A DNA stretch of 64,000 nucleotides from Actinomycetospora sp. NBRC 106378. Its GTDB lineage: Bacteria > Actinomycetota > Actinomycetes > Mycobacteriales > Pseudonocardiaceae. This document shows positions 1 to 64,000 of the stretch, piece after piece (within the stretch, counting starts at the first letter, position 1; each line of letters starts with the position of its first letter). The stretch spans positions 248,001-312,000 of the forward strand of contig NZ_BSTT01000006.1 of assembly GCF_030269685.1 (NCBI RefSeq). Direction: 5' to 3'. The notes beneath the pieces are model-generated. The model saw only the letters and a program-made list of their open reading frames with translations, was not told the origin of the DNA and made no database searches. The translations under genes were made by a program, and so were the position numbers.

Positions 1-64
1 GATCACCCTGGTCAGCCGGGACACCGACCCGACGGGTCCGCCGGTCCCGACGCCGACCCGCTAG
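1..64 (+). CDS. C-terminal end of an unidentified protein (partial)
   Basis: The reading frame is open from the window edge (first complete codon at 2) to a TAG at 62-64 and gives only the last 20 residues, ending in a Pro/Thr-rich tail. The stop overlaps the ddl stop on the other strand in a shared CTAG (61-64), so the two genes are tail to tail. In mycobacteria the gene facing ddl is a small secreted DUF3515 protein. That position suggests the same here, but 20 residues are too few to confirm it. Confidence 0.45.
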   Translation, partial: ITLVSRDTDPTGPPVPTPTR

Positions 65-1161
65 CGCACCCCGGTGCCGCCCGCGAGGGCGGAGTCGACG
101 AGCGTGGTCAGCAGCGTCGGGTAGTCGACGCCGGTGGTGGCCCACATCCGCGGGTAGAGCGACGTCGCGGTGAAGCCGGGCATGGTGTTCAGCTCGTTGA
201 CCAGGACGCGGCCGTCCTCGGTGACGAAGAAGTCGACGCGGGCGAGACCCGCGCAGTCCATCGTCCGGAAGACCCGGACCGCCTGGTCGCGCACGAGCTC
301 GGCCAGGTCGTCGTCGAGCTTGGCGGGGACGTCGAGCTCGCAGGCGTCGTCGAGGTACTTGGTGTCGAAGTCGTACCAGTCGGCGTCGCCGGTCAGGCGG
401 ATCTCGGCGGGCACGCTCGCCTCGACGCGGCCGTCGGGGAACTGGAGCACCCCGCACTCGATCTCGCGGCCCGCGATGCCGGCCTCGACGATGACCTTCG
501 GATCGCTCTCGCGGGCGACGGCGACCGCGGCGGGCACGTCCTCCCACGCCGTCACGCGGGAGATGCCCACCGACGAGCCGGCCCGGGACGGCTTGACGAA
601 CACGGGCAGGCCGAGCCGCTCGCGGTCCGCCGGCTCGAGGTCGGCCGCCGTCCGGTCGAGGGCGACGGCGTCGCCGGTGGCGAGCCCGGCGTCGCGCAGG
701 ATGCGCTTGGTGACGACCTTGTCCATCGAGGCGGCGCTCGCGCACACCCCGGCGCCGACGTAGGGGATGCCGGCGGTCTCGAGCAGGCCCTGGACCTCGC
801 CGTCCTCCCCCGCGGGGCCGTGCAGCACCGGGAAGACGACGTCGACGGTGGCCACGGTCTCGCCGCGCCGGCCCTCGGCGAGGCTGATCAGTTCGCGGCG
901 GGTGGGGTCGGGCAGGAGCGCGACCGGCTCACCCGACGCGAGGGTCACCCGCGGCATCTCCCGGCCGTGCAGCCGCCACGGCGAGGTGTCGTCGCCGACG
1001 GCGAGCCAGACGCCCTCGGGGGTGATGCCGACCGGCACCACGTCGAACCGCTCGCGGTCGAGGTTGTCGAGGATGCCGCCGGCGGAGACGCAGGAGACGG
1101 CGTGCTCCCCCGACCGCCCGCCGAACAGGACCAGCAACGTCGGGCGTGCTCCCGCTCCCAT
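61..1161 (-). CDS. ddl: D-alanine--D-alanine ligase
   Basis: An ATP-grasp ligase that joins two D-alanines for the peptidoglycan precursor in the cytoplasm. The protein is 366 aa from the ATG at 1161, a normal length for the family. Visible motifs are LFGGRSGEHAVS near the N-terminus, the GSSVGIS loop in the ATP-grasp core, the conserved GREIECGVL strand, and a C-terminal metal-binding block ending NELNTMPGFT at about residues 322-331. The open frame runs much further upstream, but those residues are a shadow of the neighbouring gene. ATG 1161 lies 11 nt downstream of the stop of the upstream regulator gene. The order ddl next to gpsA/plsC is conserved in actinobacteria. Confidence 0.96.
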   Translation of the reverse strand: MGAGARPTLLVLFGGRSGEHAVSCVSAGGILDNLDRERFDVVPVGITPEGVWLAVGDDTSPWRLHGREMPRVTLASGEPVALLPDPTRRELISLAEGRRGETVATVDVVFPVLHGPAGEDGEVQGLLETAGIPYVGAGVCASAASMDKVVTKRILRDAGLATGDAVALDRTAADLEPADRERLGLPVFVKPSRAGSSVGISRVTAWEDVPAAVAVARESDPKVIVEAGIAGREIECGVLQFPDGRVEASVPAEIRLTGDADWYDFDTKYLDDACELDVPAKLDDDLAELVRDQAVRVFRTMDCAGLARVDFFVTEDGRVLVNELNTMPGFTATSLYPRMWATTGVDYPTLLTTLVDSALAGGTGVR

Positions 1162-1172
1162 GGCGCCGCACC

Positions 1173-2556
1173 CTACGCGGGCGCGCCGCCCGCCCCGGCC
1201 GGCACGCCCCGGAGCCGGTCGAGGGCCCGCACCAGCTCCGCCCGGGGTGGAGCCGCCCAGCCGACGAGCACCCCGTGCACCGTCGCCGCGCCGAGGTGGT
1301 GCTGCGCCAGACCGTCCACGAGCACGCCCGCCCGGGTCGCCGCGTCGACCACCGCCCGCTCGGCCGCGGCCGACGCCAGCGGGACCACCAGGTGCGCCCC
1401 GGCCCGGTCGCCCAGCACCGCGTGGCCGGCCGCGCGCACCGCGTCGACCACGAGCGAGCGCCGGACCGCGAGCTCCCGGCGCAGCCGCGCGAGGTGACGG
1501 CCCAGTCCGCCGTCGTCGGCCCAGGCGGCGAACACGAGCTGTCCGGCGGGAGCGGGTCGGACGCCCGTGGCCCGCCGTCGGGCCAGCAGTTCCGCCGCGA
1601 CGGCCGGCGGGGCGACGAGCCACCCGACGCCGAGGGACGGCGTCGCGATCTTGCCCGCGGTCCCGAGGTGGACCACGACGTCCGGTCCGAGCCCGGCGAG
1701 CACCGGCAGCGGGGCGACGTCGTAGCGCAGCTCGCCGTCGTAGTCGTCCTCGACCAGCAGGAACCCCTCCGCCCGGGCCCGCTCGACGAGCGCGGTGCGC
1801 CGCGCCACCGGCAGGCGCCCGCCGAGCGGGTACTGGTGCGCGGGCGTCACGAACACGAGGTCCAGCCCCGGCGGCAGGGTCTCGACGACGAGGCCGTCCC
1901 CGTCGACCGCGAGCGCGGTCACCTCGGCGCCGGCGGCGTGCAGCACGCCCGCCGCGCGGCGGTAGCCCGGGTCCTCGAGCCCGGCCCGGACCGGCCGTCC
2001 GAGGCGGCGGGTGAGCAGGGCGACGAGCTCGTCGAACCCGGCGGTGGTGCCGGCCGTCGCGATCACGTCGGCGTCGACGAGGCCGCGGTGGCGCAGGAGG
2101 TGCTCGGCGACCGCGGCGCGGAACGCCGGGACCCCCGCGTGCTCCGGCCGCTCCGCAGGCGGGAGGTCGCCCGCCCGGCGCCACGCGCGCCGCCACGACG
2201 CGGTGTCGAGCACCTCCAGGCAGGGGGCGCCGGGGCGCAGATCGGTCCCCTGCCGTGGCAGGAGGGCGTCGTCGCCGTCATGGGACGACGGCAACGACGT
2301 CCTCCCACGGAGGGACGGCTCCGCCAGCAACGAACGTCCCCGACCCCCGGCGGGCGCCCAGCCACCCCTCGGCGGCGAGCTGGTCGTAGGCCGCCGCCGC
2401 GACGGTGCGGCTGACCCCGAGCTCGCGGGCGAGGGTGCGGGTGGCGGGCACCCGGTCACCGGCGCGCAGCCGCCCGTCGAGCGCCGCGGCCCGTAGCCCG
2501 TCGGCGACCTGCACGGCGAGCGGGGTCGGCGCCGACCGGTCGAGCACGACGATCAC
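1173..2556 (-). pseudogene. MocR/PdxR-type regulator (GntR HTH + aminotransferase domain), frame-disrupted
   Basis: Two halves of one MocR-family regulator lie in different frames. A GntR winged helix reads from GTG 2556 (VLDRSAPTPLAVQVADGL, then TRTLARELGVSRTVAAAAYD) and meets TGA at 2280-2278. The type I aminotransferase domain, with its PLP-lysine block GTAGKIATPS, continues one base out of phase down to the stop at 1173. The phase change lies inside a palindromic element (2245-2316) that occupies the linker between the two domains. As read, translation would give a 92-aa DNA-binding domain only. The gene is divergent from a PNPOx-family gene, the usual partner of PdxR-like MocR proteins, which supports identification of the ancestor. 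A sequencing error in the hairpin loop or a programmed frameshift are alternatives. Confidence 0.75.
2245..2316. repeat. Family A palindromic element, copy A1 (degenerate), inside the MocR gene
   Basis: An imperfect inverted repeat whose arms run from GTCCC at 2245 to GGGAC at 2311-2315, with an inner stem around a 4-nt centre at 2280-2283. It shares the layout and core of copies A2 and A3 (a GTGGCAGG end and a GCGTCGTYGC core) but is more diverged. It forms the interdomain linker of the regulator and contains the frame change. Confidence 0.65.
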
Positions 2557-2626
2557 GAGTGGCCTCCCGGGATGGGCCAGAAGTGGCCCTCGCAGCATGC
2601 CACCGCGGCCGGGGACGATCGTCGGC
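2557..2626. promoter_or_regulatory. Divergent control region between MocR and PNPOx genes
   Basis: This 70-nt gap between two divergent starts carries the heptamer AGTGGCC as a direct repeat at 2558-2564 and 2582-2588 (24-nt period), plus a reversed GGCC block between them. MocR proteins typically bind direct repeats in such a gap. The first repeat abuts the GTG of the regulator, which suggests autoregulation. This is inferred from layout only. Confidence 0.4.
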
Positions 2627-3295
2627 ATGCTCTCCCCCACGCCGCGCACGCAGGTCCGGCGCAAGCGCGACCGGCAGCAGTCCGACCCCACCACGCTGCA
2701 CGCGGTCCTCGACGAGGCGCTGATCTGCCACCTCGGGCTGGTCGACGCCGACGGCGCCCCGCTGGTCCTCCCGACGATGCACGCCCGGGTCGACGACGTC
2801 GTGTACGTCCACGGCTCCAGCGGCGCCGCGAGCCTCGCGCGCGACCAGGAGGTCTGCCTGACGGTCACACTGCTCGACGGCCTGGTCCTGGCCCGGTCGG
2901 TGTTCGCGCACTCGGCGAACTACCGCAGTGCGGTGGTCCGGGGACGGGCGCGCCGGGTCACCGACCCCGACGAGCACCTCCGGGCCCTCGAGGCCATCGT
3001 CGAGCACCTCACGCCCGGGCAGTGGGACCACGCGAAGCAGCCCGACCGCCGGGAGAGCGCGGCGACGGCCGTGCTCGCGCTCGATCTGGGCGAGGCGAGC
3101 GTCAAGGTGCGCCAGGGTCCGCCCGGCGACCCGGAGGCCGTCGCGCAGGGCGACGACCGGTGGGCGGGCGTGGTGCCGGTGACCACCGTGCTCGGACCGC
3201 CGCGGACCTGCCCGGCGCTGCCGGCGGACACCCCCGTGCCCGCCCACGTCACGCGGTGGGTCCGAGGGTCACTCCGGGGAGACCCGGCTCCGTAG
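2627..3295 (+). CDS. Pyridoxamine 5'-phosphate oxidase-family flavin protein
   Basis: A 222-aa protein with the PNPOx-like split-barrel pattern. An N-terminal helix is followed by a strand block reading CHLGLVDADGAPLVLPTMHA and YVHGSSGAAS, then the paired strands VCLTVTLLDGLVLARS. Proteins of this type bind FMN or F420 and act on small cofactors; substrate specificity cannot be read here. The ATG at 2627 is preferred because the conserved part begins about 25 residues later and the gap to the divergent regulator carries the putative operator. The gene is divergently paired with the broken MocR gene and may now be constitutive or unregulated. Its 3' end overlaps the convergent anti-sigma gene by 27 nt. 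Confidence 0.8.
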   Translation: MLSPTPRTQVRRKRDRQQSDPTTLHAVLDEALICHLGLVDADGAPLVLPTMHARVDDVVYVHGSSGAASLARDQEVCLTVTLLDGLVLARSVFAHSANYRSAVVRGRARRVTDPDEHLRALEAIVEHLTPGQWDHAKQPDRRESAATAVLALDLGEASVKVRQGPPGDPEAVAQGDDRWAGVVPVTTVLGPPRTCPALPADTPVPAHVTRWVRGSLRGDPAP

Positions 3296-3700
3296 CTGGA
3301 CGGTGGTGCCGTGGACGCCGGACAGGACGGTGGCGCGGGCCAGCGTGTGCATCAGGGGCAGGCCCCGGCCGCGCCAGCCGCAGCCGGTCGAACGCCGCCA
3401 CAGGCCGTCGTCGGAGACGGTGACCACGAGGTCGCGGCCACCGTGCAGCGGCGGCGAGACCGCGGCCCACAGCCGCATCTCGCCGGGGTGCGTCGCGGTG
3501 GAGTACGCGTGGTCGACGACGTTGGCGAGCGCCTCGTACACGGCGAGGGCGAGATCGTCCGCCGTGTCGGGGTCGGCCCACTCGCGCACCCAGGACCGGA
3601 AGGAGCGGCGCAGCGCCGAGGCGTTCGACCGGTCCGCCGGGGCGGTCCGACCGAGCGAGACCACCGGGCGATCGACGGTCTCGCGAGGCGGCGGCCCCAT
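3269..3700 (-). CDS. RsbW-like ATP-binding anti-sigma regulatory protein
   Basis: A HATPase_c_2 domain protein of about 143 aa. It has the N-box DDLALAVYEALANVVDHAYS followed by VVTVSDDGLWR (G1 box region) and RGRGLPLMHTLA (G2 region), the GHKL nucleotide-binding pattern of RsbW/SpoIIAB-type kinases. Such proteins bind a sigma factor or phosphorylate an anti-sigma antagonist; no partner gene is next to it. ATG 3700 starts just before the conserved part. A GTG at 3796 would add 32 residues and overlap the 3' end of gpsA by 20 nt, so the start is uncertain. Confidence 0.75.
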   Translation of the reverse strand: MGPPPRETVDRPVVSLGRTAPADRSNASALRRSFRSWVREWADPDTADDLALAVYEALANVVDHAYSTATHPGEMRLWAAVSPPLHGGRDLVVTVSDDGLWRRSTGCGWRGRGLPLMHTLARATVLSGVHGTTVQLRSRVSPE

Positions 3701-3776
3701 CCGCTGCAGCACGTCCACGAGGGCAGGGTTTCCTCGGACGGACCGACACGAAACGCACTCGTTGCGGCGGAGGGTG

Positions 3777-4775
3777 TCACTCCGGCTTGCGTTCACGGTT
3801 GATCAGTTCGTCACCGACGTCACGCGCCGAGACGGTTCCCGCACACACCCGGCGGACGGCGTCCACGATCGGGGTGTCGACCCCGTGGGTGCGGGCCAGC
3901 TCGCCGATCGCCTCGCAGGACTTCACCCCCTCGGCGACCTGCCCGTGGTTGGCCTGCTCGGCCTCGGCCACCGTCATGCCGCGACCGAGGGACTCGCCGA
4001 AGCGGCGGTTGCGCGAGAGCGGCGACGAGCACGTGGCGACGAGGTCGCCCATCCCCGCGAGCCCCGCCAGCGTCATCGCCTGGCCGCCGAGGGCGACCGT
4101 GAGCCGCGAGATCTCGGCGAGCCCGCGGGTGATGAGCGAGGCGGTGGTGTTGTCCCCGTAGCCCTGACCGGACGCCATGCCGCAGGCCAGCGCGATGACG
4201 TTCTTGCACGCTCCGCCGAGCTCGCAGCCGATGACGTCGACGTTGGTGTAGGGCTTGAAGTAGCCGGTGGAGCAGTCGTGCTGGACCGCGACCGCCCGGT
4301 CGTGGTCCGAGCAGGCGACGACCGTGGCGGTGGGCTGCTCGGCGGCGATCTCCCCGGCGAGGTTCGGGCCGGAGAGCACGGCGATGCGGTCGGGGGACAC
4401 GCGGCCCGCGTCCGCGATGACCTCGCTCATCCGCTTGAGCGAGCCCATCTCCACGCCCTTGGCGAGACTCACCACGGTGGCCCCGCGCGGCAGCTCGTCC
4501 GCCCAGTCCGCCAGGTGCTCGCGCAGCCGCTGGGCCGGGATCGCCAGGACCACCGCGGTGACGCCGTCGAGGGCGACCCGGGCGTCGTGCGTGGCGCGCA
4601 GCGCGGACGGGAGCTTGATGTCGGGCAGGTACTCCGGGTTCACGTGGTCGGTGGTGATCGCGTCCGCCACCTCCTGCCGACGGGCCCAGAGGGTCACCTC
4701 GGTGCCCGCGTCGGCGAGCACCTTGGCGAAGGTGGTGCCCCAGGACCCGGCGCCGAGGACCGCGTACCGGCTCAC
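3777..4775 (-). CDS. gpsA: Glycerol-3-phosphate dehydrogenase (NAD(P)+)
   Basis: Makes sn-glycerol 3-phosphate from dihydroxyacetone phosphate for phospholipid synthesis. The protein is 332 aa. It has the Rossmann glycine motif [10 protein letters not shown] near residues 8-17, [10 protein letters not shown] in the middle, the catalytic-lysine segment [11 protein letters not shown], and the NNR-type block [11 protein letters not shown]. The GTG start at 4775 overlaps the plsC stop in a GTGA (4772-4775), so gpsA is translationally coupled to the acyltransferase that uses its product pathway. Confidence 0.95.
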
Positions 4776-5539
4776 GCGGCGTCCCCCGTCGGCCGGACCT
4801 CGCCCCGCACGTCCTCGAGCAGCGCGCCGACCGCCGCCATCATGCGCTCCGTCGTCTCCTTCATCAGCTTGGCGCCCGGGGCCCGGTCGCCCACCCGCGC
4901 CCGCAGGTCGTCCATCGGGAGCGGCTCGCCCGCGCGGACGGTGATCGTCGTGCCGAACGGTGAGGGCCGGACCCGCTTGCGGTAGTGGTCGTAGACCGCG
5001 AGCGTGCCCCAGTGCACCACCGGGATCACCGGGACGTCGTGCAGCAGGGCGAGCCGCGCCGCCCCGGACCGGGCCTCCATCGGCCAGCCCGCCGCGTCCC
5101 GCGTGATGGTGCCCTCGGGGTAGATGACCACCACCCCGCCGTCGGCGAGAGCGGTCTCGGCGGCGGCCAGGCTCGCCCCCGCGTCGCGGGACCCGCGCGA
5201 GACCGGGATCTGCCGCGACCCGGCCATGATCTTCCCGAACACCGGCACCCGCCACAGCGAGTCCTTCGCGAGGAACCGCGGCACGCGCCGGGCGCGGTGC
5301 ACGAAGACGGCCGTGTAGACCGGGTCCAGGTAGGAGACGTGGTTGCACACCAGCAACGCGGGTCCCTGCGCGGGCACCCGCTCGAGGCCGATCATCCGGC
5401 GCCGCGCCAGCAACCACGTCATCGGGTAGAAGACCAGCGCCGCCAGGGCGACCCAGGGGCCGCCCGGTTCCCGACGCCGACGCGTCACCGCGCGGGGTGC
5501 CGACGCGGGGGTCGTCGGGGAACCGTCTGCGATCGCCAC
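4772..5539 (-). CDS. plsC: 1-acyl-sn-glycerol-3-phosphate acyltransferase
   Basis: A PlsC-type acyltransferase of 255 aa that acylates lysophosphatidate at the membrane to give phosphatidate. The catalytic NHxxxxD motif is seen as NHVSYLD, and the acyl-acceptor block as [10 protein letters not shown] hydrophobic stretch [17 protein letters not shown] near residues 29-45 probably lies in the membrane. It is the first gene of a two-gene phospholipid unit with gpsA, which it overlaps by 4 nt. Confidence 0.93.
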
Positions 5540-5727
5540 CGGGGTCCGCCTCCTCGTTCACCGTCGACGCACCGTCCGGTCACCGTCGACCGTGCCGGGC
5601 CGCCCCCGGCACGCTGCGGGGAGTCTCCCGTGGCCGGTGATCGCCGTCCAGACGATCCGGCCCCGACGCCTCCCGCGGGCGGCCGTTCGGTGGCCTCGCC
5701 CGGCCCGCCGGGTACAGGATGGGACGC

Positions 5728-6408
5728 ATGGCGGAACGCGGTGGCGCGACGAGCCTCGTCGTCCCGGTGAAGGAATTCGTGCGGGCCAAGACCCGGCTCG
5801 CCGGCGCCAGCGCCGCGGTCCCGGCGACCGACCCGCGCGCCGCCCACGCCGACCTCGCGCTCGCCCTGGCCACGGACACCCTCGCCGCGGTGCTCGCCTC
5901 CGCGGTGCGCCGACTCGTCGTCGTGACCTCGGAGCCGCGCCTGATAGCCCCGGGAGCCGCCGTCGTCGTCGGGGACCCGCGGGTGGAGCTGGTGGCCGAC
6001 CCGGGCCGGGGGCTCGACGCGGCGATCCGGGCCGGGGCGGAGCACCTGGGCACGACGCCGGTCGGGGTGCTCCTGGCCGACCTGCCCGCCCTGCGTGCGG
6101 CCGAACTCGACGAGGCCCTCGCGGCCGCGCGGGCGGCCCTGCGGCACGCGCCGGCGGCCTTCGTCGCCGACCACACCGGGGAGGGGACCTCGCTGCTCGT
6201 CGCCGGGCCGGGGTTCGTCCCCCGCTTCGGCCCGCACTCGGCAGCGGCGCACGCGGCGGCCGGGGCGGTGGCCCTCGCGGGCGCCTGGCCGGGCCTGCGC
6301 CACGACGTCGACGTGCCCGGGGACCTCGACGAGGTGCGCGCGCTCGGCGTCGGGCCGGCCACCCGGGCCTGGCCCGGGCTCGCCACCGTCGCCGCCGGCT
6401 GCCGCTGA
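5728..6408 (+). CDS. cofC: 2-phospho-L-lactate / phosphoenolpyruvate guanylyltransferase (F420 biosynthesis)
   Basis: The CofC/FbiD family couples GTP to 2-phospholactate or PEP to supply the donor for F420 assembly. The N-terminal nucleotidyltransferase start reads LVVPVKEFVRAKTRLAG. A GVLLADLPAL metal-binding strand follows near the middle, then DHTGEGTSLLV, all typical of the family. The length of 226 aa is normal. An alternative ATG lies 9 nt upstream (5719); 5728 has better spacing from a GGA at 5714. The position between plsC and ppk is the same as FbiD (Rv2983) in M. tuberculosis. The nitroreductase-type gene at 29.4 kb is a likely F420 user. Confidence 0.9.
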   Translation: MAERGGATSLVVPVKEFVRAKTRLAGASAAVPATDPRAAHADLALALATDTLAAVLASAVRRLVVVTSEPRLIAPGAAVVVGDPRVELVADPGRGLDAAIRAGAEHLGTTPVGVLLADLPALRAAELDEALAAARAALRHAPAAFVADHTGEGTSLLVAGPGFVPRFGPHSAAAHAAAGAVALAGAWPGLRHDVDVPGDLDEVRALGVGPATRAWPGLATVAAGCR

Positions 6409-6480
6409 TCGGACGTCCCGCGGGGTGGCGTGTCGCGCTCCGGTCACCCCCGGGCGGCCCCGCGGGTGAGAATGGGCCAC

Positions 6481-8751
6481 GTGAGCGACTCGACGGACAC
6501 CACGCTCGGGGAGGCCGGTCCGATCTCGGAACCCGGCCCGCCCCCGCCCGCCCCGGCGCCGCCCACCCGGCCGCTCGACGGCCGGACCCGGCTGCCGACG
6601 GCACCCGCGGCCGCGACGCCGTCCGCCGACGACGTCCCGGCGGACCTGCCCGACGACCGGTACGACAACCGCGAGCTGTCGTGGCTGGAGTTCAACGCCC
6701 GCGTGCTGGCGCTGGCCGAGGACACCAGCCAGCCGCTGCTCGAGCGGGCCAAGTTCCTGGCGATCTTCGCCTCGAACCTCGACGAGTTCTACATGGTCCG
6801 CGTGGCCGGGCTGAAGCGCCGCGAGGAGACGGGACTGTCGGTGCGCAGCGCGGACGGCCTCACCCCGCGCGAGCAGCTCGCCCGCATCGCGGCCCGCAAC
6901 CAGGAGCTGGCCGAGAAGCACGCGCGGATCTGGCAGACCGACGTCGGGCCGGCCCTCGAGGACGCCGGCGTCCACCTCATCGGGTGGGACCGGGTCTCCA
7001 CCGAGGCCCGCGAACGGCTCTCCGCCTGGTTCGACGCGCAGGTCTTCCCCGTGCTCACCCCGCTCGCCGTGGACCCGGCGCACCCGTTCCCCTACATCTC
7101 GAACCAGTCGCTCAACCTCGCGGTCGCGGTGCGCGACCCGCAGACCGGCACCGAGCACTTCGCCCGCGTGAAGGTGCCGAACAACGTGCCGCGGCTGGTG
7201 CGGGTGGGCCCGGAGCCGGGCGAGGGCGACGACGCGGACAACGACTCGACCAACCTCGACCGGCGGTGCTGGTTCCTCCCGATCGAGGACCTCATCGCCG
7301 AGCACCTCGACCACCTCTTCGAGGGCATGGAGGTCGCCGAGCACCACGTGTTCCGGGTGACCCGCAACGCCGACCTCGACGTCGAGGAGGACCGCGACGA
7401 GGACCTGCTGCAGGCCCTGGAGCGGGAGCTCGCCCGCCGCCGGTTCGGCCCGCCGGTGCGCCTCGAGATCACCGACCGGATGAGCGAGCACATGCTCGAG
7501 CTGCTGCTGCGCGAGCTCGACGTCGACCCGCACGACGTGGTGCAGGTGCCGGGGCTGCTCGACCTCTCGTGCCTGATGGAGCTGCTCGCGCTCAACCGCC
7601 CCGAGCTGAAGGACCCGGTGTTCGTCCCCGCGACGCACCCGGCGTTCTCGGAGGGCGAGACGCCGAAGAGCATCTTCGCCACCCTGCGCGAGGGCGACGT
7701 GATGGTGCACCACCCCTACGACTCGTTCTCCACGAGCGTGCACCGCTTCATCGAGCAGGCGGCGAACGACCCGAAGGTCCTCGCGATCAAGCAGACCCTC
7801 TACCGCACCTCGGGCGACTCCCCGATCGTCGAGGCGCTGATCGAGGCGGCCGAGGCGGGCAAGCAGGTCGTGGCGGTCGTCGAGATCAAGGCGCGGTTCG
7901 ACGAGCGCGCCAACATCAACTGGGCCCGCGCGCTGGAGCGGGCCGGGGTGCACGTGGTGTACGGCCTGGTGGGCCTCAAGACCCACTGCAAGGCCGCGCT
8001 GGTGGTCCGCCAGGAGGGCTCGACGATCCGGCGCTACTGCCACCTCGGCACCGGCAACTACAACCCGAAGACCGCCCGGCTCTACGAGGACATCGGGGTG
8101 TTCACCGCCGACGAGACGATCGCCGCGGACCTGACCGACCTGTTCAACGTCCTCACCGGCTACGCCCGCCGTCGCAAGTACCGGCGCCTGCTCGTGGCCC
8201 CCTACGGCGTCCGGCGGGGCCTCATCGAGCGGATCGACGGCGAGCGCAAGCGCGCCCTGAAGGGCAAGAAGGCCGGGATCCGGATCAAGGTCAACGGACT
8301 CGTCGACGAGCAGGTCATCGACGCGCTCTACCGCGCGTCCCTGGCCGGCGTGCGGATCGACCTGGTCGTGCGCGGCATCTGCGCGCTGCGGGCCGGCGTG
8401 CCGGGCCTCTCGGAGAACATCCGGGTCCGGTCGATCCTCGGCCGCTTCCTCGAACACTCGCGGATCTTCCACTTCGTGGGGGCCGGCGAGCACTGGATCG
8501 GCAGTGCCGACATCATGCACCGCAACCTCGACCGCCGGGTCGAGGTGCTGGCGCCGGTCTCCGACCCACGGCTCTCCGCCCAGCTCGACGAGATCCTCGA
8601 CTCGGCCACCGCGCCGTCCACCCGGTGCTGGAGCCTCGATCCCGACGGCTCCTGGACGCCGTGGCCGGTCGCGGCCGGGGAGGGGACCGAGGGGATACAG
8701 GTGTGCGACCACCAGACCCAGCTGCTGCTGCGCCGCGAGGGCAAGGCGTGA
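6481..8751 (+). CDS. ppk: Polyphosphate kinase 1
   Basis: Reversible synthesis of polyphosphate from ATP. A 756-aa protein with the four PPK1 domains in order. The N-terminal helical domain starts [13 protein letters not shown]. The head domain follows. The catalytic C1 domain has the phospho-accepting histidine in [11 protein letters not shown] (about residue 520), and the C2 domain has the second histidine region in [13 protein letters not shown] Pro-rich acidic N-terminal extension of about 55 residues precedes the conserved start. GTG 6481 is chosen because of the GTGAG just upstream; ATG 6472 is possible. Genome order (cofC, ppk, mutT1) matches mycobacteria. Confidence 0.95.
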
Positions 8752-8785
8752 GGGCAGGGACGCGGAGCGCGGCGGAGCCGGACCG

Positions 8786-9730
8786 ATGATGGCGCTGCCC
8801 GACGACGAGGCGGTGCCGAAGGCGGTGCACGCCGCCGGCGCCGTGCTCTGGCGGCCCGCGTCGGCCGGCGGGGTGGAGGTGGCGGTGGTGCACCGCCCGC
8901 ACCACGGCGACTGGAGCCTGCCCAAGGGCAAGGTCGACGAGGGCGAGTCGCGGGCCCGGACCGCGGTGCGCGAGATCGCCGAGGAGACCGGGTTCGCCGC
9001 GGTGCTCGGGCGCCACGTCGCCACCGTGCGCTACATGGTCGGCGAGGACCGCAAGGTCGTCGACTACTGGGACGCGCGGGCCGGGGCGGGGAGCTTCAGC
9101 CCGAACGGCGAGACCGACGAGCTGCGCTGGCTCGCCCCGGCCGAGGCCACGCCGCTGCTGAGCTACGACTCCGACCGCGACGTCCTCGCCGAGTACACCG
9201 ACGCCCCGTTCCCGCTGCGCACGCTACTTCTGGTGCGCCACGCGAAGGCCGGCAAGCGCGGCAGCCACGCCGACGACGACGCGCGCCCGCTCGTCGAGGA
9301 CGGCCGCGAGCAGGCCCGCCGGCTCGGCGACCTGCTCGCCGCGCACGGCGTGGAGCGCCTCCACGCCGTCGGGCGCACGCGCTGCGTGCAGACCCTCGAA
9401 CCCGCCTCGCACCGGCTCGGCGTCGGGATCCTGACCGAGGACGCGTTCGCCGACGAGGCCGTCGCCGCCGACCCCCGGCGCGCCCGCGAGCGGCTGCTCG
9501 AGCTGGCGGGCGGCGACGGGGTCGCGGCGGTCTGCGCGCAGGGCTACGGCATCCCGACGCTGGTGCGCGACCTCGCGGCCGACCCGGACCCCGACGTCGG
9601 CCCGCGACCAGAGGTGCGGAGCAACCGCCGCCTGGCGGACCCGCCGTCGCGCAAGGGCAGCGCGTGGGTCCTGTCGTTCCACGGCACGACGCTCGTCGCC
9701 GCCGACTACGTGCGCGACCCGGCCGTCTGA
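8786..9730 (+). CDS. mutT1: MutT1-like Nudix hydrolase with C-terminal histidine phosphatase domain
   Basis: A two-domain nucleotide-sanitising enzyme of 314 aa. The N-terminal Nudix domain has the full Nudix box (GKVDEGES...REIAEETGF). The C-terminal domain starts with the RHG-type motif LLVRHAKAGKR at about residue 150. This pairing is known from mycobacterial MutT1, which degrades 8-oxo-(d)GTP and diadenosine polyphosphates. The start is one of two adjacent ATGs (8786, 8789) after a GGCGGAG. It lies 34 nt after ppk and is probably co-transcribed with it. In M. tuberculosis the next gene is hupB; here accessory genes follow. Confidence 0.92.
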   Translation: MMALPDDEAVPKAVHAAGAVLWRPASAGGVEVAVVHRPHHGDWSLPKGKVDEGESRARTAVREIAEETGFAAVLGRHVATVRYMVGEDRKVVDYWDARAGAGSFSPNGETDELRWLAPAEATPLLSYDSDRDVLAEYTDAPFPLRTLLLVRHAKAGKRGSHADDDARPLVEDGREQARRLGDLLAAHGVERLHAVGRTRCVQTLEPASHRLGVGILTEDAFADEAVAADPRRARERLLELAGGDGVAAVCAQGYGIPTLVRDLAADPDPDVGPRPEVRSNRRLADPPSRKGSAWVLSFHGTTLVAADYVRDPAV

Positions 9731-9897
9731 CCGGGCGGCGACCGCCGTCCGTCGATCATCACGGTCCGGTCGCCGACGGTCCCGACCCCTCGCGGGATCA
9801 CGAAACGGACTCGATTAGCGTGAGGCACGGCCGTCCGCCGGGTCGGCCCCCGGCCTGCGCTCCCCCGTCGTCAGGCCCGATCCGGCGCGGTGACCGT

Positions 9898-9903
9898 GGA
9901 GGG
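9898..9903 (+). promoter_or_regulatory. Ribosome binding site deciding the glxA start (GGAGGG)
   Basis: A strong Shine-Dalgarno GGAGGG lies 5 nt upstream of the TTG at 9909 but overlaps the alternative GTG at 9903. It therefore favours a TTG start for the downstream copper oxidase. Confidence 0.6.
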
Positions 9904-9908
9904 TGGGC

Positions 9909-11840
9909 TTGCGCGCGAAGACCCGTCGGTACCGGCAGATCGCCCTGGTGGCCGTCGCCGCTGCCGTGTTGCTCGGCGTCAACGTGCCACCGGCGTTCTC
10001 CTACGTCCAGGAGTGGCGCCACGAGCGGCTGATCAACAGCCCCGAGTACAAGGCGCAGTACGGGCACTGGGACACCATCGAGGTGCCGCCGGACAACCGC
10101 GTCAACTCCATCCACGCGGTCCTGCTGGACACGGGCAAGGTCCTCCTCATCGCCGGCTCCGGCAACAAGGAGGACATGTTCGCGAACAAGGCCCTCAAGA
10201 GCCTGGTGTACGACCCGACGACGGGTCAGTCGCGTATGATCCCGGTCCCCGACGACATGTTCTGCGGCGGGCAGACCGTGCTCCCCGACGGCCGGGTGCT
10301 CTTCGCCGGCGGGACGCAGCGCTACGAGAAGCTCGACGGCGCCGTCACCAACGCGGCCGGCGCGATGCGCGTCAAGAACGAGAGCCCCGACGGGCCGCGC
10401 TTCCTGCCGGCCGGCACCGAGTTCGTCGCCCCGTCCGGGCAGAAGTACAAGTCGGACTTCGACGTCACCCTGCCCCCCGCGACGAAGGCCGGGGTCGGCC
10501 GGCGCACGCAGGTCACGGCGTCCGAGGAGAAGGTCTTCGTCGAGTCGGAGGTCCCCGGGCCGCAGGCGGTCAACGGGAACCGCGACAAGTACACGGTGTC
10601 GGGTCTCCCGGCCGCCGACTCGAAGAACATCTACGGCATCGGCGAGCCGATGACCCTGGACAAGCAGGACTACCAGGGGACCAACAAGGCGTACACGTTC
10701 GACCCCAAGACCGAGGCGTGGACCGAGCTCCCGGACATGAACCAGCCCCGCTGGTACCCGACGCTCACCCCGCTCTCCGACGGCAACGTGCTCACCGTCG
10801 CCGGTCTCGACGGCGTCGGGCAGGTGCTCAACGGGCTCTCCGAGGAGTTCAACCCGCGCACCAACACCTGGATCGACCGCCGGAACACCCTCACCCAGTA
10901 CTTCCCGACCTACCCGGCCCTGTTCGAGACCGAGAAGGCCCGCCAGATCGTCTACACCGGGTCGAACGCCGGCTACGGGCCGGCGACCGCGGGGCGCACC
11001 CCCGGGTTCTGGGACCTCGACAACGGCGCCTTCACCCCGATCCCCGGGCTGCGTGACCCGGAGCTCATGGAGACCTCGGGCTCGTCGTGGATCGGGCCGG
11101 TGCAGGACCAGCGCCTCGCCGTCGTCGGGGGCGGCGGGGTCGGTGAGAGCCCGGTGTCGACCGCGCGGATCGACTTCCTGAACCTCAAGGACCCGGCGCC
11201 GCACTTCACGCCGGGGCCGAACCTGGCGCAGCCGACCCGGTACCCGAACCTGGTCAACCTGCCCGACGACACCACGCTGATCACCAACGGCGCGCTGGAC
11301 TACCGCGGCAAGGGGGCGACGAACAACCACCTCGCCTACACCCTCGACCCGGCGACCAACCAGCTGACGCCGATGGCCGACCCGCGGATCGGGCGCGACT
11401 ACCACACCGAGGCGCTCCTGCTGCCCGACGGCCGGGTGCTCGTGGCCGGGTCCGACCCGCTGTTCGACGACGAGAAGAACACGATCCCCGGCACGTTCGA
11501 GCAGCGGATCGAGATCTTCACGCCGCCCTACCTGGAGTCCGGGGCGCCGCGGCCGACGATCTCGTCCGCCCCGCCGACCATGACCCGCGGCCAGACCGTC
11601 ACGATCCCGACCCCCGACGCGTCGCGGATCGCGAAGGCCCGCCTGATCCGCACCTCGTCGGCCACGCACGTCACCACCTCCGACATGCGCGACGTCGCGC
11701 TCGACATGCAGAAGACGCCGGACGGGGTGTCGGTGACGGTGCCCGAGGAGGCGACCATCGTGCCGCCGGGGCCGTACATGCTGTTCCTCGTGGACGACAA
11801 GGGCGTGCCCAGCGAGGCGAAGATCGTCGATGTGCCGTAG
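9909..11840 (+). CDS. glxA: GlxA-like radical copper oxidase (galactose oxidase fold)
   Basis: A 643-aa membrane-anchored oxidase of the galactose oxidase class. An N-terminal transmembrane anchor (IALVAVAAAVLLGVNV) is followed by HWDTIEV and a kelch propeller with repeats such as LPDGRVLFAGG. The radical site is recognisable: Cys in MFCGGQT at about residue 119 (Tyr-Cys crosslink partner), Tyr in QPRWYPT near 283, Tyr-His in GRDYHTEALL near 498-499, and the last copper histidine in ATHVTTSDMR near 587 within a C-terminal DUF1929 domain. Streptomyces GlxA acts with the cellulose-synthase-like CslA in hyphal-tip glycan deposition. No cslA is adjacent here, so this is an orphan copy. The substrate is unknown. 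Confidence 0.88.
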   Translation: MRAKTRRYRQIALVAVAAAVLLGVNVPPAFSYVQEWRHERLINSPEYKAQYGHWDTIEVPPDNRVNSIHAVLLDTGKVLLIAGSGNKEDMFANKALKSLVYDPTTGQSRMIPVPDDMFCGGQTVLPDGRVLFAGGTQRYEKLDGAVTNAAGAMRVKNESPDGPRFLPAGTEFVAPSGQKYKSDFDVTLPPATKAGVGRRTQVTASEEKVFVESEVPGPQAVNGNRDKYTVSGLPAADSKNIYGIGEPMTLDKQDYQGTNKAYTFDPKTEAWTELPDMNQPRWYPTLTPLSDGNVLTVAGLDGVGQVLNGLSEEFNPRTNTWIDRRNTLTQYFPTYPALFETEKARQIVYTGSNAGYGPATAGRTPGFWDLDNGAFTPIPGLRDPELMETSGSSWIGPVQDQRLAVVGGGGVGESPVSTARIDFLNLKDPAPHFTPGPNLAQPTRYPNLVNLPDDTTLITNGALDYRGKGATNNHLAYTLDPATNQLTPMADPRIGRDYHTEALLLPDGRVLVAGSDPLFDDEKNTIPGTFEQRIEIFTPPYLESGAPRPTISSAPPTMTRGQTVTIPTPDASRIAKARLIRTSSATHVTTSDMRDVALDMQKTPDGVSVTVPEEATIVPPGPYMLFLVDDKGVPSEAKIVDVP

Positions 11841-11864
11841 TCGGACGAGCAGGACGACCCGACG

Positions 11865-12797
11865 ATGATCGGGCCCGTGGACGGTCAGGTGGTCCCGCGC
11901 TTCGCGGGACCACCGACGTTCGCGCGGCTCCCCCGCCTCGACGAGGTCTCCCGGGCCGACGTCGCGATCGTCGGGCTGCCGTTCGACGCGGGGACGAGCT
12001 ACCGGCCGGGCGCCCGCTTCGGGCCGGCCCACATCCGGGCGTCGTCCCGGTTGCTGCGGCCCTACCACCCGGCCGTCGGCACCGCGCCGTTCGCCGCGCT
12101 GCAGGTCGCCGACGCCGGGGACCTGGCGCTCAACCCGTTCGACATCACCGAGGCCCTCGCCGCGGCCGAGACCGGGATCCGCGGGCTCGCCGAGGACGGC
12201 GCGACCGTCGTCGGCCTCGGCGGCGACCACACCCTCGCCCTGCCGGCGCTGCGCGCGCTGCACGCCCTCCACGGCCCGGTCGCGGTGCTGCACTTCGACG
12301 CCCACCTCGACACCTGGGACACCTACTTCGGCGCGCCGTACACCCACGGCACCCCGTTCCGGCGGGCGTCCGAGGAGGGGTTGATCGACCCGGAGCGGTC
12401 GATGCACGTGGGTATTCGCGGTCCGCTCTACTCCGTGGCGGACCTGGACGACGACGCCCGGCTCGGGTTCGCGGTCGTGCGCGCCGACGACTACGAGACC
12501 GACGGTGTGGCGCGCGCGGTGGAGCGGCTGCGCCGCCGGCTCGACGGCGGCCCGGTCTACGTGTCGGTGGACATCGACGTCCTCGACCCGGCCGCCGCGC
12601 CCGGGACGGGGACCCCGGAGGCCGGCGGGCTCACCAGCCGGGAGCTGCTCCACACCCTGCGGGGCCTGCAGGGCCTCGACATCGTGGGGTTCGACGTGGT
12701 GGAGGTCGCCCCGGCCTACGATCACGCCGAGATCACCGGCATCGCCGCCGCGCACGTGGTGTACGACCTGCTGGCGGTGCTCGCCGCCGGTCGGTGA
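11865..12797 (+). CDS. Ureohydrolase (agmatinase / guanidinobutyrase family)
   Basis: A 310-aa manganese ureohydrolase that releases urea from a guanidino compound. All metal-binding blocks are intact: [18 protein letters not shown] and [10 protein letters not shown], with the typical N-terminal [18 protein letters not shown]. The family includes agmatinase (SpeB) and guanidinobutyrase (GbuA), which sequence inspection cannot separate. The next two genes are a nitrilase-fold amidase and an L-amino-acid 2-monooxygenase. That context favours 4-guanidinobutanoate as substrate, the last step of the arginine 2-monooxygenase route to GABA. It starts 24 nt after glxA, and a palindromic repeat separates it from the next gene. 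Confidence 0.88.
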
Positions 12798-12838
12798 GCG
12801 TCAGCGGTGGCCCACCGCTGACGCTTGACGTCAGGAAC
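12798..12838. repeat. Family B palindromic element, copy B1
   Basis: A perfect 13-bp inverted repeat around a single C (12798-12824, core GTCAGCGGTGGC), followed by the family tail TTGACGTCAGGAAC. It begins on the base after the ureohydrolase stop and lies inside an apparent operon, so it could act as a partial terminator or mRNA-stabilising hairpin. Confidence 0.75.
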
Positions 12839-12858
12839 GGGACACGCTCGGAGGAGCC

Positions 12859-13596
12859 ATGCGGATCGCGGTGTGGCAGGCGAGGGGTCCCGACGCCGGG
12901 TCGGAGCGGCTCACGGCCGCCGTCGCCCGGGCCGCCGCGGCCGGTGCCGACGTCCTGGTCACCCCGGAGCTGTTCGCCACCGGCTACGGCGTCCCCTTCG
13001 GCGGACCGGATCCCGACCTGCTCCCCCGCGTGCGCCGGGCGGCGGCGGAGCACGGCGTCGCGGTCGTCGTCTCCGAGCCGCACGACGGGCACGTCACGGC
13101 CGTCGTCGTCGGGCCCGACGGCGAGGTGCTCGGCCGCTACGCGAAGACCCACCTCTGGGGCGACGACGAGCGCGCCGCGTTCACCGCCGGGGACGGCACC
13201 CCACTGCTCGTCGACCTCGCCGGCGAACGGTGCGCGGTCGTCATCTGCTACGACGTCGAGTTCCCGGAGGTCGTCCGCTCCCTCGCGGTGGCGGGCGCGC
13301 GCACGGTCCTCGTCCCGACCGCCCTCGACGACCCGGCCGTCGCCCGCGTCCTCGTCCCCGCGCGCGCGATGGAGAACGGCGTGGCGATCGCCTACGCCAA
13401 CCAGTGCGACGACCCGTTCTGCGGCACCAGCCTGATCGTCGGCCCCGACGGCACGGTCCTCGCCCGCGCGGGCGAGGAGGAGGAACTGCTCGTCGCCGAC
13501 GTCGTCCGGCCTGCCGGGCTCACGGACTACCTCGGTGACCGGCGCCCGGAGGTGTACCGGCTGGGGCGAGCGGAGCGACGGGGAACGTCGTGGTGA
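12859..13596 (+). CDS. Carbon-nitrogen hydrolase (nitrilase superfamily amidase)
   Basis: A 245-aa nitrilase-fold hydrolase. The catalytic triad is visible: Glu in VTPELFATG, Lys in YAKTHLWG and Cys in VICYDVEFPE. A second Glu region lies in ARAMENGV. A GGAGGAG ribosome binding site precedes ATG 12859. The family hydrolyses amides and nitriles; in the Arg/Lys/Trp monooxygenase pathways such an enzyme converts the amide made by the monooxygenase into the acid. It overlaps the next gene, a flavin monooxygenase, in a GTGA. The assignment as 4-guanidinobutyramide amidohydrolase is an inference from this neighbourhood. Confidence 0.85.
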   Translation: MRIAVWQARGPDAGSERLTAAVARAAAAGADVLVTPELFATGYGVPFGGPDPDLLPRVRRAAAEHGVAVVVSEPHDGHVTAVVVGPDGEVLGRYAKTHLWGDDERAAFTAGDGTPLLVDLAGERCAVVICYDVEFPEVVRSLAVAGARTVLVPTALDDPAVARVLVPARAMENGVAIAYANQCDDPFCGTSLIVGPDGTVLARAGEEEELLVADVVRPAGLTDYLGDRRPEVYRLGRAERRGTSW

Positions 13597-15266
13597 CGCC
13601 CGGCGGCCCGTCGATGCTGGTGCCGGACTTCCCGTTCGCCTACGACACCTACCTGGCCCACCCCGCGGGCCTGGGCCGGGTGCCGGACGCGGCGCTGGGC
13701 ACGGAGGTCGCCGTCATCGGGGCGGGGATGTCGGGGCTGGTGGCGGCCTACGAGCTGATGCGCCTCGGCCTCCGGCCGGTCGTGTACGAGGCCGGCGAGA
13801 TCGGCGGCCGGCTCCGGTCGCAGGCCTTCCCCGGCGCGCCGGACGCGGTGGCCGACCTGGGCGGGATGCGCTTTCCCGCCTCGGGTCGCGCGTTCGGCCA
13901 CTACCTGCGCGTCCTCGGCGTCCGGACCTCGCCGTTCCCGAACCCGCTCGCGCCGCAGACCCCGTCGACGGTGATCGAGCTGGCCGGACGCCGCCACTAC
14001 GCCGAGACCGCCGAGGACCTCCCGCCGGTCTTCGGCGAGGTGTCCCGGGCCTGGGCGACCGCGCTCGCCGACGGCGCCGAGCTCCCCGCCCTGCGCGCCG
14101 CGATCGCCGCCCGCTCCCCGACCGCGGTCAAGCAGATCTGGAACCGCCTGGTCCCCGCCCTCGACGAGGAGAGCTTCTCCGGCTTCCTCGCCCGGTCCCC
14201 GTCGTTCGCCGACTTCGGGCACCGCGAACTGTTCGGGCAGGTCGGCTTCGGCACCGGCGGCTGGGACACCGACTTCCCCAACTCCATGCTCGAGATCCTG
14301 CGGGTCGTGGCCACCGACGCGGACGACCAGCACGTCCGGATCCACGGCGGCGCCCAGTCCGTCCCGCTCGCGTTGTGGCGACGGGCGCCCTCGCAGCTGC
14401 ACCACTGGACGCCGGGCGCCTCGCTGGAGTCGTTGCACGGCGGATCACCCCGCCCCGCTGTCCGGGCGCTGCGCCGGCGCGCGGACGGGCAGATCGGCGT
14501 GCTCGACCGCTGGGGGACGGAGCGGGCCTACCCGGCGGCGATCTCGACGGTGCAGTCGTGGCTGCTCTCGGCGGGCATCGACACCGAGGAGTCGCTGTTC
14601 TCCCACGAGCTCTGGATGGCCCTCGAACGCTCGCACTACATGCAGAGCTCGAAGACGTTCGTGCTGGTGGACCGGCCCTTCTGGCGCGACCGCGACCCGT
14701 CGTCGGGACGGTTCGTCCTGTCCACCACGTTGACCGACCGGATGACCCGCGGGACCTACCTGCTCGACGGCGGAGGCGGTCTCGACGATCCCGACGCCGC
14801 CACCCGGCCGGCCGTGATGTGCCTGAGCTACACCTGGAACGACGACGCCCTGAAGTGGCTCGCGCTCCCGACCGACGAACGGGTGCGGCTCATGCTGCAC
14901 TCGCTGCGCCAGATCTACCCCGACCTCGACGTGGCCTCGCACATCCTGGGTGAGCCGATCACGATCTCGTGGGAGCGCGAACCCCACTTCATGGGCGCGT
15001 TCCGCGGCAACCTGCCCGGCCACTACCGCTACCAGCGGCGCCTGTTCACGCACTTCGTGCAGGACGCGTTCCCCCCGGAGCACCGCGGGATGTTCCTCGC
15101 CGGCGACGACATCTCGTTCACACCGGGGTGGGCCGAGGGCGCCGTGCACACCGCCCTGAACGCGGTGTGGGGCGTGGTGCACCAGCTCGGCGGGCACGCC
15201 GCGCCGGGCAACCCGGGCCCGGGCGACCGCTTCGCCGAGCTCGCCCCGCTCGATCTGGATCGCTGA
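13593..15266 (+). CDS. FAD-dependent L-amino acid 2-monooxygenase / amine oxidase family
   Basis: A 557-aa flavoprotein with the dinucleotide motif VAVIGAGMSGLVAAYELMR at about residues 37-55, the second motif VVYEAGEIGGRLRS, and the block DLGGMRFPASG, which resembles tryptophan/lysine/phenylalanine 2-monooxygenases. The C-terminus holds the FAD-binding FLAGDDISFTPGWAEGAVHTAL. These enzymes decarboxylate an L-amino acid oxidatively to the amide one carbon shorter. With a downstream amidase and a ureohydrolase in the same operon, L-arginine is the likeliest substrate. GTG 13593 overlaps the upstream stop; GTG 13590 and ATG 13614 are alternatives. Confidence 0.83.
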   Translation: MTPGGPSMLVPDFPFAYDTYLAHPAGLGRVPDAALGTEVAVIGAGMSGLVAAYELMRLGLRPVVYEAGEIGGRLRSQAFPGAPDAVADLGGMRFPASGRAFGHYLRVLGVRTSPFPNPLAPQTPSTVIELAGRRHYAETAEDLPPVFGEVSRAWATALADGAELPALRAAIAARSPTAVKQIWNRLVPALDEESFSGFLARSPSFADFGHRELFGQVGFGTGGWDTDFPNSMLEILRVVATDADDQHVRIHGGAQSVPLALWRRAPSQLHHWTPGASLESLHGGSPRPAVRALRRRADGQIGVLDRWGTERAYPAAISTVQSWLLSAGIDTEESLFSHELWMALERSHYMQSSKTFVLVDRPFWRDRDPSSGRFVLSTTLTDRMTRGTYLLDGGGGLDDPDAATRPAVMCLSYTWNDDALKWLALPTDERVRLMLHSLRQIYPDLDVASHILGEPITISWEREPHFMGAFRGNLPGHYRYQRRLFTHFVQDAFPPEHRGMFLAGDDISFTPGWAEGAVHTALNAVWGVVHQLGGHAAPGNPGPGDRFAELAPLDLDR

Positions 15267-15273
15267 GCCCCGT

Positions 15274-15330
15274 CCGGCAGGAAAGCGTCGTTGCTGTCAC
15301 CGGATGACAGCAACGACGCTCTCCTGCCGG
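15274..15330. terminator. Family A palindromic element, copy A2: bidirectional terminator-like hairpin
   Basis: Two 26-bp arms (15274-15299 and 15305-15330) match except at one position around a 5-nt loop. The core is GCAGGAAAGCGTCGTTGC. It fills the gap between the convergent monooxygenase and LysR genes, as expected of a bidirectional terminator, but has no U-run. Copies A3, A4 and A5 share the same arm. Confidence 0.8.
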
Positions 15331-15345
15331 AGGGGGTGGCCGGAT

Positions 15346-16167
15346 CTACAGACGCGTCGCGCAGCGCACGAGGTCGGCCACCGCCCGGGAGCGGCTGTGC
15401 GGCGGCCAGGCGATGAGCGTGGTGACCGGCTCGGCGTCGACCACCGGGATGCCGACGAGGTCGTCGCCGCCCTGGCTGATGGAGTCCGGCAGTACCGCGA
15501 TCGCCCGGTCGAGCGAGATCAGCTGGCGGAGCTGCGTGAGGTCCCGGACCTCCGGGCCCGGCCCGTCGGGGTACCCGCCGTCGGGCCGGGGCCACCGGGG
15601 CAACGGGAGGTCGGCCAGCTCGCTCGTCCGCAACTCCGTCCGCGACGCGAGCGGGTGCCCGCGCCGGACGAACAGCGACTGGCCCTCGCTCAGGAGATCC
15701 TCGGTGTCGAACCCGGAGAGGTCGTCGTAGGGGCGGTGGAGCAGGCCCACGTCGGCCCGCCCCGACCGCAGCCACGGCGCCTGGTGGACCGCGCACAGCT
15801 GGACGTCGACCTCGACGGCGCCCGGCTCGGCCGCGTAGGCGTCGAGGAGCTTCGCGAGCAGCTCGGCGGACGCCCCGGCCTTGGCGACGAGGACGATCCC
15901 GGGGCCGTGCGCGGCGCGGCGCGTCCGCTGCTCGGCGGCGAGCACCGCGTCGAGGGCGGCGCGCCCCTCGGCGAGCAGCACCGCGCCCGCGTCGGTCAGC
16001 GCGACCTCGCGCGTCGTGCGCTCGAACAGGCGCGCGCCGAGTCGCCGTTCGAGCGCCGCGATCGCCCGCGACAGCGGCGGCTGGGCGATCCCGAGCCGCT
16101 CGGCGGCCCGCCCGAAGTGCCGCTCCTCGGCGACGGCCACGAAGTAGCGCAGCTCCCGCGTCTCCAC
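15346..16167 (-). CDS. LysR-family transcriptional regulator
   Basis: A 273-aa LysR regulator. The N-terminal winged helix reads LRYFVAVAEERHFGRAAERL then QPPLSRAIAALERRLG, followed by the linker and a shortened co-inducer domain starting GIVLVAKAG. It is divergent from an SDR reductase gene, with an inverted repeat operator in the gap, so it probably controls that gene and itself. No effector can be inferred. Confidence 0.9.
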   Translation of the reverse strand: METRELRYFVAVAEERHFGRAAERLGIAQPPLSRAIAALERRLGARLFERTTREVALTDAGAVLLAEGRAALDAVLAAEQRTRRAAHGPGIVLVAKAGASAELLAKLLDAYAAEPGAVEVDVQLCAVHQAPWLRSGRADVGLLHRPYDDLSGFDTEDLLSEGQSLFVRRGHPLASRTELRTSELADLPLPRWPRPDGGYPDGPGPEVRDLTQLRQLISLDRAIAVLPDSISQGGDDLVGIPVVDAEPVTTLIAWPPHSRSRAVADLVRCATRL

Positions 16168-16175
16168 ACCCGCAT

Positions 16176-16194
16176 TGATACCCCACCGGTATCA
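16176..16194. promoter_or_regulatory. Probable LysR operator (TGATACC-5-GGTATCA)
   Basis: A perfect 7-bp inverted repeat TGATACC / GGTATCA with a 5-nt spacer, containing the T-N11-A pattern of LysR sites, starts 8 bp upstream of the LysR start and lies in the divergent gap with the SDR gene. Confidence 0.65.
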
Positions 16195-16250
16195 GTGCCC
16201 ACCGAGACGGTCGTGGATCGCACCCGGCGCGCGGGTCGAGCATGGTCGTC

Positions 16251-16961
16251 ATGAGCGCGGAGAAGACGGTCGCCCTGGTCACCGGGGCGAACAAGGGCAT
16301 CGGGTACGAGATCGCCGCGGGGCTGGGGGCGCTGGGGTGGCGCGTGGGCGTCGGCGCCCGGGACGACACCCGGCGCGACGAGGCGGTGGAGAAGCTGCGG
16401 GCCGACGGGGTGGACGCCTTCGGTGTGCGGCTCGACGTGACCGACGAGGCGAGTGTGGCGGGGGCCGCGGCGTCCCTGGACCGGCTGGACGTGCTGGTGA
16501 ACAACGCGGGCGTCACCGGCGGTGCCGACCAGCGGCCGACCGAGGCCTCCATCGACGCGATGCGGGCGGCGATCGAGGTGAACGTGTTCGGCGTGGTGCG
16601 GGTGACGAACGCGATGCTGCCGCTGCTGCGTCGCTCGGCCCACCCGCGCATCGTCGTGGTGTCGTCGAGCGTCGGGTCGCTCACCCGCCAGCTCGCCGGG
16701 CAGGCGGGATCGGTCCTCATGGCCTACTCGCCGTCCAAGACCTACCTCAACGGCGTCGTCGTGCAGTACGTCCGCGAGCTCGCCGACACGAACATCAAGA
16801 TCAACCTGGTGTGTCCGGGCTACGTGGCCACCGACCTCAACGGCTTCGCCGGGCATCGCAGCGTCGCGCAGGGCGCGGCCATCGCCGTCGAGATGGCCCA
16901 GGTTCCCGACGACGGCCCCACCGGCGGCTTCGTCGACGACGCGGGCCCGATCCCCTGGTGA
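16251..16961 (+). CDS. Short-chain dehydrogenase/reductase
   Basis: A classical SDR of about 236 aa. It has the cofactor motif TGANKGIGYEIA at the N-terminus, LVNNAGVTGG, the catalytic Ser in VVSSSVGSL, and YSPSKTYLNG containing the Tyr-x3-Lys pair, then NLVCPGYVATD. The Asn-Lys in TGANKGIG resembles carbonyl-reductase-like NADPH SDRs. ATG 16251 is preferred; an ATG at 16242 would add three residues. It is likely regulated by the divergent LysR protein. The substrate is unknown. Confidence 0.88.
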   Translation: MSAEKTVALVTGANKGIGYEIAAGLGALGWRVGVGARDDTRRDEAVEKLRADGVDAFGVRLDVTDEASVAGAAASLDRLDVLVNNAGVTGGADQRPTEASIDAMRAAIEVNVFGVVRVTNAMLPLLRRSAHPRIVVVSSSVGSLTRQLAGQAGSVLMAYSPSKTYLNGVVVQYVRELADTNIKINLVCPGYVATDLNGFAGHRSVAQGAAIAVEMAQVPDDGPTGGFVDDAGPIPW

Positions 16962-16970
16962 CCCCCTGGT

Positions 16971-17023
16971 GGCAGAGAAGCGTCGTTGCTGTCGCGGGCC
17001 GACAGCAACGACGCTCTCCTGTC
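16971..17023. terminator. Family A palindromic element, copy A3: bidirectional terminator-like hairpin
   Basis: Arms at 16971-16994 and 17000-17023 share the GAAGCGTCGTTGCTGTCG core and pair with two or three mismatches around a 5-nt loop. It lies between the convergent SDR and leuD genes, the same arrangement as copy A2. Confidence 0.8.
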
Positions 17024-17031
17024 GGACGGAG

Positions 17032-17619
17032 CTACACCGTCGTCGGCTTGTGCGACGGGCGGGCCGCCTCGTAGGCGGTGATGTCCTCCTCGTGGCGCAG
17101 CGTCAGGCCGATGTCGTCGAGGCCCTCGAGCAGGCGCCAGCGGGTGTAGTCGTCCACCGAGAACGGGACGACCAGGTCCTCGGCGGTGATCGTCCTCGCG
17201 TGCAGGTCGACGGTGAGCTCGAGGCCCGGACGCGACTCGATCTTCTTCCACAGCAGCTCGACGTCGGACTGGTCGACGGTGGCGGCGAGCAGGCCCGCCT
17301 TCGACGAGTTGCCCTTGAAGATCTCGCCGAAGCGCGACGAGATGACGACGCGGAACCCGTAGTCCATGAGCGCCCAGACCGCGTGCTCCCGCGACGACCC
17401 GGTGCCGAAGTCCGAGCCGGCGACGAGCACGGAGCCGCGGTCGTAGGGCTCCTGGTTGAGCACGAAGGCGGGGTCGTTGCGCCAGGAGGCGAACAGCCCG
17501 TCGTCGAACCCGGTGCGCGTCACGCGCTTGAGGAAGACGGCCGGGATGATCTGGTCGGTGTCGACGTTCGACACCCGCAGCGGGGTGCCGATGCCGGTGT
17601 GGGTCGTGAACTTGTCCAT
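17032..17619 (-). CDS. leuD: 3-isopropylmalate dehydratase small subunit
   Basis: The swivel-domain subunit of isopropylmalate isomerase in leucine synthesis; it forms a heterodimer with LeuC. The 195-aa protein has the family motifs [14 protein letters not shown] and [17 protein letters not shown], with [16 protein letters not shown] following. ATG 17619 lies 12 nt after the leuC stop, so the two genes are one transcript. Confidence 0.96.
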
Positions 17620-17630
17620 GGTCAGCTCCC

Positions 17631-19052
17631 TCAGGCCGTCGTCAGCACGGTGGGCGTCAGGTCCTCCGGGGAACTCAGGGTCCCCCGCACCGCCGTCGCC
17701 GCCGCGACCAGCGGCGACACCAGGTGGGTGCGCCCGCCCTTGCCCTGGCGGCCCTCGAAGTTGCGGTTCGACGTCGAGGCGCAGCGCTGCCCCGGCGCGA
17801 GCTGGTCGGGGTTCATCCCGAGACACATCGAGCAGCCCGCGTTGCGCCATTCGGCGCCGGCGTCGAGGAACACCTGGTCGAGGCCCTCCGCCTCGGCCTG
17901 GGCCTTCACCGCCATCGAGCCGGGGACCACGAGCATCTGCACCGAGTCGGCGATCCGGTTGCCCCGCAGCACGTCGGCCGCGGCGCGGAAGTCCTCGATG
18001 CGGGCGTTGGTGCACGAGCCGAGGAAGACCACGTCGACGGCGATGTCGCGCAGCTTCGTGTTGGGCTCGAGGCCCATGTAGTCGAGCGCCTTGCGGGTGG
18101 CCGCCGCGGCGTCGTCGTCCATCGTCGCGGGGTCGGGCACCGACTCGCCGAGCGGCAGTCCCTGGCCCGGGTTCGTGCCCCAGGTGACGAACGGGGTGAG
18201 CGAGTCTGCGTCGATGTGCACGACGGCGTCGAACACGGCGTCGTCGTCGGTGCGCAGCTCGCGCCACGCGGCGACCGCGGCGTCCCACTCGGCGCCCTGC
18301 GGGGCGTGCGGGCGGCCCTTCAGGTACGCGAAGGTCGTCTCGTCGGGGGCGACCATCCCGGCGCGCCCGCCGGCCTCGATGGACATGTTGCACATCGTCA
18401 TGCGCGCTTCCATCGACATGGCCCGCACGGCGGCGCCGCGGTACTCGAGCACGTAGCCCGCGCCCCCGCCGGTGCCGATCTGGGAGATGACCTTGAGGAT
18501 GACGTCCTTGCTGGTCACGCCCGGGCGCAGCTCGCCCTCGATCTCGATCGCCATCGTCCTGAACGGCTTGAGCGGCAGCGTCTGGGTGGCCATCACGTGC
18601 TCGACCTCGGAGGTCCCGATGCCGAACGCGAGCGCGCCGAACGCGCCGTGGGTGGAGGTGTGGGAGTCCCCGCAGACCACCGTGGTGCCGGGCTGCGTCA
18701 GCCCCTGCTCCGGGCCGATCATGTGGACGATGCCCTGGTTGGCGTCGCCCATCGGGAACAGCCGGACGCCGAACTCCTCGACGTTGCGCCGCAGCGTCGC
18801 CACTTGGGTCGCCGAGACCTCGTCCGCGATCGGCTTGAGGATGTCGAGCGTCGGGACGTTGTGGTCCTCGGTCGCGATCGTCAGGTCCGGGCGACGGAGC
18901 TTCCGGCCGTGCAGCCGGAGCCCGTCGAACGCCTGGGGGCTGGTCACCTCGTGGACGAGGTGGAGGTCGATGTAGAGCAGGTCGGGCTCGTCGCCCTCTC
19001 CCTGCCTCACGACGTGCTGGTCCCAGACCTTCTCCGCGAGTGTGCGTCCCAT
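17631..19052 (-). CDS. leuC: 3-isopropylmalate dehydratase large subunit
   Basis: An aconitase-fold subunit that holds the [4Fe-4S] cluster and isomerises 2- to 3-isopropylmalate. The protein is 473 aa. Cluster cysteines are seen in [17 protein letters not shown] and in [14 protein letters not shown], and substrate-binding [19 protein letters not shown] is present. It is divergent from the IclR-family gene, the arrangement found for NdgR/LtbR in other actinobacteria, which points to that protein as its regulator. Confidence 0.97.
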
Positions 19053-19107
19053 CGATCCCTGCCTGCGTGGTGGTGTATCCCAGGATATGAGATTACTGTG
19101 TCGCTCC
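19053..19107. promoter_or_regulatory. Divergent leuC / IclR-regulator control region
   Basis: The 55-nt gap is AT-richer than its surroundings and has a small palindrome ATCC-CA-GGAT at 19077-19086 followed by ATGAGATTAC. It must hold both promoters and the binding site of the IclR protein. No exact operator can be assigned from one sequence. Confidence 0.45.
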
Positions 19108-19791
19108 GTGGGACAGAGTAGCGGAATCGGCGTCCTCGACAAGGCAGTGGGTGTGCTGCGCGCCGCCGCGGTGGCGCCCTGCGGGCTCTCCGAGCTCGTC
19201 GAGCGCACCGGCCTGCCCCGCGCCACCGCGCACCGCCTCGCCGTCGGACTGGAGACCCACCGACTGCTCGAGCGCGATCCCGATGGCCGGTGGCGTCCCG
19301 GTCCCGCGCTCGCGGAGATGGCGCACGGCCATCACGACCCCCTGCTGACCGCCGCCGAGGAGGTCCTCCCGACGCTGCGCGACCTCACCGGGGAGTCCGT
19401 CCAGCTCTACCGCCGCGAGGGCGACTCGCGCGTGTGCGTGGCCGCCGCGGAGCCCGCGTCGGGGTTGCGCGACACCGTGCCGGTCGGGGTCCGGCTGCCC
19501 CTGACGGCGGGGTCGGGCGCCAAGGTGCTCCTGGCCTGGTCCCCGGAGGCCCCGGGGTCGTTCGATCCCGGCCTCCTCGCCGAGATCCGGCGCCGCGGCT
19601 GGGCGCAGAGCGTCGCCGAGCGGGAGAAGGGCGTGGCCAGCGTGTCCGCGCCGGTCCGCGGACCGGACGGGGCCGTCGTCGCGGCCGTGTCGGTGTCCGG
19701 GCCCGTCGACCGCATCGGCCGCAAGCCCGGCTCCCGCTGGGCGAACGACCTGCTCGCCGCCGCCCGGGCCCTGGAGACGGCCCTGGCGTGA
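19108..19791 (+). CDS. ndgR: IclR-family regulator of leucine biosynthesis (NdgR/LtbR type)
   Basis: A 227-aa IclR protein. It begins [16 protein letters not shown], very like the start of Streptomyces NdgR, followed by a winged helix ([23 protein letters not shown]) and a C-terminal ligand domain with the conserved [10 protein letters not shown] and a [21 protein letters not shown] segment. GTG 19108 gives this conserved N-terminus; the frame is open further upstream to 19042, but those residues overlap leuC. Divergent from leuCD, it is expected to repress or activate the leu genes. Confidence 0.9.
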
Positions 19792-19808
19792 CCGGTCACC
19801 GACGTCGG

Positions 19809-19850
19809 GCGTCAGCCGTGTGCCACCGCTGACGCTCGACGTCAGCACCC
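19809..19850. repeat. Family B palindromic element, copy B2
   Basis: A GTCAGCCGTG / CCACCGCTGAC inverted repeat (19809-19835) with the family tail CGACGTCAGCACC. It lies 18 nt after the IclR gene and about 55 nt before an SDR gene remnant. Confidence 0.65.
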
Positions 19851-19904
19851 CGCCACGCCCGGCATGAGGCCCCGGCCGCCGAGGAACCACGATCACGTCG
19901 AGCC

Positions 19905-20102
19905 CACGACACCGCGATGCTGCCGCAGTTCCTCGGCCCGGAGGACCCGGAGGGCGCCCGGGAGCGGTTCATCGGCAGCATCCCGCTCGGGCGGCTCGGG
20001 CAGCCCGAGGACATCGCGAACGCGGCGGTCTACCTGTCGTCGGACGCCGCGGCGTTCCTCACCGGCGTGGTGCTCCCGGTCGACGGCGGCCGCAGCGTCT
20101 AG
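19905..20102 (+). pseudogene. 3' remnant of a short-chain dehydrogenase gene
   Basis: Only the last 60-65 residues of an SDR remain. They read [18 protein letters not shown], then [20 protein letters not shown], ending [12 protein letters not shown], the standard SDR C-terminus. The cofactor motif, NNAG and catalytic Tyr/Lys are absent, and no matching upstream frame exists. The sequence between copy B2 and the break has no recognisable coding content. An internal ATG at 19917 could in theory start a 61-aa peptide, but it would have no active site. Confidence 0.8.
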
Positions 20103-20134
20103 ATCCCCCTTGCGGAGCTGCTTACCGTGAGACG

Positions 20135-20764
20135 GTGAGCGAGCAGATCACCAGCCTCGGGCAGCTCCGCGAGGTCGTCGGGGAGCCGGTGCGTCGCGCG
20201 GTCGTCAAGCAGCGTGACCGGCTCGACGACGTCGACCGCGCCTTCATCGCCGCCAGCCCGTTCCAGATGATCGCGACCTCCGACGCGACGGGGCGGGTCG
20301 ACGTCTCCCCCAAGGGTGACCCGGCCGGCTCGGTGCTGGTCCTCGACGACCACACGCTCGCCGTGCCCGACCGCCCCGGCAACCGGCGCGTCGACGGGTT
20401 CGCGAACATCCTCGAGAACCCGCACGTCGGGCTGATCTTCCTGGTCCCGCGCCGCCACGACACGCTGCGGGTGAACGGCACCGCCCGGCTGCTGCTCGAC
20501 CCGCCGTACGCGGAGCGGATGCGCCACCGCGGCCACGTGCCGCAGATCGTCCTCGAGGTCACCGTCGAGGAGGTCTTCACGCACTGCGCCAAGGCGTTCC
20601 TGCGCTCGGACCTCTGGAAGCCCGAGGCGTGGCCGACCGACGACCTCCCGAGCATCGCGCAGATGGCCGCCCGCACCACCGACGACATGACGGTGGCCCA
20701 GATGGAGGCGTACTACACCGAGGAGAACACCCGGTCGATCATGTACGGGACGACGCCACCCTGA
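20135..20764 (+). CDS. PPOX-class FMN-dependent flavoprotein (MSMEG_1061-like)
   Basis: A 209-aa pyridoxamine-phosphate-oxidase-like protein. It has FIAASPFQMIATSDATGRVD near residue 37, the flavin-contacting VSPKGDPAG and PDRPGNRR segments, and a C-terminal helix pair ending in YYTEENTRSIMYG. The last part is characteristic of the subfamily typified by M. smegmatis MSMEG_1061. GTG 20135 is the start. The reaction is unknown. The 3' end overlaps the convergent gene by 26 nt. Confidence 0.82.
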   Translation: MSEQITSLGQLREVVGEPVRRAVVKQRDRLDDVDRAFIAASPFQMIATSDATGRVDVSPKGDPAGSVLVLDDHTLAVPDRPGNRRVDGFANILENPHVGLIFLVPRRHDTLRVNGTARLLLDPPYAERMRHRGHVPQIVLEVTVEEVFTHCAKAFLRSDLWKPEAWPTDDLPSIAQMAARTTDDMTVAQMEAYYTEENTRSIMYGTTPP

Positions 20765-21830
20765 CCCGACCCCGCTCGACGTCGGGAAGGAACCGCGCGA
20801 GCGCCCGCGCCTCCTCCCCCACCGCGGACCGGTCGGCACGCGTGAACCGCCGCAGCGGGTCGACGGCGAGGACGCCGTCGACGACGGTCCACGTCGCCGC
20901 GACGCGGCCGTCGAGGAGCACGAAGCGCTTCCCGGCCACGGAGAGCAGGCGGTGGGCGTCGTCCACGATGCGGCTGCGGTCGTCGTAGCCGAGGACGGCG
21001 TTGTCGAAGGCCGGGAGGAACCGGACCGGGGCCGGGGTGTCGGGGTCGGGCCGGGGCGCGTCGGGCAGGTCCAGCAGCTCGCGCCCGCGCTCGTCGCGGA
21101 AGGACACGAGCTCGTCGCGCACCGCCGCGACCGCCGCCGGGAGACCCGCGAGGCCGCACCAGGCGCGCAGGTCGGCCGAGGCGGCCGGACCGAAGGCGGC
21201 GAGGTAGCGGCGCACCAGCTCGGCGTCGACGGTTCCCGACGGCCGGTGTGGCTCGCTCCCGAGCCACGTCCCGAGCGGCGCGTAACGCGCACCCGCCGTC
21301 GTCCCGAACAGGCCGCGGGGCGGCACCTGGACGACGGGGACGACCGTCATCGCCGCCTCGCCGAGGGCACGGCCGGGGGCGGCCCGGCGCTGCGCGAGCG
21401 CGCGCCCGACGTCGGGCATGGAGGGCTCGCCGTCGGCGAACAGGGTGGCCGCGTCGGCGGCCAGCTCGTCGAGATCGACGTCGGAGAGTTCCTTCCGGTA
21501 CACCCCGAGCAGCCGCTGGCGCAGCATCGCGTCGTGCCGAGCGCGCCAGGCGAGGGCGTCGGCCGCCGTCACGAGGTGGACGGTGCGGCGCATGAGGTGC
21601 AGGCGGACGACCTGCCGTCCGGTCAGCAGGGCGTCGACGGCCGCCGGGTCGAAGGGGTCCAGCCGGGACCACAGCCCGACGAACGGCGCCTGCGGTTCCT
21701 GCGCCTGCAGCCCGCCGACCTGCGTGATCGCGTCGAGCGGACTCACCGGCGCCCGCTCCAGGAGGTGCTGCCGCGCGAGCGTCGCCCGGTTCAGCGCCCG
21801 GGTATCGAGGGTGGTCACGGCGGACAGCAT
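20739..21830 (-). CDS. AlkZ/YcaQ-like winged-helix DNA-binding protein
   Basis: A 363-aa protein of the winged-helix DNA-binding family (DUF1006) that includes DNA interstrand-crosslink glycosylases AlkZ and YcaQ. The pattern includes ARQHLLERAP, a QxQ-like site in GLQAQEPQAPFVGLWSR (residues about 44-48), MRRTVHLVTAADALAWR, and a C-terminal RFLPAFDNAVLGYDDRSRI. In AlkZ the QxQ motif is catalytic, so a base-excision role is plausible but not shown. There are no partner genes. The start ATG at 21830 is followed by an in-frame GTG. Confidence 0.75.
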   Translation of the reverse strand: MLSAVTTLDTRALNRATLARQHLLERAPVSPLDAITQVGGLQAQEPQAPFVGLWSRLDPFDPAAVDALLTGRQVVRLHLMRRTVHLVTAADALAWRARHDAMLRQRLLGVYRKELSDVDLDELAADAATLFADGEPSMPDVGRALAQRRAAPGRALGEAAMTVVPVVQVPPRGLFGTTAGARYAPLGTWLGSEPHRPSGTVDAELVRRYLAAFGPAASADLRAWCGLAGLPAAVAAVRDELVSFRDERGRELLDLPDAPRPDPDTPAPVRFLPAFDNAVLGYDDRSRIVDDAHRLLSVAGKRFVLLDGRVAATWTVVDGVLAVDPLRRFTRADRSAVGEEARALARFLPDVERGRVRVASSRT

Positions 21831-21875
21831 CGCGTGGGAGGCGGACGGGTCCGGTCCGCGTCCCGCCGTCGGGGG

Positions 21876-22655
21876 CTAGGTCCGGCGGCGGACCGACTCG
21901 GCGTAGACGTGGTAACGGAAGTGCAGGATCGGGTCGTCGGACATCTCGATCCCGTCGGTGACGCGGGTCGGGTCGTTGACCAGCACGTCGCCGTCCCGCT
22001 CGCGCTCGGTGTCCGGGCCCGTGCACTCGACGAGGCCGAGGTCGACCCACTCCCGGTCCTCGGGCCAGGCGCGGCTCGGGTCGACGGTCTGGTCGCCGTC
22101 CTGCGCGAGCTGGGCGAGGAGCCGGTGCTGCACGGGGAGCTGCTCCAGCACGCCGTCCATCAGGTAGTCGACGTCCGCGGTCTCCCACTGGTCCTGCGGC
22201 AGGAACGCCATGCCGTCGACCGGCTCGAAGCGGAAGCGCACGTACTGCTCGTCGCCGTCGGCGTTGACCAGCTTGTAGGCGTTCATCGAGTTGAAGGCCG
22301 TCCGGCCCCAGGCGAGCGGCGGGTCACCGAGGGCGGCGATCGCGTCGAGCGCCTCCTTGATGTGCGGGTGCTCGGCGAGGTACTCCTCGGTGCTCACCGG
22401 CCCGGCGTTCTGCGCCTTCATCAGGCCGTGGAACTCCTCGGGCGTCGCCGCGGGGAACACCGGCCAGGTCTGCAGCGCGAGGTCGGTCTCGCTGCCGTCC
22501 GGGAGGTAGAACTTCACCGCCATCCCGCGAGGGTCGTTGACCGCCGCGTCCGAGCACTGCGGGTTCCCGGCGCCGTTGGAGAACCGGACCGTGATGCGGA
22601 CCGGGTCGCCCTGGAAGTGGGTCGCCCGCGTCAGCTGCCTCGCCTCCGGCGTCGT
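21876..22655 (-). pseudogene. Catalase-related peroxidase, 5'-truncated
   Basis: The sequence from TTPEARQLTRATHFQGDPVR onward is the body of a small catalase-fold peroxidase: VRFSNGAGNPQCSD, RGMAVKFYLPDGSETDL, and the heme-ligand tyrosine in RYHVYAES near the C-terminus. The normal first 45-50 residues with the distal histidine (HAKG motif) are missing. In their place the frame runs through a family A half-element (22718-22742) and into unrelated sequence up to 22898. An ORF is still open from 22898, but the product would lack the catalytic histidine. Confidence 0.75.
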
Positions 22656-22717
22656 GGCAGCCGTCACAGCCAGCGGCCGACTCCGGGGGACCTGGCCGAT
22701 CGGAGGGGCTCCTCCCC

Positions 22718-22760
22718 GTGGCAGGAAAGCGTCGTTGCTGTCGTCCAGTGGCAGGAGCGC
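22718..22760. repeat. Family A half-element, copy A4, at the break of the catalase-related gene
   Basis: One intact family A arm (GTGGCAGGAAAGCG... to 22742) is followed not by its complement but by GTCCA and a second short start of the same arm (GTGGCAGGAGC). It lies directly upstream of the truncated catalase-related gene. Confidence 0.75.
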
Positions 22761-22812
22761 CACATCGTCGGAACCCTGTCGTCCGGACCGGCGCGGTGCG
22801 AAGATCGGGCCC

Positions 22813-23388
22813 GTGACCGCCGCCGGACCCGCCGTCGACGCCCTCACCGCGCGCTTCGTGGCCGCGCTCGGCCGGCAGGGCGCGATGGCGGAGCTCATGG
22901 CGGTGGCGAGCCTGGGTGGTGCGCCGCAGCTCGTCGGGGAGCCGCCGGACCTGCCCGTGCTCGCCCATCTCGAGGACGCGATCGCCCGGGTCGCCGACGA
23001 GGTCGACGGGCAGCTGGCCGAGGCCGTGGGTCTGGTCGCCCGCCGGGCGGCCTGGACCCGGACCGCGTCGTACGTCGACGACGTCGCCCTGTTCGCCGGG
23101 TACGCCCACGCCGAGGTGCGGGGTGACGACGACCTGGTGCTGGGGCTCGTCGTCCTGGGCCCGGACGTCCACTACCGCGCCCACCACCACCCCGCCGAGG
23201 AGTACTACCTCCCGCTCGGCGCGATCCGGTGGGACCACGGCGAGGGCTGGGTCGACGAGCCCGCGGGCGAGCTGATCCACCACGCGCCGTGGCAGCCGCA
23301 CGCCATGGCCACCGGGGACCGGGCCGTCCTGCTCGCGTACCTGTGGTTCGACGCGGTCGACACGCCGTCGGTGTTCGTGGAGCCCTGA
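22813..23388 (+). CDS. Cupin-fold protein of the DMSP lyase-like family
   Basis: A 191-aa protein with a helical N-terminal half and a C-terminal single cupin. The metal-site pattern HYRAHHHPAEEYYLPLGAI followed about 35 residues later by HHAPWQPHAM matches the arrangement of the DddL/DddQ/DddW dimethylsulfoniopropionate lyases (His, His, Glu, Tyr and a distal His). That suggests a metal-dependent cleavage of DMSP or a similar acyl substrate. The GTG at 22813 gives the shortest form that includes the N-terminal helix. The gene stands alone, and a non-DMSP substrate is equally possible. Confidence 0.65.
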   Translation: MTAAGPAVDALTARFVAALGRQGAMAELMAVASLGGAPQLVGEPPDLPVLAHLEDAIARVADEVDGQLAEAVGLVARRAAWTRTASYVDDVALFAGYAHAEVRGDDDLVLGLVVLGPDVHYRAHHHPAEEYYLPLGAIRWDHGEGWVDEPAGELIHHAPWQPHAMATGDRAVLLAYLWFDAVDTPSVFVEP

Positions 23389-23538
23389 GCGAGAGTCACA
23401 CCATGCAGGCCGCGGGGCCGCCGGACCTGCCCCACGTAGCCCTCGCGGGCGAGCGCGGGCACAGAGGACCCGCCGTCGGGAAGAGCCACCGGAACGACGA
23501 AGCGCCCCGGCCCGATCGGGCCGAGGCGCTGCGTGATG

Positions 23539-23611
23539 TAGCCCCGAGGGGATTCGAACCCCCGCTACCGCCTTGAGAGGGCGGCGTCCTAGGCCGCTAG
23601 ACGACGGGGCC
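23539..23611 (-). tRNA. tRNA-Glu (anticodon CUC)
   Basis: A 73-nt cloverleaf read on the minus strand: acceptor GGCCCCG pairing CGGGGCT (with a terminal G-U), anticodon loop CTCTCAA between GCCGC and GCGGT-type arms, and T-arm with GGTTCGAATCC. CCA is not encoded. Confidence 0.92.
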
Positions 23612-23664
23612 CTAGGAGGAACAGCGGCTGGAACTCTACAAGATCGCCCGGTCGCTGCTCGCAG

Positions 23665-23736
23665 CTGGGGTACCAGGACTCGAACCTAGAACAACTGAAC
23701 CAGAATCAGCCGTGTTGCCAATTACACCATACCCCA
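23665..23736 (-). tRNA. tRNA-Gln (anticodon CUG)
   Basis: A 72-nt cloverleaf on the minus strand: acceptor TGGGGTA with TACCCCA, D-arm GGTGTAATTGGCAACAC, anticodon loop TTCTGGT, and T-loop GGTTCGAGTCC. It lies 53 nt upstream of tRNA-Glu on the same strand, so the pair is probably one transcript. Confidence 0.92.
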
Positions 23737-23891
23737 TGGCTGTCACCCACCGTGACCAGCAGGCCTCGGCGGCGACGCGGACAACTGTACCGAACGCCGG
23801 GGACCGGGTTCGACCACCCCCCACCCGTCGCACCCTTCCCGCAGGTCACGCACCCGTCCGGGCACCACGGCACGCTGAGTACGCTGGACCG

Positions 23892-26800
23892 GTGAGTCCG
23901 AGCTTCGCCCCCCTGCCCGCCAGCGTCGACCTACCGGCGGTCGAGCAGGAGATTCTCGAGCGCTGGGACAAGCGTGACGTGTTCCGCCGCTCGCTGGAGC
24001 AGACCGCCCAGGGCGAGCCGTGGATCTTCTACGAGGGCCCGCCGACCGCGAACGGCACGCCCGGCACCCACCACGTCGAGGCGCGCGCCTTCAAGGACCT
24101 GTTCCCGCGGTTCAAGACGATGCGCGGGTACCACGTGCCGCGGCGCGCGGGTTGGGACTGCCACGGCCTGCCGGTGGAGCTCGCCGTCGAGAAGGAGCTC
24201 GGGTTCACGAGCAAGGGCGACATCGAGCGGTACGGGATCGCGGAGTTCAACGCGGCCTGCCGCGAGTCGGCCCTGCGCAACGTCTCCGCGTTCGCCGCGA
24301 TGACCGAGCGGATGGGCTACTGGGTCGACCTCGACGAGGCCTACATGACCATGGCCCCGCGCTACGTCGAGAGCGTCTGGTGGTCGCTCAAGACGATCTT
24401 CGACAAGGGCCTGCTGGTCGAGGACCATCGCGTCACGCCGTACTGCCCGCGGGACGAGACGCCGCTCTCGGACCACGAGGTCGCGCAGGGCTACGAGGAC
24501 GACGTCGACCCGAGCGTGTACGTCCGGTTCCCGCTCACCGACGGCCCGTGGGCCGGCGCGTCGATGCTGGTCTGGACGACGACGCCCTGGACACTCCCGT
24601 CGAACACGGCGGTCGCGGTGGAGCGCTCGGTCGTCTACGTCCGTGTCCACCACGACGGCGAGGACCTGGTCCTGGCCGAGGACCTCGTGGGCACGGTGCT
24701 CGGTGAGCAGTCGACCGTCGAAGCGAGGCTCACCGGCGCCGACCTCATCGGCTCCCACTACACGCGGCCGTTCGACCTGCTGGCGGCCGACCGCTTCGGC
24801 GACGCCTTCCGGATCGTCCACGGCGACCACGTCACCACCGACGCCGGTACCGGGCTCGTGCACATGGCCCCCGCGTTCGGCGCCGAGGACCACCTCGTCG
24901 CGAAGAACGAGGGCCTCGAGATGGTCAACCCGATCGGCTCGAACGGCCACTTCCTCGCCGACGTCCCCCTCGTCGGCGGGATGTTCTTCAAGGCGGCCGA
25001 CCCGACCCTCATCGAGGACCTGATCGCGCGCGGCGTGATGTTCCGCGCCGAGTCCTACGAGCACTCCTATCCGCACTGCTGGCGCTGCCACACGCCGCTG
25101 ATCTACTACGCGCTGCCGTCGTGGTTCATCCGCACCACCGCGATCCGCGAGAAGCTCCTCGCGGAGAACGAGGGCACGAACTGGTACCCGCCGCACATCA
25201 AGCACGGCCGGTACGGCGCGTGGCTGGAGAACAACGTCGACTGGGCGCTCTCCCGCAAGCGCTACTGGGGCACGCCCCTGCCGATCTGGCGCAACGACGC
25301 CGACCCGTCCGAGGTCGTCGTCGTCGGCTCGCTCGCCGAGCTGGGGCAGCACGCCGGGCAGGACCTCACCGAGCTCGACCCGCACCGGCCCTACGTCGAC
25401 GACATCACCTTCCCGGCGCCGTCGGGCACCGGGACGATGCGACGCGTGCCCGACGTCATCGACGTCTGGTACGACTCCGGCGCGATGCCCTTCGCCCAGT
25501 GGGGTGCGCCGCACCACCACGAGGCCGACTTCGAGCAGGCCTACCCCGCGCAGTACATCTGTGAGGCGATCGACCAGACGCGCGGGTGGTTCTACTCGCT
25601 GATGGCGGTCGGGACGCTGGTGTTCGACCGGTCGTCGTACGAGAACGTCGTCTGCCTGGGCCTGCTGCTCGACGAGCACGGCCGCAAGATGTCGAAGCAC
25701 CTGGGCAACATCCTCGACCCGTTCGAGCTGTTCTCCACCCACGGCGCCGACGCCGTGCGCTGGCTGATGCTCGCGCAGGGCTCGCCCTGGGTGGACCGCC
25801 GTGTCGGCCACGAGACGCTGCGCGAGATCGTCCGGAAGGTCCTGCTGACCTACTGGAACACGGCGTCGTTCCTGGTCACGTACGCCAACGCGGCCGGCTG
25901 GTCCCCGTCCGCGGACGCTCCCGAGCCCACCCACGTGATGGACCGCTGGGCCCTCGGGGAGCTGCAGGGATGCGTCTCCGAGGTGACGGCGGCCCTCGAC
26001 GACTTCGACTCCTCGCGTGCCGGCCGGGCGATCGTCGCGTTCATCGACGACCTGTCGAACTGGTACGTCCGCCGCTCCCGGCGCCGCTTCTGGGACGGCG
26101 ACCCGGCCGCGCTCGCGACGCTGCACCGCTGCGTCGAGACGGTCAGCCGCCTCATGGCGCCGTTCACGCCGTTCGCCACCGACTACCTGTGGACGCTGCT
26201 GCAGGGCGAGGGCGGCTCCGGCCTGCCCGAGGGCACGCCGGACTCGGTGCACCTCGCGCCGTGGCCGTCGATCTCCGATCTTCCCGACGACGACGGCGGG
26301 CTGCGGTCGGCGATGGACCTCGTCCGTCGCGTGGTGGAGCTCGGCCGGTCGACCCGCGCCGCCTCGGGGGTGCGCACGCGCCAGCCGCTGTCGCGCGCCG
26401 TCGTCTCGGCGCCCGGGTTCGCGTCGCTGGACGCCGAGCTGCTCGCGGAGATCGCCGAGGAGCTCAACGTCGCCCGGGTCGAGACGGCGGGCTCCGAGCT
26501 CGTGCAGCTCGACGTGAAGCCGAACTACCGCGCCCTGGGCAAGCGGTTCGGCAAGCAGACGCCGACCGTCGCCGACGCCGTGAAGGCCTCCACCGACGCC
26601 CCCGTCGACGGCGTGCTGACGGTGACCGTCGACGGGGCGCCGGTGGAGCTGTCGGGCGACGAGATCGTCATCTCCGAGACCCCCCGCGAGGGCTGGGCGG
26701 TCCGGTCCGAGGGCGGCCTGTCGGTCGGGCTCGACACCGAGCTGACCGACGAGCTGCGCGAGGCGGGCCTGCTCCGCGACGTACTGCGCTTCGTGCAGGA

Positions 26801-27014
26801 CGCCCGCAAGCGTCTCGGCTTCGAGGTGTCCGACCGGATCGAGCTGTGGTGGACCGCCGGCCGCGCCGACACCGCCGCCGCGATCCGGAACGGCGCCGAC
26901 ACGCTCGCCACGGAGTGCCTGGCCGTGTCGATCTCCGAGGGCGAGGGGCCGGCGGAGCTGTCGGCCCAGCCGTCGGAGGACCTCGGGCTCACCATCCGGG
27001 CGCGCGTCGCCTGA
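23892..27014 (+). CDS. ileS: Isoleucyl-tRNA synthetase (eukaryote-like type)
   Basis: A class Ia synthetase of 1040 aa that charges tRNA-Ile. The HIGH signature appears in the variant PTANGTPGTHH near residue 50, and KMSKHLGN near residue 600. An editing (CP1) domain with VWTTTPWTLPSNTAVAV lies between them, and a long C-terminal extension follows. The length and HIGH variant fit the actinobacterial/eukaryotic-like group, which in other organisms is less sensitive to mupirocin. GTG 23892 gives MSPSFAPLPASVDLPAVEQEI; no T-box was recognised in the 155 nt upstream. Confidence 0.96.
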   Translation: MSPSFAPLPASVDLPAVEQEILERWDKRDVFRRSLEQTAQGEPWIFYEGPPTANGTPGTHHVEARAFKDLFPRFKTMRGYHVPRRAGWDCHGLPVELAVEKELGFTSKGDIERYGIAEFNAACRESALRNVSAFAAMTERMGYWVDLDEAYMTMAPRYVESVWWSLKTIFDKGLLVEDHRVTPYCPRDETPLSDHEVAQGYEDDVDPSVYVRFPLTDGPWAGASMLVWTTTPWTLPSNTAVAVERSVVYVRVHHDGEDLVLAEDLVGTVLGEQSTVEARLTGADLIGSHYTRPFDLLAADRFGDAFRIVHGDHVTTDAGTGLVHMAPAFGAEDHLVAKNEGLEMVNPIGSNGHFLADVPLVGGMFFKAADPTLIEDLIARGVMFRAESYEHSYPHCWRCHTPLIYYALPSWFIRTTAIREKLLAENEGTNWYPPHIKHGRYGAWLENNVDWALSRKRYWGTPLPIWRNDADPSEVVVVGSLAELGQHAGQDLTELDPHRPYVDDITFPAPSGTGTMRRVPDVIDVWYDSGAMPFAQWGAPHHHEADFEQAYPAQYICEAIDQTRGWFYSLMAVGTLVFDRSSYENVVCLGLLLDEHGRKMSKHLGNILDPFELFSTHGADAVRWLMLAQGSPWVDRRVGHETLREIVRKVLLTYWNTASFLVTYANAAGWSPSADAPEPTHVMDRWALGELQGCVSEVTAALDDFDSSRAGRAIVAFIDDLSNWYVRRSRRRFWDGDPAALATLHRCVETVSRLMAPFTPFATDYLWTLLQGEGGSGLPEGTPDSVHLAPWPSISDLPDDDGGLRSAMDLVRRVVELGRSTRAASGVRTRQPLSRAVVSAPGFASLDAELLAEIAEELNVARVETAGSELVQLDVKPNYRALGKRFGKQTPTVADAVKASTDAPVDGVLTVTVDGAPVELSGDEIVISETPREGWAVRSEGGLSVGLDTELTDELREAGLLRDVLRFVQDARKRLGFEVSDRIELWWTAGRADTAAAIRNGADTLATECLAVSISEGEGPAELSAQPSEDLGLTIRARVA

Positions 27015-27024
27015 CCCCCTCCTG

Positions 27025-27079
27025 CTGAGCGAACGGCACTCTCGCAGCATCTAGGTGCGCGAGAGTGCCGTTCGCTCAG
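27025..27079. terminator. Perfect inverted repeat after ileS
   Basis: Two perfectly complementary 21-nt arms (27025-27045, 27059-27079) with a 13-nt loop. The arm contains GCGAACGGCACTCTCGC. It starts 11 nt after the ileS stop and is a likely intrinsic-type terminator without a U-run. Confidence 0.8.
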
Positions 27080-27137
27080 ATCGAGGACGCTCCCATAGCG
27101 GCCACTCGGTGACCGGTACGGCTGCGACGCTCCGACC

Positions 27138-27545
27138 ATGAGCGGCTTCGAGGGTTCGCGGATCGACCACCTCAACCTCCCGGTCGGCGATCTCGCCCGG
27201 TCGGTCGCCTTCCACACCGCCGCGCTGGCACCCCTGGGCATCGAGCCGCTGATCGCGGTGCCCGCGCGGCCGGGCCAGAAGGCGATGCAGGCGTTCGGCG
27301 TGCACCCGAAGCCGTTCTTCTGGGTCGTCGAGGTCGACCACGGGGTCGCGTACGACGACGACACCCACCTCGCGTTCACCGCGCCGGACCACGCCACGGT
27401 CGACGCCTTCCACGCCGCCGCGCTCGCCGCCGGGGCCACCACCCTGCGGGCGCCGGGCCTGCAGCCCGAGTACCACGCCGACTACTACGGCGCGTTCGTC
27501 GCGACTCCCGACGGCGTCAACCTCGAGGCGGTCTGTCACCGGTGA
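27138..27545 (+). CDS. VOC-family (glyoxalase/dioxygenase-fold) protein
   Basis: A single vicinal-oxygen-chelate domain of 135 aa. The start RIDHLNLPVGDLARSVAFH supplies the first metal histidine, the middle block holds THLAFTAPDHATVDAFHAAA, and the end YYGAFVATPDGVNLEAVCH carries the last acidic ligand. Such small proteins include resistance proteins, isomerases and dioxygenases. No partner gene gives a substrate. Confidence 0.85.
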   Translation: MSGFEGSRIDHLNLPVGDLARSVAFHTAALAPLGIEPLIAVPARPGQKAMQAFGVHPKPFFWVVEVDHGVAYDDDTHLAFTAPDHATVDAFHAAALAAGATTLRAPGLQPEYHADYYGAFVATPDGVNLEAVCHR

Positions 27546-27677
27546 GTCCGACGATGGCGCGCTGCTCCCACTCGATGCGTGCAGCGGGACATCGTCGGCC
27601 GGCCGCAGACCACCGGTCGTCCTGAATCAGGACCAGGACATTGCGGAAGCGGAGTCCCATATGTCACGGTGGGTCCC

Positions 27678-28397
27678 ATGAGCCTCCCGGAGATCACCGA
27701 CCGTGACACCTGGCTGCAGGCCCGGCGCGCGCTCCTCGAGGAGGAGAAGGCCCACACGCGGGCGCGGGACGCGCTCAACACCCGTCGTCGGGAACTGCCG
27801 ATGGTCGAGGTCACGGAGGACTACCGGTTCACGGGTCCCGACGGCGAGGTCACGCTCGCCGACCTGTTCGGCGGCTTCCGCCAGCTCGTGGTCAACCACG
27901 TCATGTTCGACCCGGCGTGGGACGAGATGTGCCCGAGCTGCTCGGCCGGCATCCGCGAGTGGTCGCCGGGCACGCGTGAGCACCTTCGATCCCGCGACAC
28001 CGAGCAGATCTTCGTCTCCCGCGCGCCCTACGAGAAGCTCGCGGCCTGGAAGGAGAAGGTCGGCTGGACGATCCCCTGGTACTCGTCGTCCGGCTCGACC
28101 TTCAACGCGGACCTCGGCGTCACCGTCGACGTGTCCGGCGAGACGATGCACTACAACTACCGCGACGGCCCGACCTGGGAGGGCGCGGAGGGCACCCAGG
28201 AGCTGCCGGGGTTCAGCGCCTTCCTGCGGGTCGACGACCGGGTGTTCCACACCTACTCGTCCTACGCCCGCGCCGCGGAGTGGTTCGGCGGCTCCTTCGC
28301 CTACCTCGACCTGACCGCGCTCGGTCGTCAGGAGGACTGGGAGCAGCCGCAGGGCCGGGCCGAGTCGGTGCGCGCCGGCATCCCGGTGTTCGACTAG
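27678..28397 (+). CDS. DUF899 thioredoxin-like protein
   Basis: A 239-aa DUF899 protein. It has an N-terminal helix LLEEEKAHTRARDALNTRRR, a thioredoxin-like strand VNHVMFDPAWDEMCPSCSAG with a CPSC pair at the redox-site position, FVSRAPYEKLAAWKEKVGW, and a C-terminal YLDLTALGRQED. The family is often described as thioredoxin-like or CalU12-related, but its function is not established. ATG 27678 precedes the conserved start. The stop overlaps the convergent LacI gene stop in a CTAG. Confidence 0.85.
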   Translation: MSLPEITDRDTWLQARRALLEEEKAHTRARDALNTRRRELPMVEVTEDYRFTGPDGEVTLADLFGGFRQLVVNHVMFDPAWDEMCPSCSAGIREWSPGTREHLRSRDTEQIFVSRAPYEKLAAWKEKVGWTIPWYSSSGSTFNADLGVTVDVSGETMHYNYRDGPTWEGAEGTQELPGFSAFLRVDDRVFHTYSSYARAAEWFGGSFAYLDLTALGRQEDWEQPQGRAESVRAGIPVFD

Positions 28398-29365
28398 GCC
28401 GAACCCCGGACCACCAGCCGCGGAGCGAGGGTCCGGTGCTCGGCGGGGTGCCCGTCGAGCCGGCGACCCAGGACCTCGACCAGCGTGCGGCCGAGTTCGT
28501 ACTTGTCGGTGTGCACGGTGGTCAGGGGCGGGTCGAGCAGGGCGGCCATGGTGATGTCGTCGTAGCCCACCACGGCGATCTGGTCGCCCGCCCGACGCCC
28601 GGCGGCCCGCAGCGCCTGGACCGCGCCGATCGCGAGCAGGTCGTTGAAGGCGAACACCCCGGTGATCGCGGGATGCCGGGCCAGCAGGCTCCGCAGCGCC
28701 GCGGCACCGCCCGCGACGGTGGGCGGGGCGGCGACCACGTGGTCGCCGGGATTCGTCTCGAGGAACGCCTGCCGTCGTTCGGGCTTGTTCTGCACCGCCC
28801 CGTCGAGCATCCCCAGCCGGGTGTGCCCGCGCGAGATCAGGTGCTCGCAGGCCAGGTGCGTGCCGGTGCGGAAGTCGGTCCGGACGGTGGCCACCGACGG
28901 GTCCGGGGCGGGCCGGTCGGCCACGACCAGCGGCACCCGGCGGCCCAGCGCGGCGAGCGCCGGGTCGTCGAGGGCCTCGAAGAACCCGATCGCGCCGGCC
29001 GCACCGGCGTCGACGATCGCCCGTCCCGCCTCGGTCTCGGCGTCGGCGTCCGCGTCGGTGTTGTGCACGACCACCGCCAGCCCGCGGGCGGCGGCCGCGT
29101 CGAACACGCCACGGGCGACGGCGGGGAAGAACGGGTTGGCGATGTCGGGCAGCACCAGCGCGACCGTCCCCGCGCGCTGCGTCCGCATCCCCCGCGCGAA
29201 CGCCGACGGCCGGTAGTCGAGCTCCTCGATCGTCGCCAGGACCCGGCGCCGGGTCGCCTCGCTGATGTCGCCCTTGTCGTTCATCGCGCGCGACACCGTC
29301 TGCCGCGAGACCCCGGCCGCCCGGGCGACGTCGTCGATCGTCACCCGGACCGAGCCGCCGCTCAC
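28394..29365 (-). CDS. LacI-family transcriptional regulator
   Basis: A 323-aa LacI repressor. The HTH reads TIDDVARAAGVSRQTVSRAMN with the hinge helix DYRPSAFARGMR, followed by a periplasmic-binding-protein-like domain (FGFFEAL-type loops, GYDDITMAALLDPPLTTV). GTG 29365 overlaps the stop of the upstream Ddn-like gene (GTGA); GTG 29344 is an alternative start seven codons later. It lies next to galKT and the symporter, so a sugar-responsive role in galactose use is plausible. The palindromes near 32.2 kb are candidate sites. Confidence 0.88.
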   Translation of the reverse strand: MSGGSVRVTIDDVARAAGVSRQTVSRAMNDKGDISEATRRRVLATIEELDYRPSAFARGMRTQRAGTVALVLPDIANPFFPAVARGVFDAAAARGLAVVVHNTDADADAETEAGRAIVDAGAAGAIGFFEALDDPALAALGRRVPLVVADRPAPDPSVATVRTDFRTGTHLACEHLISRGHTRLGMLDGAVQNKPERRQAFLETNPGDHVVAAPPTVAGGAAALRSLLARHPAITGVFAFNDLLAIGAVQALRAAGRRAGDQIAVVGYDDITMAALLDPPLTTVHTDKYELGRTLVEVLGRRLDGHPAEHRTLAPRLVVRGSA

Positions 29366-29835
29366 GACGGTCGACGTCCCAGGATCACCAGCGGGATGAC
29401 CCGCCCGGCCTCGTCCGCCCGCTGCCGGTAGGAGACGAACGACCCGTACATCGCGTCCAGGCGCGGCCACAGGCGCGCCCGCTCGTCGGCGTCCGCCTCC
29501 CGTGCCCGGACCGGACGGACCTCGTCCCGCACCTGCACGGTCGTGTCCGGGTGGGCGCGCAGGTTGTGCAGCCACGCCGGGTGGCGGGGGTGGCCGCCCG
29601 CCGACGCGACGATGACGAGGTCGTCGCCGTCGGCCAGGTAGAGCAGCGGAGTGGTGCGCGCGGCGCCGCTGCGGGCACCGACGTGGTCGAGCAGCAGCAT
29701 CGTCGGCGCGCCGGGCGCGGAGTGCCCGACCCGCCCGCCGGTGAGCCGGTAGAGCGCCACGTGCGCGCGCGTGGCCGCCGTGATCAGCGGCGTGAGCCGG
29801 TCGAAGAGGCTGCCGAAGCGCTGCGCCGAGACCAT
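29362..29835 (-). CDS. Deazaflavin (F420)-dependent nitroreductase-family protein
   Basis: A Ddn-like split-barrel protein of 157 aa. It has the signature LLLDHVGARSGAARTTPLLYLADGDD (in parts), VIVASAGGHPRHPAWLHNLRAHPDTTVQ and a C-terminal RADEAGRVIPLVIL. The family binds F420 and reduces quinones or nitro compounds. The window also encodes CofC, so F420 is available. It overlaps the LacI start by 4 nt and lies 23 nt upstream of... the galK stop side on the same strand, so it may be read through from galTK. Confidence 0.85.
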   Translation of the reverse strand: MVSAQRFGSLFDRLTPLITAATRAHVALYRLTGGRVGHSAPGAPTMLLLDHVGARSGAARTTPLLYLADGDDLVIVASAGGHPRHPAWLHNLRAHPDTTVQVRDEVRPVRAREADADERARLWPRLDAMYGSFVSYRQRADEAGRVIPLVILGRRPS

Positions 29836-29858
29836 GGCGCGATCGTAGGGCGAGGTGC

Positions 29859-30964
29859 TCACCGCTCGCGCCGTGCGCCCGCGGCCGGGGACACCTCCCG
29901 CACCGTGGGCCGCGGCGAGAGCGCGGCACACGCCCGGCCCACCGCGTCCACGGCGTCGGTCGGCACCAGCGCGATCACCGACCCGCCGAACCCGCCGCCC
30001 ATGATGCGGGCCCCGAGCGCGCCCTCGCCGACCGCGGCGTCGACGATCGCGTCCACCTCCGGCACCGACACCTCGTAGTCGTCGCGCAGCGAGGCGTGCG
30101 ACGCCGCGAGCACCGCGCCGACCTCCCGGGGCCGGCCCGCCCGCACCAACGCCACGGTCTCGTGGACCCGCGCCTCCTCGGTCACCACGTGCCGCGCACG
30201 CTTCCGAGGCGCCCCCTCGGGCAGGTTCTCGACGGCGGGCAGGGTCGCGTCACGCAGCGCCGGCACCCCGAGCGCCTCGGCCGCCGCGACGCACGCTGCA
30301 CGGCGATCGGCGTACCCGCCGTCGGCGAGGTCGTGGCGCACCCGGGAGTCGATCACCAGGACCGCGAGACCCGCCGTCTCGAAGCCGAGCGCGACGTCCT
30401 CGGTGGTCATCGACCGACAGTCGAGCAGCAGCGCCGAGCCCTCCCGGCACAGCAGCGACGCCGCCTGGTCCATGATCCCGACCGGTGCGCCCACCACCTC
30501 GTTCTCCGCCCGCCGCCCGGCCTCCGCCAGGGCGACCCGGCCGAGCCCGGCGCCCGTCAGCTCGTCCACCGCCAGGGCGACCGCGCTCTCCAGCGCCGCC
30601 GAGCTCGACAGCCCGGCCCCCAGCGGGACCTCCCCGTGCACGACGAGGTCCCACCCGCCGTCGACCCCGAGCGCCCACACGGTGCCGAGCGGGTAGGCGC
30701 TCCACCCCGACGCCGTCACGAGCTTCCCGACGGCGAGCTCGGCCGGCTCGGTATCCGGGTCGTCCGAGCACACGGTGACCCGGTCGTCGTCGCGGCGGGC
30801 GACCGCGACGTAGGTGCGGCGGTCGATCGCGAAGGGCAGGACGTGGCCCTCGTTGTGGTCGGTGTGCTCGCCGATGAGGTTGACCCGGCCGGGCGCGGAG
30901 AAGACTCCCTCGGGGTCGTATCCGTGCACGTCCCGGAACGCGGCGAGGGCCTTCTCGACGCCGC

Positions 30965-30968
<4 letters not shown>
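29859..30968 (-). CDS. galK: Galactokinase
   Basis: A GHMP kinase of 369 aa that phosphorylates galactose at C1 (Leloir pathway). Visible motifs are the galactokinase signature GRVNLIGEHTDHNEG near residue 27, the ATP-binding PLGAGLSSSAALE, and MGGGFGGSVIALV near the C-terminus. GTG 30968 overlaps the galT stop (GTGA), showing coupling. The order galT-galK on the minus strand is typical of actinobacteria. Confidence 0.95.
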
Positions 30969-31959
<991 letters not shown>

Positions 31960-31963
<4 letters not shown>

Positions 31964-32127
31964 CGGGTCCGCTCCGGGACCGAGAAGTAGGTGATCGACC
32001 TGCCGTCGGGAAGGCGCTCCGCCTCGACGACGAGCCCGGGCAGCGCGCCCTCGTCGGTGTCAGCGGTGGCACACGGCTGACCCCCAGCGTCAGCGGTGGG
32101 CCACCGCTGATCGTCCTCGCCCGTCAT
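31960..32127 (-). CDS. Small ORF coupled to galT (possible detached GalT N-terminus)
   Basis: An ORF of about 55 codons from ATG 32127 to a TGA that overlaps the galT GTG. Its last 26 residues (VVEAERLPDGRSITYFSVPE) look like the N-terminal tail RLADGRELIYFD of typical actinobacterial GalT. Its first half is simply the translation of two family B repeats (32059-32110). Either a short coupled peptide is made or the galT 5' end was broken by repeat insertion plus a frame change. The start is uncertain. Confidence 0.45.
32059..32110. repeat. Family B palindromic elements, copies B3 and B4 in tandem
   Basis: Two adjacent palindromes, GTCAGCGGTGGCACACGG-type (32059-32081) and GCGTCAGCGGTGGGCC-type (32087-32110), without the GACGTCAG tail. 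They lie in the galT leader region. Confidence 0.65.
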
Positions 32128-32190
32128 CCGGCCCCGTCCCTTCACGCCCCCTTGACGCCCGGCCGCTCCGGGCCCACAGTGTGCGCCAGC

Positions 32191-32214
32191 TAACGATAAC
32201 GTTCCCGGGAACCT
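32191..32214. promoter_or_regulatory. Candidate operator upstream of the sugar symporter
   Basis: The gap between galT and the symporter contains TAACGATAACGTT immediately followed by the perfect 12-bp palindrome GTTCCCGGGAAC (32201-32212). AACGTT-centred palindromes are typical LacI-family sites, and a LacI gene lies at the far end of the gal block. It is 36 nt upstream of the symporter ATG. Confidence 0.45.
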
Positions 32215-32247
32215 TCACGGAACCCCGAGTCAGTCCGAGAGGTCGCG

Positions 32248-33909
32248 ATGCTGCGCCTGAATCCAGGATGGTTGGACTACACACTCCTGGCGCTGTACTT
32301 CGTCGTCGTGCTGGGGATCGGCGTGGTCGCGCGCCGTGCCGTGGGCACCAGCGCCGACTTCCTGCTCGCCGGCCGCTCCCTGCCCGCCTGGGTCACCGGA
32401 CTGGCGTTCGTCGCCGCCAACCTCGGCGCGACGGAGATCATCGGCATGGCCGCGAACGGCGCCGAGTACGGCGTCGCGACGGTGCACTACTACTGGATCG
32501 GCGCCGTGCCGGCGATGGTCTTCCTCGGCATCGTGATGATGCCCTTCTACTACCGCTCGAAGGTCCGGTCGGTGCCGGAGTTCCTGCGGCTGCGGTTCGG
32601 CAACTACACCCACATCCTCAACGCGGCGGTCTTCGCGATCGCCTCGGTGCTGATCGCGGGCGTGAACCTCTACGCGCTGGCGATCGTGCTGAACGCCCTG
32701 CTCGGCTGGCCGGAGTTCCTGGGCATCGTGGTCTCGGCGGCCGTGGTGCTGGTCTACATCGGGTTCGGCGGACTCGGATCGGCGATCTACGGCGAGGTGC
32801 TGCAGTTCTTCGTCATCCTCGCGGGCCTCATCCCGCTCGCGATCGTCGCCGTCCGCCACGTCGGCGGCTTCTCCGCGCTGGCCGACAAGGTCACCGCCTC
32901 CGCGCTCGGCGAGGGCGGCCTGCACGCGTGGCAGGGCACCGGGATCGGCTCCGTCACGAACCCGATCGGCGCCAACTGGATCTCGATCGTGCTCGGCCTG
33001 GGCTTCGTGCTGTCCTTCGGCTACTGGACCACGAACTTCGCCGAGATCCAGCGCGCCCTCTCGGCGAAGGACCGGTCGGCGAGCCAGCGCACGCCCCTCA
33101 TCGCCGCGTTCCCGAAGATTCTCATCCCGGCCGTGACGATCATCCCCGGCCTCGTCGCCCTCGTCGCCATCCCGAACTTCGGCAACGACGCGTCCGGGGG
33201 GCTCGAGTACAACGACGCGATCCCCGCGCTCATCGGCCAGCTGCTCCCCGAGGGCGTCCTCGGTATCGCGCTGACCGGACTGTTCGCCTCGTTCATGGCG
33301 GGCGTCGCGGCGAACGTCAGCTCGCTGAACACCGTCGTCACCTACGACCTGCTCCAGCCCTACCTCGCCCCGGGCCGCAGCGACCGCTACTACCTCAACG
33401 CGGGCCGGGTGGTCACGGCCGTCGGCGTCGTCATCGCGATCTTCACCGCGCTGCTCGCCGCCGACTTCAACAACATCATGACCTACCTGCAGTCGCTGTT
33501 CGGGATCTTCAACGCCCCGATCTTCGCGACCTTCATCCTCGGCATGTTCTGGAAGCGCACCAGCGGCTGGGGCGGCTTCGCGGGCCTGCTGACCGGCGTG
33601 CTCGCCGGGGCGCTCGTGTTCGTTCTCGCCGAGGCCGGGGTGGTCGACTTCGGGTCCGGCATCGCGACGAGCTTCTACCAGGCCGGGGCGGCGTTCCTCG
33701 TCGACGTGGTGGTGACGGTCGTGGTCTCGCTCGCGACCGCCCGGCCCGAGCCGGAGCGCCTCGCCGGGATCGTCTACGGCGTCCCCGGTGCCGACGGCGT
33801 GGTCCCGACGCTGCGCCAGCCCAAGGAGCGGGTCTGGTACCGCAAGCCGGTCCTGCTCGGCGGTCTCGCCCTCGCGCTGACCGTCGTCCTCAACATCGTC
33901 TTCGCCTGA
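32248..33909 (+). CDS. Sodium:solute symporter (SSS family), probable sugar transporter
   Basis: A 553-aa polytopic membrane protein with about 13 hydrophobic segments. It starts WLDYTLLALYFVVVLGIGVVA and carries the SSS-family FLLAGRSLPAWVTGLAFVAA, GATEIIGMAANGAEYG and GFGGLGSAIYGEVLQFFVI. It resembles vSGLT-type sodium/galactose symporters, and its position divergent from galTK supports galactose or a related sugar as cargo. A small two-TM protein gene follows 17 nt later. Confidence 0.88.
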   Translation: MLRLNPGWLDYTLLALYFVVVLGIGVVARRAVGTSADFLLAGRSLPAWVTGLAFVAANLGATEIIGMAANGAEYGVATVHYYWIGAVPAMVFLGIVMMPFYYRSKVRSVPEFLRLRFGNYTHILNAAVFAIASVLIAGVNLYALAIVLNALLGWPEFLGIVVSAAVVLVYIGFGGLGSAIYGEVLQFFVILAGLIPLAIVAVRHVGGFSALADKVTASALGEGGLHAWQGTGIGSVTNPIGANWISIVLGLGFVLSFGYWTTNFAEIQRALSAKDRSASQRTPLIAAFPKILIPAVTIIPGLVALVAIPNFGNDASGGLEYNDAIPALIGQLLPEGVLGIALTGLFASFMAGVAANVSSLNTVVTYDLLQPYLAPGRSDRYYLNAGRVVTAVGVVIAIFTALLAADFNNIMTYLQSLFGIFNAPIFATFILGMFWKRTSGWGGFAGLLTGVLAGALVFVLAEAGVVDFGSGIATSFYQAGAAFLVDVVVTVVVSLATARPEPERLAGIVYGVPGADGVVPTLRQPKERVWYRKPVLLGGLALALTVVLNIVFA

Positions 33910-33926
33910 TCCGGACGGGAGTCATC

Positions 33927-34211
33927 ATGAGCGAACCCATCCAGCCCGGCCGCCCGCAGGCACAAGTCGAGACCGGCAGCCGCATGCAACGGCTGTTCGA
34001 CCTGCGCTACGTCATCGGCGCCCTGCTGGGCGTCTACGGGGTCGTCCTCGTCATCCGCGGCCTGCTCGACGGGCCCGAGCAGCTCGCCCGCGCGTCCGGC
34101 ATCTCGATCAACCTCTGGACCGGGATCGGCCTGCTCGTCGTGGCCGCGATCTTCCTGGTCTGGGGGCTCACCCGGCCGCTCGGGATCGACGTGGAGGAGA
34201 ACATCGACTGA
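33927..34211 (+). CDS. Small two-TM membrane protein downstream of the symporter
   Basis: A 94-aa protein with a polar N-terminus and two membrane helices (YVIGALLGVYGVVLVIRGLL and LWTGIGLLVVAAIFLVWGL), ending in an acidic tail. A GGACGGGAG ribosome binding site lies just before ATG 33927. The short gap implies one operon with the symporter, so it may be an accessory or stabilising subunit. No named family was recognised. Confidence 0.75.
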   Translation: MSEPIQPGRPQAQVETGSRMQRLFDLRYVIGALLGVYGVVLVIRGLLDGPEQLARASGISINLWTGIGLLVVAAIFLVWGLTRPLGIDVEENID

Positions 34212-34222
34212 GACCCTTCCCA

Positions 34223-34248
34223 ACGGCGGGTCGCGCGGAACCCGCCGT
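34223..34248 (+). terminator. Hairpin terminator after the symporter operon
   Basis: A perfect 9-bp stem ACGGCGGGT / ACCCGCCGT with an 8-nt loop, starting 12 nt after the stop of the small membrane protein gene. Confidence 0.65.
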
Positions 34249-34483
34249 CGGGGCCCCGGGAGGCGGCCGCGCGTGGCGCGGCCACCGCGCGCGGCGTACG
34301 TTGCGGATCCCGGATCAGTCCCCGCCCCGGTCCCGGCGGGCGCCTCCTACGGTGGGCGAGCGGCCCGGTCCGCTCCGGCCACCGCTCTCGATCCCCGGCT
34401 CCGAGCGGGCCGACGGGTCTCGCCGGTGCGGACGGCACGGGCCGATCTCCGGTGGTGCCGCGAACGGGCACCCGGGGAGATCC

Positions 34484-35992
34484 GTGGCAGGCGTCGAGGT
34501 CGGCATCAAGAACCTCTCGAAGTCCTTCGGCAGTTCCAACATCTGGTCCGACGTGACCCTGACGCTGCCGGCCGGGGAGATCTCCGCGCTGCTCGGACCG
34601 TCGGGCACCGGCAAGTCCGTGCTGCTCAAGTCCATCATCGGGCTCCTCAAGCCCGAGAAGGGCTCGATCTTCATCCACGAGACCGACCTCGTCCGGTGCC
34701 CCGAGGCGCGGCTCTACGAGATCCGCAAACTGTTCGGGGTGCTGTTCCAGGACGGCGCGCTGTTCGGGTCGATGAACCTCTACGACAACATCGCGTTCCC
34801 ACTGCGCGAGCACACCCGCAAGGGCGAGTCCGAGATCTCCGACATCGTCATGGAGAAGCTCGACCTGGTCGGGCTCGGCGGCGCCGAGGACAAGCTGCCC
34901 GGCGAGATCTCCGGCGGGATGAAGAAGCGCGCCGGGCTGGCCCGCGCGCTGGTGCTCGACCCCGAGATCATCCTGGTCGACGAGCCGGACTCCGGCCTGG
35001 ACCCGGTGCGGACCGCGTACCTGAACCAGCTCCTGGTCGACCTGAACACCCAGCTCGACGCCACGATCCTGGTGGTCACCCACCACCTCGGGACGGCCCG
35101 GTCCATGCCGGACAACATCGGCATGCTGTTCCGGCGGAACCTGGTGATGTTCGGCCCGCGCGAGGTGCTGCTGACCTCCGAGGAGCCCGTGGTCCAGCAG
35201 TTCCTGCAGGGTCGACGCATCGGTCCGATCGGGATGTCCGAGGAGAAGGACTCCGCCCAGATGGAGGCGGAGATGGCCGAGCTCGAGAAGCAGGGCGGGA
35301 GTGTCGAGGCCGACGACTCGTTCATCGATCCGCAGATCGACCCCACCGACGGGCTCGGCGAGCGCAAGGCGGTCCGCCGACGCAAGGACCGGGTCATGCA
35401 GACCCTGCACACCCTGCCGGAGAAGGCGCAGACCGCGATCCTCGAGTCGCTGACCGAGGAGGACCGGGAGCGCTACGGCGTCGAGGCGGACCAGGGGCGC
35501 ACGGAGCTGATCGAGCTCACGCGGGACCACCCGCCGTCCGACGCGGACCCGTTCGGACACCGGGCGATGCGCGACGAGGACGGGCCGGACGCGGGCGCGG
35601 CGGCGGAGCCCGCGGCGGCGCCGGAGTCGGACGAGCCGCTGGTCGGGGTCCCGGTCGACGAGCACGCCGGCGGCACCGTCGTGCTGCCGCAGGGCGGAGC
35701 GGACGTCGAGGAGCACTCCGGGCACTCCGGGCACTCCGGGCACTCCGGGCACTCCGGGCACTCCGGGCACTCCGGGCACTCCGGGCACTCCGGGCACTCC
35801 GGGCACTCCGGGCACTCCGGGAGCTCCGGGCACTCCGGGCACTCCGGGGCCGACGCGGACCGTCCCCCCGGTGGCTCCGCCGAACCCTCGTCGGTCGGCG
35901 GGTCGTCGGCCGTGGAGCCGCCCCCGGGGCGGGTCCGGCGGCTCATCCACCGGCTTGCCGAACGGACCCGGTCCCTCGACCGGACGACCTAG
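34484..35992 (+). CDS. Mce-associated ABC ATPase (MceG/Mkl-like) with His-Ser-Gly repeat tail
   Basis: A 502-aa ABC ATPase of the MlaF/MceG type that energises Mce lipid importers at the membrane. Walker A GPSGTGKS lies near residue 40, signature GEISGGMKKRAGLARAL near 145, Walker B IILVDEPDSGLDP near 165, and the switch His in VVTHHLG. After the ATPase core comes a charged helical region (EEKDSAQMEAEMAELEK), then a disordered Ala/Pro/Asp-rich tail with about fifteen HSG-type tripeptides. GTG 34484 follows a GGGGAGA ribosome binding site. No mce or yrbE genes are in the window, as expected for the unlinked mceG. Confidence 0.87.
   Translation: MAGVEVGIKNLSKSFGSSNIWSDVTLTLPAGEISALLGPSGTGKSVLLKSIIGLLKPEKGSIFIHETDLVRCPEARLYEIRKLFGVLFQDGALFGSMNLYDNIAFPLREHTRKGESEISDIVMEKLDLVGLGGAEDKLPGEISGGMKKRAGLARALVLDPEIILVDEPDSGLDPVRTAYLNQLLVDLNTQLDATILVVTHHLGTARSMPDNIGMLFRRNLVMFGPREVLLTSEEPVVQQFLQGRRIGPIGMSEEKDSAQMEAEMAELEKQGGSVEADDSFIDPQIDPTDGLGERKAVRRRKDRVMQTLHTLPEKAQTAILESLTEEDRERYGVEADQGRTELIELTRDHPPSDADPFGHRAMRDEDGPDAGAAAEPAAAPESDEPLVGVPVDEHAGGTVVLPQGGADVEEHSGHSGHSGHSGHSGHSGHSGHSGHSGHSGHSGHSGSSGHSGHSGADADRPPGGSAEPSSVGGSSAVEPPPGRVRRLIHRLAERTRSLDRTT
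35714..35848. repeat. 9-bp tandem repeat (CACTCCGGG)n inside the MceG-like gene
   Basis: Fifteen consecutive 9-bp units, of which twelve CACTCCGGG are followed by one AGCTCCGGG and two more CACTCCGGG. They encode HSG tripeptides. The near identity of the units at nucleotide level points to recent slippage expansion, so copy number probably varies between strains. Confidence 0.92.
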
Positions 35993-37116
35993 ACCTGAGG
36001 CCCGATGTCGGGCACCGGGTCCATCCGCGGCACCCGCCCGTCGAGGAAGGTGATCGGCGGGAGGAGCGTGCGGATCGGGCCGTTGGGCGTCCCGACCTCG
36101 ACGAACCGGCCCCGCTCCTCGTGCTGCGGGTGGGTGAGGACCTGGTCGAGCGTGCGCCGCCGCGCGTTCGCGATCCCCGCCTCCTCGAGCCGCTCGACGA
36201 GCTGGTCGCCGGTGAGGTCGCGCAGCACCGCGTCGATGGTCTCGTGCAGGGCCGGCCGGTTCTCGATGCGGTCGGAGTTCGTGACGAACCGCGGGTCGTC
36301 GGCGACCGACGCGTCCCCCAGCACGACCTCACAGAAGCGCTTCCACTCCCGGTCGTTCTGGATCGAGAGCACGACCTCCTGCCCGTCGCCGGCCGCGAAC
36401 GAGCCGTACGGGGCGATCGCGGCGTGGCTGGTCCCGGCCCGGACCGGGGCCTTCCCGCTGCCGTACGCGTAGTGCAGCGGGAAGCCCATCCACTCGCTGA
36501 GCGCGTCGAACAGGCTGACCTCGAAGGTCGTGCCCTCGCCCGTGCGCTCGCGGTCGTAGAGAGCGGTGAGGATGCCGGAGAACGCGTACATGCCGGCGCC
36601 GATGTCGGCGGCCGGGATGCCCGCCTTCGCCGGGTACTCCTCGGTGCCCGTGACCGAGGCCAGGCCCGTCTCGGCCTGGATCAGCGCGTCGTAGGCCTTC
36701 GCGTCGCGGTACGGGCCCGACGAGCCGTAGCCCGAGATGCTGCAGTGGATCAGGCCCGGGTGATCCCGACGGAGGTCCTCGGCGCCGAGCCCGAGACGTT
36801 CCGCCGCGCCGGGCGCGAAGTTCTGCACGAACACGTCGGCCCGCGCGATCAGCTCCTTCACGCGGTCGAGCTGCTCGGAGTCCTTGAGGTCGGCCGTCAC
36901 CGACTCCTTCGACCGGTTCAGCCACACGAAGTGGCTGGAGAGCCCGTTGACCGTCGTGTCGTAGTCGCGGGCGAAGTCCCCGCGCCCGGGCCGCTCGACC
37001 TTGACCACGCGCGCCCCGAGATCGGCGAGGTGCCGGGTGGCCAGCGGCGCCGCCACCGCCTGCTCGCAGGACACGACGAGGATGCCGTCCAACGGGAGGG
37101 CCCGGGTCTCGACCAT
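35989..37116 (-). CDS. CaiB/BaiF family III CoA-transferase
   Basis: A 375-aa CoA-transferase of family III. It begins PLDGILVVSCEQAVAAPLATRHLADLGA (in parts) and has VVKVERPGRGDFARDYD. The catalytic aspartate lies in AKAYDALIQAETGLAS near residue 165. Family members move CoA between carnitine, formate/oxalate, bile acids or dicarboxylates. No partner gene (acyl-CoA dehydrogenase or hydratase) is adjacent, so the substrate is unknown. Its stop overlaps the MceG-like gene stop in a CTAG. Confidence 0.88.
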   Translation of the reverse strand: MVETRALPLDGILVVSCEQAVAAPLATRHLADLGARVVKVERPGRGDFARDYDTTVNGLSSHFVWLNRSKESVTADLKDSEQLDRVKELIARADVFVQNFAPGAAERLGLGAEDLRRDHPGLIHCSISGYGSSGPYRDAKAYDALIQAETGLASVTGTEEYPAKAGIPAADIGAGMYAFSGILTALYDRERTGEGTTFEVSLFDALSEWMGFPLHYAYGSGKAPVRAGTSHAAIAPYGSFAAGDGQEVVLSIQNDREWKRFCEVVLGDASVADDPRFVTNSDRIENRPALHETIDAVLRDLTGDQLVERLEEAGIANARRRTLDQVLTHPQHEERGRFVEVGTPNGPIRTLLPPITFLDGRVPRMDPVPDIGPQV

Positions 37117-37259
37117 GCCGGTGATCGTGCCCGCCCCGACCGCTCGGCGCGCGTCGTCCGCCGCATCACGCTCCGTTCCGCGTCACGCGAACCGCCCGAG
37201 GTCGTTCCGCGAACGAGTGACATCCATTCGGACCAGTGAGTGACGTCAGGAGTGAGGGC

Positions 37260-38993
<1,734 letters not shown>

Positions 38994-39005
<12 letters not shown>

Positions 39006-39344
39006 CGAGCGGGCGCCCCCGGTGCTCTCCGCGCCACCGGGGGCGCTCGAGGATCCCGGCCCGACGAGGTCGGCCGTCTGCGCGCCGAGCCAGTAGCGGC
39101 CGTGGTCGCGCCGCAGGAGGTGCAGGTCCACCAGGAGGCGCCGCACCGTGACGCGGTCGGTGCCGCCGCCGTCGCAGAGCGCCCCGAGGACGGCGTCGAC
39201 CTCGCCCTCGCCGTAGAGCCGGTCCGGCTCGAAGCAGGTCTCCGCGATGTGGCGCAGCACGAGCTTCTTGCGCTCCCAGCGCGCGGGCAGGCGGACGAGC
39301 CGGCCGTCCCGCAGGAAGGTCGCGAGCGTGCGGGTCGCGTCCAT
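38994..39344 (-). CDS. DUF2087 family protein
   Basis: A 116-aa protein whose core FLRDGRLVRLPARWERKKLVLRHIAETCFEPDRLYGEGEVDAVL (in parts) is a DUF2087 domain, a small winged-helix-like module found at the end of some ArsR-type regulators. Then comes RRLLVDLHLLRRDHGRYWL and a low-complexity Ser/Gly/Ala tail. It may bind nucleic acid, but function is not established. Its 3' end overlaps the sortase gene by 12 nt, and a strong hairpin lies within its last codons. Confidence 0.8.
39013..39046. terminator. Hairpin after the sortase gene, inside the DUF2087 3' end
   Basis: A perfect 12-bp stem GCGCCCCCGGTG / CACCGGGGGCGC with a 10-nt loop, 8 nt after the sortase stop. It falls within the tail codons of the convergent gene and could terminate the sortase transcript. 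Confidence 0.65.
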
Positions 39345-39382
39345 CGGACCAGTCTCCGGGCGACCCCGGGACGCGCGCGAGC

Positions 39383-39414
39383 GATATCCCGGGGAACTCT
39401 GGGGGATATCCCCC
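39383..39414. promoter_or_regulatory. Candidate operator: GATATCCC inverted repeat and GGGGGATATCCCCC
   Basis: In the divergent gap between the DUF2087 and AIM24 genes, GATATCCC (39383-39390) is inverted as GGGATATC (39403-39410) with a 12-nt spacer. The second half is itself a 14-bp perfect palindrome (39401-39414). AT-containing sites like this stand out in such GC-rich DNA. Confidence 0.5.
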
Positions 39415-39497
39415 TCGTTGACCGTCTGTGTCCGCCGCGAGGATGAACTCGCCCGGACCACTGGGCAGCAATCACCTCGAGTGACCGGGAGACGGCC

Positions 39498-40238
39498 GTG
39501 CGCAGCAACCTCTTCGCCCCCGAGAACCAGGAGCAGGAGTCGGCCCAGCCGGGGCTGCGTCTGCAGAACTCGAAGATGCTCAAGATCGAGCTCAACGGCG
39601 AGGCCATGGCCCGGCAGGGCTCGATGGTGGCCTACCAGGGCGACGTGCGCTTCGAGGCCAAGGGCTCCGGCGGCATCGGCAACTTCCTCAAGCAGAAGCT
39701 CACCGGCGAGGGCGTGCCGCTCATGAAGGTGACCGGTCGCGGCGACGTGTTCCTCGCGAACGCCGCCTCCGACGTGCACCTCATCGACCTCGAGGGCCCG
39801 AACGACGCCCTGACCATCAACGGCAAGAACGTGCTCGCGTTCGACTCCTCCCTGTCCTATGACATCCAGATGGTCTCGGGCGCCGGGTCGATGGGCGGCG
39901 CGGGCCTGTTCAACTGCGTGTTCCGGGGTCAGGGCCGACTCGCCATCACGTGCAAGGGCACGCCCGTGGTGCTGAACGTCGACGCCCCCACCTACGCCGA
40001 CCCGCAGGCGGCGATCGCCTGGTCCGCGGGCCTGCAGGTCGGGGTGCACCGCGCCGAGCAGTTCGGGCTGCGGACGCTCATGGGCCGCACCACCGGCGAG
40101 GCGTACACGATGGCGTTCGGTGGGCGCGGCTTCGTCATCGTGCAGCCGTGCGAGGAGATCCCGCTGGACATGGTCGCGGGCGGCGGCAGCGGCCAGGAGG
40201 CGGGCGTCGGCGGCGCGCTGGGCGGGTTGTTCCGCTAG
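39498..40238 (+). CDS. AIM24 family protein
   Basis: A 246-aa AIM24/TIGR00266-type protein with a trimeric-like beta-prism fold. The body reads MLKIELNGEAMARQGSMVAYQGDVRFEAK, then GEGVPLMKVTGRGDVFLA and a glycine-rich end. The GTG start at 39498 follows GGGAGACGGCC. Bacterial members are cytosolic or membrane-associated proteins of unknown role; the mitochondrial relative affects respiratory complex assembly. Confidence 0.85.
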   Translation: MRSNLFAPENQEQESAQPGLRLQNSKMLKIELNGEAMARQGSMVAYQGDVRFEAKGSGGIGNFLKQKLTGEGVPLMKVTGRGDVFLANAASDVHLIDLEGPNDALTINGKNVLAFDSSLSYDIQMVSGAGSMGGAGLFNCVFRGQGRLAITCKGTPVVLNVDAPTYADPQAAIAWSAGLQVGVHRAEQFGLRTLMGRTTGEAYTMAFGGRGFVIVQPCEEIPLDMVAGGGSGQEAGVGGALGGLFR

Positions 40239-40239
40239 C

Positions 40240-40277
40240 TTGACCTCGAGCGAGGTCGAGGTTGCACGGTGCTCGAC
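40240..40277 (+). promoter_or_regulatory. MerR-family-type promoter with operator between -35 and -10
   Basis: TTGACC (40240-40245) is followed by the inverted repeat ACCTCGA-6-TCGAGGT (40243-40249, 40256-40262) and a -10-like CACGGT at 40265-40270, spacing 19 bp. Overlong spacers carrying a palindrome are the mark of MerR-type activation. The inferred start of transcription is at or next to ATG 40278, so the message is probably leaderless. Confidence 0.6.
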
Positions 40278-40970
40278 ATGACCACCGTGCGACCTCCCAC
40301 CGACCCGGCCGAGCTGCACCGGCTGATGTCGCTCATGACCGGCGACGAGAAGCACTCCGCCGCGGCGACCTCCACCCTCGACGTGCTGCACGTGCTCTAC
40401 GACCGCGTGCTGCACGTCGACGCGGCCCACCCCGACGACCCGGTCCGCGACCGCTTCCTGCTCTCCAAGGGCCACGGCCCGATGGCGTACTACGCCGTGC
40501 TCGCCGCCCACGGGTTCCTCGACGAGGCCGAGCTCGCGACGTGGGCCCGTCCCGGCTCCCGGCTCGGCCTGCACCCCGACCGGGTGCTGGTACCCGGCGT
40601 CGAGATCGGGTCGGGGTCGCTCGGGCACGGTCTCCCGCTCGCCGTCGGGACCGCGCTCGGGCTGCGGATCCGCGGGCTGACCACGCCCCGGGTGTACGTC
40701 CTGGTCGGCGACGCCGAGCTCGACGAGGGCTCCAACCACGAGGCCCTCGCCTACGCCGGGCGCTCCGGGATGTCGAACCTGACGACGGTCGTGGTCGACA
40801 ACGACTCCGCGACCCACCGCGGCGACCTCGCCGAGCTGTTCCTCGCCGAGGGGTGGCGTGCGATCACCGTCGACGGCCGTGACCACGACGTCCTCGAGAC
40901 CGCCCTGACCGCCGCACACGACGACCGGCCGCTCGTGGTGATCGCCGTCGTCGAGTCGAAGGAGTCGTGA
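40278..40970 (+). CDS. Transketolase-like protein, N-terminal (ThDP pyrophosphate) subunit
   Basis: A 230-aa protein covering the first transketolase domain. It has LLSKGHGPMAYYAVLAAHG, GSGSLGHGLPLAVGTALG and the ThDP/Mg motif VGDAELDEGSNHEAL, with NDSATHRG after it. The C-terminal domains are encoded by the next gene, which starts within its stop codon, giving the split transketolase arrangement known in archaea and some bacteria. ATG 40278 is favoured by the leaderless promoter; GTG 40269 is an alternative. The actual sugar or aldehyde substrate is unknown. Confidence 0.88.
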   Translation: MTTVRPPTDPAELHRLMSLMTGDEKHSAAATSTLDVLHVLYDRVLHVDAAHPDDPVRDRFLLSKGHGPMAYYAVLAAHGFLDEAELATWARPGSRLGLHPDRVLVPGVEIGSGSLGHGLPLAVGTALGLRIRGLTTPRVYVLVGDAELDEGSNHEALAYAGRSGMSNLTTVVVDNDSATHRGDLAELFLAEGWRAITVDGRDHDVLETALTAAHDDRPLVVIAVVESKES

Positions 40971-41821
40971 TGACCACCGCGACCACCACGAGCACCATGC
41001 GCGAGGCGTTCCTGCACGCCACCGCCGCCGCGATCGACGCCGACGACCGCACGGTCCTCGTCCTCGCCGACATCTCCGCGGGCGCCGAGCCCGTTCCCGA
41101 CCTGATGCGGCGGCACCCGGACCGCGTCGTGAACGTCGGTATCCGGGAGCAGCTGATGCTCGGTGCGGCCGGCGGACTGGCGCTCACCGGTCTGCGCCCG
41201 GTCGTGCACTCCTACGCGCCGTTCCTCGTCGAGCGCCCCTACGAGTCGCTCAAGCTCGACCTCGGCCACCAGGGCGTCGGGGCGGTGCTGGTCTCGATCG
41301 GCGCCTCCTACGACCAGCCCGGCATCGGCCGGACCCACGAGGCCCCCGAGGACGTCGCCGTCGTCGACACCCTCCCCGGCTGGACGATCCACGTGCCCGG
41401 GCACCCCGAGGAGGCCGACCGGCTGGTCCGGGAGTCGATCGACGGCGACGGCCTGGTCTATGTCCGACTGTCGAGCGCGACGAACGCGGCGCCCCACCAC
41501 GGCGACGGACTGCAGACGGTCCGGCGCGGGTCGCCCGACGACGTCGTGATCGCCGTCGGCCCGACCCTCGACCGGGTGCTCGCCACCGCCCGCCCCGACG
41601 CGACCGTGCTCTACACCTCGACGGTGCGCCCCTTCGACGCCGCCGGGCTGCGCGCCGCCGTCGGGGAGGTCCCGACGGTGACGATGGTCGAGCCCTACCT
41701 GGAGGGAACCTCCGCCCGCGTGGTCGCCGAGGCGCTGTCCGACCGGCCCCACCGCACCGTCATGATCGGGTACCCGCGCGAGGAGTCGCACCGGTACGGC
41801 GACCACGACCTGCCGCTCTAG
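40970..41821 (+). CDS. Transketolase-like protein, C-terminal (pyrimidine-binding) subunit
   Basis: A 283-aa partner of the preceding subunit. It holds the ThDP pyrimidine domain (VNVGIREQLMLGAAGGLALTG with the catalytic Glu) and YAPFLVERPYESLKLD, followed by the transketolase C-terminal domain (VLYTSTVRPFDAAGL, MVEPYLEGTSA). The start overlaps the upstream stop (TGATG), so both chains are made in equal amounts. The stop shares a CTAG with the convergent hydrolase gene. Confidence 0.88.
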   Translation: MTTATTTSTMREAFLHATAAAIDADDRTVLVLADISAGAEPVPDLMRRHPDRVVNVGIREQLMLGAAGGLALTGLRPVVHSYAPFLVERPYESLKLDLGHQGVGAVLVSIGASYDQPGIGRTHEAPEDVAVVDTLPGWTIHVPGHPEEADRLVRESIDGDGLVYVRLSSATNAAPHHGDGLQTVRRGSPDDVVIAVGPTLDRVLATARPDATVLYTSTVRPFDAAGLRAAVGEVPTVTMVEPYLEGTSARVVAEALSDRPHRTVMIGYPREESHRYGDHDLPL

Positions 41822-42576
41822 GCCAGGAACCCCTCGAGCAGGACCGGGAGCGCCGGGTGACCGGTGACCTGCATGTGCGTCGTCCCGGGCAGGATCGCGA
41901 GCTGCGAGCCGGCGACGAGGTCGACCATGAGCGCGGCGTGCTCGAGGGTGGTGAAGTCCCGGTCGCCCTGCACGAACAGGACCGGGGCGGTGATCCCCGC
42001 GAGCGCCTCGTCGCTCCAGCCGCGCAGGTCGGCGGCGGAGCTCGACAGCGTCGTCATGAAGTCCTGGAAGTGGTCCGGGTGCGGGGAGAGCCGCGCGTAG
42101 GTCTCCGACATCGCGGTGAAGTCCTCGGCGGTGGGCATGCGATCGGAGGTGGCGTGCTTCGCCGAGTCCATCAGGTCGGGGTGCATGCCCTCCGGCCGCA
42201 CGGTGACCGACGCGGCGACCACGGAGAGGACGCGGTCGGGGTGGGAGACCGCGAGCTCCATCGCCACCGCCCCGCCCATGCTGTGGCCGAGCACGTGCGC
42301 GGCGCCGATCCCGAGGTGGTCGAGCAGCGCGACGACGTCGGCGGCGGAGTTCGCGGGGGTGATCTCGCGGTCGATGTCGGCGGTGCGACCGTGCCCCTGC
42401 AGCTCCACCGCGATCACCCGGTGCCGCGTCGCGAGGCCCGGGATCAGGTCCCGGAACGCGATCTCGATGTTGAGCAGGCCCCCGTGCAGCAGCACGAGCG
42501 GCGTGCCAGCGTTGCCGTGCACCTCGTGGTAGAGGTGCAGCCCGTTGACGTCGGCGTACGCGGCGGTGTCGTTCAT
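41818..42576 (-). CDS. Alpha/beta hydrolase
   Basis: A 252-aa alpha/beta hydrolase. The oxyanion region reads PLVLLHGGLLNIEIAF, the nucleophile elbow GHSMGGAVAMELA has the catalytic Ser near residue 96, the acid lies in FVQGDRDFTT, and the His in LPGTTHMQVTGHP. A GGAGGAACC-type ribosome binding site precedes ATG 42576. The substrate is unknown. It is a single gene, convergent with the transketolase pair. Confidence 0.88.
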   Translation of the reverse strand: MNDTAAYADVNGLHLYHEVHGNAGTPLVLLHGGLLNIEIAFRDLIPGLATRHRVIAVELQGHGRTADIDREITPANSAADVVALLDHLGIGAAHVLGHSMGGAVAMELAVSHPDRVLSVVAASVTVRPEGMHPDLMDSAKHATSDRMPTAEDFTAMSETYARLSPHPDHFQDFMTTLSSSAADLRGWSDEALAGITAPVLFVQGDRDFTTLEHAALMVDLVAGSQLAILPGTTHMQVTGHPALPVLLEGFLA

Positions 42577-42667
42577 GGTTCCTCCCGGATCCGGTCTCTG
42601 ACCGGACGTCGGATGGACCCAAGGCTTTTCGACGAGCCCCGCGAGATTTCTCGCGCGGGACCCGTCG

Positions 42668-44371
42668 TCAGGACCCGAGCTGGCGGCGCACGGCCTCCGG
42701 ACCGGCCGCGAGCAGCAGCGTCGGCAGGCGCGGCCCGGTCTCCGAGCCGACGAGCGCCCGGTAGAGCAGCACGAAGAAGCGGCGCTGCGCGGCCTTCAGC
42801 TCGTCGGTCGGCTTCGTGTCCAGCGGCAGGCCGGCCTGCTGCTTCGGCACGCCGTAGACGAGCGTCGTCAGGCCCTCGAGCGACCAGTCCTGCTCGAGCC
42901 CGTCGAGCAGCAACCGCAGCGACTCGCGGTCGGTGTCGTCGAGCGAGGACAGCAGCGCCGTGTCCGGGGCCGCCAGCAGCCGCGTGTGCGACTCCTCGGG
43001 CATGTAGTGCTCGACCCACGCCTCCGCACGGTCCAACCGCGGGCGCAGGTCGTCGAGGGTGACCGGCTCCTCGGGGTCGCTCGACACCAGGCCGGTGAGG
43101 ATGCGGCCGAGCTGCTCCGGGTCGCCGGTGGTGACGTCGACGACGGAGGTGAGGGTCCGGAACGACACCGGCTGCGGCGTGGTCGGCAGGGGCCGCTCCG
43201 CCGTCGCGACCGACCGCGCGTGCCCGAGCGCCTCGATCGGCGGGGCGGTGCCGCCCGCGACCTTGCGCGAGAGCGCATCCCACTCGTCGTAGAGCCGGGA
43301 GAGCTCGGCGTCGAACGCGACCTTGATGGCCTGGTTCGGACGACGACGGGCGTAGAGCCAGCGCAGCAGCGGCGCCTCGAAGACCTCGAGTGCCGACGAC
43401 GGGGTCGGTACGCCGCCCTTCGACGACGACATCTTGGCCTGCCCCGAGATGCCGACGAAGGCGTACATCGGGCCGATCGGCTGCCGGCCGCCGAAGATCT
43501 CCGACACCAGCAGACCGCCGACCTCGTACGACGACCCCGGTGACGAGTGGTCCACCCCGCTCGGCTCGAAGTCGACGCCCTCGTAGGCCCAGCGCATGGG
43601 CCAGTCGACCTTCCACACGAGCTTGCCGCGCGTGAACTCCGACAGCTGCACGGTCTCCGACGACCCGCACGCGCAGGTGAAGGTCATCTCGGTGGAGTCG
43701 TCGTCGTAGGCGACGATCGTGGTGTCGTCCTTGCCGCACGCCGAGCAGAACGGCTTGTAGGGGAAGTACTCCCCGGTCGCCGAGCCGACCGCCTCGTCGT
43801 CGGGACCCTCCTCGACGTCGTCGCCCTCGGGGAGGGTCTTCTTCGTGCGGAAGCGACCCAGCACCGCGTCGATGCGCGAGCGCTCGCGCATGGCGAGCAG
43901 TGTCTGCGCGACGTAGGCGCCCGAGGTGTACATCTGCGTCTGCGAGATCCCGCGGAACGGCACGCCGAGCTCGTCCAGCGCCGCGATCATCGGCGCCTTG
44001 AAGTGCTCGGCCCAGTTCGGGTGCGCGCTGCCGCGCGGTGCCGGGACCGCCGTGAGCGGCTTGCCGATGTGCTCGGCCCAGGAGTCGTCGATGCCCTCGA
44101 CGCCCTTCGGCACGCGGCGGAAACGGTCGAAGTCGTCCCAGGAGATGACGTGCTCGCACGGGATGCCGCGACGGCGGATCTCGTCGGCGACCAGGTGGGG
44201 GGTGAGGACCTCGCGCAGGTTGCCCAGGTGGATCGGCCCGGACGGGCTCAATCCGCTCGCGCAGACGATGGTGCGCCCCGGCTCGGCCTTGGCGACGACG
44301 TCGTCGGCGAGGGTCGCCACCCAGTCCTGCGAGGTCGACTCGGCGGCCTCACCGCCGCGCTTGCGGGCCAT
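42668..44371 (-). CDS. lysS: Lysyl-tRNA synthetase, class I
   Basis: A 567-aa class I LysRS (archaeal type), unrelated in fold to the common class II enzyme. The HIGH signature appears as SGPIHLGNLRE near residue 44 and KMSKS as KMSSSKGGVPTP near residue 315. A zinc-binding insertion has FCSACGKDD and FTCACGSSE. Several actinobacteria use this form alone or beside a class II copy; no class II lysS is in the window. The open frame extends no further than ATG 44371. Confidence 0.95.
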   Translation of the reverse strand: MARKRGGEAAESTSQDWVATLADDVVAKAEPGRTIVCASGLSPSGPIHLGNLREVLTPHLVADEIRRRGIPCEHVISWDDFDRFRRVPKGVEGIDDSWAEHIGKPLTAVPAPRGSAHPNWAEHFKAPMIAALDELGVPFRGISQTQMYTSGAYVAQTLLAMRERSRIDAVLGRFRTKKTLPEGDDVEEGPDDEAVGSATGEYFPYKPFCSACGKDDTTIVAYDDDSTEMTFTCACGSSETVQLSEFTRGKLVWKVDWPMRWAYEGVDFEPSGVDHSSPGSSYEVGGLLVSEIFGGRQPIGPMYAFVGISGQAKMSSSKGGVPTPSSALEVFEAPLLRWLYARRRPNQAIKVAFDAELSRLYDEWDALSRKVAGGTAPPIEALGHARSVATAERPLPTTPQPVSFRTLTSVVDVTTGDPEQLGRILTGLVSSDPEEPVTLDDLRPRLDRAEAWVEHYMPEESHTRLLAAPDTALLSSLDDTDRESLRLLLDGLEQDWSLEGLTTLVYGVPKQQAGLPLDTKPTDELKAAQRRFFVLLYRALVGSETGPRLPTLLLAAGPEAVRRQLGS

Positions 44372-44402
44372 CAGAGCCGTCCCCCGTCGCTGCGCTCGCC
44401 CA

Positions 44403-45197
44403 TCAGCGATCCCGCACCGGGTTCGTCAGCGTGCCGATGCCCTCGACGGTCACCGACACCGTCTGGCCGTCGACCATCGGACCGACACCGGCGGGGGTGC
44501 CGGTGAGGATCGTGTCGCCGGGCAGCAGCGTCATCACCCGCGAGATGTAGGCGATCTGCTTCTCGATGCCGTGGATGAGCATGCTCGTGCGCGACTTCTG
44601 CACCGAAGCGCCGTCGAGCGTCGTCTCGATCGCGAGGTCGGACGGGTCGAGCTGCGTCTCGATCCACGGTCCGAGCGGGCAGAAGGTGTCGTACCCCTTC
44701 GCCCGGGTCCACTGCCCGTCGGAGGACTGCAGGTCGCGGGCGGTGACGTCGTTCGCGACGGTGTACCCGAGCACCACGTCCTTCGCCCGCGCCTCGGGCA
44801 CGTCGCGGCACGGCACCCCGATCACGACGGCGAGCTCGCCCTCGTAGTCCACCCGCTCGGAGTCGGCGGGGCGCAGGATCGGCAGGCCCGGGCCGATCAC
44901 GCTCGTCGACGGCTTCATGAAGATCAGCGGGTTGGCCGGGGCGTCGCCGCCGCCCATCTCGGCCACGTGCTCGGCGTAGTTCTTGCCGATGCAGACCACC
45001 TTCGACGGCAGAATCGGCGCGAGCAGGCGGACGTCCGCGAGCGGCCACGTGCGGCCGGTGAAGGTCGGGTCGCCGAACGGGTGCTCCGCGATCTCGGCGC
45101 AGATGTCCCCGCTCTCGGGGCTGCCACCGGCGGCGGTGGGCGACTGGAGGGCGGCGAACGAGACACCGTCGGCGTGGGAGATCCGAGCAAGACGCAC
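44403..45197 (-). CDS. Fumarylacetoacetate hydrolase-family protein
   Basis: A 264-aa FAH-fold hydrolase/isomerase. It has KVVCIGKNYAEHVAEMGG, FMKPSTSVIGPG, the metal-binding glutamates in DYEGELAVVIG, YTVANDVTARDLQ, and LLPGDTILTGTPAGVGPM. Family members cleave C-C bonds or act as acylpyruvases or oxaloacetate decarboxylases. The position beside lysS and near leuB/serA corresponds to the FAH gene next to gltX in mycobacteria (Rv2993c). GTG 45197 is preferred because it gives the usual MRLARI start. Confidence 0.88.
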   Translation of the reverse strand: MRLARISHADGVSFAALQSPTAAGGSPESGDICAEIAEHPFGDPTFTGRTWPLADVRLLAPILPSKVVCIGKNYAEHVAEMGGGDAPANPLIFMKPSTSVIGPGLPILRPADSERVDYEGELAVVIGVPCRDVPEARAKDVVLGYTVANDVTARDLQSSDGQWTRAKGYDTFCPLGPWIETQLDPSDLAIETTLDGASVQKSRTSMLIHGIEKQIAYISRVMTLLPGDTILTGTPAGVGPMVDGQTVSVTVEGIGTLTNPVRDR

Positions 45198-45207
45198 GCC
45201 GACCACC

Positions 45208-46140
45208 CTAGTCGCCGGGCCGGATCAGCTCCCCGGCCGCCATCGGCTCCTCGTCGGCCACGCGGCTCCAGTCCCCGGCCCGTCCGAGCTCGGCGTTCAG
45301 GGTCGCGAGGTCCGTGCGGGGCACGGCGAGCCAGGCCCCCTGGTCGGACCAGGTCCACGCCAGCGGGACCTCGGGCAGCGCCCGTGCCACGGCCGCGTGC
45401 AGCACCGTCGAGAGGTACTTCGGGTGGCTCGCCCAGCTCAACGGAAGGGCCTTCCCGACGACGGCGAGGGTCAGCTCGGTCCGACGCTCCCCCACCTCCA
45501 GGTGCTCGACCGTGATGTCGGCCCCGGTGAGGCGGGCCAGGTCGGCGACCTGCTCGCGCAGGGTGTCCTCGAGCTGCTCGACGTGGCTGTCGTGGAAGGC
45601 GAGCGCCCGCATCGGGGCGGGGTCGGCCTCCGGGTGCCAGTACTCGATCTCCCACAACCCCGAGAGCACGGTGGCGGCCGTGACCGGTTCGCCCGCGTCG
45701 GCCACCGCCTCCATGAGGTCGACCGGCCGCGGGGGGCGCGGCCGGAAGAGGCCGGCGCGGTCGAGGACGCCGACCACCCGGGCCAGCTCGGCGCGCCCCC
45801 CGACCGAGAGCTCCGGCGGGGAGGAGCGTTCCGGGGCGGGCGGGGCCGGCACCCTCGCCGGCACCCCCACCGGCACCGGGCCGGCGTCGGGGACCCGCGG
45901 GGTGACCCGCCAGCCGCCGACGGGGCCGGACTCCCGCTCCGCGCGGGCCGCCTTCGCGGCACGGCGATGGCGCACGGCCACCGTCGAGAACCCGACGAGG
46001 GCGACGACGGCGAGCCCGGTCAGCGGCCACGGGTTGCCCAGGCTCCCGGGGCCGAGGGCGAGGTAGAGGAAGTACCCGGAGACGACGAGACCTCCTGCGC
46101 CCCAGAGCAGGGCGAGGAGGTCGTCGAGGGAGCCGCGCAC
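45208..46140 (-). CDS. Two-TM membrane protein of unknown function
   Basis: A 310-aa protein with two N-terminal membrane helices (LWGAGGLVVSGYFLYLALG and WPLTGLAVVALVGFSTVAV), a Pro-rich linker, and a soluble C-terminal domain rich in Leu/Glu (HVEQLEDTLREQVADLARLTG, ELTLAVVGKALPL). It lies 3 nt after leuB and 10 nt before the FAH gene on the same strand, so it is in the same operon. No named domain was recognised. Confidence 0.7.
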   Translation of the reverse strand: MRGSLDDLLALLWGAGGLVVSGYFLYLALGPGSLGNPWPLTGLAVVALVGFSTVAVRHRRAAKAARAERESGPVGGWRVTPRVPDAGPVPVGVPARVPAPPAPERSSPPELSVGGRAELARVVGVLDRAGLFRPRPPRPVDLMEAVADAGEPVTAATVLSGLWEIEYWHPEADPAPMRALAFHDSHVEQLEDTLREQVADLARLTGADITVEHLEVGERRTELTLAVVGKALPLSWASHPKYLSTVLHAAVARALPEVPLAWTWSDQGAWLAVPRTDLATLNAELGRAGDWSRVADEEPMAAGELIRPGD

Positions 46141-46143
46141 GGC

Positions 46144-47190
46144 TCAGGCCAGGCTGCGGGTTCCCGCGACGCTGGAGACCAGGGCGGCGAGGCGGTCGCC
46201 GACCGCACTGGTGCCGCCCGGGTTCTGGTGGTCGCGGGTGGCGAGGTCGAACGCGACGGCGGCCTCGACGCGGCGGGCCAGCTCGGGCTCGCCGAGGTGG
46301 TCGAGCAGCAGCGCGACCGACAGCACGGCGGCCGTCGGGTCGGCGATGCCCTTGCCGGCGATGTCCGGGGCCGAGCCGTGGACCGGCTCGAACATGCTCG
46401 GGTTGGCGCGGCTGACGTCGAGGTTGCCCGACGCCGCGAGCCCGATGCCACCGGTGACCGCGGCCGCGAGGTCGGTGAGGATGTCGCCGAACAGGTTGTC
46501 GGTGACGATCACGTCGTAGCGCGACGGGTCGGTGACCAGGTGGATCGTCGTCGAGTCGACGTGCTGGTAGTCGACCGAGACGTCCGGGTGCTCGAGCGAG
46601 ACCTCCTCGACCACGCGCGACCACAACGAGCCGGCGTGGGTGAGGACGTTGGTCTTGTGCACCAGGGTCAGCTTGCGGCGCGGGCGGTTCGCGGCGCGGG
46701 TGAAGGCGTCGCGGACGACCCGCTCCACCCCGAAGGCCGTGTTGATGCTGACCTCGGTCGCGATCTCCTGCGGGGTGTCCTTCCGCAGCAGCCCGCCGGT
46801 GCCGGCGTAGGGGCCCTCGGTGCCCTCGCGCACCACGACGAGGTCGACCTCGGGCTGCGCTGACAGCGGCCCACGCACCCCCGGGTAGAGCCGGGCCGGC
46901 CGCAGGTTGACGTGGTGGTCGAGCTCGAAGCGCAGGCGCAGCAGCAGCCCGCGCTCGAGGATGCCGCTGGGCACCGACGGGTCGCCGACGGCGCCCAGGA
47001 GGATCGCGTCGTGCTCGCGCAGCTCGGTGAGCACCGACTCGGGCAGCAGCTCGCCGGTGGAGTGCCAGCGGGCGGCGCCGAGGTCGTAGTGCGTCGACTC
47101 GATCTGCGGGGCCAGCTCGGAGAGGACCTTGAGGGCCTCGTTGGTGACCTCCGGTCCGATGCCGTCTCCGGGAACCACCGCGAGTCGCAT
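46144..47190 (-). CDS. leuB: 3-isopropylmalate dehydrogenase
   Basis: Oxidative decarboxylation of 3-isopropylmalate in leucine synthesis. The 348-aa protein begins [21 protein letters not shown] and has [14 protein letters not shown] and [15 protein letters not shown]. The metal- and NAD-binding block [27 protein letters not shown] is followed by [20 protein letters not shown]. It is encoded downstream of serA on the same strand, as in mycobacteria. Confidence 0.96.
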
Positions 47191-47333
47191 GTCCAGTCTT
47201 CCTCCCCCGACGGGCCGACCTCGATGGTGCGACCGGGCCTCACCTGCGGTGGAGGCTACCGCGCGTGTCGGCCGGACTCCGCACCGGATCACTCCATGGG
47301 ATGTCCCCGTACCCGCGTTGCCCGATCCGACCC

Positions 47334-48902
47334 TCAGCCGAACGGGATCATTCGGGTGGTCCGGGCCTGCAGCGTGCTCCCGATCGGGGCCAGGACGTCC
47401 TCCGGGACCGCCCGGTCGACGCGCAGGAGCATGAGCGACGAGCCCCGGTCCCGCGTCTGCGAGAGCTGCGCGGCCTCGATGTTCACCCCCGATTCGCCCA
47501 ACCGGGTGCCCACCAGGCCCATCGCCCCGGGCCGGTCGGTGTACTCGAAGAGCAGCACGTGGCCCTCGGCGCGCAGGTCGAACGACCGCCCGTTGATCTC
47601 GACCAACTTCTCGACCTGGTCGGTGCCGGTGAGCGCGCCGGACACGGTGGTGCCGTCGGCGCGCAGCGTGACGAGGCTGCGGTGGTTCGGGCTCTCGCTG
47701 GCGGTCTCGACGCTCACCCGGACACCCCGCTCGGCCGCCAGGGCCGGGGCGTTGACGAACGTGACCGGCTCGTCGACGACCTCGCCGAACACGCCGCGCA
47801 GCGCGGCCAGCTCCAGGACCCCGACGTCCTCGTGCGCGAGCTCGCCGCGCACCTCGACGACGATCGACTCCGGCTGCCCCACGAGGGTCGACAGCAGCGT
47901 GCCCAGCTTCTGCGTGACGCCGAGCCACGGCCGGACCTCCTCGCCGACCGCCCCGCCCTGCACGTTGACCGCGTCGGGCACGAAGTCGCCGCGCAGCGCC
48001 CGGAGCACGGAGTGGGCGACGTCGGTGCCCGCGCGGTCCTGCGCCTCGGCGGTCGACGCACCGAGGTGCGGGGTCGCCGTGACCTGCTCGAGCTCGAACA
48101 GCGGACTGTGGGTGGTCGGCTCGGTGACGTAGACGTCCACGCCGGCGCCGGCCACGTGCCCGGAGCGGATCGCCTCGGCCAGCGCGTCCTCGTCGACGAG
48201 CCCGCCGCGGGCGGCGTTGACGACGATGACGCCGGGCTTCGTCCGCGCCAGCGCCTCCTTCCCGATCAGCCCCTGCGTCTCGGGGGTCTTCGGCAGGTGG
48301 ATCGTCATCATGTCGGCGCGGGTCAGCAGCTCGTCCAGCTCCACGAGTTCGATCCCGAGCTGGGCGGCACGGCTGGCCGGCAGGTACGGGTCGTAGGCGA
48401 TCACGTGGGTGTCGAAGGCCTTGATGCGGCTCGCGAACAGCTGGCCGATCTTCCCGAGCCCGATCACCCCGACCGTCTTGCCCTGGATCTCGACGCCCGT
48501 GTAGCGGCTGCGGGCCCACTCGCCGCGGCGCAGGGCGGCGTCGGCGGCGGGGATGTGCCGGGCGGTCGCGAGCAGCAGGGCGAGGGCGTGCTCCGCGGCC
48601 GAGACGATGTTGGAGACCGGGGCGTTCACGACCATCACGCCGGCCGCCGTCGCCGCCGGCACGTCGACGTTGTCGAGCCCGACCCCGGCGCGCCCGACCA
48701 CGGTCAGCCGCCGCTGCGCCGCGAACACCTCCGCGTCGACCTGCGTGGCGCTGCGCACGAGCAGGGCGTCCGCGTCGGCGACCGCCGCGAGCAGGGCCGC
48801 CCGGTCGGTCCCGTCGACCAGCCGGACCTCCACCTCGTCGCCGAACACCTCCAGCGCCGACGGGGCGAGCTTCTCGGCCATCAGGACGACGGGCTTCGAC
48901 AT
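47334..48902 (-). CDS. serA: D-3-phosphoglycerate dehydrogenase
   Basis: The first enzyme of serine synthesis. The 522-aa protein is the long actinobacterial type. It has a substrate domain, an NAD-binding domain with [15 protein letters not shown], catalytic Arg in [15 protein letters not shown] and His in [17 protein letters not shown]. The allosteric substrate-binding domain and a C-terminal ACT domain ([20 protein letters not shown]) follow. ACT-mediated serine inhibition is expected. ATG 48902 begins [20 protein letters not shown]. The 143-nt gap to leuB shows no clear hairpin. Confidence 0.96.
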
Positions 48903-49005
48903 GCTTCTCCCCCGGGTCGGCGGCGGTGCTGACTCCGCGCACATCGTGCCGTACGCCACACCCTGGGTCGATAGACCTCACTCCCGGCTCACCCGGCCCC
49001 GCTTC

Positions 49006-49130
49006 GTCAGCAATGGCACAGCACTGACACCTGACGTCAGGACGGCGCCACTCGCACATCACCGTTCCGCGCTCCGCGGATCAGCAATGGCACAGCGCTG
49101 ACACCTGACGTCAGAACGGCGCCACTCGCA
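49006..49130 (+). repeat. Family B double unit, left (two 51-bp copies, B5 and B6)
   Basis: Two direct 51-bp copies at 49006-49056 and 49080-49130, separated by 23 nt (period 74). Each has the palindrome GTCAGCAATGGCACAGC-type followed by GACACCTGACGTCAG and ends GGCGCCACTCGCA. The right unit (50268-50392) is the same structure in inverted orientation with the same 74-nt period. Confidence 0.92.
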
Positions 49131-49145
49131 GGTCTCGCGCAGGCC

Positions 49146-50126
49146 TCATCCGGTGCGCGGGAGATCCGATTGCCACCGGACGAGCGGGGTCGGCAGCTCT
49201 TCCGCGGTCCGGATCGACTGCAGGACGTCCTCGAGCATGGCCGCCGAGTCGTTCATGATCCGGGTCGGGCGGACGCCGTACACATGGAGCCCCGCCGACC
49301 GGTAGGCACGGTGCTGCCGCTCCGTCTCGACCACTTGCTCGGTCGTCATGAAGTGATGCTCGGTGGAGTCGTTCTGCAGGACGAGACCGATCCTCGGCAG
49401 GTAGGCGTCGGCGATCCTGAGGAAGTGGTCACCCTGGTACAGGCGGACATTGAAGAGGACCTCGTGCGCCGCCAGCTCGGGGTGGGCGAACCACCAACGG
49501 TGGAACTCGAACTCGCCGGCCGATCGCACGCCGGCCGACACGGCCCGCAGTACCTTCCGCGGCGTCGCCGTCCCCCGTCGGTTGCCCTCCTCCAACTCGA
49601 CGGAGAGGTGCTCTGGCAAGGTCATCCGTCGTTGGACGGGTTCGGTGAGGACAGCGGCGATGTCGCTCTCCCCGCGCATCCGGCGAGCGGCATCGACGAC
49701 TGCTCGCTCGAGTCGCACGACCGGCAGTCCGTCCCGGGTCAGCGGAACCAAGGGGCGGGTCGTCCGTTCGATGCGCAGCCAAGGAAGTCCCTGCACGCGG
49801 AGCGCAGCCGGGATGAGGAGGTGGACCGACGTCGGCAGCTCGCCGCGTCGTAGACCGTGAGCGCGCGCCGCGTCGAGACCGGTGACGACGGCAAGATCGC
49901 CCGCGTAGACGAGTGCAGCACGGAGGAGCTGGCGCCGGGTCGGGGTGCCCGTGCTGAGCCGGATCGTCGCCGGTGCGGCCAATGTCCACGGGCCACCGTC
50001 TCGACACCGGCGATAGATGGTGCCCTCGGGCATCCCCATCTCCATGAGAACGCGCGCATGGATCGTGTCGTCCTCCGCCGCCTCGTGGATCGCCGACATG
50101 TCGTCCGCCCACCGACCTCGTTTCAT
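49146..50126 (-). CDS. AbiEi-like N-terminus / DUF559 (Vsr-like) endonuclease-fold protein
   Basis: A 326-aa protein in two parts. The N-terminal part has a winged-helix-like segment (MGMPEGTIYRRCRDGGPWTLAAPA) and VVTGLDAARAHGL, the pattern of AbiEi-type antitoxin domains. The C-terminal part resembles DUF559/Vsr-like PD-(D/E)XK folds: FRIADAYLP-type Asp, then LVLQNDSTEHH where relatives usually have an E-V-D, so the catalytic Glu appears replaced by Gln. Such genes are numerous in actinobacteria and their role is unknown. It alone occupies the interval between inverted family B double units, between serA and ilvC. ATG 50099 is an alternative start. Base composition looks slightly less GC-rich than its neighbours. 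Confidence 0.7.
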   Translation of the reverse strand: MKRGRWADDMSAIHEAAEDDTIHARVLMEMGMPEGTIYRRCRDGGPWTLAAPATIRLSTGTPTRRQLLRAALVYAGDLAVVTGLDAARAHGLRRGELPTSVHLLIPAALRVQGLPWLRIERTTRPLVPLTRDGLPVVRLERAVVDAARRMRGESDIAAVLTEPVQRRMTLPEHLSVELEEGNRRGTATPRKVLRAVSAGVRSAGEFEFHRWWFAHPELAAHEVLFNVRLYQGDHFLRIADAYLPRIGLVLQNDSTEHHFMTTEQVVETERQHRAYRSAGLHVYGVRPTRIMNDSAAMLEDVLQSIRTAEELPTPLVRWQSDLPRTG

Positions 50127-50219
50127 GCCCGGAGCGTGAGGCGGTCGGCCGGACCGTGGTGAAACGAGCCGTCGGCCTGTGGACAGGCAGGGGCCGTACT
50201 GCCATTGGGGATGAACGAC

Positions 50220-50254
50220 GACGGCGGACGTACCAATCAGGTACGTCCGCCGTC
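50220..50254. terminator. Perfect hairpin upstream of the nuclease-like gene
   Basis: Perfect 15-bp arms (GACGGCGGACGTACC and its complement) with a 5-nt loop. The arm is closely similar to that of the ilvC terminator at 50419-50452 (GACGGCGGGCGCAC). It lies between the gene start and the right double unit. The rest of the 341-nt gap from 50127 to 50467 holds only repeats and the ilvC terminator. Confidence 0.65.
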
Positions 50255-50267
50255 ATGTGCTCGTTGG

Positions 50268-50392
50268 TGCGAGTGGCGCCGTTCTGACGTCAGGTGTCAG
50301 CGATGTGCCAGCGCTGACGGCCGCCGTCGGGCGCCCGCTCGTGCGAGTGGCGCCGTTCTGACGTCAGGTGTCAGTCATGTGCCAGTACTGAC
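50268..50392 (-). repeat. Family B double unit, right (two 51-bp copies, B7 and B8, inverted)
   Basis: Two 51-bp copies at 50268-50318 and 50342-50392, period 74, spacer 23 nt. They are in reverse orientation relative to the left unit and share GGCGCCGTTCTGACGTCAGG. The variable positions fall mainly in the palindrome arms, where changes are partly compensatory (CAATGGCACAGC versus GCTGGCACATCG), which suggests selection on pairing. Confidence 0.92.
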
Positions 50393-50418
50393 GTCAGGGC
50401 GGCGGACCCACGACGAAC

Positions 50419-50452
50419 GACGGCGGGCGCACCGAGGAGTGCGCCCGCCGTC
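50419..50452 (-). terminator. Terminator of ilvC
   Basis: A perfect 14-bp inverted repeat GACGGCGGGCGCAC with its complement, 6-nt loop, ending 16 nt beyond the ilvC stop on the minus strand. Confidence 0.75.
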
Positions 50453-50467
50453 AGGAACCGCAGCAGA

Positions 50468-51514
<1,047 letters not shown>

Positions 51515-52015
51515 CTAACGATTCGCGGCGATCGCGCGCGGCCCGCGGGCCAGCGCGACCATCCCCGACTGGACGATCTCGCGGATGCCGTAGGGCTCGA
51601 GCATCCGCCGCAACGCCGACAGCTTGTCAGCCGTGCCGGTGGCCTCGACGGTGACGGCGTCGGGTGCGACGTCGACCACCTTCGCCCGGAACATCTGCGT
51701 CACCTCGAGCACCTGCGAGCGCACGGTGGCGTCGGCCCGCACCTTGAGCATGACCAGTTCGCGCTGGACCGAGGTCGTCGGCTCCAGCTCCACGATCTTG
51801 ATGACGTTCACCAGCTTGTTGAGCTGCTTGGTCACCTGCTCGAGCGGGAACTCGTCGACGCTGACGCAGATGGTCATGCGGGAGATCCCGTGCTCCTCGG
51901 TCGGACCGACCGCGAGCGACTGGATGTTGTAGCCGCGCCGGGAGAACAGGCCCGAGATGCGGGCCAGCACGCCGGGCTTGTCCTCGACGAGGACCGACAG
52001 GGTGTGGGTGCTCAT
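51515..52015 (-). CDS. ilvN: Acetolactate synthase small (regulatory) subunit
   Basis: The regulatory subunit (166 aa) of acetohydroxyacid synthase. The N-terminal ACT domain reads HTLSVLVEDKPGVLARISGLFSRRGYNI (in parts) and carries valine feedback control; the C-terminal ALS_ss_C domain begins TTSVQRELVMLKV. ATG overlaps the ilvB stop by one base, so the subunits are coupled. Confidence 0.96.
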   Translation of the reverse strand: MSTHTLSVLVEDKPGVLARISGLFSRRGYNIQSLAVGPTEEHGISRMTICVSVDEFPLEQVTKQLNKLVNVIKIVELEPTTSVQRELVMLKVRADATVRSQVLEVTQMFRAKVVDVAPDAVTVEATGTADKLSALRRMLEPYGIREIVQSGMVALARGPRAIAANR

Positions 52016-53919
52016 CACTGCTCCCGCTCGATGTCCGTCACGACCTCGTCCGCGCCGCCCGCCTCCGGGTCGTCGAACAGCGGCCGGATGTCCCGGGCGG
52101 CCATGATCTGGTCGTTGCCGGTCCCGGCCGCGACCATCGGCCACACCTGCGCGTCGGCGCCGACGGTGAAGTCGATGACGACGGGGCGGTCGTTGATCGC
52201 CATGGCCTGCTCGATCACGCGGTCGACCTCGTCCTTGGACTCGCAGCGCAGGCCCTCGCAGCCCAGCGCCTCGGCGAGCATGACGAAGTCGGGCACGCGG
52301 TGCTTGTGCGTCCCGAGCTCGGTGTTGGAGTAGCGCTCCCCGTAGAACAGGGTCTGCCACTGCCGCACCATGCCGAGGTTGCCGTTGTTGATGACCGCGA
52401 CCTTGATCGGGATGCCCTCGATCGCGCAGGTGGCGAGCTCCTGGTTGGTCATCTGGAAGCAGCCGTCACCGTCGATGCACCACACGGTGGTGTCGGGCAT
52501 CCCGACCTTCGCGCCCATCGCCGCCGGCACGCCGTAGCCCATCGTCCCGGCGCCGCCGGAGTTGAGCCAGGTGCGCGGGTGCTCGTAGCCGATGAACTGC
52601 GCGGCCCACATCTGGTGCTGGCCGACGCCGGCGGAGTAGATCGCCTCCGGGCCCGCGATCTTCCCGATGCGCTCGATGACGTACTCCGGCGACAGGGTGC
52701 CGTCGGCCGGCTCGTCGTAGCCGAGCGGGAACGTCTCCCGCCAGGAGTTGAGCTGGTTCCACCACGACGTCAGGTCGGTGCGCTCCCCCTCCCGGTTGCG
52801 CAGCGCCGCGGTGAGTTCGCCGATGACCTCGCGGGCGTCGCCCACGATGGGCACGTCGGCGACGCGGTTCTTGCCGATCTCGGCGGGGTCGATGTCGGCG
52901 TGCACGATCCGCGCGTCCGGCGCGAACGTCGACAGGTCACCGGTGACGCGGTCGTCGAACCGCGCGCCGAGCGCGATCAGCAGGTCCGAGCGCTGCATCG
53001 CCGCCACCGCCGCGACCGTGCCGTGCATGCCCGGCATGCCGAGGTTCTGCGGGTGCGAGTCGGGGAAGGCGCCGCGCGCCATGAGGGTGGTGACGACGGG
53101 CGCGCCGGTCTCGCGGGCGAGTTCCATGAGCTCCGCCGACGCGTTGGCCTTGATGACGCCGCCGCCGACGTAGAGCACGGGACGCCGGGCCTCGCCGATC
53201 AGCCGGGCGGCCTCACGGATCTGCTTGCCGTGCGGCTTCGTCGTCGGGCGGTAGCCGGGCAGCGCCATCTCGGCCGGCCACGAGAACGTGGTCTGCGCCT
53301 GCAGCACGTCCTTGGGCAGGTCGACGAGCACAGGGCCGGGGCGCCCGGTCGACGCGATGTGGAACGCCTCGGTGATCGCCCGCGGGATGTCCGCCGGGTC
53401 GGTGACCAGCATGTTGTGCTTGGTGATCGGCAGCGTGATGCCGCAGATGTCGGCTTCCTGGAACGCGTCCGTGCCGATCATCTTGCGCCCGACCTGACCG
53501 GTGATCGCGACGACCGGCACCGAGTCGAGCATCGCGTCCGCGAGCGGGGTGACCAGGTTGGTGGCGCCCGGACCCGACGTCGCGATGCAGACCCCGACCC
53601 GCCCGGTGGCCTGGGCGTACCCGGTGGCCGCGTGGCCCGCGCCCTGCTCGTGCCGCACGAGGATGTGCCGCACGAGGGTGGAGTCGTAGAGGGGGTCGTA
53701 GGCCGGGAGGATCGCGCCGCCCGGGATGCCGAACACGACGTCGCACCCGACGGCCTCGAGCGAGCGCACGAGCGACTGCGCGCCGGTGGCGGGAGTGGGG
53801 TCGACCCGGGCGGGGCGCGGCGCGGCGGCGCGGCCGGGCGTCCCGGCCTGGGCCGCGGAGTCCTGCTGCTCGCTCGGCGCGCCGGTGCGGGGCGCCGGGC
53901 GCGGTCTGGCTGTGGTCAT
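52015..53919 (-). CDS. ilvB: Acetolactate synthase large (catalytic) subunit
   Basis: The ThDP-dependent catalytic subunit, 634 aa. After a Pro/Ala-rich N-terminal tail of about 45 residues comes [16 protein letters not shown], the catalytic Glu in [19 protein letters not shown], and the ThDP motif [22 protein letters not shown] with [13 protein letters not shown]. It is the first gene of the operon and is preceded by a leader peptide and attenuator. Confidence 0.97.
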
Positions 53920-53962
53920 CGGTGATTCAGCCTCTGTGGAAGGTCAACGGGCCCCGGACACG

Positions 53963-53994
53963 AAAAAACCCTCGCCGCCGGGAGGCGGAGAGGG
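53963..53994 (-). terminator. ilvB attenuator (intrinsic terminator in the leader)
   Basis: On the minus strand a GC stem (CCCTC-CCGCC against GGCGG-GAGGG, one A/G bulge pair, 4-nt loop, 53969-53994) is followed by six U (53963-53968), a textbook intrinsic terminator about 44 nt before the ilvB start. With the upstream leader peptide it forms a transcription attenuator. A smaller hairpin CGAGCA-CGA-TGCTCG lies at 54021-54035 just after the leader stop. Confidence 0.88.
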
Positions 53995-54035
53995 CAGGCG
54001 CGTCAGGATTCTTCAGGCGGCGAGCACGATGCTCG

Positions 54036-54077
54036 TCAGACGCTGACGCGCCCGGCGAGTACGAGAATTCGCTGCAT
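54036..54077 (-). CDS. ilvL: ilvB leader peptide
   Basis: A 13-residue ORF, MQRILVLAGRVSV, in which six of thirteen residues are Ile, Leu or Val, including the run ILVL. It lies directly upstream of the terminator before ilvB. Ribosome stalling on these codons when branched-chain aminoacyl-tRNAs are scarce would prevent terminator formation, the known mechanism for ilvB operons in actinobacteria. Confidence 0.87.
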   Translation of the reverse strand: MQRILVLAGRVSV

Positions 54078-54185
54078 GCCCGAGACGGTAGCACGGGCCC
54101 CGCACGCCCCCGGAACATCACCCGCGTCACACCACGCCGGGCCTTCACGACGCCGGGTCGTGCCCCGGCTGGCACCATCGCGGAC

Positions 54186-54818
54186 GTGGCCGACGAGCAG
54201 CAGACCCCCGCCGGGACGGCGACCTCCGGGTCGTCCGCCCCGGCCGCGCCGGCGACGTTCCGGGCCGTGCCCACGGTCGCGCTCGTCGCCGTGGGCTTCC
54301 TCGCGCTGTGCCTGTCCCCCATCGCGTTCCAGGGCGGGCCCTGGTTCCTGCTCTTCCTCGTCCCGGTCGCGATCGGGGTCTGGGTCGTGCGGTCCCGCAC
54401 CCGGGTCGACGAGGAGGGCCTGCACGTGCAGGGCCTCGTCGGCACCCGCTCGGTGGCGTGGTCGGACCTCTCGGGTCTGCGGCTGCCGGAGAAGAACTGG
54501 GTCCGGGCCGTCCCCGTCGAGGGCGCCGAGCTCGAGCTGCGCGGGGTGCGCATCCGCGATCTCGGCCGCGTCGCCGAGGCGTCCGGGCACCGCATCACCG
54601 CGCCCACGCCCGCGGAGGCGGCGGCCGCCGCCGAGCACGCGCGCGAGCTCGAGGCCGCGCGCATGCGGGTCGCGAAGCTGCGCGAGCACCGGGCCGAGCA
54701 GGACGCCGACGCCACCGAGGACACCGAGGACACCGCCGCCCCCGAGGACGCCGACACCGCCGGCGCGGCCACCGAGCACACCCCGGACGACCCCGAGCCG
54801 TCGCGCAAGGAGGCCTGA
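54186..54818 (+). CDS. PH-domain membrane protein (Cfp6-like)
   Basis: A 210-aa protein with two adjacent membrane helices (TVALVAVGFLALCLSPIAF and WFLLFLVPVAIGVWVV) followed by a bacterial PH-like domain (TRVDEEGLHVQGLVGTRSVAWSDLSGL in parts) and an acidic, Thr/Asp-rich C-terminal tail. It corresponds in position and layout to mycobacterial Rv3004 (Cfp6), next to ilvB. GTG 54186 is the chosen start. The function is unknown. Confidence 0.8.
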   Translation: MADEQQTPAGTATSGSSAPAAPATFRAVPTVALVAVGFLALCLSPIAFQGGPWFLLFLVPVAIGVWVVRSRTRVDEEGLHVQGLVGTRSVAWSDLSGLRLPEKNWVRAVPVEGAELELRGVRIRDLGRVAEASGHRITAPTPAEAAAAAEHARELEAARMRVAKLREHRAEQDADATEDTEDTAAPEDADTAGAATEHTPDDPEPSRKEA

Positions 54819-54917
54819 GCCGCACCGACCCCCTATCGGCGTGCTCGGTTGCCTTGTCGGGAAAAGGGCGGGCGTAGCCTCCGGACGGAAGACCGCAACC
54901 GTCTCTGGAGGACCGCT

Positions 54918-56759
54918 GTGCCGCCGCTCCGTTCCCGCGTCACCACCCAGGGCCGCAACGCCGCCGGCGCGCGCGCCCTGTGGCGGGCCACCGGCATGAC
55001 CGACGACGACTTCGGCAGGCCGCTGATCGCGATCGCGAACTCGTACACGCAGTTCGTGCCGGGGCACGTGCACCTCAGGGAGATGGGCGAGCTCGTCGCC
55101 GGCGCGGTGCGCGAGGCGGGCGGCGTCGCGCGGGAGTTCCACACCATCGCGGTGGACGACGGCATCGCCATGGGCCACGGCGGGATGCTGCACTCGCTGC
55201 CCAGCCGGGAGGTCATCTCGGACGCGGTCGAGCACATGGTGCAGGGGCACGCGGTCGACGCCCTGGTCTGCATCTCGAACTGCGACAAGATCACGCCGGG
55301 CATGCTCAACGCCGCGATGCGGCTGAACATCCCGACCGTCTTCGTCTCCGGCGGGCCGATGGAGGCCGGCAAGGCGGTCGTCGTCGGGGGCGTCGCGCAG
55401 GCCCCGACCGACCTCATCACCGCGATCTCCGCGTCCGCGTCCAGCGAGGTCACCGACGACGGCCTCACCAAGGTCGAGCGGTCCGCGTGTCCGACCTGCG
55501 GGTCGTGCTCGGGCATGTTCACCGCGAACTCGATGAACTGCCTCACCGAGGCCCTCGGCCTCTCGCTGCCGGGCAACGGCTCCACCCTCGCCACCCACGC
55601 CGCCCGCCGGGACCTCTTCCTGACGGCGGGTCGCACGGTCGTCGAGCTCGCCCGCCGGTTCTACGAGGGCGACGACGAGTCGGTGCTGCCGCGCGCGATC
55701 GCGAACAAGCACGCGTTCGAGAACGCGATGGCGCTCGACGTCGCGATGGGCGGCTCGACGAACACGGTGCTGCACATCCTGGCCGCCGCGCACGAGGCCG
55801 GCCTGGACTTCTCGCTCGCCGACATCGACGCGGTCAGCCGCCGCGTGCCGTGCGTGTCGAAGGTCGCGCCGAACTCGAACTTCCACATGGAGGACGTCCA
55901 CCGCGCGGGCGGCATCCCCGCGATCCTGGGCGAGCTCGACCGCGGCGGGCTGCTGCACCGCGACGTCCACGCGGTGCACGCGGACTCGCTGGAGAGCTGG
56001 CTCGGGCGCTGGGACATCCGGGGCGCGTCGCCGTCGGAGGAGGCCGTGGAGCTGTTCCACGCCGCTCCGGGCGGGGTGCGCACCGTGGAGCCGTTCTCGA
56101 CGACGAACCGCTGGTCCTCCCTGGACACCGACGCTGCAGCTGGATGTATCCACGACGTGGAGCACGCCTTCTCCGCCGACGGCGGGCTCGCCGTGCTCAC
56201 CGGCAACCTGTCGACCGACGGCGCCGTGATCAAGAGCGCCGGCCTGCCCGAGAACGGCCGCCACTTCCAGGGTCCGGCCCGCGTGGTCGACTCCCAGGAG
56301 GAGGCCGTCTCGGTCATCCTCAACCGCGAGGTGCAGCCGGGCGACGTCGTCGTCGTGCGCTACGAGGGCCCCGCGGGCGGCCCGGGCATGCAGGAGATGC
56401 TGCACCCGACCGCGTTCCTCAAGGGAGCGGGCCTCGGGGCGGTGTGCGCGCTCGTCACCGACGGCCGCTTCTCCGGCGGGTCGTCGGGCATCAGCGTCGG
56501 GCACGTCTCGCCCGAAGCCGCGGCCGGCGGTGTGATCGCCCTCGTCGAGCAGGGCGACCAGATCCTCATCGACGTCGACTCCCGCCGGATCGAGCTGCTG
56601 GTCGACGACGAGGTCCTCGCCGAGCGCCGCGCGAAGATGGAGACCTCGGAGCGCCCGTGGCAGCCGCGGACCGACCGCGGCCGGCACCTCACGGCGGCGC
56701 TGCGTGCCTACGCCAAGCTCGTGACGTCGGGTGCCACCGGCGCGGTCCGGGACCTCTAG
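54918..56759 (+). CDS. ilvD: Dihydroxy-acid dehydratase
   Basis: The third common step of branched-chain amino acid synthesis: dehydration of dihydroxyacids to 2-oxoacids. The 613-aa protein has the Fe-S cysteines in [15 protein letters not shown] and [19 protein letters not shown], and the C-terminal [22 protein letters not shown] 54918 lies 5 nt after GGAGGA, which settles the start. It is divergent from the ilvB operon and separate from it. Confidence 0.96.
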
Positions 56760-56828
56760 GCGCGCTTCGGAGATCTCCAACGGGTGGCCCACCTGTCGCC
56801 GCGGACGCCGGTCGCGCACGATCGAGTC

Positions 56829-57296
56829 GTGTCCTTCGTGCCGCGTCTCCTCCGCGCCCGCCGCAGCCGCTCCGCGCTCGTCCGTCGGGTGGCGCTGGAG
56901 GCCCTGGCGCTCTGCGGCGTCGACTGGCCGTCGACGGTCGAGGTCGGTCCGGGGCTGCGCCTGCCGGGCCGGTCGCCGCGGGTCGTGGTGCACCCGTGGA
57001 CCCGGATCGGGGCGGACGTGACCTTCGGGCGGGGGGTCACCGTCGGCGAGGCCGTCCCGTGGCTGCGCTTCCACGACGACCACCGGGTGCGGGTGGTCCT
57101 CTGCGACGGCGTGGTGCTGGAGGACGGCGCGGTGGTGGTCGGGAGTGCGGGCCGGCCGACGGTGGTGGGACGCGGCACGGTCGTACGACGGGGCGCGATC
57201 GTCACGCGCTCGACCGGGCCGGACGAGGTGTGGGCCGGGAACCCGGCACGGTGCGTCGAGAGCCGGAACGTCGCCGAGGAGGGGCTCCGGACCTGA
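56829..57296 (+). CDS. Hexapeptide-repeat acyltransferase (serine acetyltransferase-like), copy 1
   Basis: A 155-aa protein with a short helical N-terminus rich in Arg (VPRLLRARRSRSALVRRVALEAL) and a left-handed beta-helix of hexapeptide repeats (RIGADVTFGRGVTVGEAVPW, VLEDGAVVVGSAGRPTVV), ending VWAGNPARCVESR as in CysE-like enzymes. It lacks the long N-terminal domain of true serine acetyltransferase. The substrate is unknown. It is followed 104 nt later by a clear paralogue. Confidence 0.8.
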   Translation: MSFVPRLLRARRSRSALVRRVALEALALCGVDWPSTVEVGPGLRLPGRSPRVVVHPWTRIGADVTFGRGVTVGEAVPWLRFHDDHRVRVVLCDGVVLEDGAVVVGSAGRPTVVGRGTVVRRGAIVTRSTGPDEVWAGNPARCVESRNVAEEGLRT

Positions 57297-57400
57297 GGGT
57301 CACGGCGCCGGCACGGGCAGGTCACGAGTGGGAGCCCGCTCCCACCTCGTTCGGGTGGCGCTCCCTGCGCGGGAGGCGTCCCGGTCGCAGGATTTTCGTC

Positions 57401-57925
57401 ATGTCCGTGGTCCTCCGTCTGATTCGCGCCCGCCGCAGCCGCTCCCGGGTCGTGCGGCGGGCCGCGCTGGAGCTGCTGGCGCTGTACGGGATCGACTGGC
57501 CGGACACGGTCGAGATCGGTCCCCGGCTCTCGCTGCAGCACCGCGCGCTGGGCACGATGGTGCTGCCGTACACGCGCATCGGGGCCGACGTGACCCTCTA
57601 CCAGGGCGTGATGCTCGGGGACGCCGTGCCGTGGCTGCACCGGCACGACGACCGCCCCTCGGTGATCGTGGAGGACGGCGCCGTGATCTGCACCGGGGCG
57701 GTGGTGGCGGGCAGCGCGGACCGGCCGGTGATCGTCGGACGGGACACCGTCGTCGGCGCGAACGCGGTGCTCACCCGATCGACCGGGGTCGGCGAGGTGT
57801 GGGCCGGCAACCCCGCCCGCTGCGTGGCACGCCGCGACGAGGTGGAGGCGCGGGCGCTCGCACGGGCCCGCGGGGAGGAGCGGGCCACGCCCGTCGTCAG
57901 GAACGCATCGCGAGCAGGACGGTGA
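57401..57925 (+). CDS. Hexapeptide-repeat acyltransferase (serine acetyltransferase-like), copy 2
   Basis: A 174-aa paralogue of the preceding gene with the same architecture: LRLIRARRSRSRVVRRAALEL, TRIGADVTLYQGVMLGDAVPWLHRHDD, ICTGAVVAGSADRPVIVG and GEVWAGNPARCVARRDE. The YQGVMLGD loop, with the active-site-like region, matches CysE more closely than copy 1. The two genes arose by tandem duplication. The 3' end overlaps the convergent DoxX gene by 29 nt. Confidence 0.8.
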   Translation: MSVVLRLIRARRSRSRVVRRAALELLALYGIDWPDTVEIGPRLSLQHRALGTMVLPYTRIGADVTLYQGVMLGDAVPWLHRHDDRPSVIVEDGAVICTGAVVAGSADRPVIVGRDTVVGANAVLTRSTGVGEVWAGNPARCVARRDEVEARALARARGEERATPVVRNASRAGR

Positions 57926-58556
57926 GGGCCGACCCGACCGCGATGACGGCGGCCGTGAGCCCGACCGCGGTCTGGGCCCGGTACCAGGGCCGGTCGGCGT
58001 CCCCGCTGATGCGGCCGGGTCCGGCGAGCACGACGACCGCGGCCAGCGCCACCGCGAACAGCGGGAGCTCGGCGGGGCCGACGGTGCCGGAGGCCCAGGC
58101 GGCGGGCAGCGTGACGACGAGGGCGACCAGCGCGACCGCGAGCAGCGCCGAGCCGGCGAACGAGGCGAACACCCCCACCGCGACGAGCAGCCCCGTGACC
58201 AGCTGCACCCAGCCCAGGGCGGTGGCGAGCTCGGCGACCGGGCGGAAGCCGTAACCCGTCAGCAGCGCCTGCGTGTGGGCGGTGCCGTCGCCGTGGCCGC
58301 GGGGCAGGTCGAACAGGGTCCGCGCCCCGCCGAACACCGCCGTGACGCCGAGGACGACCCGCGCCACCAGCAGCCCGACCTCGGTGCCCCACGGCCGCAC
58401 GGCGACGACGGTCGTGGTCGGCACGGGCTCGTCGAGCGTCGAGGCGTGCCGCTCCTCGCGCCACGGGAAGACGGCGGTGTCGCTCGGCGCACCCTCGAAG
58501 CCGAGGAACGCGAGGTCGCCGCCGCCCTCGACCCGCTCCCGCCGCCACAGGCTCAC
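57897..58556 (-). CDS. DoxX-family membrane protein
   Basis: A 219-aa protein with four hydrophobic segments in DoxX order (VGLLVARVVLGVTAVFGGART, AELATALGWVQLVTGLLVAVGVFASFAG, ALLAVALVALVVTLPAAWASG and a C-terminal TAVIAVGSALTVLLA). GTG 58556 starts a polar N-terminal extension of about 60 residues. The position corresponds to the DoxX gene Rv3005c near ilvB in M. tuberculosis, where such a protein acts with SodA and SseA in oxidative stress. Confidence 0.8.
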   Translation of the reverse strand: MSLWRRERVEGGGDLAFLGFEGAPSDTAVFPWREERHASTLDEPVPTTTVVAVRPWGTEVGLLVARVVLGVTAVFGGARTLFDLPRGHGDGTAHTQALLTGYGFRPVAELATALGWVQLVTGLLVAVGVFASFAGSALLAVALVALVVTLPAAWASGTVGPAELPLFAVALAAVVVLAGPGRISGDADRPWYRAQTAVGLTAAVIAVGSALTVLLAMRS

Positions 58557-58615
58557 GACGAGGCAGCCTAGGTCGCCCACGGACGGGTGACGGCTCGACG
58601 CGCGGGCCGGACGGT

Positions 58616-58732
58616 TCAGTCCGTGGCGCCGAACCGCCCCCGGGCCTCGACAAGGATGAGCGGGCGCTCGCCCCGCACCCGCAGCTCCTGCACGGCCCAG
58701 GTGTTCCCGTCGGGATCGGCGAAGCCGGATCC
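58616..58732 (-). pseudogene. 3' remnant of a VOC-family gene
   Basis: The last 38 codons encode GFADPDGNTWAVQELRVRGE, the usual end of glyoxalase/bleomycin-resistance-like proteins. The N-terminal metal-binding half is missing, and the frame runs instead into unrelated sequence and the family A half-element at 58816. The interval 58557-58924 otherwise holds a small GGCAGG hairpin near 58760 and no gene. Confidence 0.65.
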
Positions 58733-58815
58733 ACGGGAGTTCCTTCCGATGCGCGAAGGCAGGTCGTCCTGCCGTCGAGCCTGCCGCCCGGATTTCGACA
58801 GGCACCGGCTTCTCG

Positions 58816-58840
58816 GTGGCAGGAAAGCGTCGTTGCTGTC
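58816..58840. repeat. Family A half-element, copy A5
   Basis: One family A arm identical to copy A4 over 25 nt (GTGGCAGGAAAGCG... to 58840), followed by ACTGGAC and degenerate sequence instead of the complementary arm. It lies between the VOC remnant and the 13E12-type gene. Confidence 0.78.
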
Positions 58841-58924
58841 ACTGGACGCCAGGTTCGCCGCATTCTCGCTGGTGGCGGCGCTGGGATGGCCGTGACTGTC
58901 GGGGGTCGCTGCTAGCTTGCGAAC

Positions 58925-60220
58925 ATGAGTTCGAACGAGGCGGTGGACGCGGTCGGCGAGGAGCTGACCGCGCTGCTCACCCGCCTCGGCGAACTCGCCG
59001 AACTCCCGACCGACCCGGCTCCTGGTGACGATGGCGCCGCCTGTGTGGACCGGATCGCGGTCCTGGAACGGGCCCGCGCGGCAGTGGCGGCGGCCCAGCA
59101 CTCCGCGATGGTCGCGTTCGGCCGCGCCCAGGTCGAAGCGCAGCTCGCCCAGATCGCCACCGGCCGGCTGGACCCGGAGAAACTCGGCCGCGGCATCGCC
59201 GACCAGATCGCCCTGGCCGCCCACGTCTCCCCGCACGTCGCCGACCGACGCCTGTCGGCGGCGCGGGCTCTCGCGTCGGACCTGCCCCGCACCCGGGCGC
59301 TGCTCGCCGCCGGGCGGATCAGCGAATGGCTCGCCGAGCAGATCGTCTCGTTGACCAGCCACCTCGACCCCGAGACCCGCCGCCTGGTCGACAAGCAGGC
59401 CGCCGAGGCCGGGCTCGACGAACTGGGCCGCAAGGCCGCCGTCGCGGCGGTGAAGAAACTCGCCTACGAGGCCGACCCCATCGGATTCACCGCCCGCGGG
59501 CGCACCGCCCGCAAGGACCGGCGGGTCACGCTGCGCCCGGCGCCGGACACCATGGCCGTGCTCTCCGGCCTGCTGCCCGTCGAGCAGGGCGTCGCCTGCA
59601 TCGCCGCGCTCCGGAAGTACGCCGACTCGTTGATCGCCACCGGGGACACCGAGGACCGGACCCGGGATCAGATCATCGCCGACACCCTGGTGGAGCGACT
59701 CACCGGGCAGGTCTACGCCGAGGACGTCAACGTCGAGGTCGGGATCGTGCTCCCGCTCGACGCGTTGACCGACCCGGACAGCCCGAAGACCGCCGAACTG
59801 GTCGGGCACGGCCCGCTGCCGTCCGGGATCGTCTCCGACCTGCTGCGCTACACCGGCGGGCAGCGGTGGTGGCGGCGACTGTTCGCCCACCCCGTCCACG
59901 GCGGTCTGGTCGGGGGTGACCCGCAGCGGCGGTTGTTCGACGGGTTCCTCGCGAAGCTGGTCACCTGGCGCGATCACGGCTGGTGCCGCGAACCGTTCTG
60001 CGACGCCCCGATCCGGCACCTGGACCACATCAAGGGTCGCAAAGCCGGCGGCCCGACGAGTTTCGGGAACGGTCGCGGTGGCTGCGTGCGCCACAACGAG
60101 GACAAGGAACTCCCCGGGTGGCGCCACGAGCTCCTCCACGACGGCTACGGCGACCAACCCCACACCGTGCAGACCACCACCCCGACCGGCCACACCTACA
60201 CCAGCCGAGCCGGACCATGA
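58925..60220 (+). CDS. DUF222 / 13E12-repeat family HNH endonuclease-like protein
   Basis: A 431-aa protein with the DUF222 helical domain (LERARAAVAAAQHSAMVAFG, VSPHVADRRLSAARAL, RISEWLAEQIVSL) and a C-terminal HNH module in which CREPFCDAPIRHLDHI, GG and NGRGGCVRHNEDK supply the zinc cysteine and His-Asn-His pattern. This is the 13E12-type family, present in many copies in actinobacteria, associated with repeat and integration sites (REP13E12 in M. tuberculosis). It lies 84 nt after half-element A5. Function is unproven. Confidence 0.88.
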   Translation: MSSNEAVDAVGEELTALLTRLGELAELPTDPAPGDDGAACVDRIAVLERARAAVAAAQHSAMVAFGRAQVEAQLAQIATGRLDPEKLGRGIADQIALAAHVSPHVADRRLSAARALASDLPRTRALLAAGRISEWLAEQIVSLTSHLDPETRRLVDKQAAEAGLDELGRKAAVAAVKKLAYEADPIGFTARGRTARKDRRVTLRPAPDTMAVLSGLLPVEQGVACIAALRKYADSLIATGDTEDRTRDQIIADTLVERLTGQVYAEDVNVEVGIVLPLDALTDPDSPKTAELVGHGPLPSGIVSDLLRYTGGQRWWRRLFAHPVHGGLVGGDPQRRLFDGFLAKLVTWRDHGWCREPFCDAPIRHLDHIKGRKAGGPTSFGNGRGGCVRHNEDKELPGWRHELLHDGYGDQPHTVQTTTPTGHTYTSRAGP

Positions 60221-60324
60221 CGGCTTGGTGGGAGGCGGGGCGCCTCGGCGCAGAACGCTGCGGTGAAGTCAGCACCCGAGGGTGCGACACAGAGGTCGCC
60301 CCGCCGGAGCCAACCATAGGGCCG

Positions 60325-61260
60325 TCAGTACTGGCCGACCACCAGGTTCGGCGGGTCCTCCCCCGCGACGACCGCCTCGATCTGCGGCACGACGACGCGG
60401 TAGGCCCGCTCGAGGTGTCCCGGGACGCTGCCGCCGACGTGCGGGGTGATCAGCAGGTTCGGCGCGCGCCAGAGCGGGTGGTCGGCCGGGAGCGGCTCGG
60501 GGTCGGTGACGTCGAGGGCCGCCCGGAGCCGCTGCGCGGTGAGCTCGGCGAGCAGGGCGTCGGTGTCCACGACGGGTCCGCGGGCGGCGTTGACCAGCAG
60601 CGCCCCGTCGGGCATCGCGGCGAGGAACGCGGCGTCGACCAGGCCCCGGGTGGCGTCGGTCAGCGGGACGAGCAGGACGGTGATGTCGTGATCGGGCAGC
60701 AGGTCGGGCAGCTCGTCGACGCCGTGCACCCCCTCGCGGGCGCGCGACCCGACCAGCGTGACCGGCCCGACGTCGAAGGGCTCGAGCCGACGTCGGGTCT
60801 GCTCGGCGAGGTCGCCCGCGCCGACGAGGAGCACGCTCCTGCCGGTCAGGGTGTCGGTGAGGTGCTGGTCCCAGTGCGCGGCCACCTGGTGGCGCACGAA
60901 CTCCGGGATCTCGCGCAGCACCGCGAGGATCGCCGCGAGCACCCACTCCGCGGTGACACCACCGTGGGCGCCCTTGCAGTCGGAGAGCGCCACACCGTCG
61001 GGGAGGACCCCGACGAACTTCTCCGCACCTGCCGTCAGGAGCTGGACCAGGCGGACCCGGGGGCACGCGGCGAGGAGGTCCCGGGCGGCGTCGGCGCCCA
61101 GGAACCCGGGGACGAAGACCTGCGCCTCGGCGGCCTCGGCCGGCAACCCGTCGACGCCGGCGGACTCGTCGTACCGGACCGCCCGGACGCCGTCGACCCG
61201 CGCGAGCTCGCGCTCGCCGACCTCGTCGGGGACCAGCACGGTCAGGGTGTCGTCACTCAT
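60325..61260 (-). CDS. D-isomer-specific 2-hydroxyacid dehydrogenase
   Basis: A 311-aa dehydrogenase. The NAD-binding motif appears as VLLVGAGDLAEQTRRRLEPF, catalytic Arg in VNAARGPVVDTDALLAEL, Glu in DVTDPEPLPADHPL and His in LITPHVGGSVPGH. The first Gly pattern (GAGDLA) departs from the usual GxGxxG. It acts on an unknown 2-oxo/2-hydroxy acid and stands alone. Confidence 0.88.
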   Translation of the reverse strand: MSDDTLTVLVPDEVGERELARVDGVRAVRYDESAGVDGLPAEAAEAQVFVPGFLGADAARDLLAACPRVRLVQLLTAGAEKFVGVLPDGVALSDCKGAHGGVTAEWVLAAILAVLREIPEFVRHQVAAHWDQHLTDTLTGRSVLLVGAGDLAEQTRRRLEPFDVGPVTLVGSRAREGVHGVDELPDLLPDHDITVLLVPLTDATRGLVDAAFLAAMPDGALLVNAARGPVVDTDALLAELTAQRLRAALDVTDPEPLPADHPLWRAPNLLITPHVGGSVPGHLERAYRVVVPQIEAVVAGEDPPNLVVGQY

Positions 61261-61341
61261 CGGGGCGTGAGGCTAGACCACCCCCGGACCGGCCCGCGGG
61301 GCTCACGACGGGTTCAGTCGGCGCCGCCTACGCTGAGCGCG

Positions 61342-62529
61342 ATGTCATCGGGGCGAGCGCAGCGACGGGGTGGACCGGCGGGTCGGGTCGCCCGCGTCGT
61401 CGGGCTCGCCGTCGTGCTCGTCGCCCTCGTCGCGGGGTGTGCCCGGTTCCCCGACGCCTCGGACGCGACGTGGCGCGACAAACCCGAGATCGGGGCCGAG
61501 CGCGCCCCGCAGCCGCAGTCGCCGGCCCCGTCGGAACCACAGGCACCGTCCGCGCCGGGCGGCGCCCCGCCGTCGGGGCCCTGCGTCGACCCGGACCCGC
61601 AGGTGGTCGCCACCTGCCTCGCCCCGGTGTCGGCGGTCGTCACGCTCCCGGGCGGTCAGGCGGCGCTCGTGGCGGAGCGCACCACCGGCCGCATCCTGCG
61701 GGTCGCCCCGCAGACCGCGCCGCAGGTCGTGGCCACCGTGGCCGTGGACGCCGCGGGCGACGGCGGGCTCACCGGCCTCGTCCTTTCCCCCAGCTACGAC
61801 GAGGACCAGCTCCTCTACGCCTACGCGACGACGCCGTCGGGCAACGCCGTGCTGCGGATCGCTCCTGGCGACACCCCGAAGCCGGTGCTGGCCGGCATCC
61901 CGCGGGGAGCCTCGGACAACCGGGGCACGGTCGGCGTCGAGCCGAACGGGACGTTGTTGGTCGCGACCGGCGACGCGGGGACACCCGACCCCGGACCCAC
62001 CTCCCTCGCCGGCAAGCTGCTGCGGATCGACCCCTTCGGGCGCCCGGCCCCGGGCAACCCGGACCCGGCGTCGCCGATCGTCGGGTCCGGCCTGCACTCC
62101 CCCGGCGACGCGTGTGCCGACCCGTCGTCGAACACCACCTGGGTCACCGATCGCACGGGCACCCGGGACGTGCTGCTCGCCGTCCGGCCCGGCGCCCCCG
62201 TCGGCACGGCCGCCGCAGCGGCCCCCGCGTGGACCTGGCCCGACCGGCCCGGCGTCGCGGGCTGTGCCGCGGGCGGCGGCACGCTGCTCGTCGGGCTGAG
62301 CGACGCGAAGGGGCTCTTCGTGCTCAACCCGACGGCCGAGGGCCGCTTCGTCGGGGCACCGCAGACCGTCCTGCAGAACACCTACGGCCGGATCTCGGGG
62401 GCCGACCTGGCCTCCGACGGCTTCGTCTGGTTCGGCACCGTCAACAAGGACGGCGGCGCCCCCGGTGCGACCGACGACCGCGTGGTCCGGATCAAGCCGC
62501 CCTCGGGCGGTGGCTCGGGTCCGGAGTGA
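61342..62529 (+). CDS. PQQ-type glucose/sorbosone dehydrogenase-like lipoprotein (LppZ-like)
   Basis: A 395-aa predicted lipoprotein. An Arg-rich start and a hydrophobic segment end in the lipobox LVAGC (Cys near residue 33). A Pro-rich linker leads to a six-bladed beta-propeller of the soluble glucose dehydrogenase type (GLVLSPSYDEDQLLYAYATT, GTLLVATGDAG, LLRIDPFGRPAPGNPDP). It matches LppZ (Rv3006) of M. tuberculosis in architecture and genomic position. Enzyme activity is unproven. Start ATG 61342. Confidence 0.85.
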   Translation: MSSGRAQRRGGPAGRVARVVGLAVVLVALVAGCARFPDASDATWRDKPEIGAERAPQPQSPAPSEPQAPSAPGGAPPSGPCVDPDPQVVATCLAPVSAVVTLPGGQAALVAERTTGRILRVAPQTAPQVVATVAVDAAGDGGLTGLVLSPSYDEDQLLYAYATTPSGNAVLRIAPGDTPKPVLAGIPRGASDNRGTVGVEPNGTLLVATGDAGTPDPGPTSLAGKLLRIDPFGRPAPGNPDPASPIVGSGLHSPGDACADPSSNTTWVTDRTGTRDVLLAVRPGAPVGTAAAAAPAWTWPDRPGVAGCAAGGGTLLVGLSDAKGLFVLNPTAEGRFVGAPQTVLQNTYGRISGADLASDGFVWFGTVNKDGGAPGATDDRVVRIKPPSGGGSGPE

Positions 62530-62790
62530 TCAGTCCGGCTTCGCCGTCGCCCGCGTGACGTAGCGCTCGACGGCGTCCCGGGCCTCGTAGACCGTGCGCG
62601 CGTGGCCCCACCGCTCGACGTCGAGCGTGGAGTGCGTCCAGCCGCCCGGCGGCACCCGGGTGCCGAGGGTCAGGTAGCCGATCTGACGGTCCCACAGGAT
62701 TTCCGACTCGAAACCCCGCGGATCGTCCCAGCGCCACGAGTAGCCGTGGTCCTCGGGCGATTCCAGGACCTCGATACCATCGATCTCCAT
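62530..62790 (-). CDS. Hypothetical protein (86 aa)
   Basis: A small acidic-aromatic protein (EIDGIEVLESPEDHGYSWRWDD, LWDRQIGYLTLGTR, RDAVERYVTRATAKP). ATG 62790 is followed by a plausible beta-rich fold, but no family was recognised. It is divergent from the next small gene by 41 nt. Codon usage with strong third-position GC supports it as real. Confidence 0.65.
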   Translation of the reverse strand: MEIDGIEVLESPEDHGYSWRWDDPRGFESEILWDRQIGYLTLGTRVPPGGWTHSTLDVERWGHARTVYEARDAVERYVTRATAKPD

Positions 62791-62831
62791 GAATTCTTCC
62801 TCCCCACCCTGAACAATCGTAGAATCGGTCC

Positions 62832-63089
62832 GTGACCGTCTACGTGTCCCTTCCGCAGATTCCGCTCACGCTCAAGTTCGAGGAGCCGATGGACGACGTC
62901 GCCGCCCACCTCCACGAGCTCGTCGAGGGCGCCAAGGTGCACCGCTACCACCTCGACAACAATGCGATGGTGCTGGTCAACTGGGCCGTCATCCAGTCGA
63001 TCACCCTCAACGAGGGGTCGCGCACCCTGGAGCTGGACGAGGTCAACCGGGGCCTGAAGGCCTCGATCGACACCGTCGCCGACGACTGA
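62832..63089 (+). CDS. Hypothetical protein (85 aa)
   Basis: A small protein (VSLPQIPLTLKFEEPMDDVAAHL, YHLDNNAMVLVNWAVIQSIT) with alternating strands. GTG 62832 is the start. It ends 3 nt before the convergent gvpK stop. No named family; it might be linked to the gas vesicle cluster, but nothing in the sequence shows it. Confidence 0.65.
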   Translation: MTVYVSLPQIPLTLKFEEPMDDVAAHLHELVEGAKVHRYHLDNNAMVLVNWAVIQSITLNEGSRTLELDEVNRGLKASIDTVADD

Positions 63090-63092
63090 TCC

Positions 63093-63371
63093 TCAGCGGT
63101 CGCGCGGCAGCAGCGGGCCCAGCGGACCGAGGTCGAGATTGAGGTCCGCGGGCGTGAGCCCGAACTGCTCGGTCAATTCGTCCATCGCATCAGAGAGCAG
63201 CATGAGTGCCGTTCCCAGATCCTCCTCCTGTTCCTCGGTGAGCTCGCAGTTCTCCACCCGCCGGATCGCCTGGCGCTCCATGAGTTGACGGAGCAGTTCG
63301 ACGATGGTCAGGACGAGTTTCATGAGGTCGCGCCGCACCGCGTCCTTGTCGATCTCGATGCGCTCGCTCAC
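63093..63371 (-). CDS. gvpK: Gas vesicle protein GvpK
   Basis: A 92-aa GvpK: RRDLMKLVLTIVELLRQLMERQAIRRVENCELTEEQEEDLGTALMLL (in parts), then LTPADLNLDLGPLGPLL, the conserved C-terminus of the family. The protein is a minor gas vesicle component. GTG 63371 overlaps the upstream gvpJ-like stop in GTGA, so it is part of a gas vesicle operon read on the minus strand. Confidence 0.92.
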   Translation of the reverse strand: MSERIEIDKDAVRRDLMKLVLTIVELLRQLMERQAIRRVENCELTEEQEEDLGTALMLLSDAMDELTEQFGLTPADLNLDLGPLGPLLPRDR

Positions 63372-63589
63372 TCGACCATCCGCTCCGACGGGACCTCCAG
63401 GGGCGGCTCCGCGGGCCCGATGGACGTGATGAGTGCCCGCAGGGAGATGCGCACCAGGTCGATCCCGGCCAGCGAGATCGTCACGTCCCCGGTCAGCACC
63501 ACGCCCCCGGCCAGGAGCCGGTCGAGCAGGTCGACGAGCGCCACCTCCCGGTCCCCGAACAGCGACGTCGGACGGTGCTCCACGGTCAC
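63368..63589 (-). CDS. Gas vesicle protein of the GvpA/GvpJ/GvpS family
   Basis: A 73-aa protein with the GvpA-type core ALVDLLDRLLAGGVVLTGDVTISLAGIDLVRISLRALIT (in parts). Which member (A, J or S) cannot be fixed; the short N-terminus and the position between gvpL/F and gvpK favour J or S over the main shell protein A. GTG 63589 overlaps the next gene's stop. Confidence 0.85.
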   Translation of the reverse strand: MTVEHRPTSLFGDREVALVDLLDRLLAGGVVLTGDVTISLAGIDLVRISLRALITSIGPAEPPLEVPSERMVE

Positions 63590-64000
63590 GCCGCACCGCC
63601 CGCGAACGAGTAGGGCGCCCACGGACCGGTGAGCTCGAGGTCGATCGAGCCGGTGCGGGACCGCTCCTCGACCAGCGCCCGCACCTCGGCCGCCGCGGAC
63701 CGGTCCACCAGGTAGGCCCCGTTGAGCACCATCTGTTCCGTCCGCCCGGTCAGCGACCGGTCCTGCGGCGGATGCCGCCGCGACTCCACGGCCAGGGCCG
63801 AGACCGCGGCGTCGACCGCCTCGGCCTCCCGCTCCGCGTCGGCCACCGCCGCGTCCCCCGCCCGCAGGGCGTCCCGGCGCGCCCGCAGGTACGCCGCGCC
63901 CGAACTCGGCCGCTCCCCCGCCGCGGCCCGGGCCGCCCCCGGGCGGACGTAGGCCTTCACCCCCCACTCGTCCCGGCCGTCGACGCGGTCGAGCACGGCG
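63586..64000 (-). CDS. Gas vesicle protein GvpL/GvpF family (partial)
   Basis: The C-terminal part of a GvpL/F protein: LDRVDGRDEWGVKAYVRPG is the typical internal motif, followed by a helical segment (YLRARRDALRAGDAAVADAER) and TGPWAPYSFAG at the end. The gene runs off the right edge, so its start is not in the window. It is the first gene of the visible gas vesicle unit. Confidence 0.87.
   Translation of the reverse strand, partial: AVLDRVDGRDEWGVKAYVRPGAARAAAGERPSSGAAYLRARRDALRAGDAAVADAEREAEAVDAAVSALAVESRRHPPQDRSLTGRTEQMVLNGAYLVDRSAAAEVRALVEERSRTGSIDLELTGPWAPYSFAGGAA

What the first reader, a model, noticed from the sequence alone, without database searches (positions are those of the whole stretch)
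49006..50392. Single nuclease-like gene between inverted, double 51-bp palindromic repeats at fixed 74-bp period
Four near-identical 51-bp repeats flank one AbiEi/DUF559-like gene. Two are direct on the left (49006, 49080) and two are inverted on the right (50268, 50342). Both pairs have exactly the same 74-bp period, and both end 15-140 bp from the gene. The interval splits the serA-ilvC order that is contiguous in mycobacteria. The layout is that of a mobile cassette with compound ends, or of a gene whose product acts on these repeats (binding, cutting or moving them). The nuclease-like motif shows an apparent Glu to Gln change, so a DNA-binding rather than cutting role is possible. I know of no described system with this architecture.
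Basis: partly seen in the sequence, partly recalled or inferred. Interest (0 to 1): 0.78.

Follow-up and report, generated by a model that had tools for sequence, protein, structure and literature searches.

The report
Nuclease gene with matching scattered hairpins
In a group of soil actinobacteria, a family of nuclease-like genes is mostly found bracketed by mirror-image copies of a short hairpin sequence, and the same hairpin is scattered through that organism's genome, which looks like a new kind of partnership between an enzyme and the repeats it acts on.

Summary
The repeats are real and as described: two direct ~52-bp units left (49005-49057, 49080-49131), two inverted units right (50267-50318, 50341-50393), 74-bp period on both sides. 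They are one case of a pattern in the genus (Actinomycetospora by its named relatives). 51 of 61 family genes at seven sites are flanked by inverted repeats, against 0 of 318 control genes. Repeat sequence differs between gene lineages, yet the same repeat is scattered in the genome carrying that gene: 250 half-sites of the type flanking paralogue L043 in the window's genome, 85-174 in three relatives, 16 in a fourth, 0-1 in the other 13; reversed control 0. In nine outside genera, picked for having such flanks, every listed match fell in the genome's own segment of a joined query. RAYT-type transposase: 0 of 18 genomes. The protein is AbiEi-like plus a Vsr/EDxHD-like nuclease fold. The gene stays at fixed sites, so it is not a freely moving cassette. 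Best reading: a REPtron-like pair with an unrelated enzyme that binds paired hairpins and drives their spread or homogenisation. Association shown; catalysis inferred.

The parts
49005..49057 (+). outer left repeat unit, downstream of the gene
49080..49131 (+). inner left repeat unit, 74 bp from the outer one
49146..50126 (-). 326-aa gene: AbiEi-like part plus Vsr/EDxHD-like C-terminal nuclease fold (E205, D240, Q251, D253, H258)
   Evidence: this member itself has no Pfam match at E<=1
50220..50254 (.). 15-bp-stem hairpin between gene start and right repeats, near-copy of the ilvC terminator-like hairpin
   Evidence: (I13, D8)
50267..50318 (-). inner right repeat unit, upstream of the gene
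50341..50393 (-). outer right repeat unit, 74 bp from the inner one
50419..50452 (.). 14-bp-stem terminator-like hairpin after ilvC; a similar hairpin is in the empty site of relative G027
   Evidence: (I17)
50468..51472 (-). ilvC (neighbour; marks the site in relatives)
47337..48902 (-). serA (neighbour; marks the site in relatives)
15276..15333 (.). dispersed hairpin of the type flanking paralogue L043; no hairpin there in G023 and G038, the two relatives that could be aligned
16977..17031 (.). dispersed L043-type hairpin, also at the same place in G026, G030, G023
22716..22770 (.). dispersed L043-type unit (94% to the gene flank)
58812..58863 (.). dispersed L043-type unit
27017..27080 (.). 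dispersed hairpin nearest to the L136 type; no hairpin there in the three alignable relatives
27549..27584 (.). dispersed copy nearest to the L077 type (89%, 36 bases)
12785..12850 (.). dispersed copy nearest to the flanks of this window's own gene (80%)
19799..19875 (.). dispersed copy nearest to the L076 type (same orthologue group)
32056..32110 (.). dispersed copy; the same place holds a different repeat type in G038 and G031

Best explanation
A two-part system: a gene for an AbiEi-like DNA-binding protein with a Vsr/EDxHD-like nuclease fold, one copy per site and mostly vertically inherited, and a cognate family of ~50-nt REP-like hairpins. The gene is usually bracketed by hairpins in inverted orientation (often two units per side at set spacing), and the same hairpin is scattered in tens to hundreds of copies, often just after stop codons. 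SHOWN: the association, its lineage specificity, dispersal, presence/absence of single copies between relatives, site-stability of the gene, absence of RAYTs. INFERRED: the protein binds pairs of units on one face of the DNA, which also lets it control its own promoter; the nuclease domain nicks or cuts at units, and repair or copying from another unit spreads the hairpin and homogenises copies, including those beside the gene. It works like a REPtron (RAYT plus REPs) or a homing-endonuclease drive, but is not shown to be a member of either.
For: Inverted repeats (score >=45) at 51 of 61 family genes, median 92, vs 0 of 318 controls, maximum 40; earlier run. Lineage-specific repeat dispersed in the same genomes: (reversed-pattern control 0 in all 18). 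In 864 kb of the own genome 73 clusters vs 2 with reversed queries; 4 are the genes' own flanks; of the other 69, 36 best match one of four own-genome query loci out of 46. Nine outside genera: each hit in its own segment in every listed row, own genome 0. Unit spacing in flanks clusters at 74-76 and 83-86 bp (34 of 38 values). Solo hairpins against clean empty sites. Same site with different subtypes, in part matching the genome's own gene flank. Pairing kept across subtypes. Fold and motif. No RAYT.
Against: No activity is shown. The usual acidic residue at 251 is Q or P in 11 of 12 rows of the window's site and the L043 site, so cutting may be weak or lost there, although L043 has the most copies. 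Two of six orthologues at this site (G023, G026) lack a detected two-sided repeat and 10 of 61 genes miss the inverted cut-off; 6 of the 52 passing in either orientation score as well or better in direct orientation. G034 and G035 carry 31 and 23 L139-type half-sites and G038 16 L043-type ones without a fetched gene of that lineage. In its own genome the window gene's repeat is rare: four units at the gene plus four weak places at E<=0.01. The window's left outer unit folds no better than shuffles (z -0.18). No clear target-site duplication. Related genomes are not independent samples.
Confidence: 0.6

Rival explanations
1. Binding without mobilisation: the protein is an AbiEi-type regulator; flanking pairs are autoregulatory operators, and dispersed hairpins are sites for regulation, insulation or chromosome organisation. 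The nuclease fold is only a binding scaffold.
For: AbiEi hits; AbiEi and its relative Rv2827c autoregulate through promoter inverted repeats, Rv2827c through two sets (PMC7319586 abstract); set spacing of units; residue 251 replaced in the window's clade.
Against: Does not explain downstream inverted copies, hundreds of genome-specific copies, presence/absence of single copies or subtype switching at one site; E205, D240, H258 the same in 59 of 59 rows; dispersed copies sit nearer 3' ends (median 15 bp, 50 of 83 within 30) than 5' ends (median 257, 5 of 39 within 30).
Confidence: 0.2
2. Autonomous insertion sequence with compound terminal repeats; dispersed hairpins are its deletion derivatives (MITEs).
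For: Gene between inverted ends; an internally deleted gene copy keeps its ends in G026 (L232); sites without the gene in 10 genomes.
Against: One copy per site, seven sites for 61 genes, near-minimal changes on the tree; repeats change while the gene stays; in G031 and G030 the terminator-like hairpin lies between the repeats and the gene, so the repeats are not the gene's insertion borders; no clear target-site duplication.
Confidence: 0.1
3. RNA-level system: hairpins are 3'-UTR or terminator structures and the Vsr-like protein binds or processes them in RNA.
For: Median distance to a 3' end 15 bp; 9 of 12 scorable asymmetric copies, two of the 12 being the flanks of L043 itself, have the same orientation relative to the upstream gene; Foldseek also lists mitoribosomal proteins; a Vsr-like regulator of an mRNA is in print (PMC11879112, listing only).
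Against: Inverted, not same-strand, copies around the gene; set spacing of units; 3 of 12 opposite orientation, small sample; no Rfam match.
Confidence: 0.08
4. Ordinary intergenic repeats that lie beside these genes by chance.
For: The repeat types are common intergenic elements in these genomes.
Against: 51 of 61 vs 0 of 318; cognate specificity in nine further genera.
Confidence: 0.02

Closest known systems
REPtrons: RAYT (TnpA_REP, Y1/HUH) transposase with REP/BIME/REPIN repeats
   Same: Gene flanked by hairpin repeats in inverted orientation; same repeats dispersed, near 3' ends of ORFs (PMC2817692 and PMC3733652 passages). Single-copy gene and gene-specific repeat type: recalled.
   Different: Enzyme is not Y1/HUH: PF01797 in 0 of 18 genomes; fold is AbiEi-like plus Vsr/EDxHD-like. 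Units ~50 nt, often in direct pairs at set spacing; several gene-repeat pairs per genome.
AbiEi antitoxins (type IV toxin-antitoxin AbiE), incl. Rv2827c
   Same: AbiEi-like region; inverted repeats near the gene.
   Different: Extra nuclease-fold C-terminus; in the window no toxin gene beside it (neighbours serA, ilvC); repeats on both sides and genome-wide.
EDxHD/Vsr-like homing endonucleases (I-Bth0305I) and MTES_1575/DUF559 nucleases
   Same: C-terminal fold (3r3p prob 1.00, 3hrl prob 0.99) and E-D-H residues (recalled mapping); I-Bth0305I is said to dimerise on a target of nearly 60 bp (PMC3943268 passage), about one unit here.
   Different: Gene is not inserted in its target; the presumed target is a multicopy hairpin family; gene mostly vertically inherited.

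Membership tests
REPtron / RAYT | Y1 (HUH) tyrosine transposase, PF01797 | tested here: not met
   0 of 18 genus genomes; control genomes positive in 5 of 14
REPtron / RAYT | gene flanked by cognate repeats in inverted orientation | tested here: met
   51 of 61 genes vs 0 of 318 controls
REPtron / RAYT | same repeats dispersed, mainly intergenic, in the same genome | tested here: met
   57 of 69 clusters away from the genes are less than half coding by a GC3 gene rule
REPtron / RAYT | transposase-mediated cleavage of the repeat | not testable with these tools
   needs biochemistry
AbiE type IV toxin-antitoxin (AbiEi) | AbiEi domains | tested here: met
   PADLOC AbiEi model PDLC02249 in 31 of 31 members; Foldseek 6y8q E 4.9e-5; Pfam AbiEi_4 in 9 of 31 at E<=0.1, none for the window's own protein
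AbiE type IV toxin-antitoxin (AbiEi) | adjacent AbiEii nucleotidyltransferase toxin gene | tested here: not met
   neighbours in the window are serA and ilvC; other sites not examined for it
PD-(D/E)XK / MTES_1575 / EDxHD nuclease | fold and acidic/His residues | tested here: inconclusive
   fold matched, E205/D240/H258 in 59 of 59 rows, E251 lost in the window's clade; Pfam MTES_1575 below cut-off; mapping of catalytic residues is recalled
Insertion sequence with terminal inverted repeats | multiple mobile copies of gene plus ends, with target-site duplications | tested here: not met
   stable at seven sites; no clear duplications at empty sites

The most novel reading that the evidence does not exclude
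A separate, non-HUH class of REP systems, widespread in Actinobacteria: AbiEi-Vsr nucleases that recognise their own hairpin in phased pairs, cut it, and spread and homogenise it by break repair, so that enzyme and several hundred hairpins evolve together; several mutually blind pairs live in one genome, and the hairpins are reused by the host as gene ends.
Probability: 0.42. Interest if true: 0.92.

Novelty: new variant of a known kind. Interest (0 to 1): 0.85.

Why it matters
REP-like repeats fill many bacterial genomes, and the one dedicated enzyme for them that I know of is the RAYT transposase; [quoted passage not shown] Here is a gene family with an unrelated fold that has much of the RAYT signature. 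It turns 'what spreads REPs where there is no RAYT' into a direct test, offers a role for a large group of AbiEi/MTES_1575-like genes of actinobacteria (relatives in 137 of 246 genomes of the class), and gives ready-made sets of protein-DNA pairs that appear to have changed together.

Tried and rejected
Rejected: recent cassette insertion at serA-ilvC (repeats are not the gene's borders; gene stable). RAYT as mobiliser. Known RNA family in 48900-50500 (none at E<=0.1). Phage family (PHROGs 0 of 31). Chance neighbourhood. RNAalifold on the mixed alignment gave no structure; stems drawn by hand were scored instead, so those counts lean towards them: 85, 85 and 66% of cells paired against 24-48% when slid by 1-3 columns and shuffled maxima of 79, 81 and 57%; two-sided changes exceed every shuffle for the first and outer stems (47 vs 29, 73 vs 52) but not for the second (31 vs 34), and one slide of the outer stem reaches 59. 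The 10.5-bp phasing is suggestive only: 38 of 126 scanned flanks had a period, R 0.80 at 10.5 but the best scanned period was 9.6; loci are related; 5 of 200 control flanks had one, two of them 75. One search picked wrong reading frames and its proteins were discarded. Searches place gene ends by locus length, which misplaces them near contig ends (L197's direct score of 888 is probably such an artefact; it is 24). The ten inverted misses are L077 (44, direct 46), L078, L079, L101, L045, L084, L131, L148, L150, L228; L045 and the fragment L101 score 60/74 and 120 with other boundaries but are counted as misses. L102, L135, L136, L144, L224 and L077 score higher direct than inverted. Gene calls are a GC3 rule, not an annotation. 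L046/L047 are left out of the 61. Two of the six sequences folded (third and sixth) are not letter-for-letter copies of any locus held and are not used as evidence. Literature: nine searches of an open-access library listed no paper joining such nucleases to dispersed palindromes; the lists are cut and most subscription papers and preprints are not held.

Full report
OBSERVATION. The four repeats, their coordinates, orientation and the shared 74-bp period are confirmed, as is the 326-aa gene between them. In the own genome a pattern with up to 3 mismatches finds only these four units; a looser search adds weak copies (six matches at E<=0.01, two of them the pairs at the gene).

GENUS-WIDE CONTEXT. 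Of 390 family-level genomes, 5 hold close copies, all of one genus, named Actinomycetospora through relatives. Matches at E<=0.01 occur in 9 of 18 genus genomes, e.g. 27 in G031, 20 in G027, 13 in G030, 11 in G023. The gene lies between serA and ilvC in six genomes; ten have serA and ilvC adjacent without it; two gave no such locus. In the six, the flanking repeats differ: G000, G031 and G030 have double units on both sides, G038 one and two units of another sequence, G026 a tandem set detected on the serA side only, G023 nothing detected. Nine of the ten empty sites carry a solo hairpin matching the flank of another family gene in the genus (E 3.5e-10 or better); the tenth, G027, has only a 25-base match at E 4e-4.

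THE GENERAL PATTERN. Family members were found in 18 of 18 genomes. Comparing 350-bp upstream and downstream flanks, 51 of 61 genes at seven sites score 45 or more in inverted orientation (median 92), against 0 of 318 control genes of 600-1500 nt from 864 kb of the own genome (maximum 40; one control reached 45 in direct orientation). In either orientation it is 52 of 61; 46 of these are more alike inverted than direct, the rest being close to palindromic. An earlier run with 101 control ORFs from five relatives and the window had a maximum of 35 inverted and 39 direct. The repeats mostly sit about 50-300 bp upstream and 0-230 bp downstream. 38 of 126 scanned flanks gave an internal period: 74-76 (17), 83-86 (17), 68 (2), 65 and 95; 5 of 200 control flanks gave one.

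COGNATE DISPERSED COPIES. Half-sites of the L043-type repeat with up to 3 mismatches: G000 250, G026 174, G030 147, G023 85, G038 16, G027 and G031 1 each, 0 in the other 11; reversed pattern 0 in all 18. A full palindrome counts twice. L139-type: 79, 75, 70, 59, 46 and 28 in the six genomes whose gene at that site belongs to the L139 clade (G036, G028, G025, G022, G033, G037; tree), 31 and 23 in G034 and G035, 2-3 in G024, G029, G032, and 0 in seven; reversed pattern 0. In 864 kb of the own genome, flank repeats of 46 family genes give 73 clusters, reversed queries 2. Four clusters are the flanks of the two genes lying there; of the other 69, 36 best match one of the four own-genome query loci and 57 are less than half coding. 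Of 61 intergenic clusters 27 lie between convergent genes, against 77 of 381 background gaps; 50 of 83 distances to a 3' end but 5 of 39 to a 5' end are at most 30 bp. Of 34 L043/L094-type copies there, 22 are asymmetric, 10 are full palindromes with a constant 30-base offset and 2 were unclassified.

OUTSIDE THE GENUS. A profile search found relatives in 137 of 246 genomes of the class at E<=1e-8. Of the 30 loci returned (one the own genome's), 17 had inverted flank scores of 45 or more and 13 did not. Nine of the 17, from nine genera, were picked and their flank repeats joined into one query. Every listed match in these nine genomes lies wholly or mostly in that genome's own segment, each genome has listed places away from its gene, and the own genome had 0 matches. 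The list is cut; the match counts (6 to 61) include both strands of palindromes, and only 40 candidates were scored in the richer genomes.

MOVEMENT AND CONCERTED CHANGE. Aligning the window with five relatives shows solo hairpins against clean empty sites, e.g. 15266-15343 against G023 directly after a stop codon, and a G030 hairpin with none detected at that place in the five others. No clear target-site duplication was seen. At three shared sites the same place carries different subtypes or variants in different genomes, in part matching the genome's own gene flank, such as the L100 type in G038 and the L094 and L093 types in G030 and G031; in other cases (G031 at the first site) the best match is another genome's. 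This fits homogenisation by gene conversion, or repeated insertion at favoured sites.

THE GENE. The tree has 61 rows (59 at the seven sites plus two distant ones; two short fragments left out). The seven sites need 6 changes, the least possible. The site of L043 holds three gene lineages in different genomes (L043-type, L080, L100) and the site of L044 two, so replacement at a site also occurs. G026 has a copy with an internal deletion between its repeats (L232). AlphaFold gave pLDDT 91.6. Foldseek best hits are AbiEi 6y8q and Rv2827c 1zel; the homing endonuclease I-Bth0305I and a Vsr-like protein follow at weaker E-values (0.038, 0.075) with probability 1.00 and 0.99, beside mitoribosomal proteins. 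E205, D240, S254 and H258 are the same in 59 of 59 rows; residue 251 is E in 46 of 47 rows of the five other sites and Q or P in 11 of 12 rows of the two nearest. RAYT is absent.

THE UNIT. Across 49 distinct units of four sites, three hand-drawn stems are better paired than slid or shuffled versions: two alternative hairpins sharing one arm, and an outer stem; the second hairpin's two-sided changes do not exceed the shuffles. Of the four letter-exact units folded as DNA, three are more stable than shuffles (z -2.9 to -3.9) and the window's own is not (z -0.18).

MECHANISM. Shown: association, specificity, dispersal, presence/absence, site-stable gene, no RAYT. Inferred: paired binding on one DNA face; autoregulation through upstream units, as described for AbiEi-type proteins (PMC7319586, abstract and outline seen); cutting and repair-driven spread. 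[quoted passage not shown] The RepRanger survey PMC12306157 has no word beginning with transposase, RAYT or nuclease in its main text (one passage seen).

VERDICT. The finding is real and larger than reported. It works like a REPtron but fails its defining enzyme test, so I rate it a new variant of a known kind, with a categorically new class as the bold reading.

Noticed in passing
regions of G023, G026, G030 aligned to window ~28400 and ~40240 (L264-L275): Another ~60-70-bp hairpin family (core like GTGAGTACTTTTCCGTG) lies at or just after TAG in some relatives and is absent in others; flanks of two distant family genes (L241, L243) look similar by eye.
   Followed up: partly
L232 (G026:C1:3553109-3556552): A family gene with an internal deletion (only its two ends match) between inverted repeats, in a genome with 174 half-sites of that repeat.
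   Followed up: partly
L043, L080, L100 loci: One genomic site is occupied by three different gene lineages in different genomes, as if alleles were replaced in place.
   Followed up: partly
window 50220-50254 and 50419-50452: Two similar terminator-like hairpins bracket the right repeat pair; in G031 and G030 one lies on the gene side of the repeats, in G038 one on the ilvC side (read by eye).
   Followed up: partly
G023 region, joined coordinate 39363-39477 (L272-L273): A tandem array is present in G023 and absent in G000 and G030.
   Followed up: no
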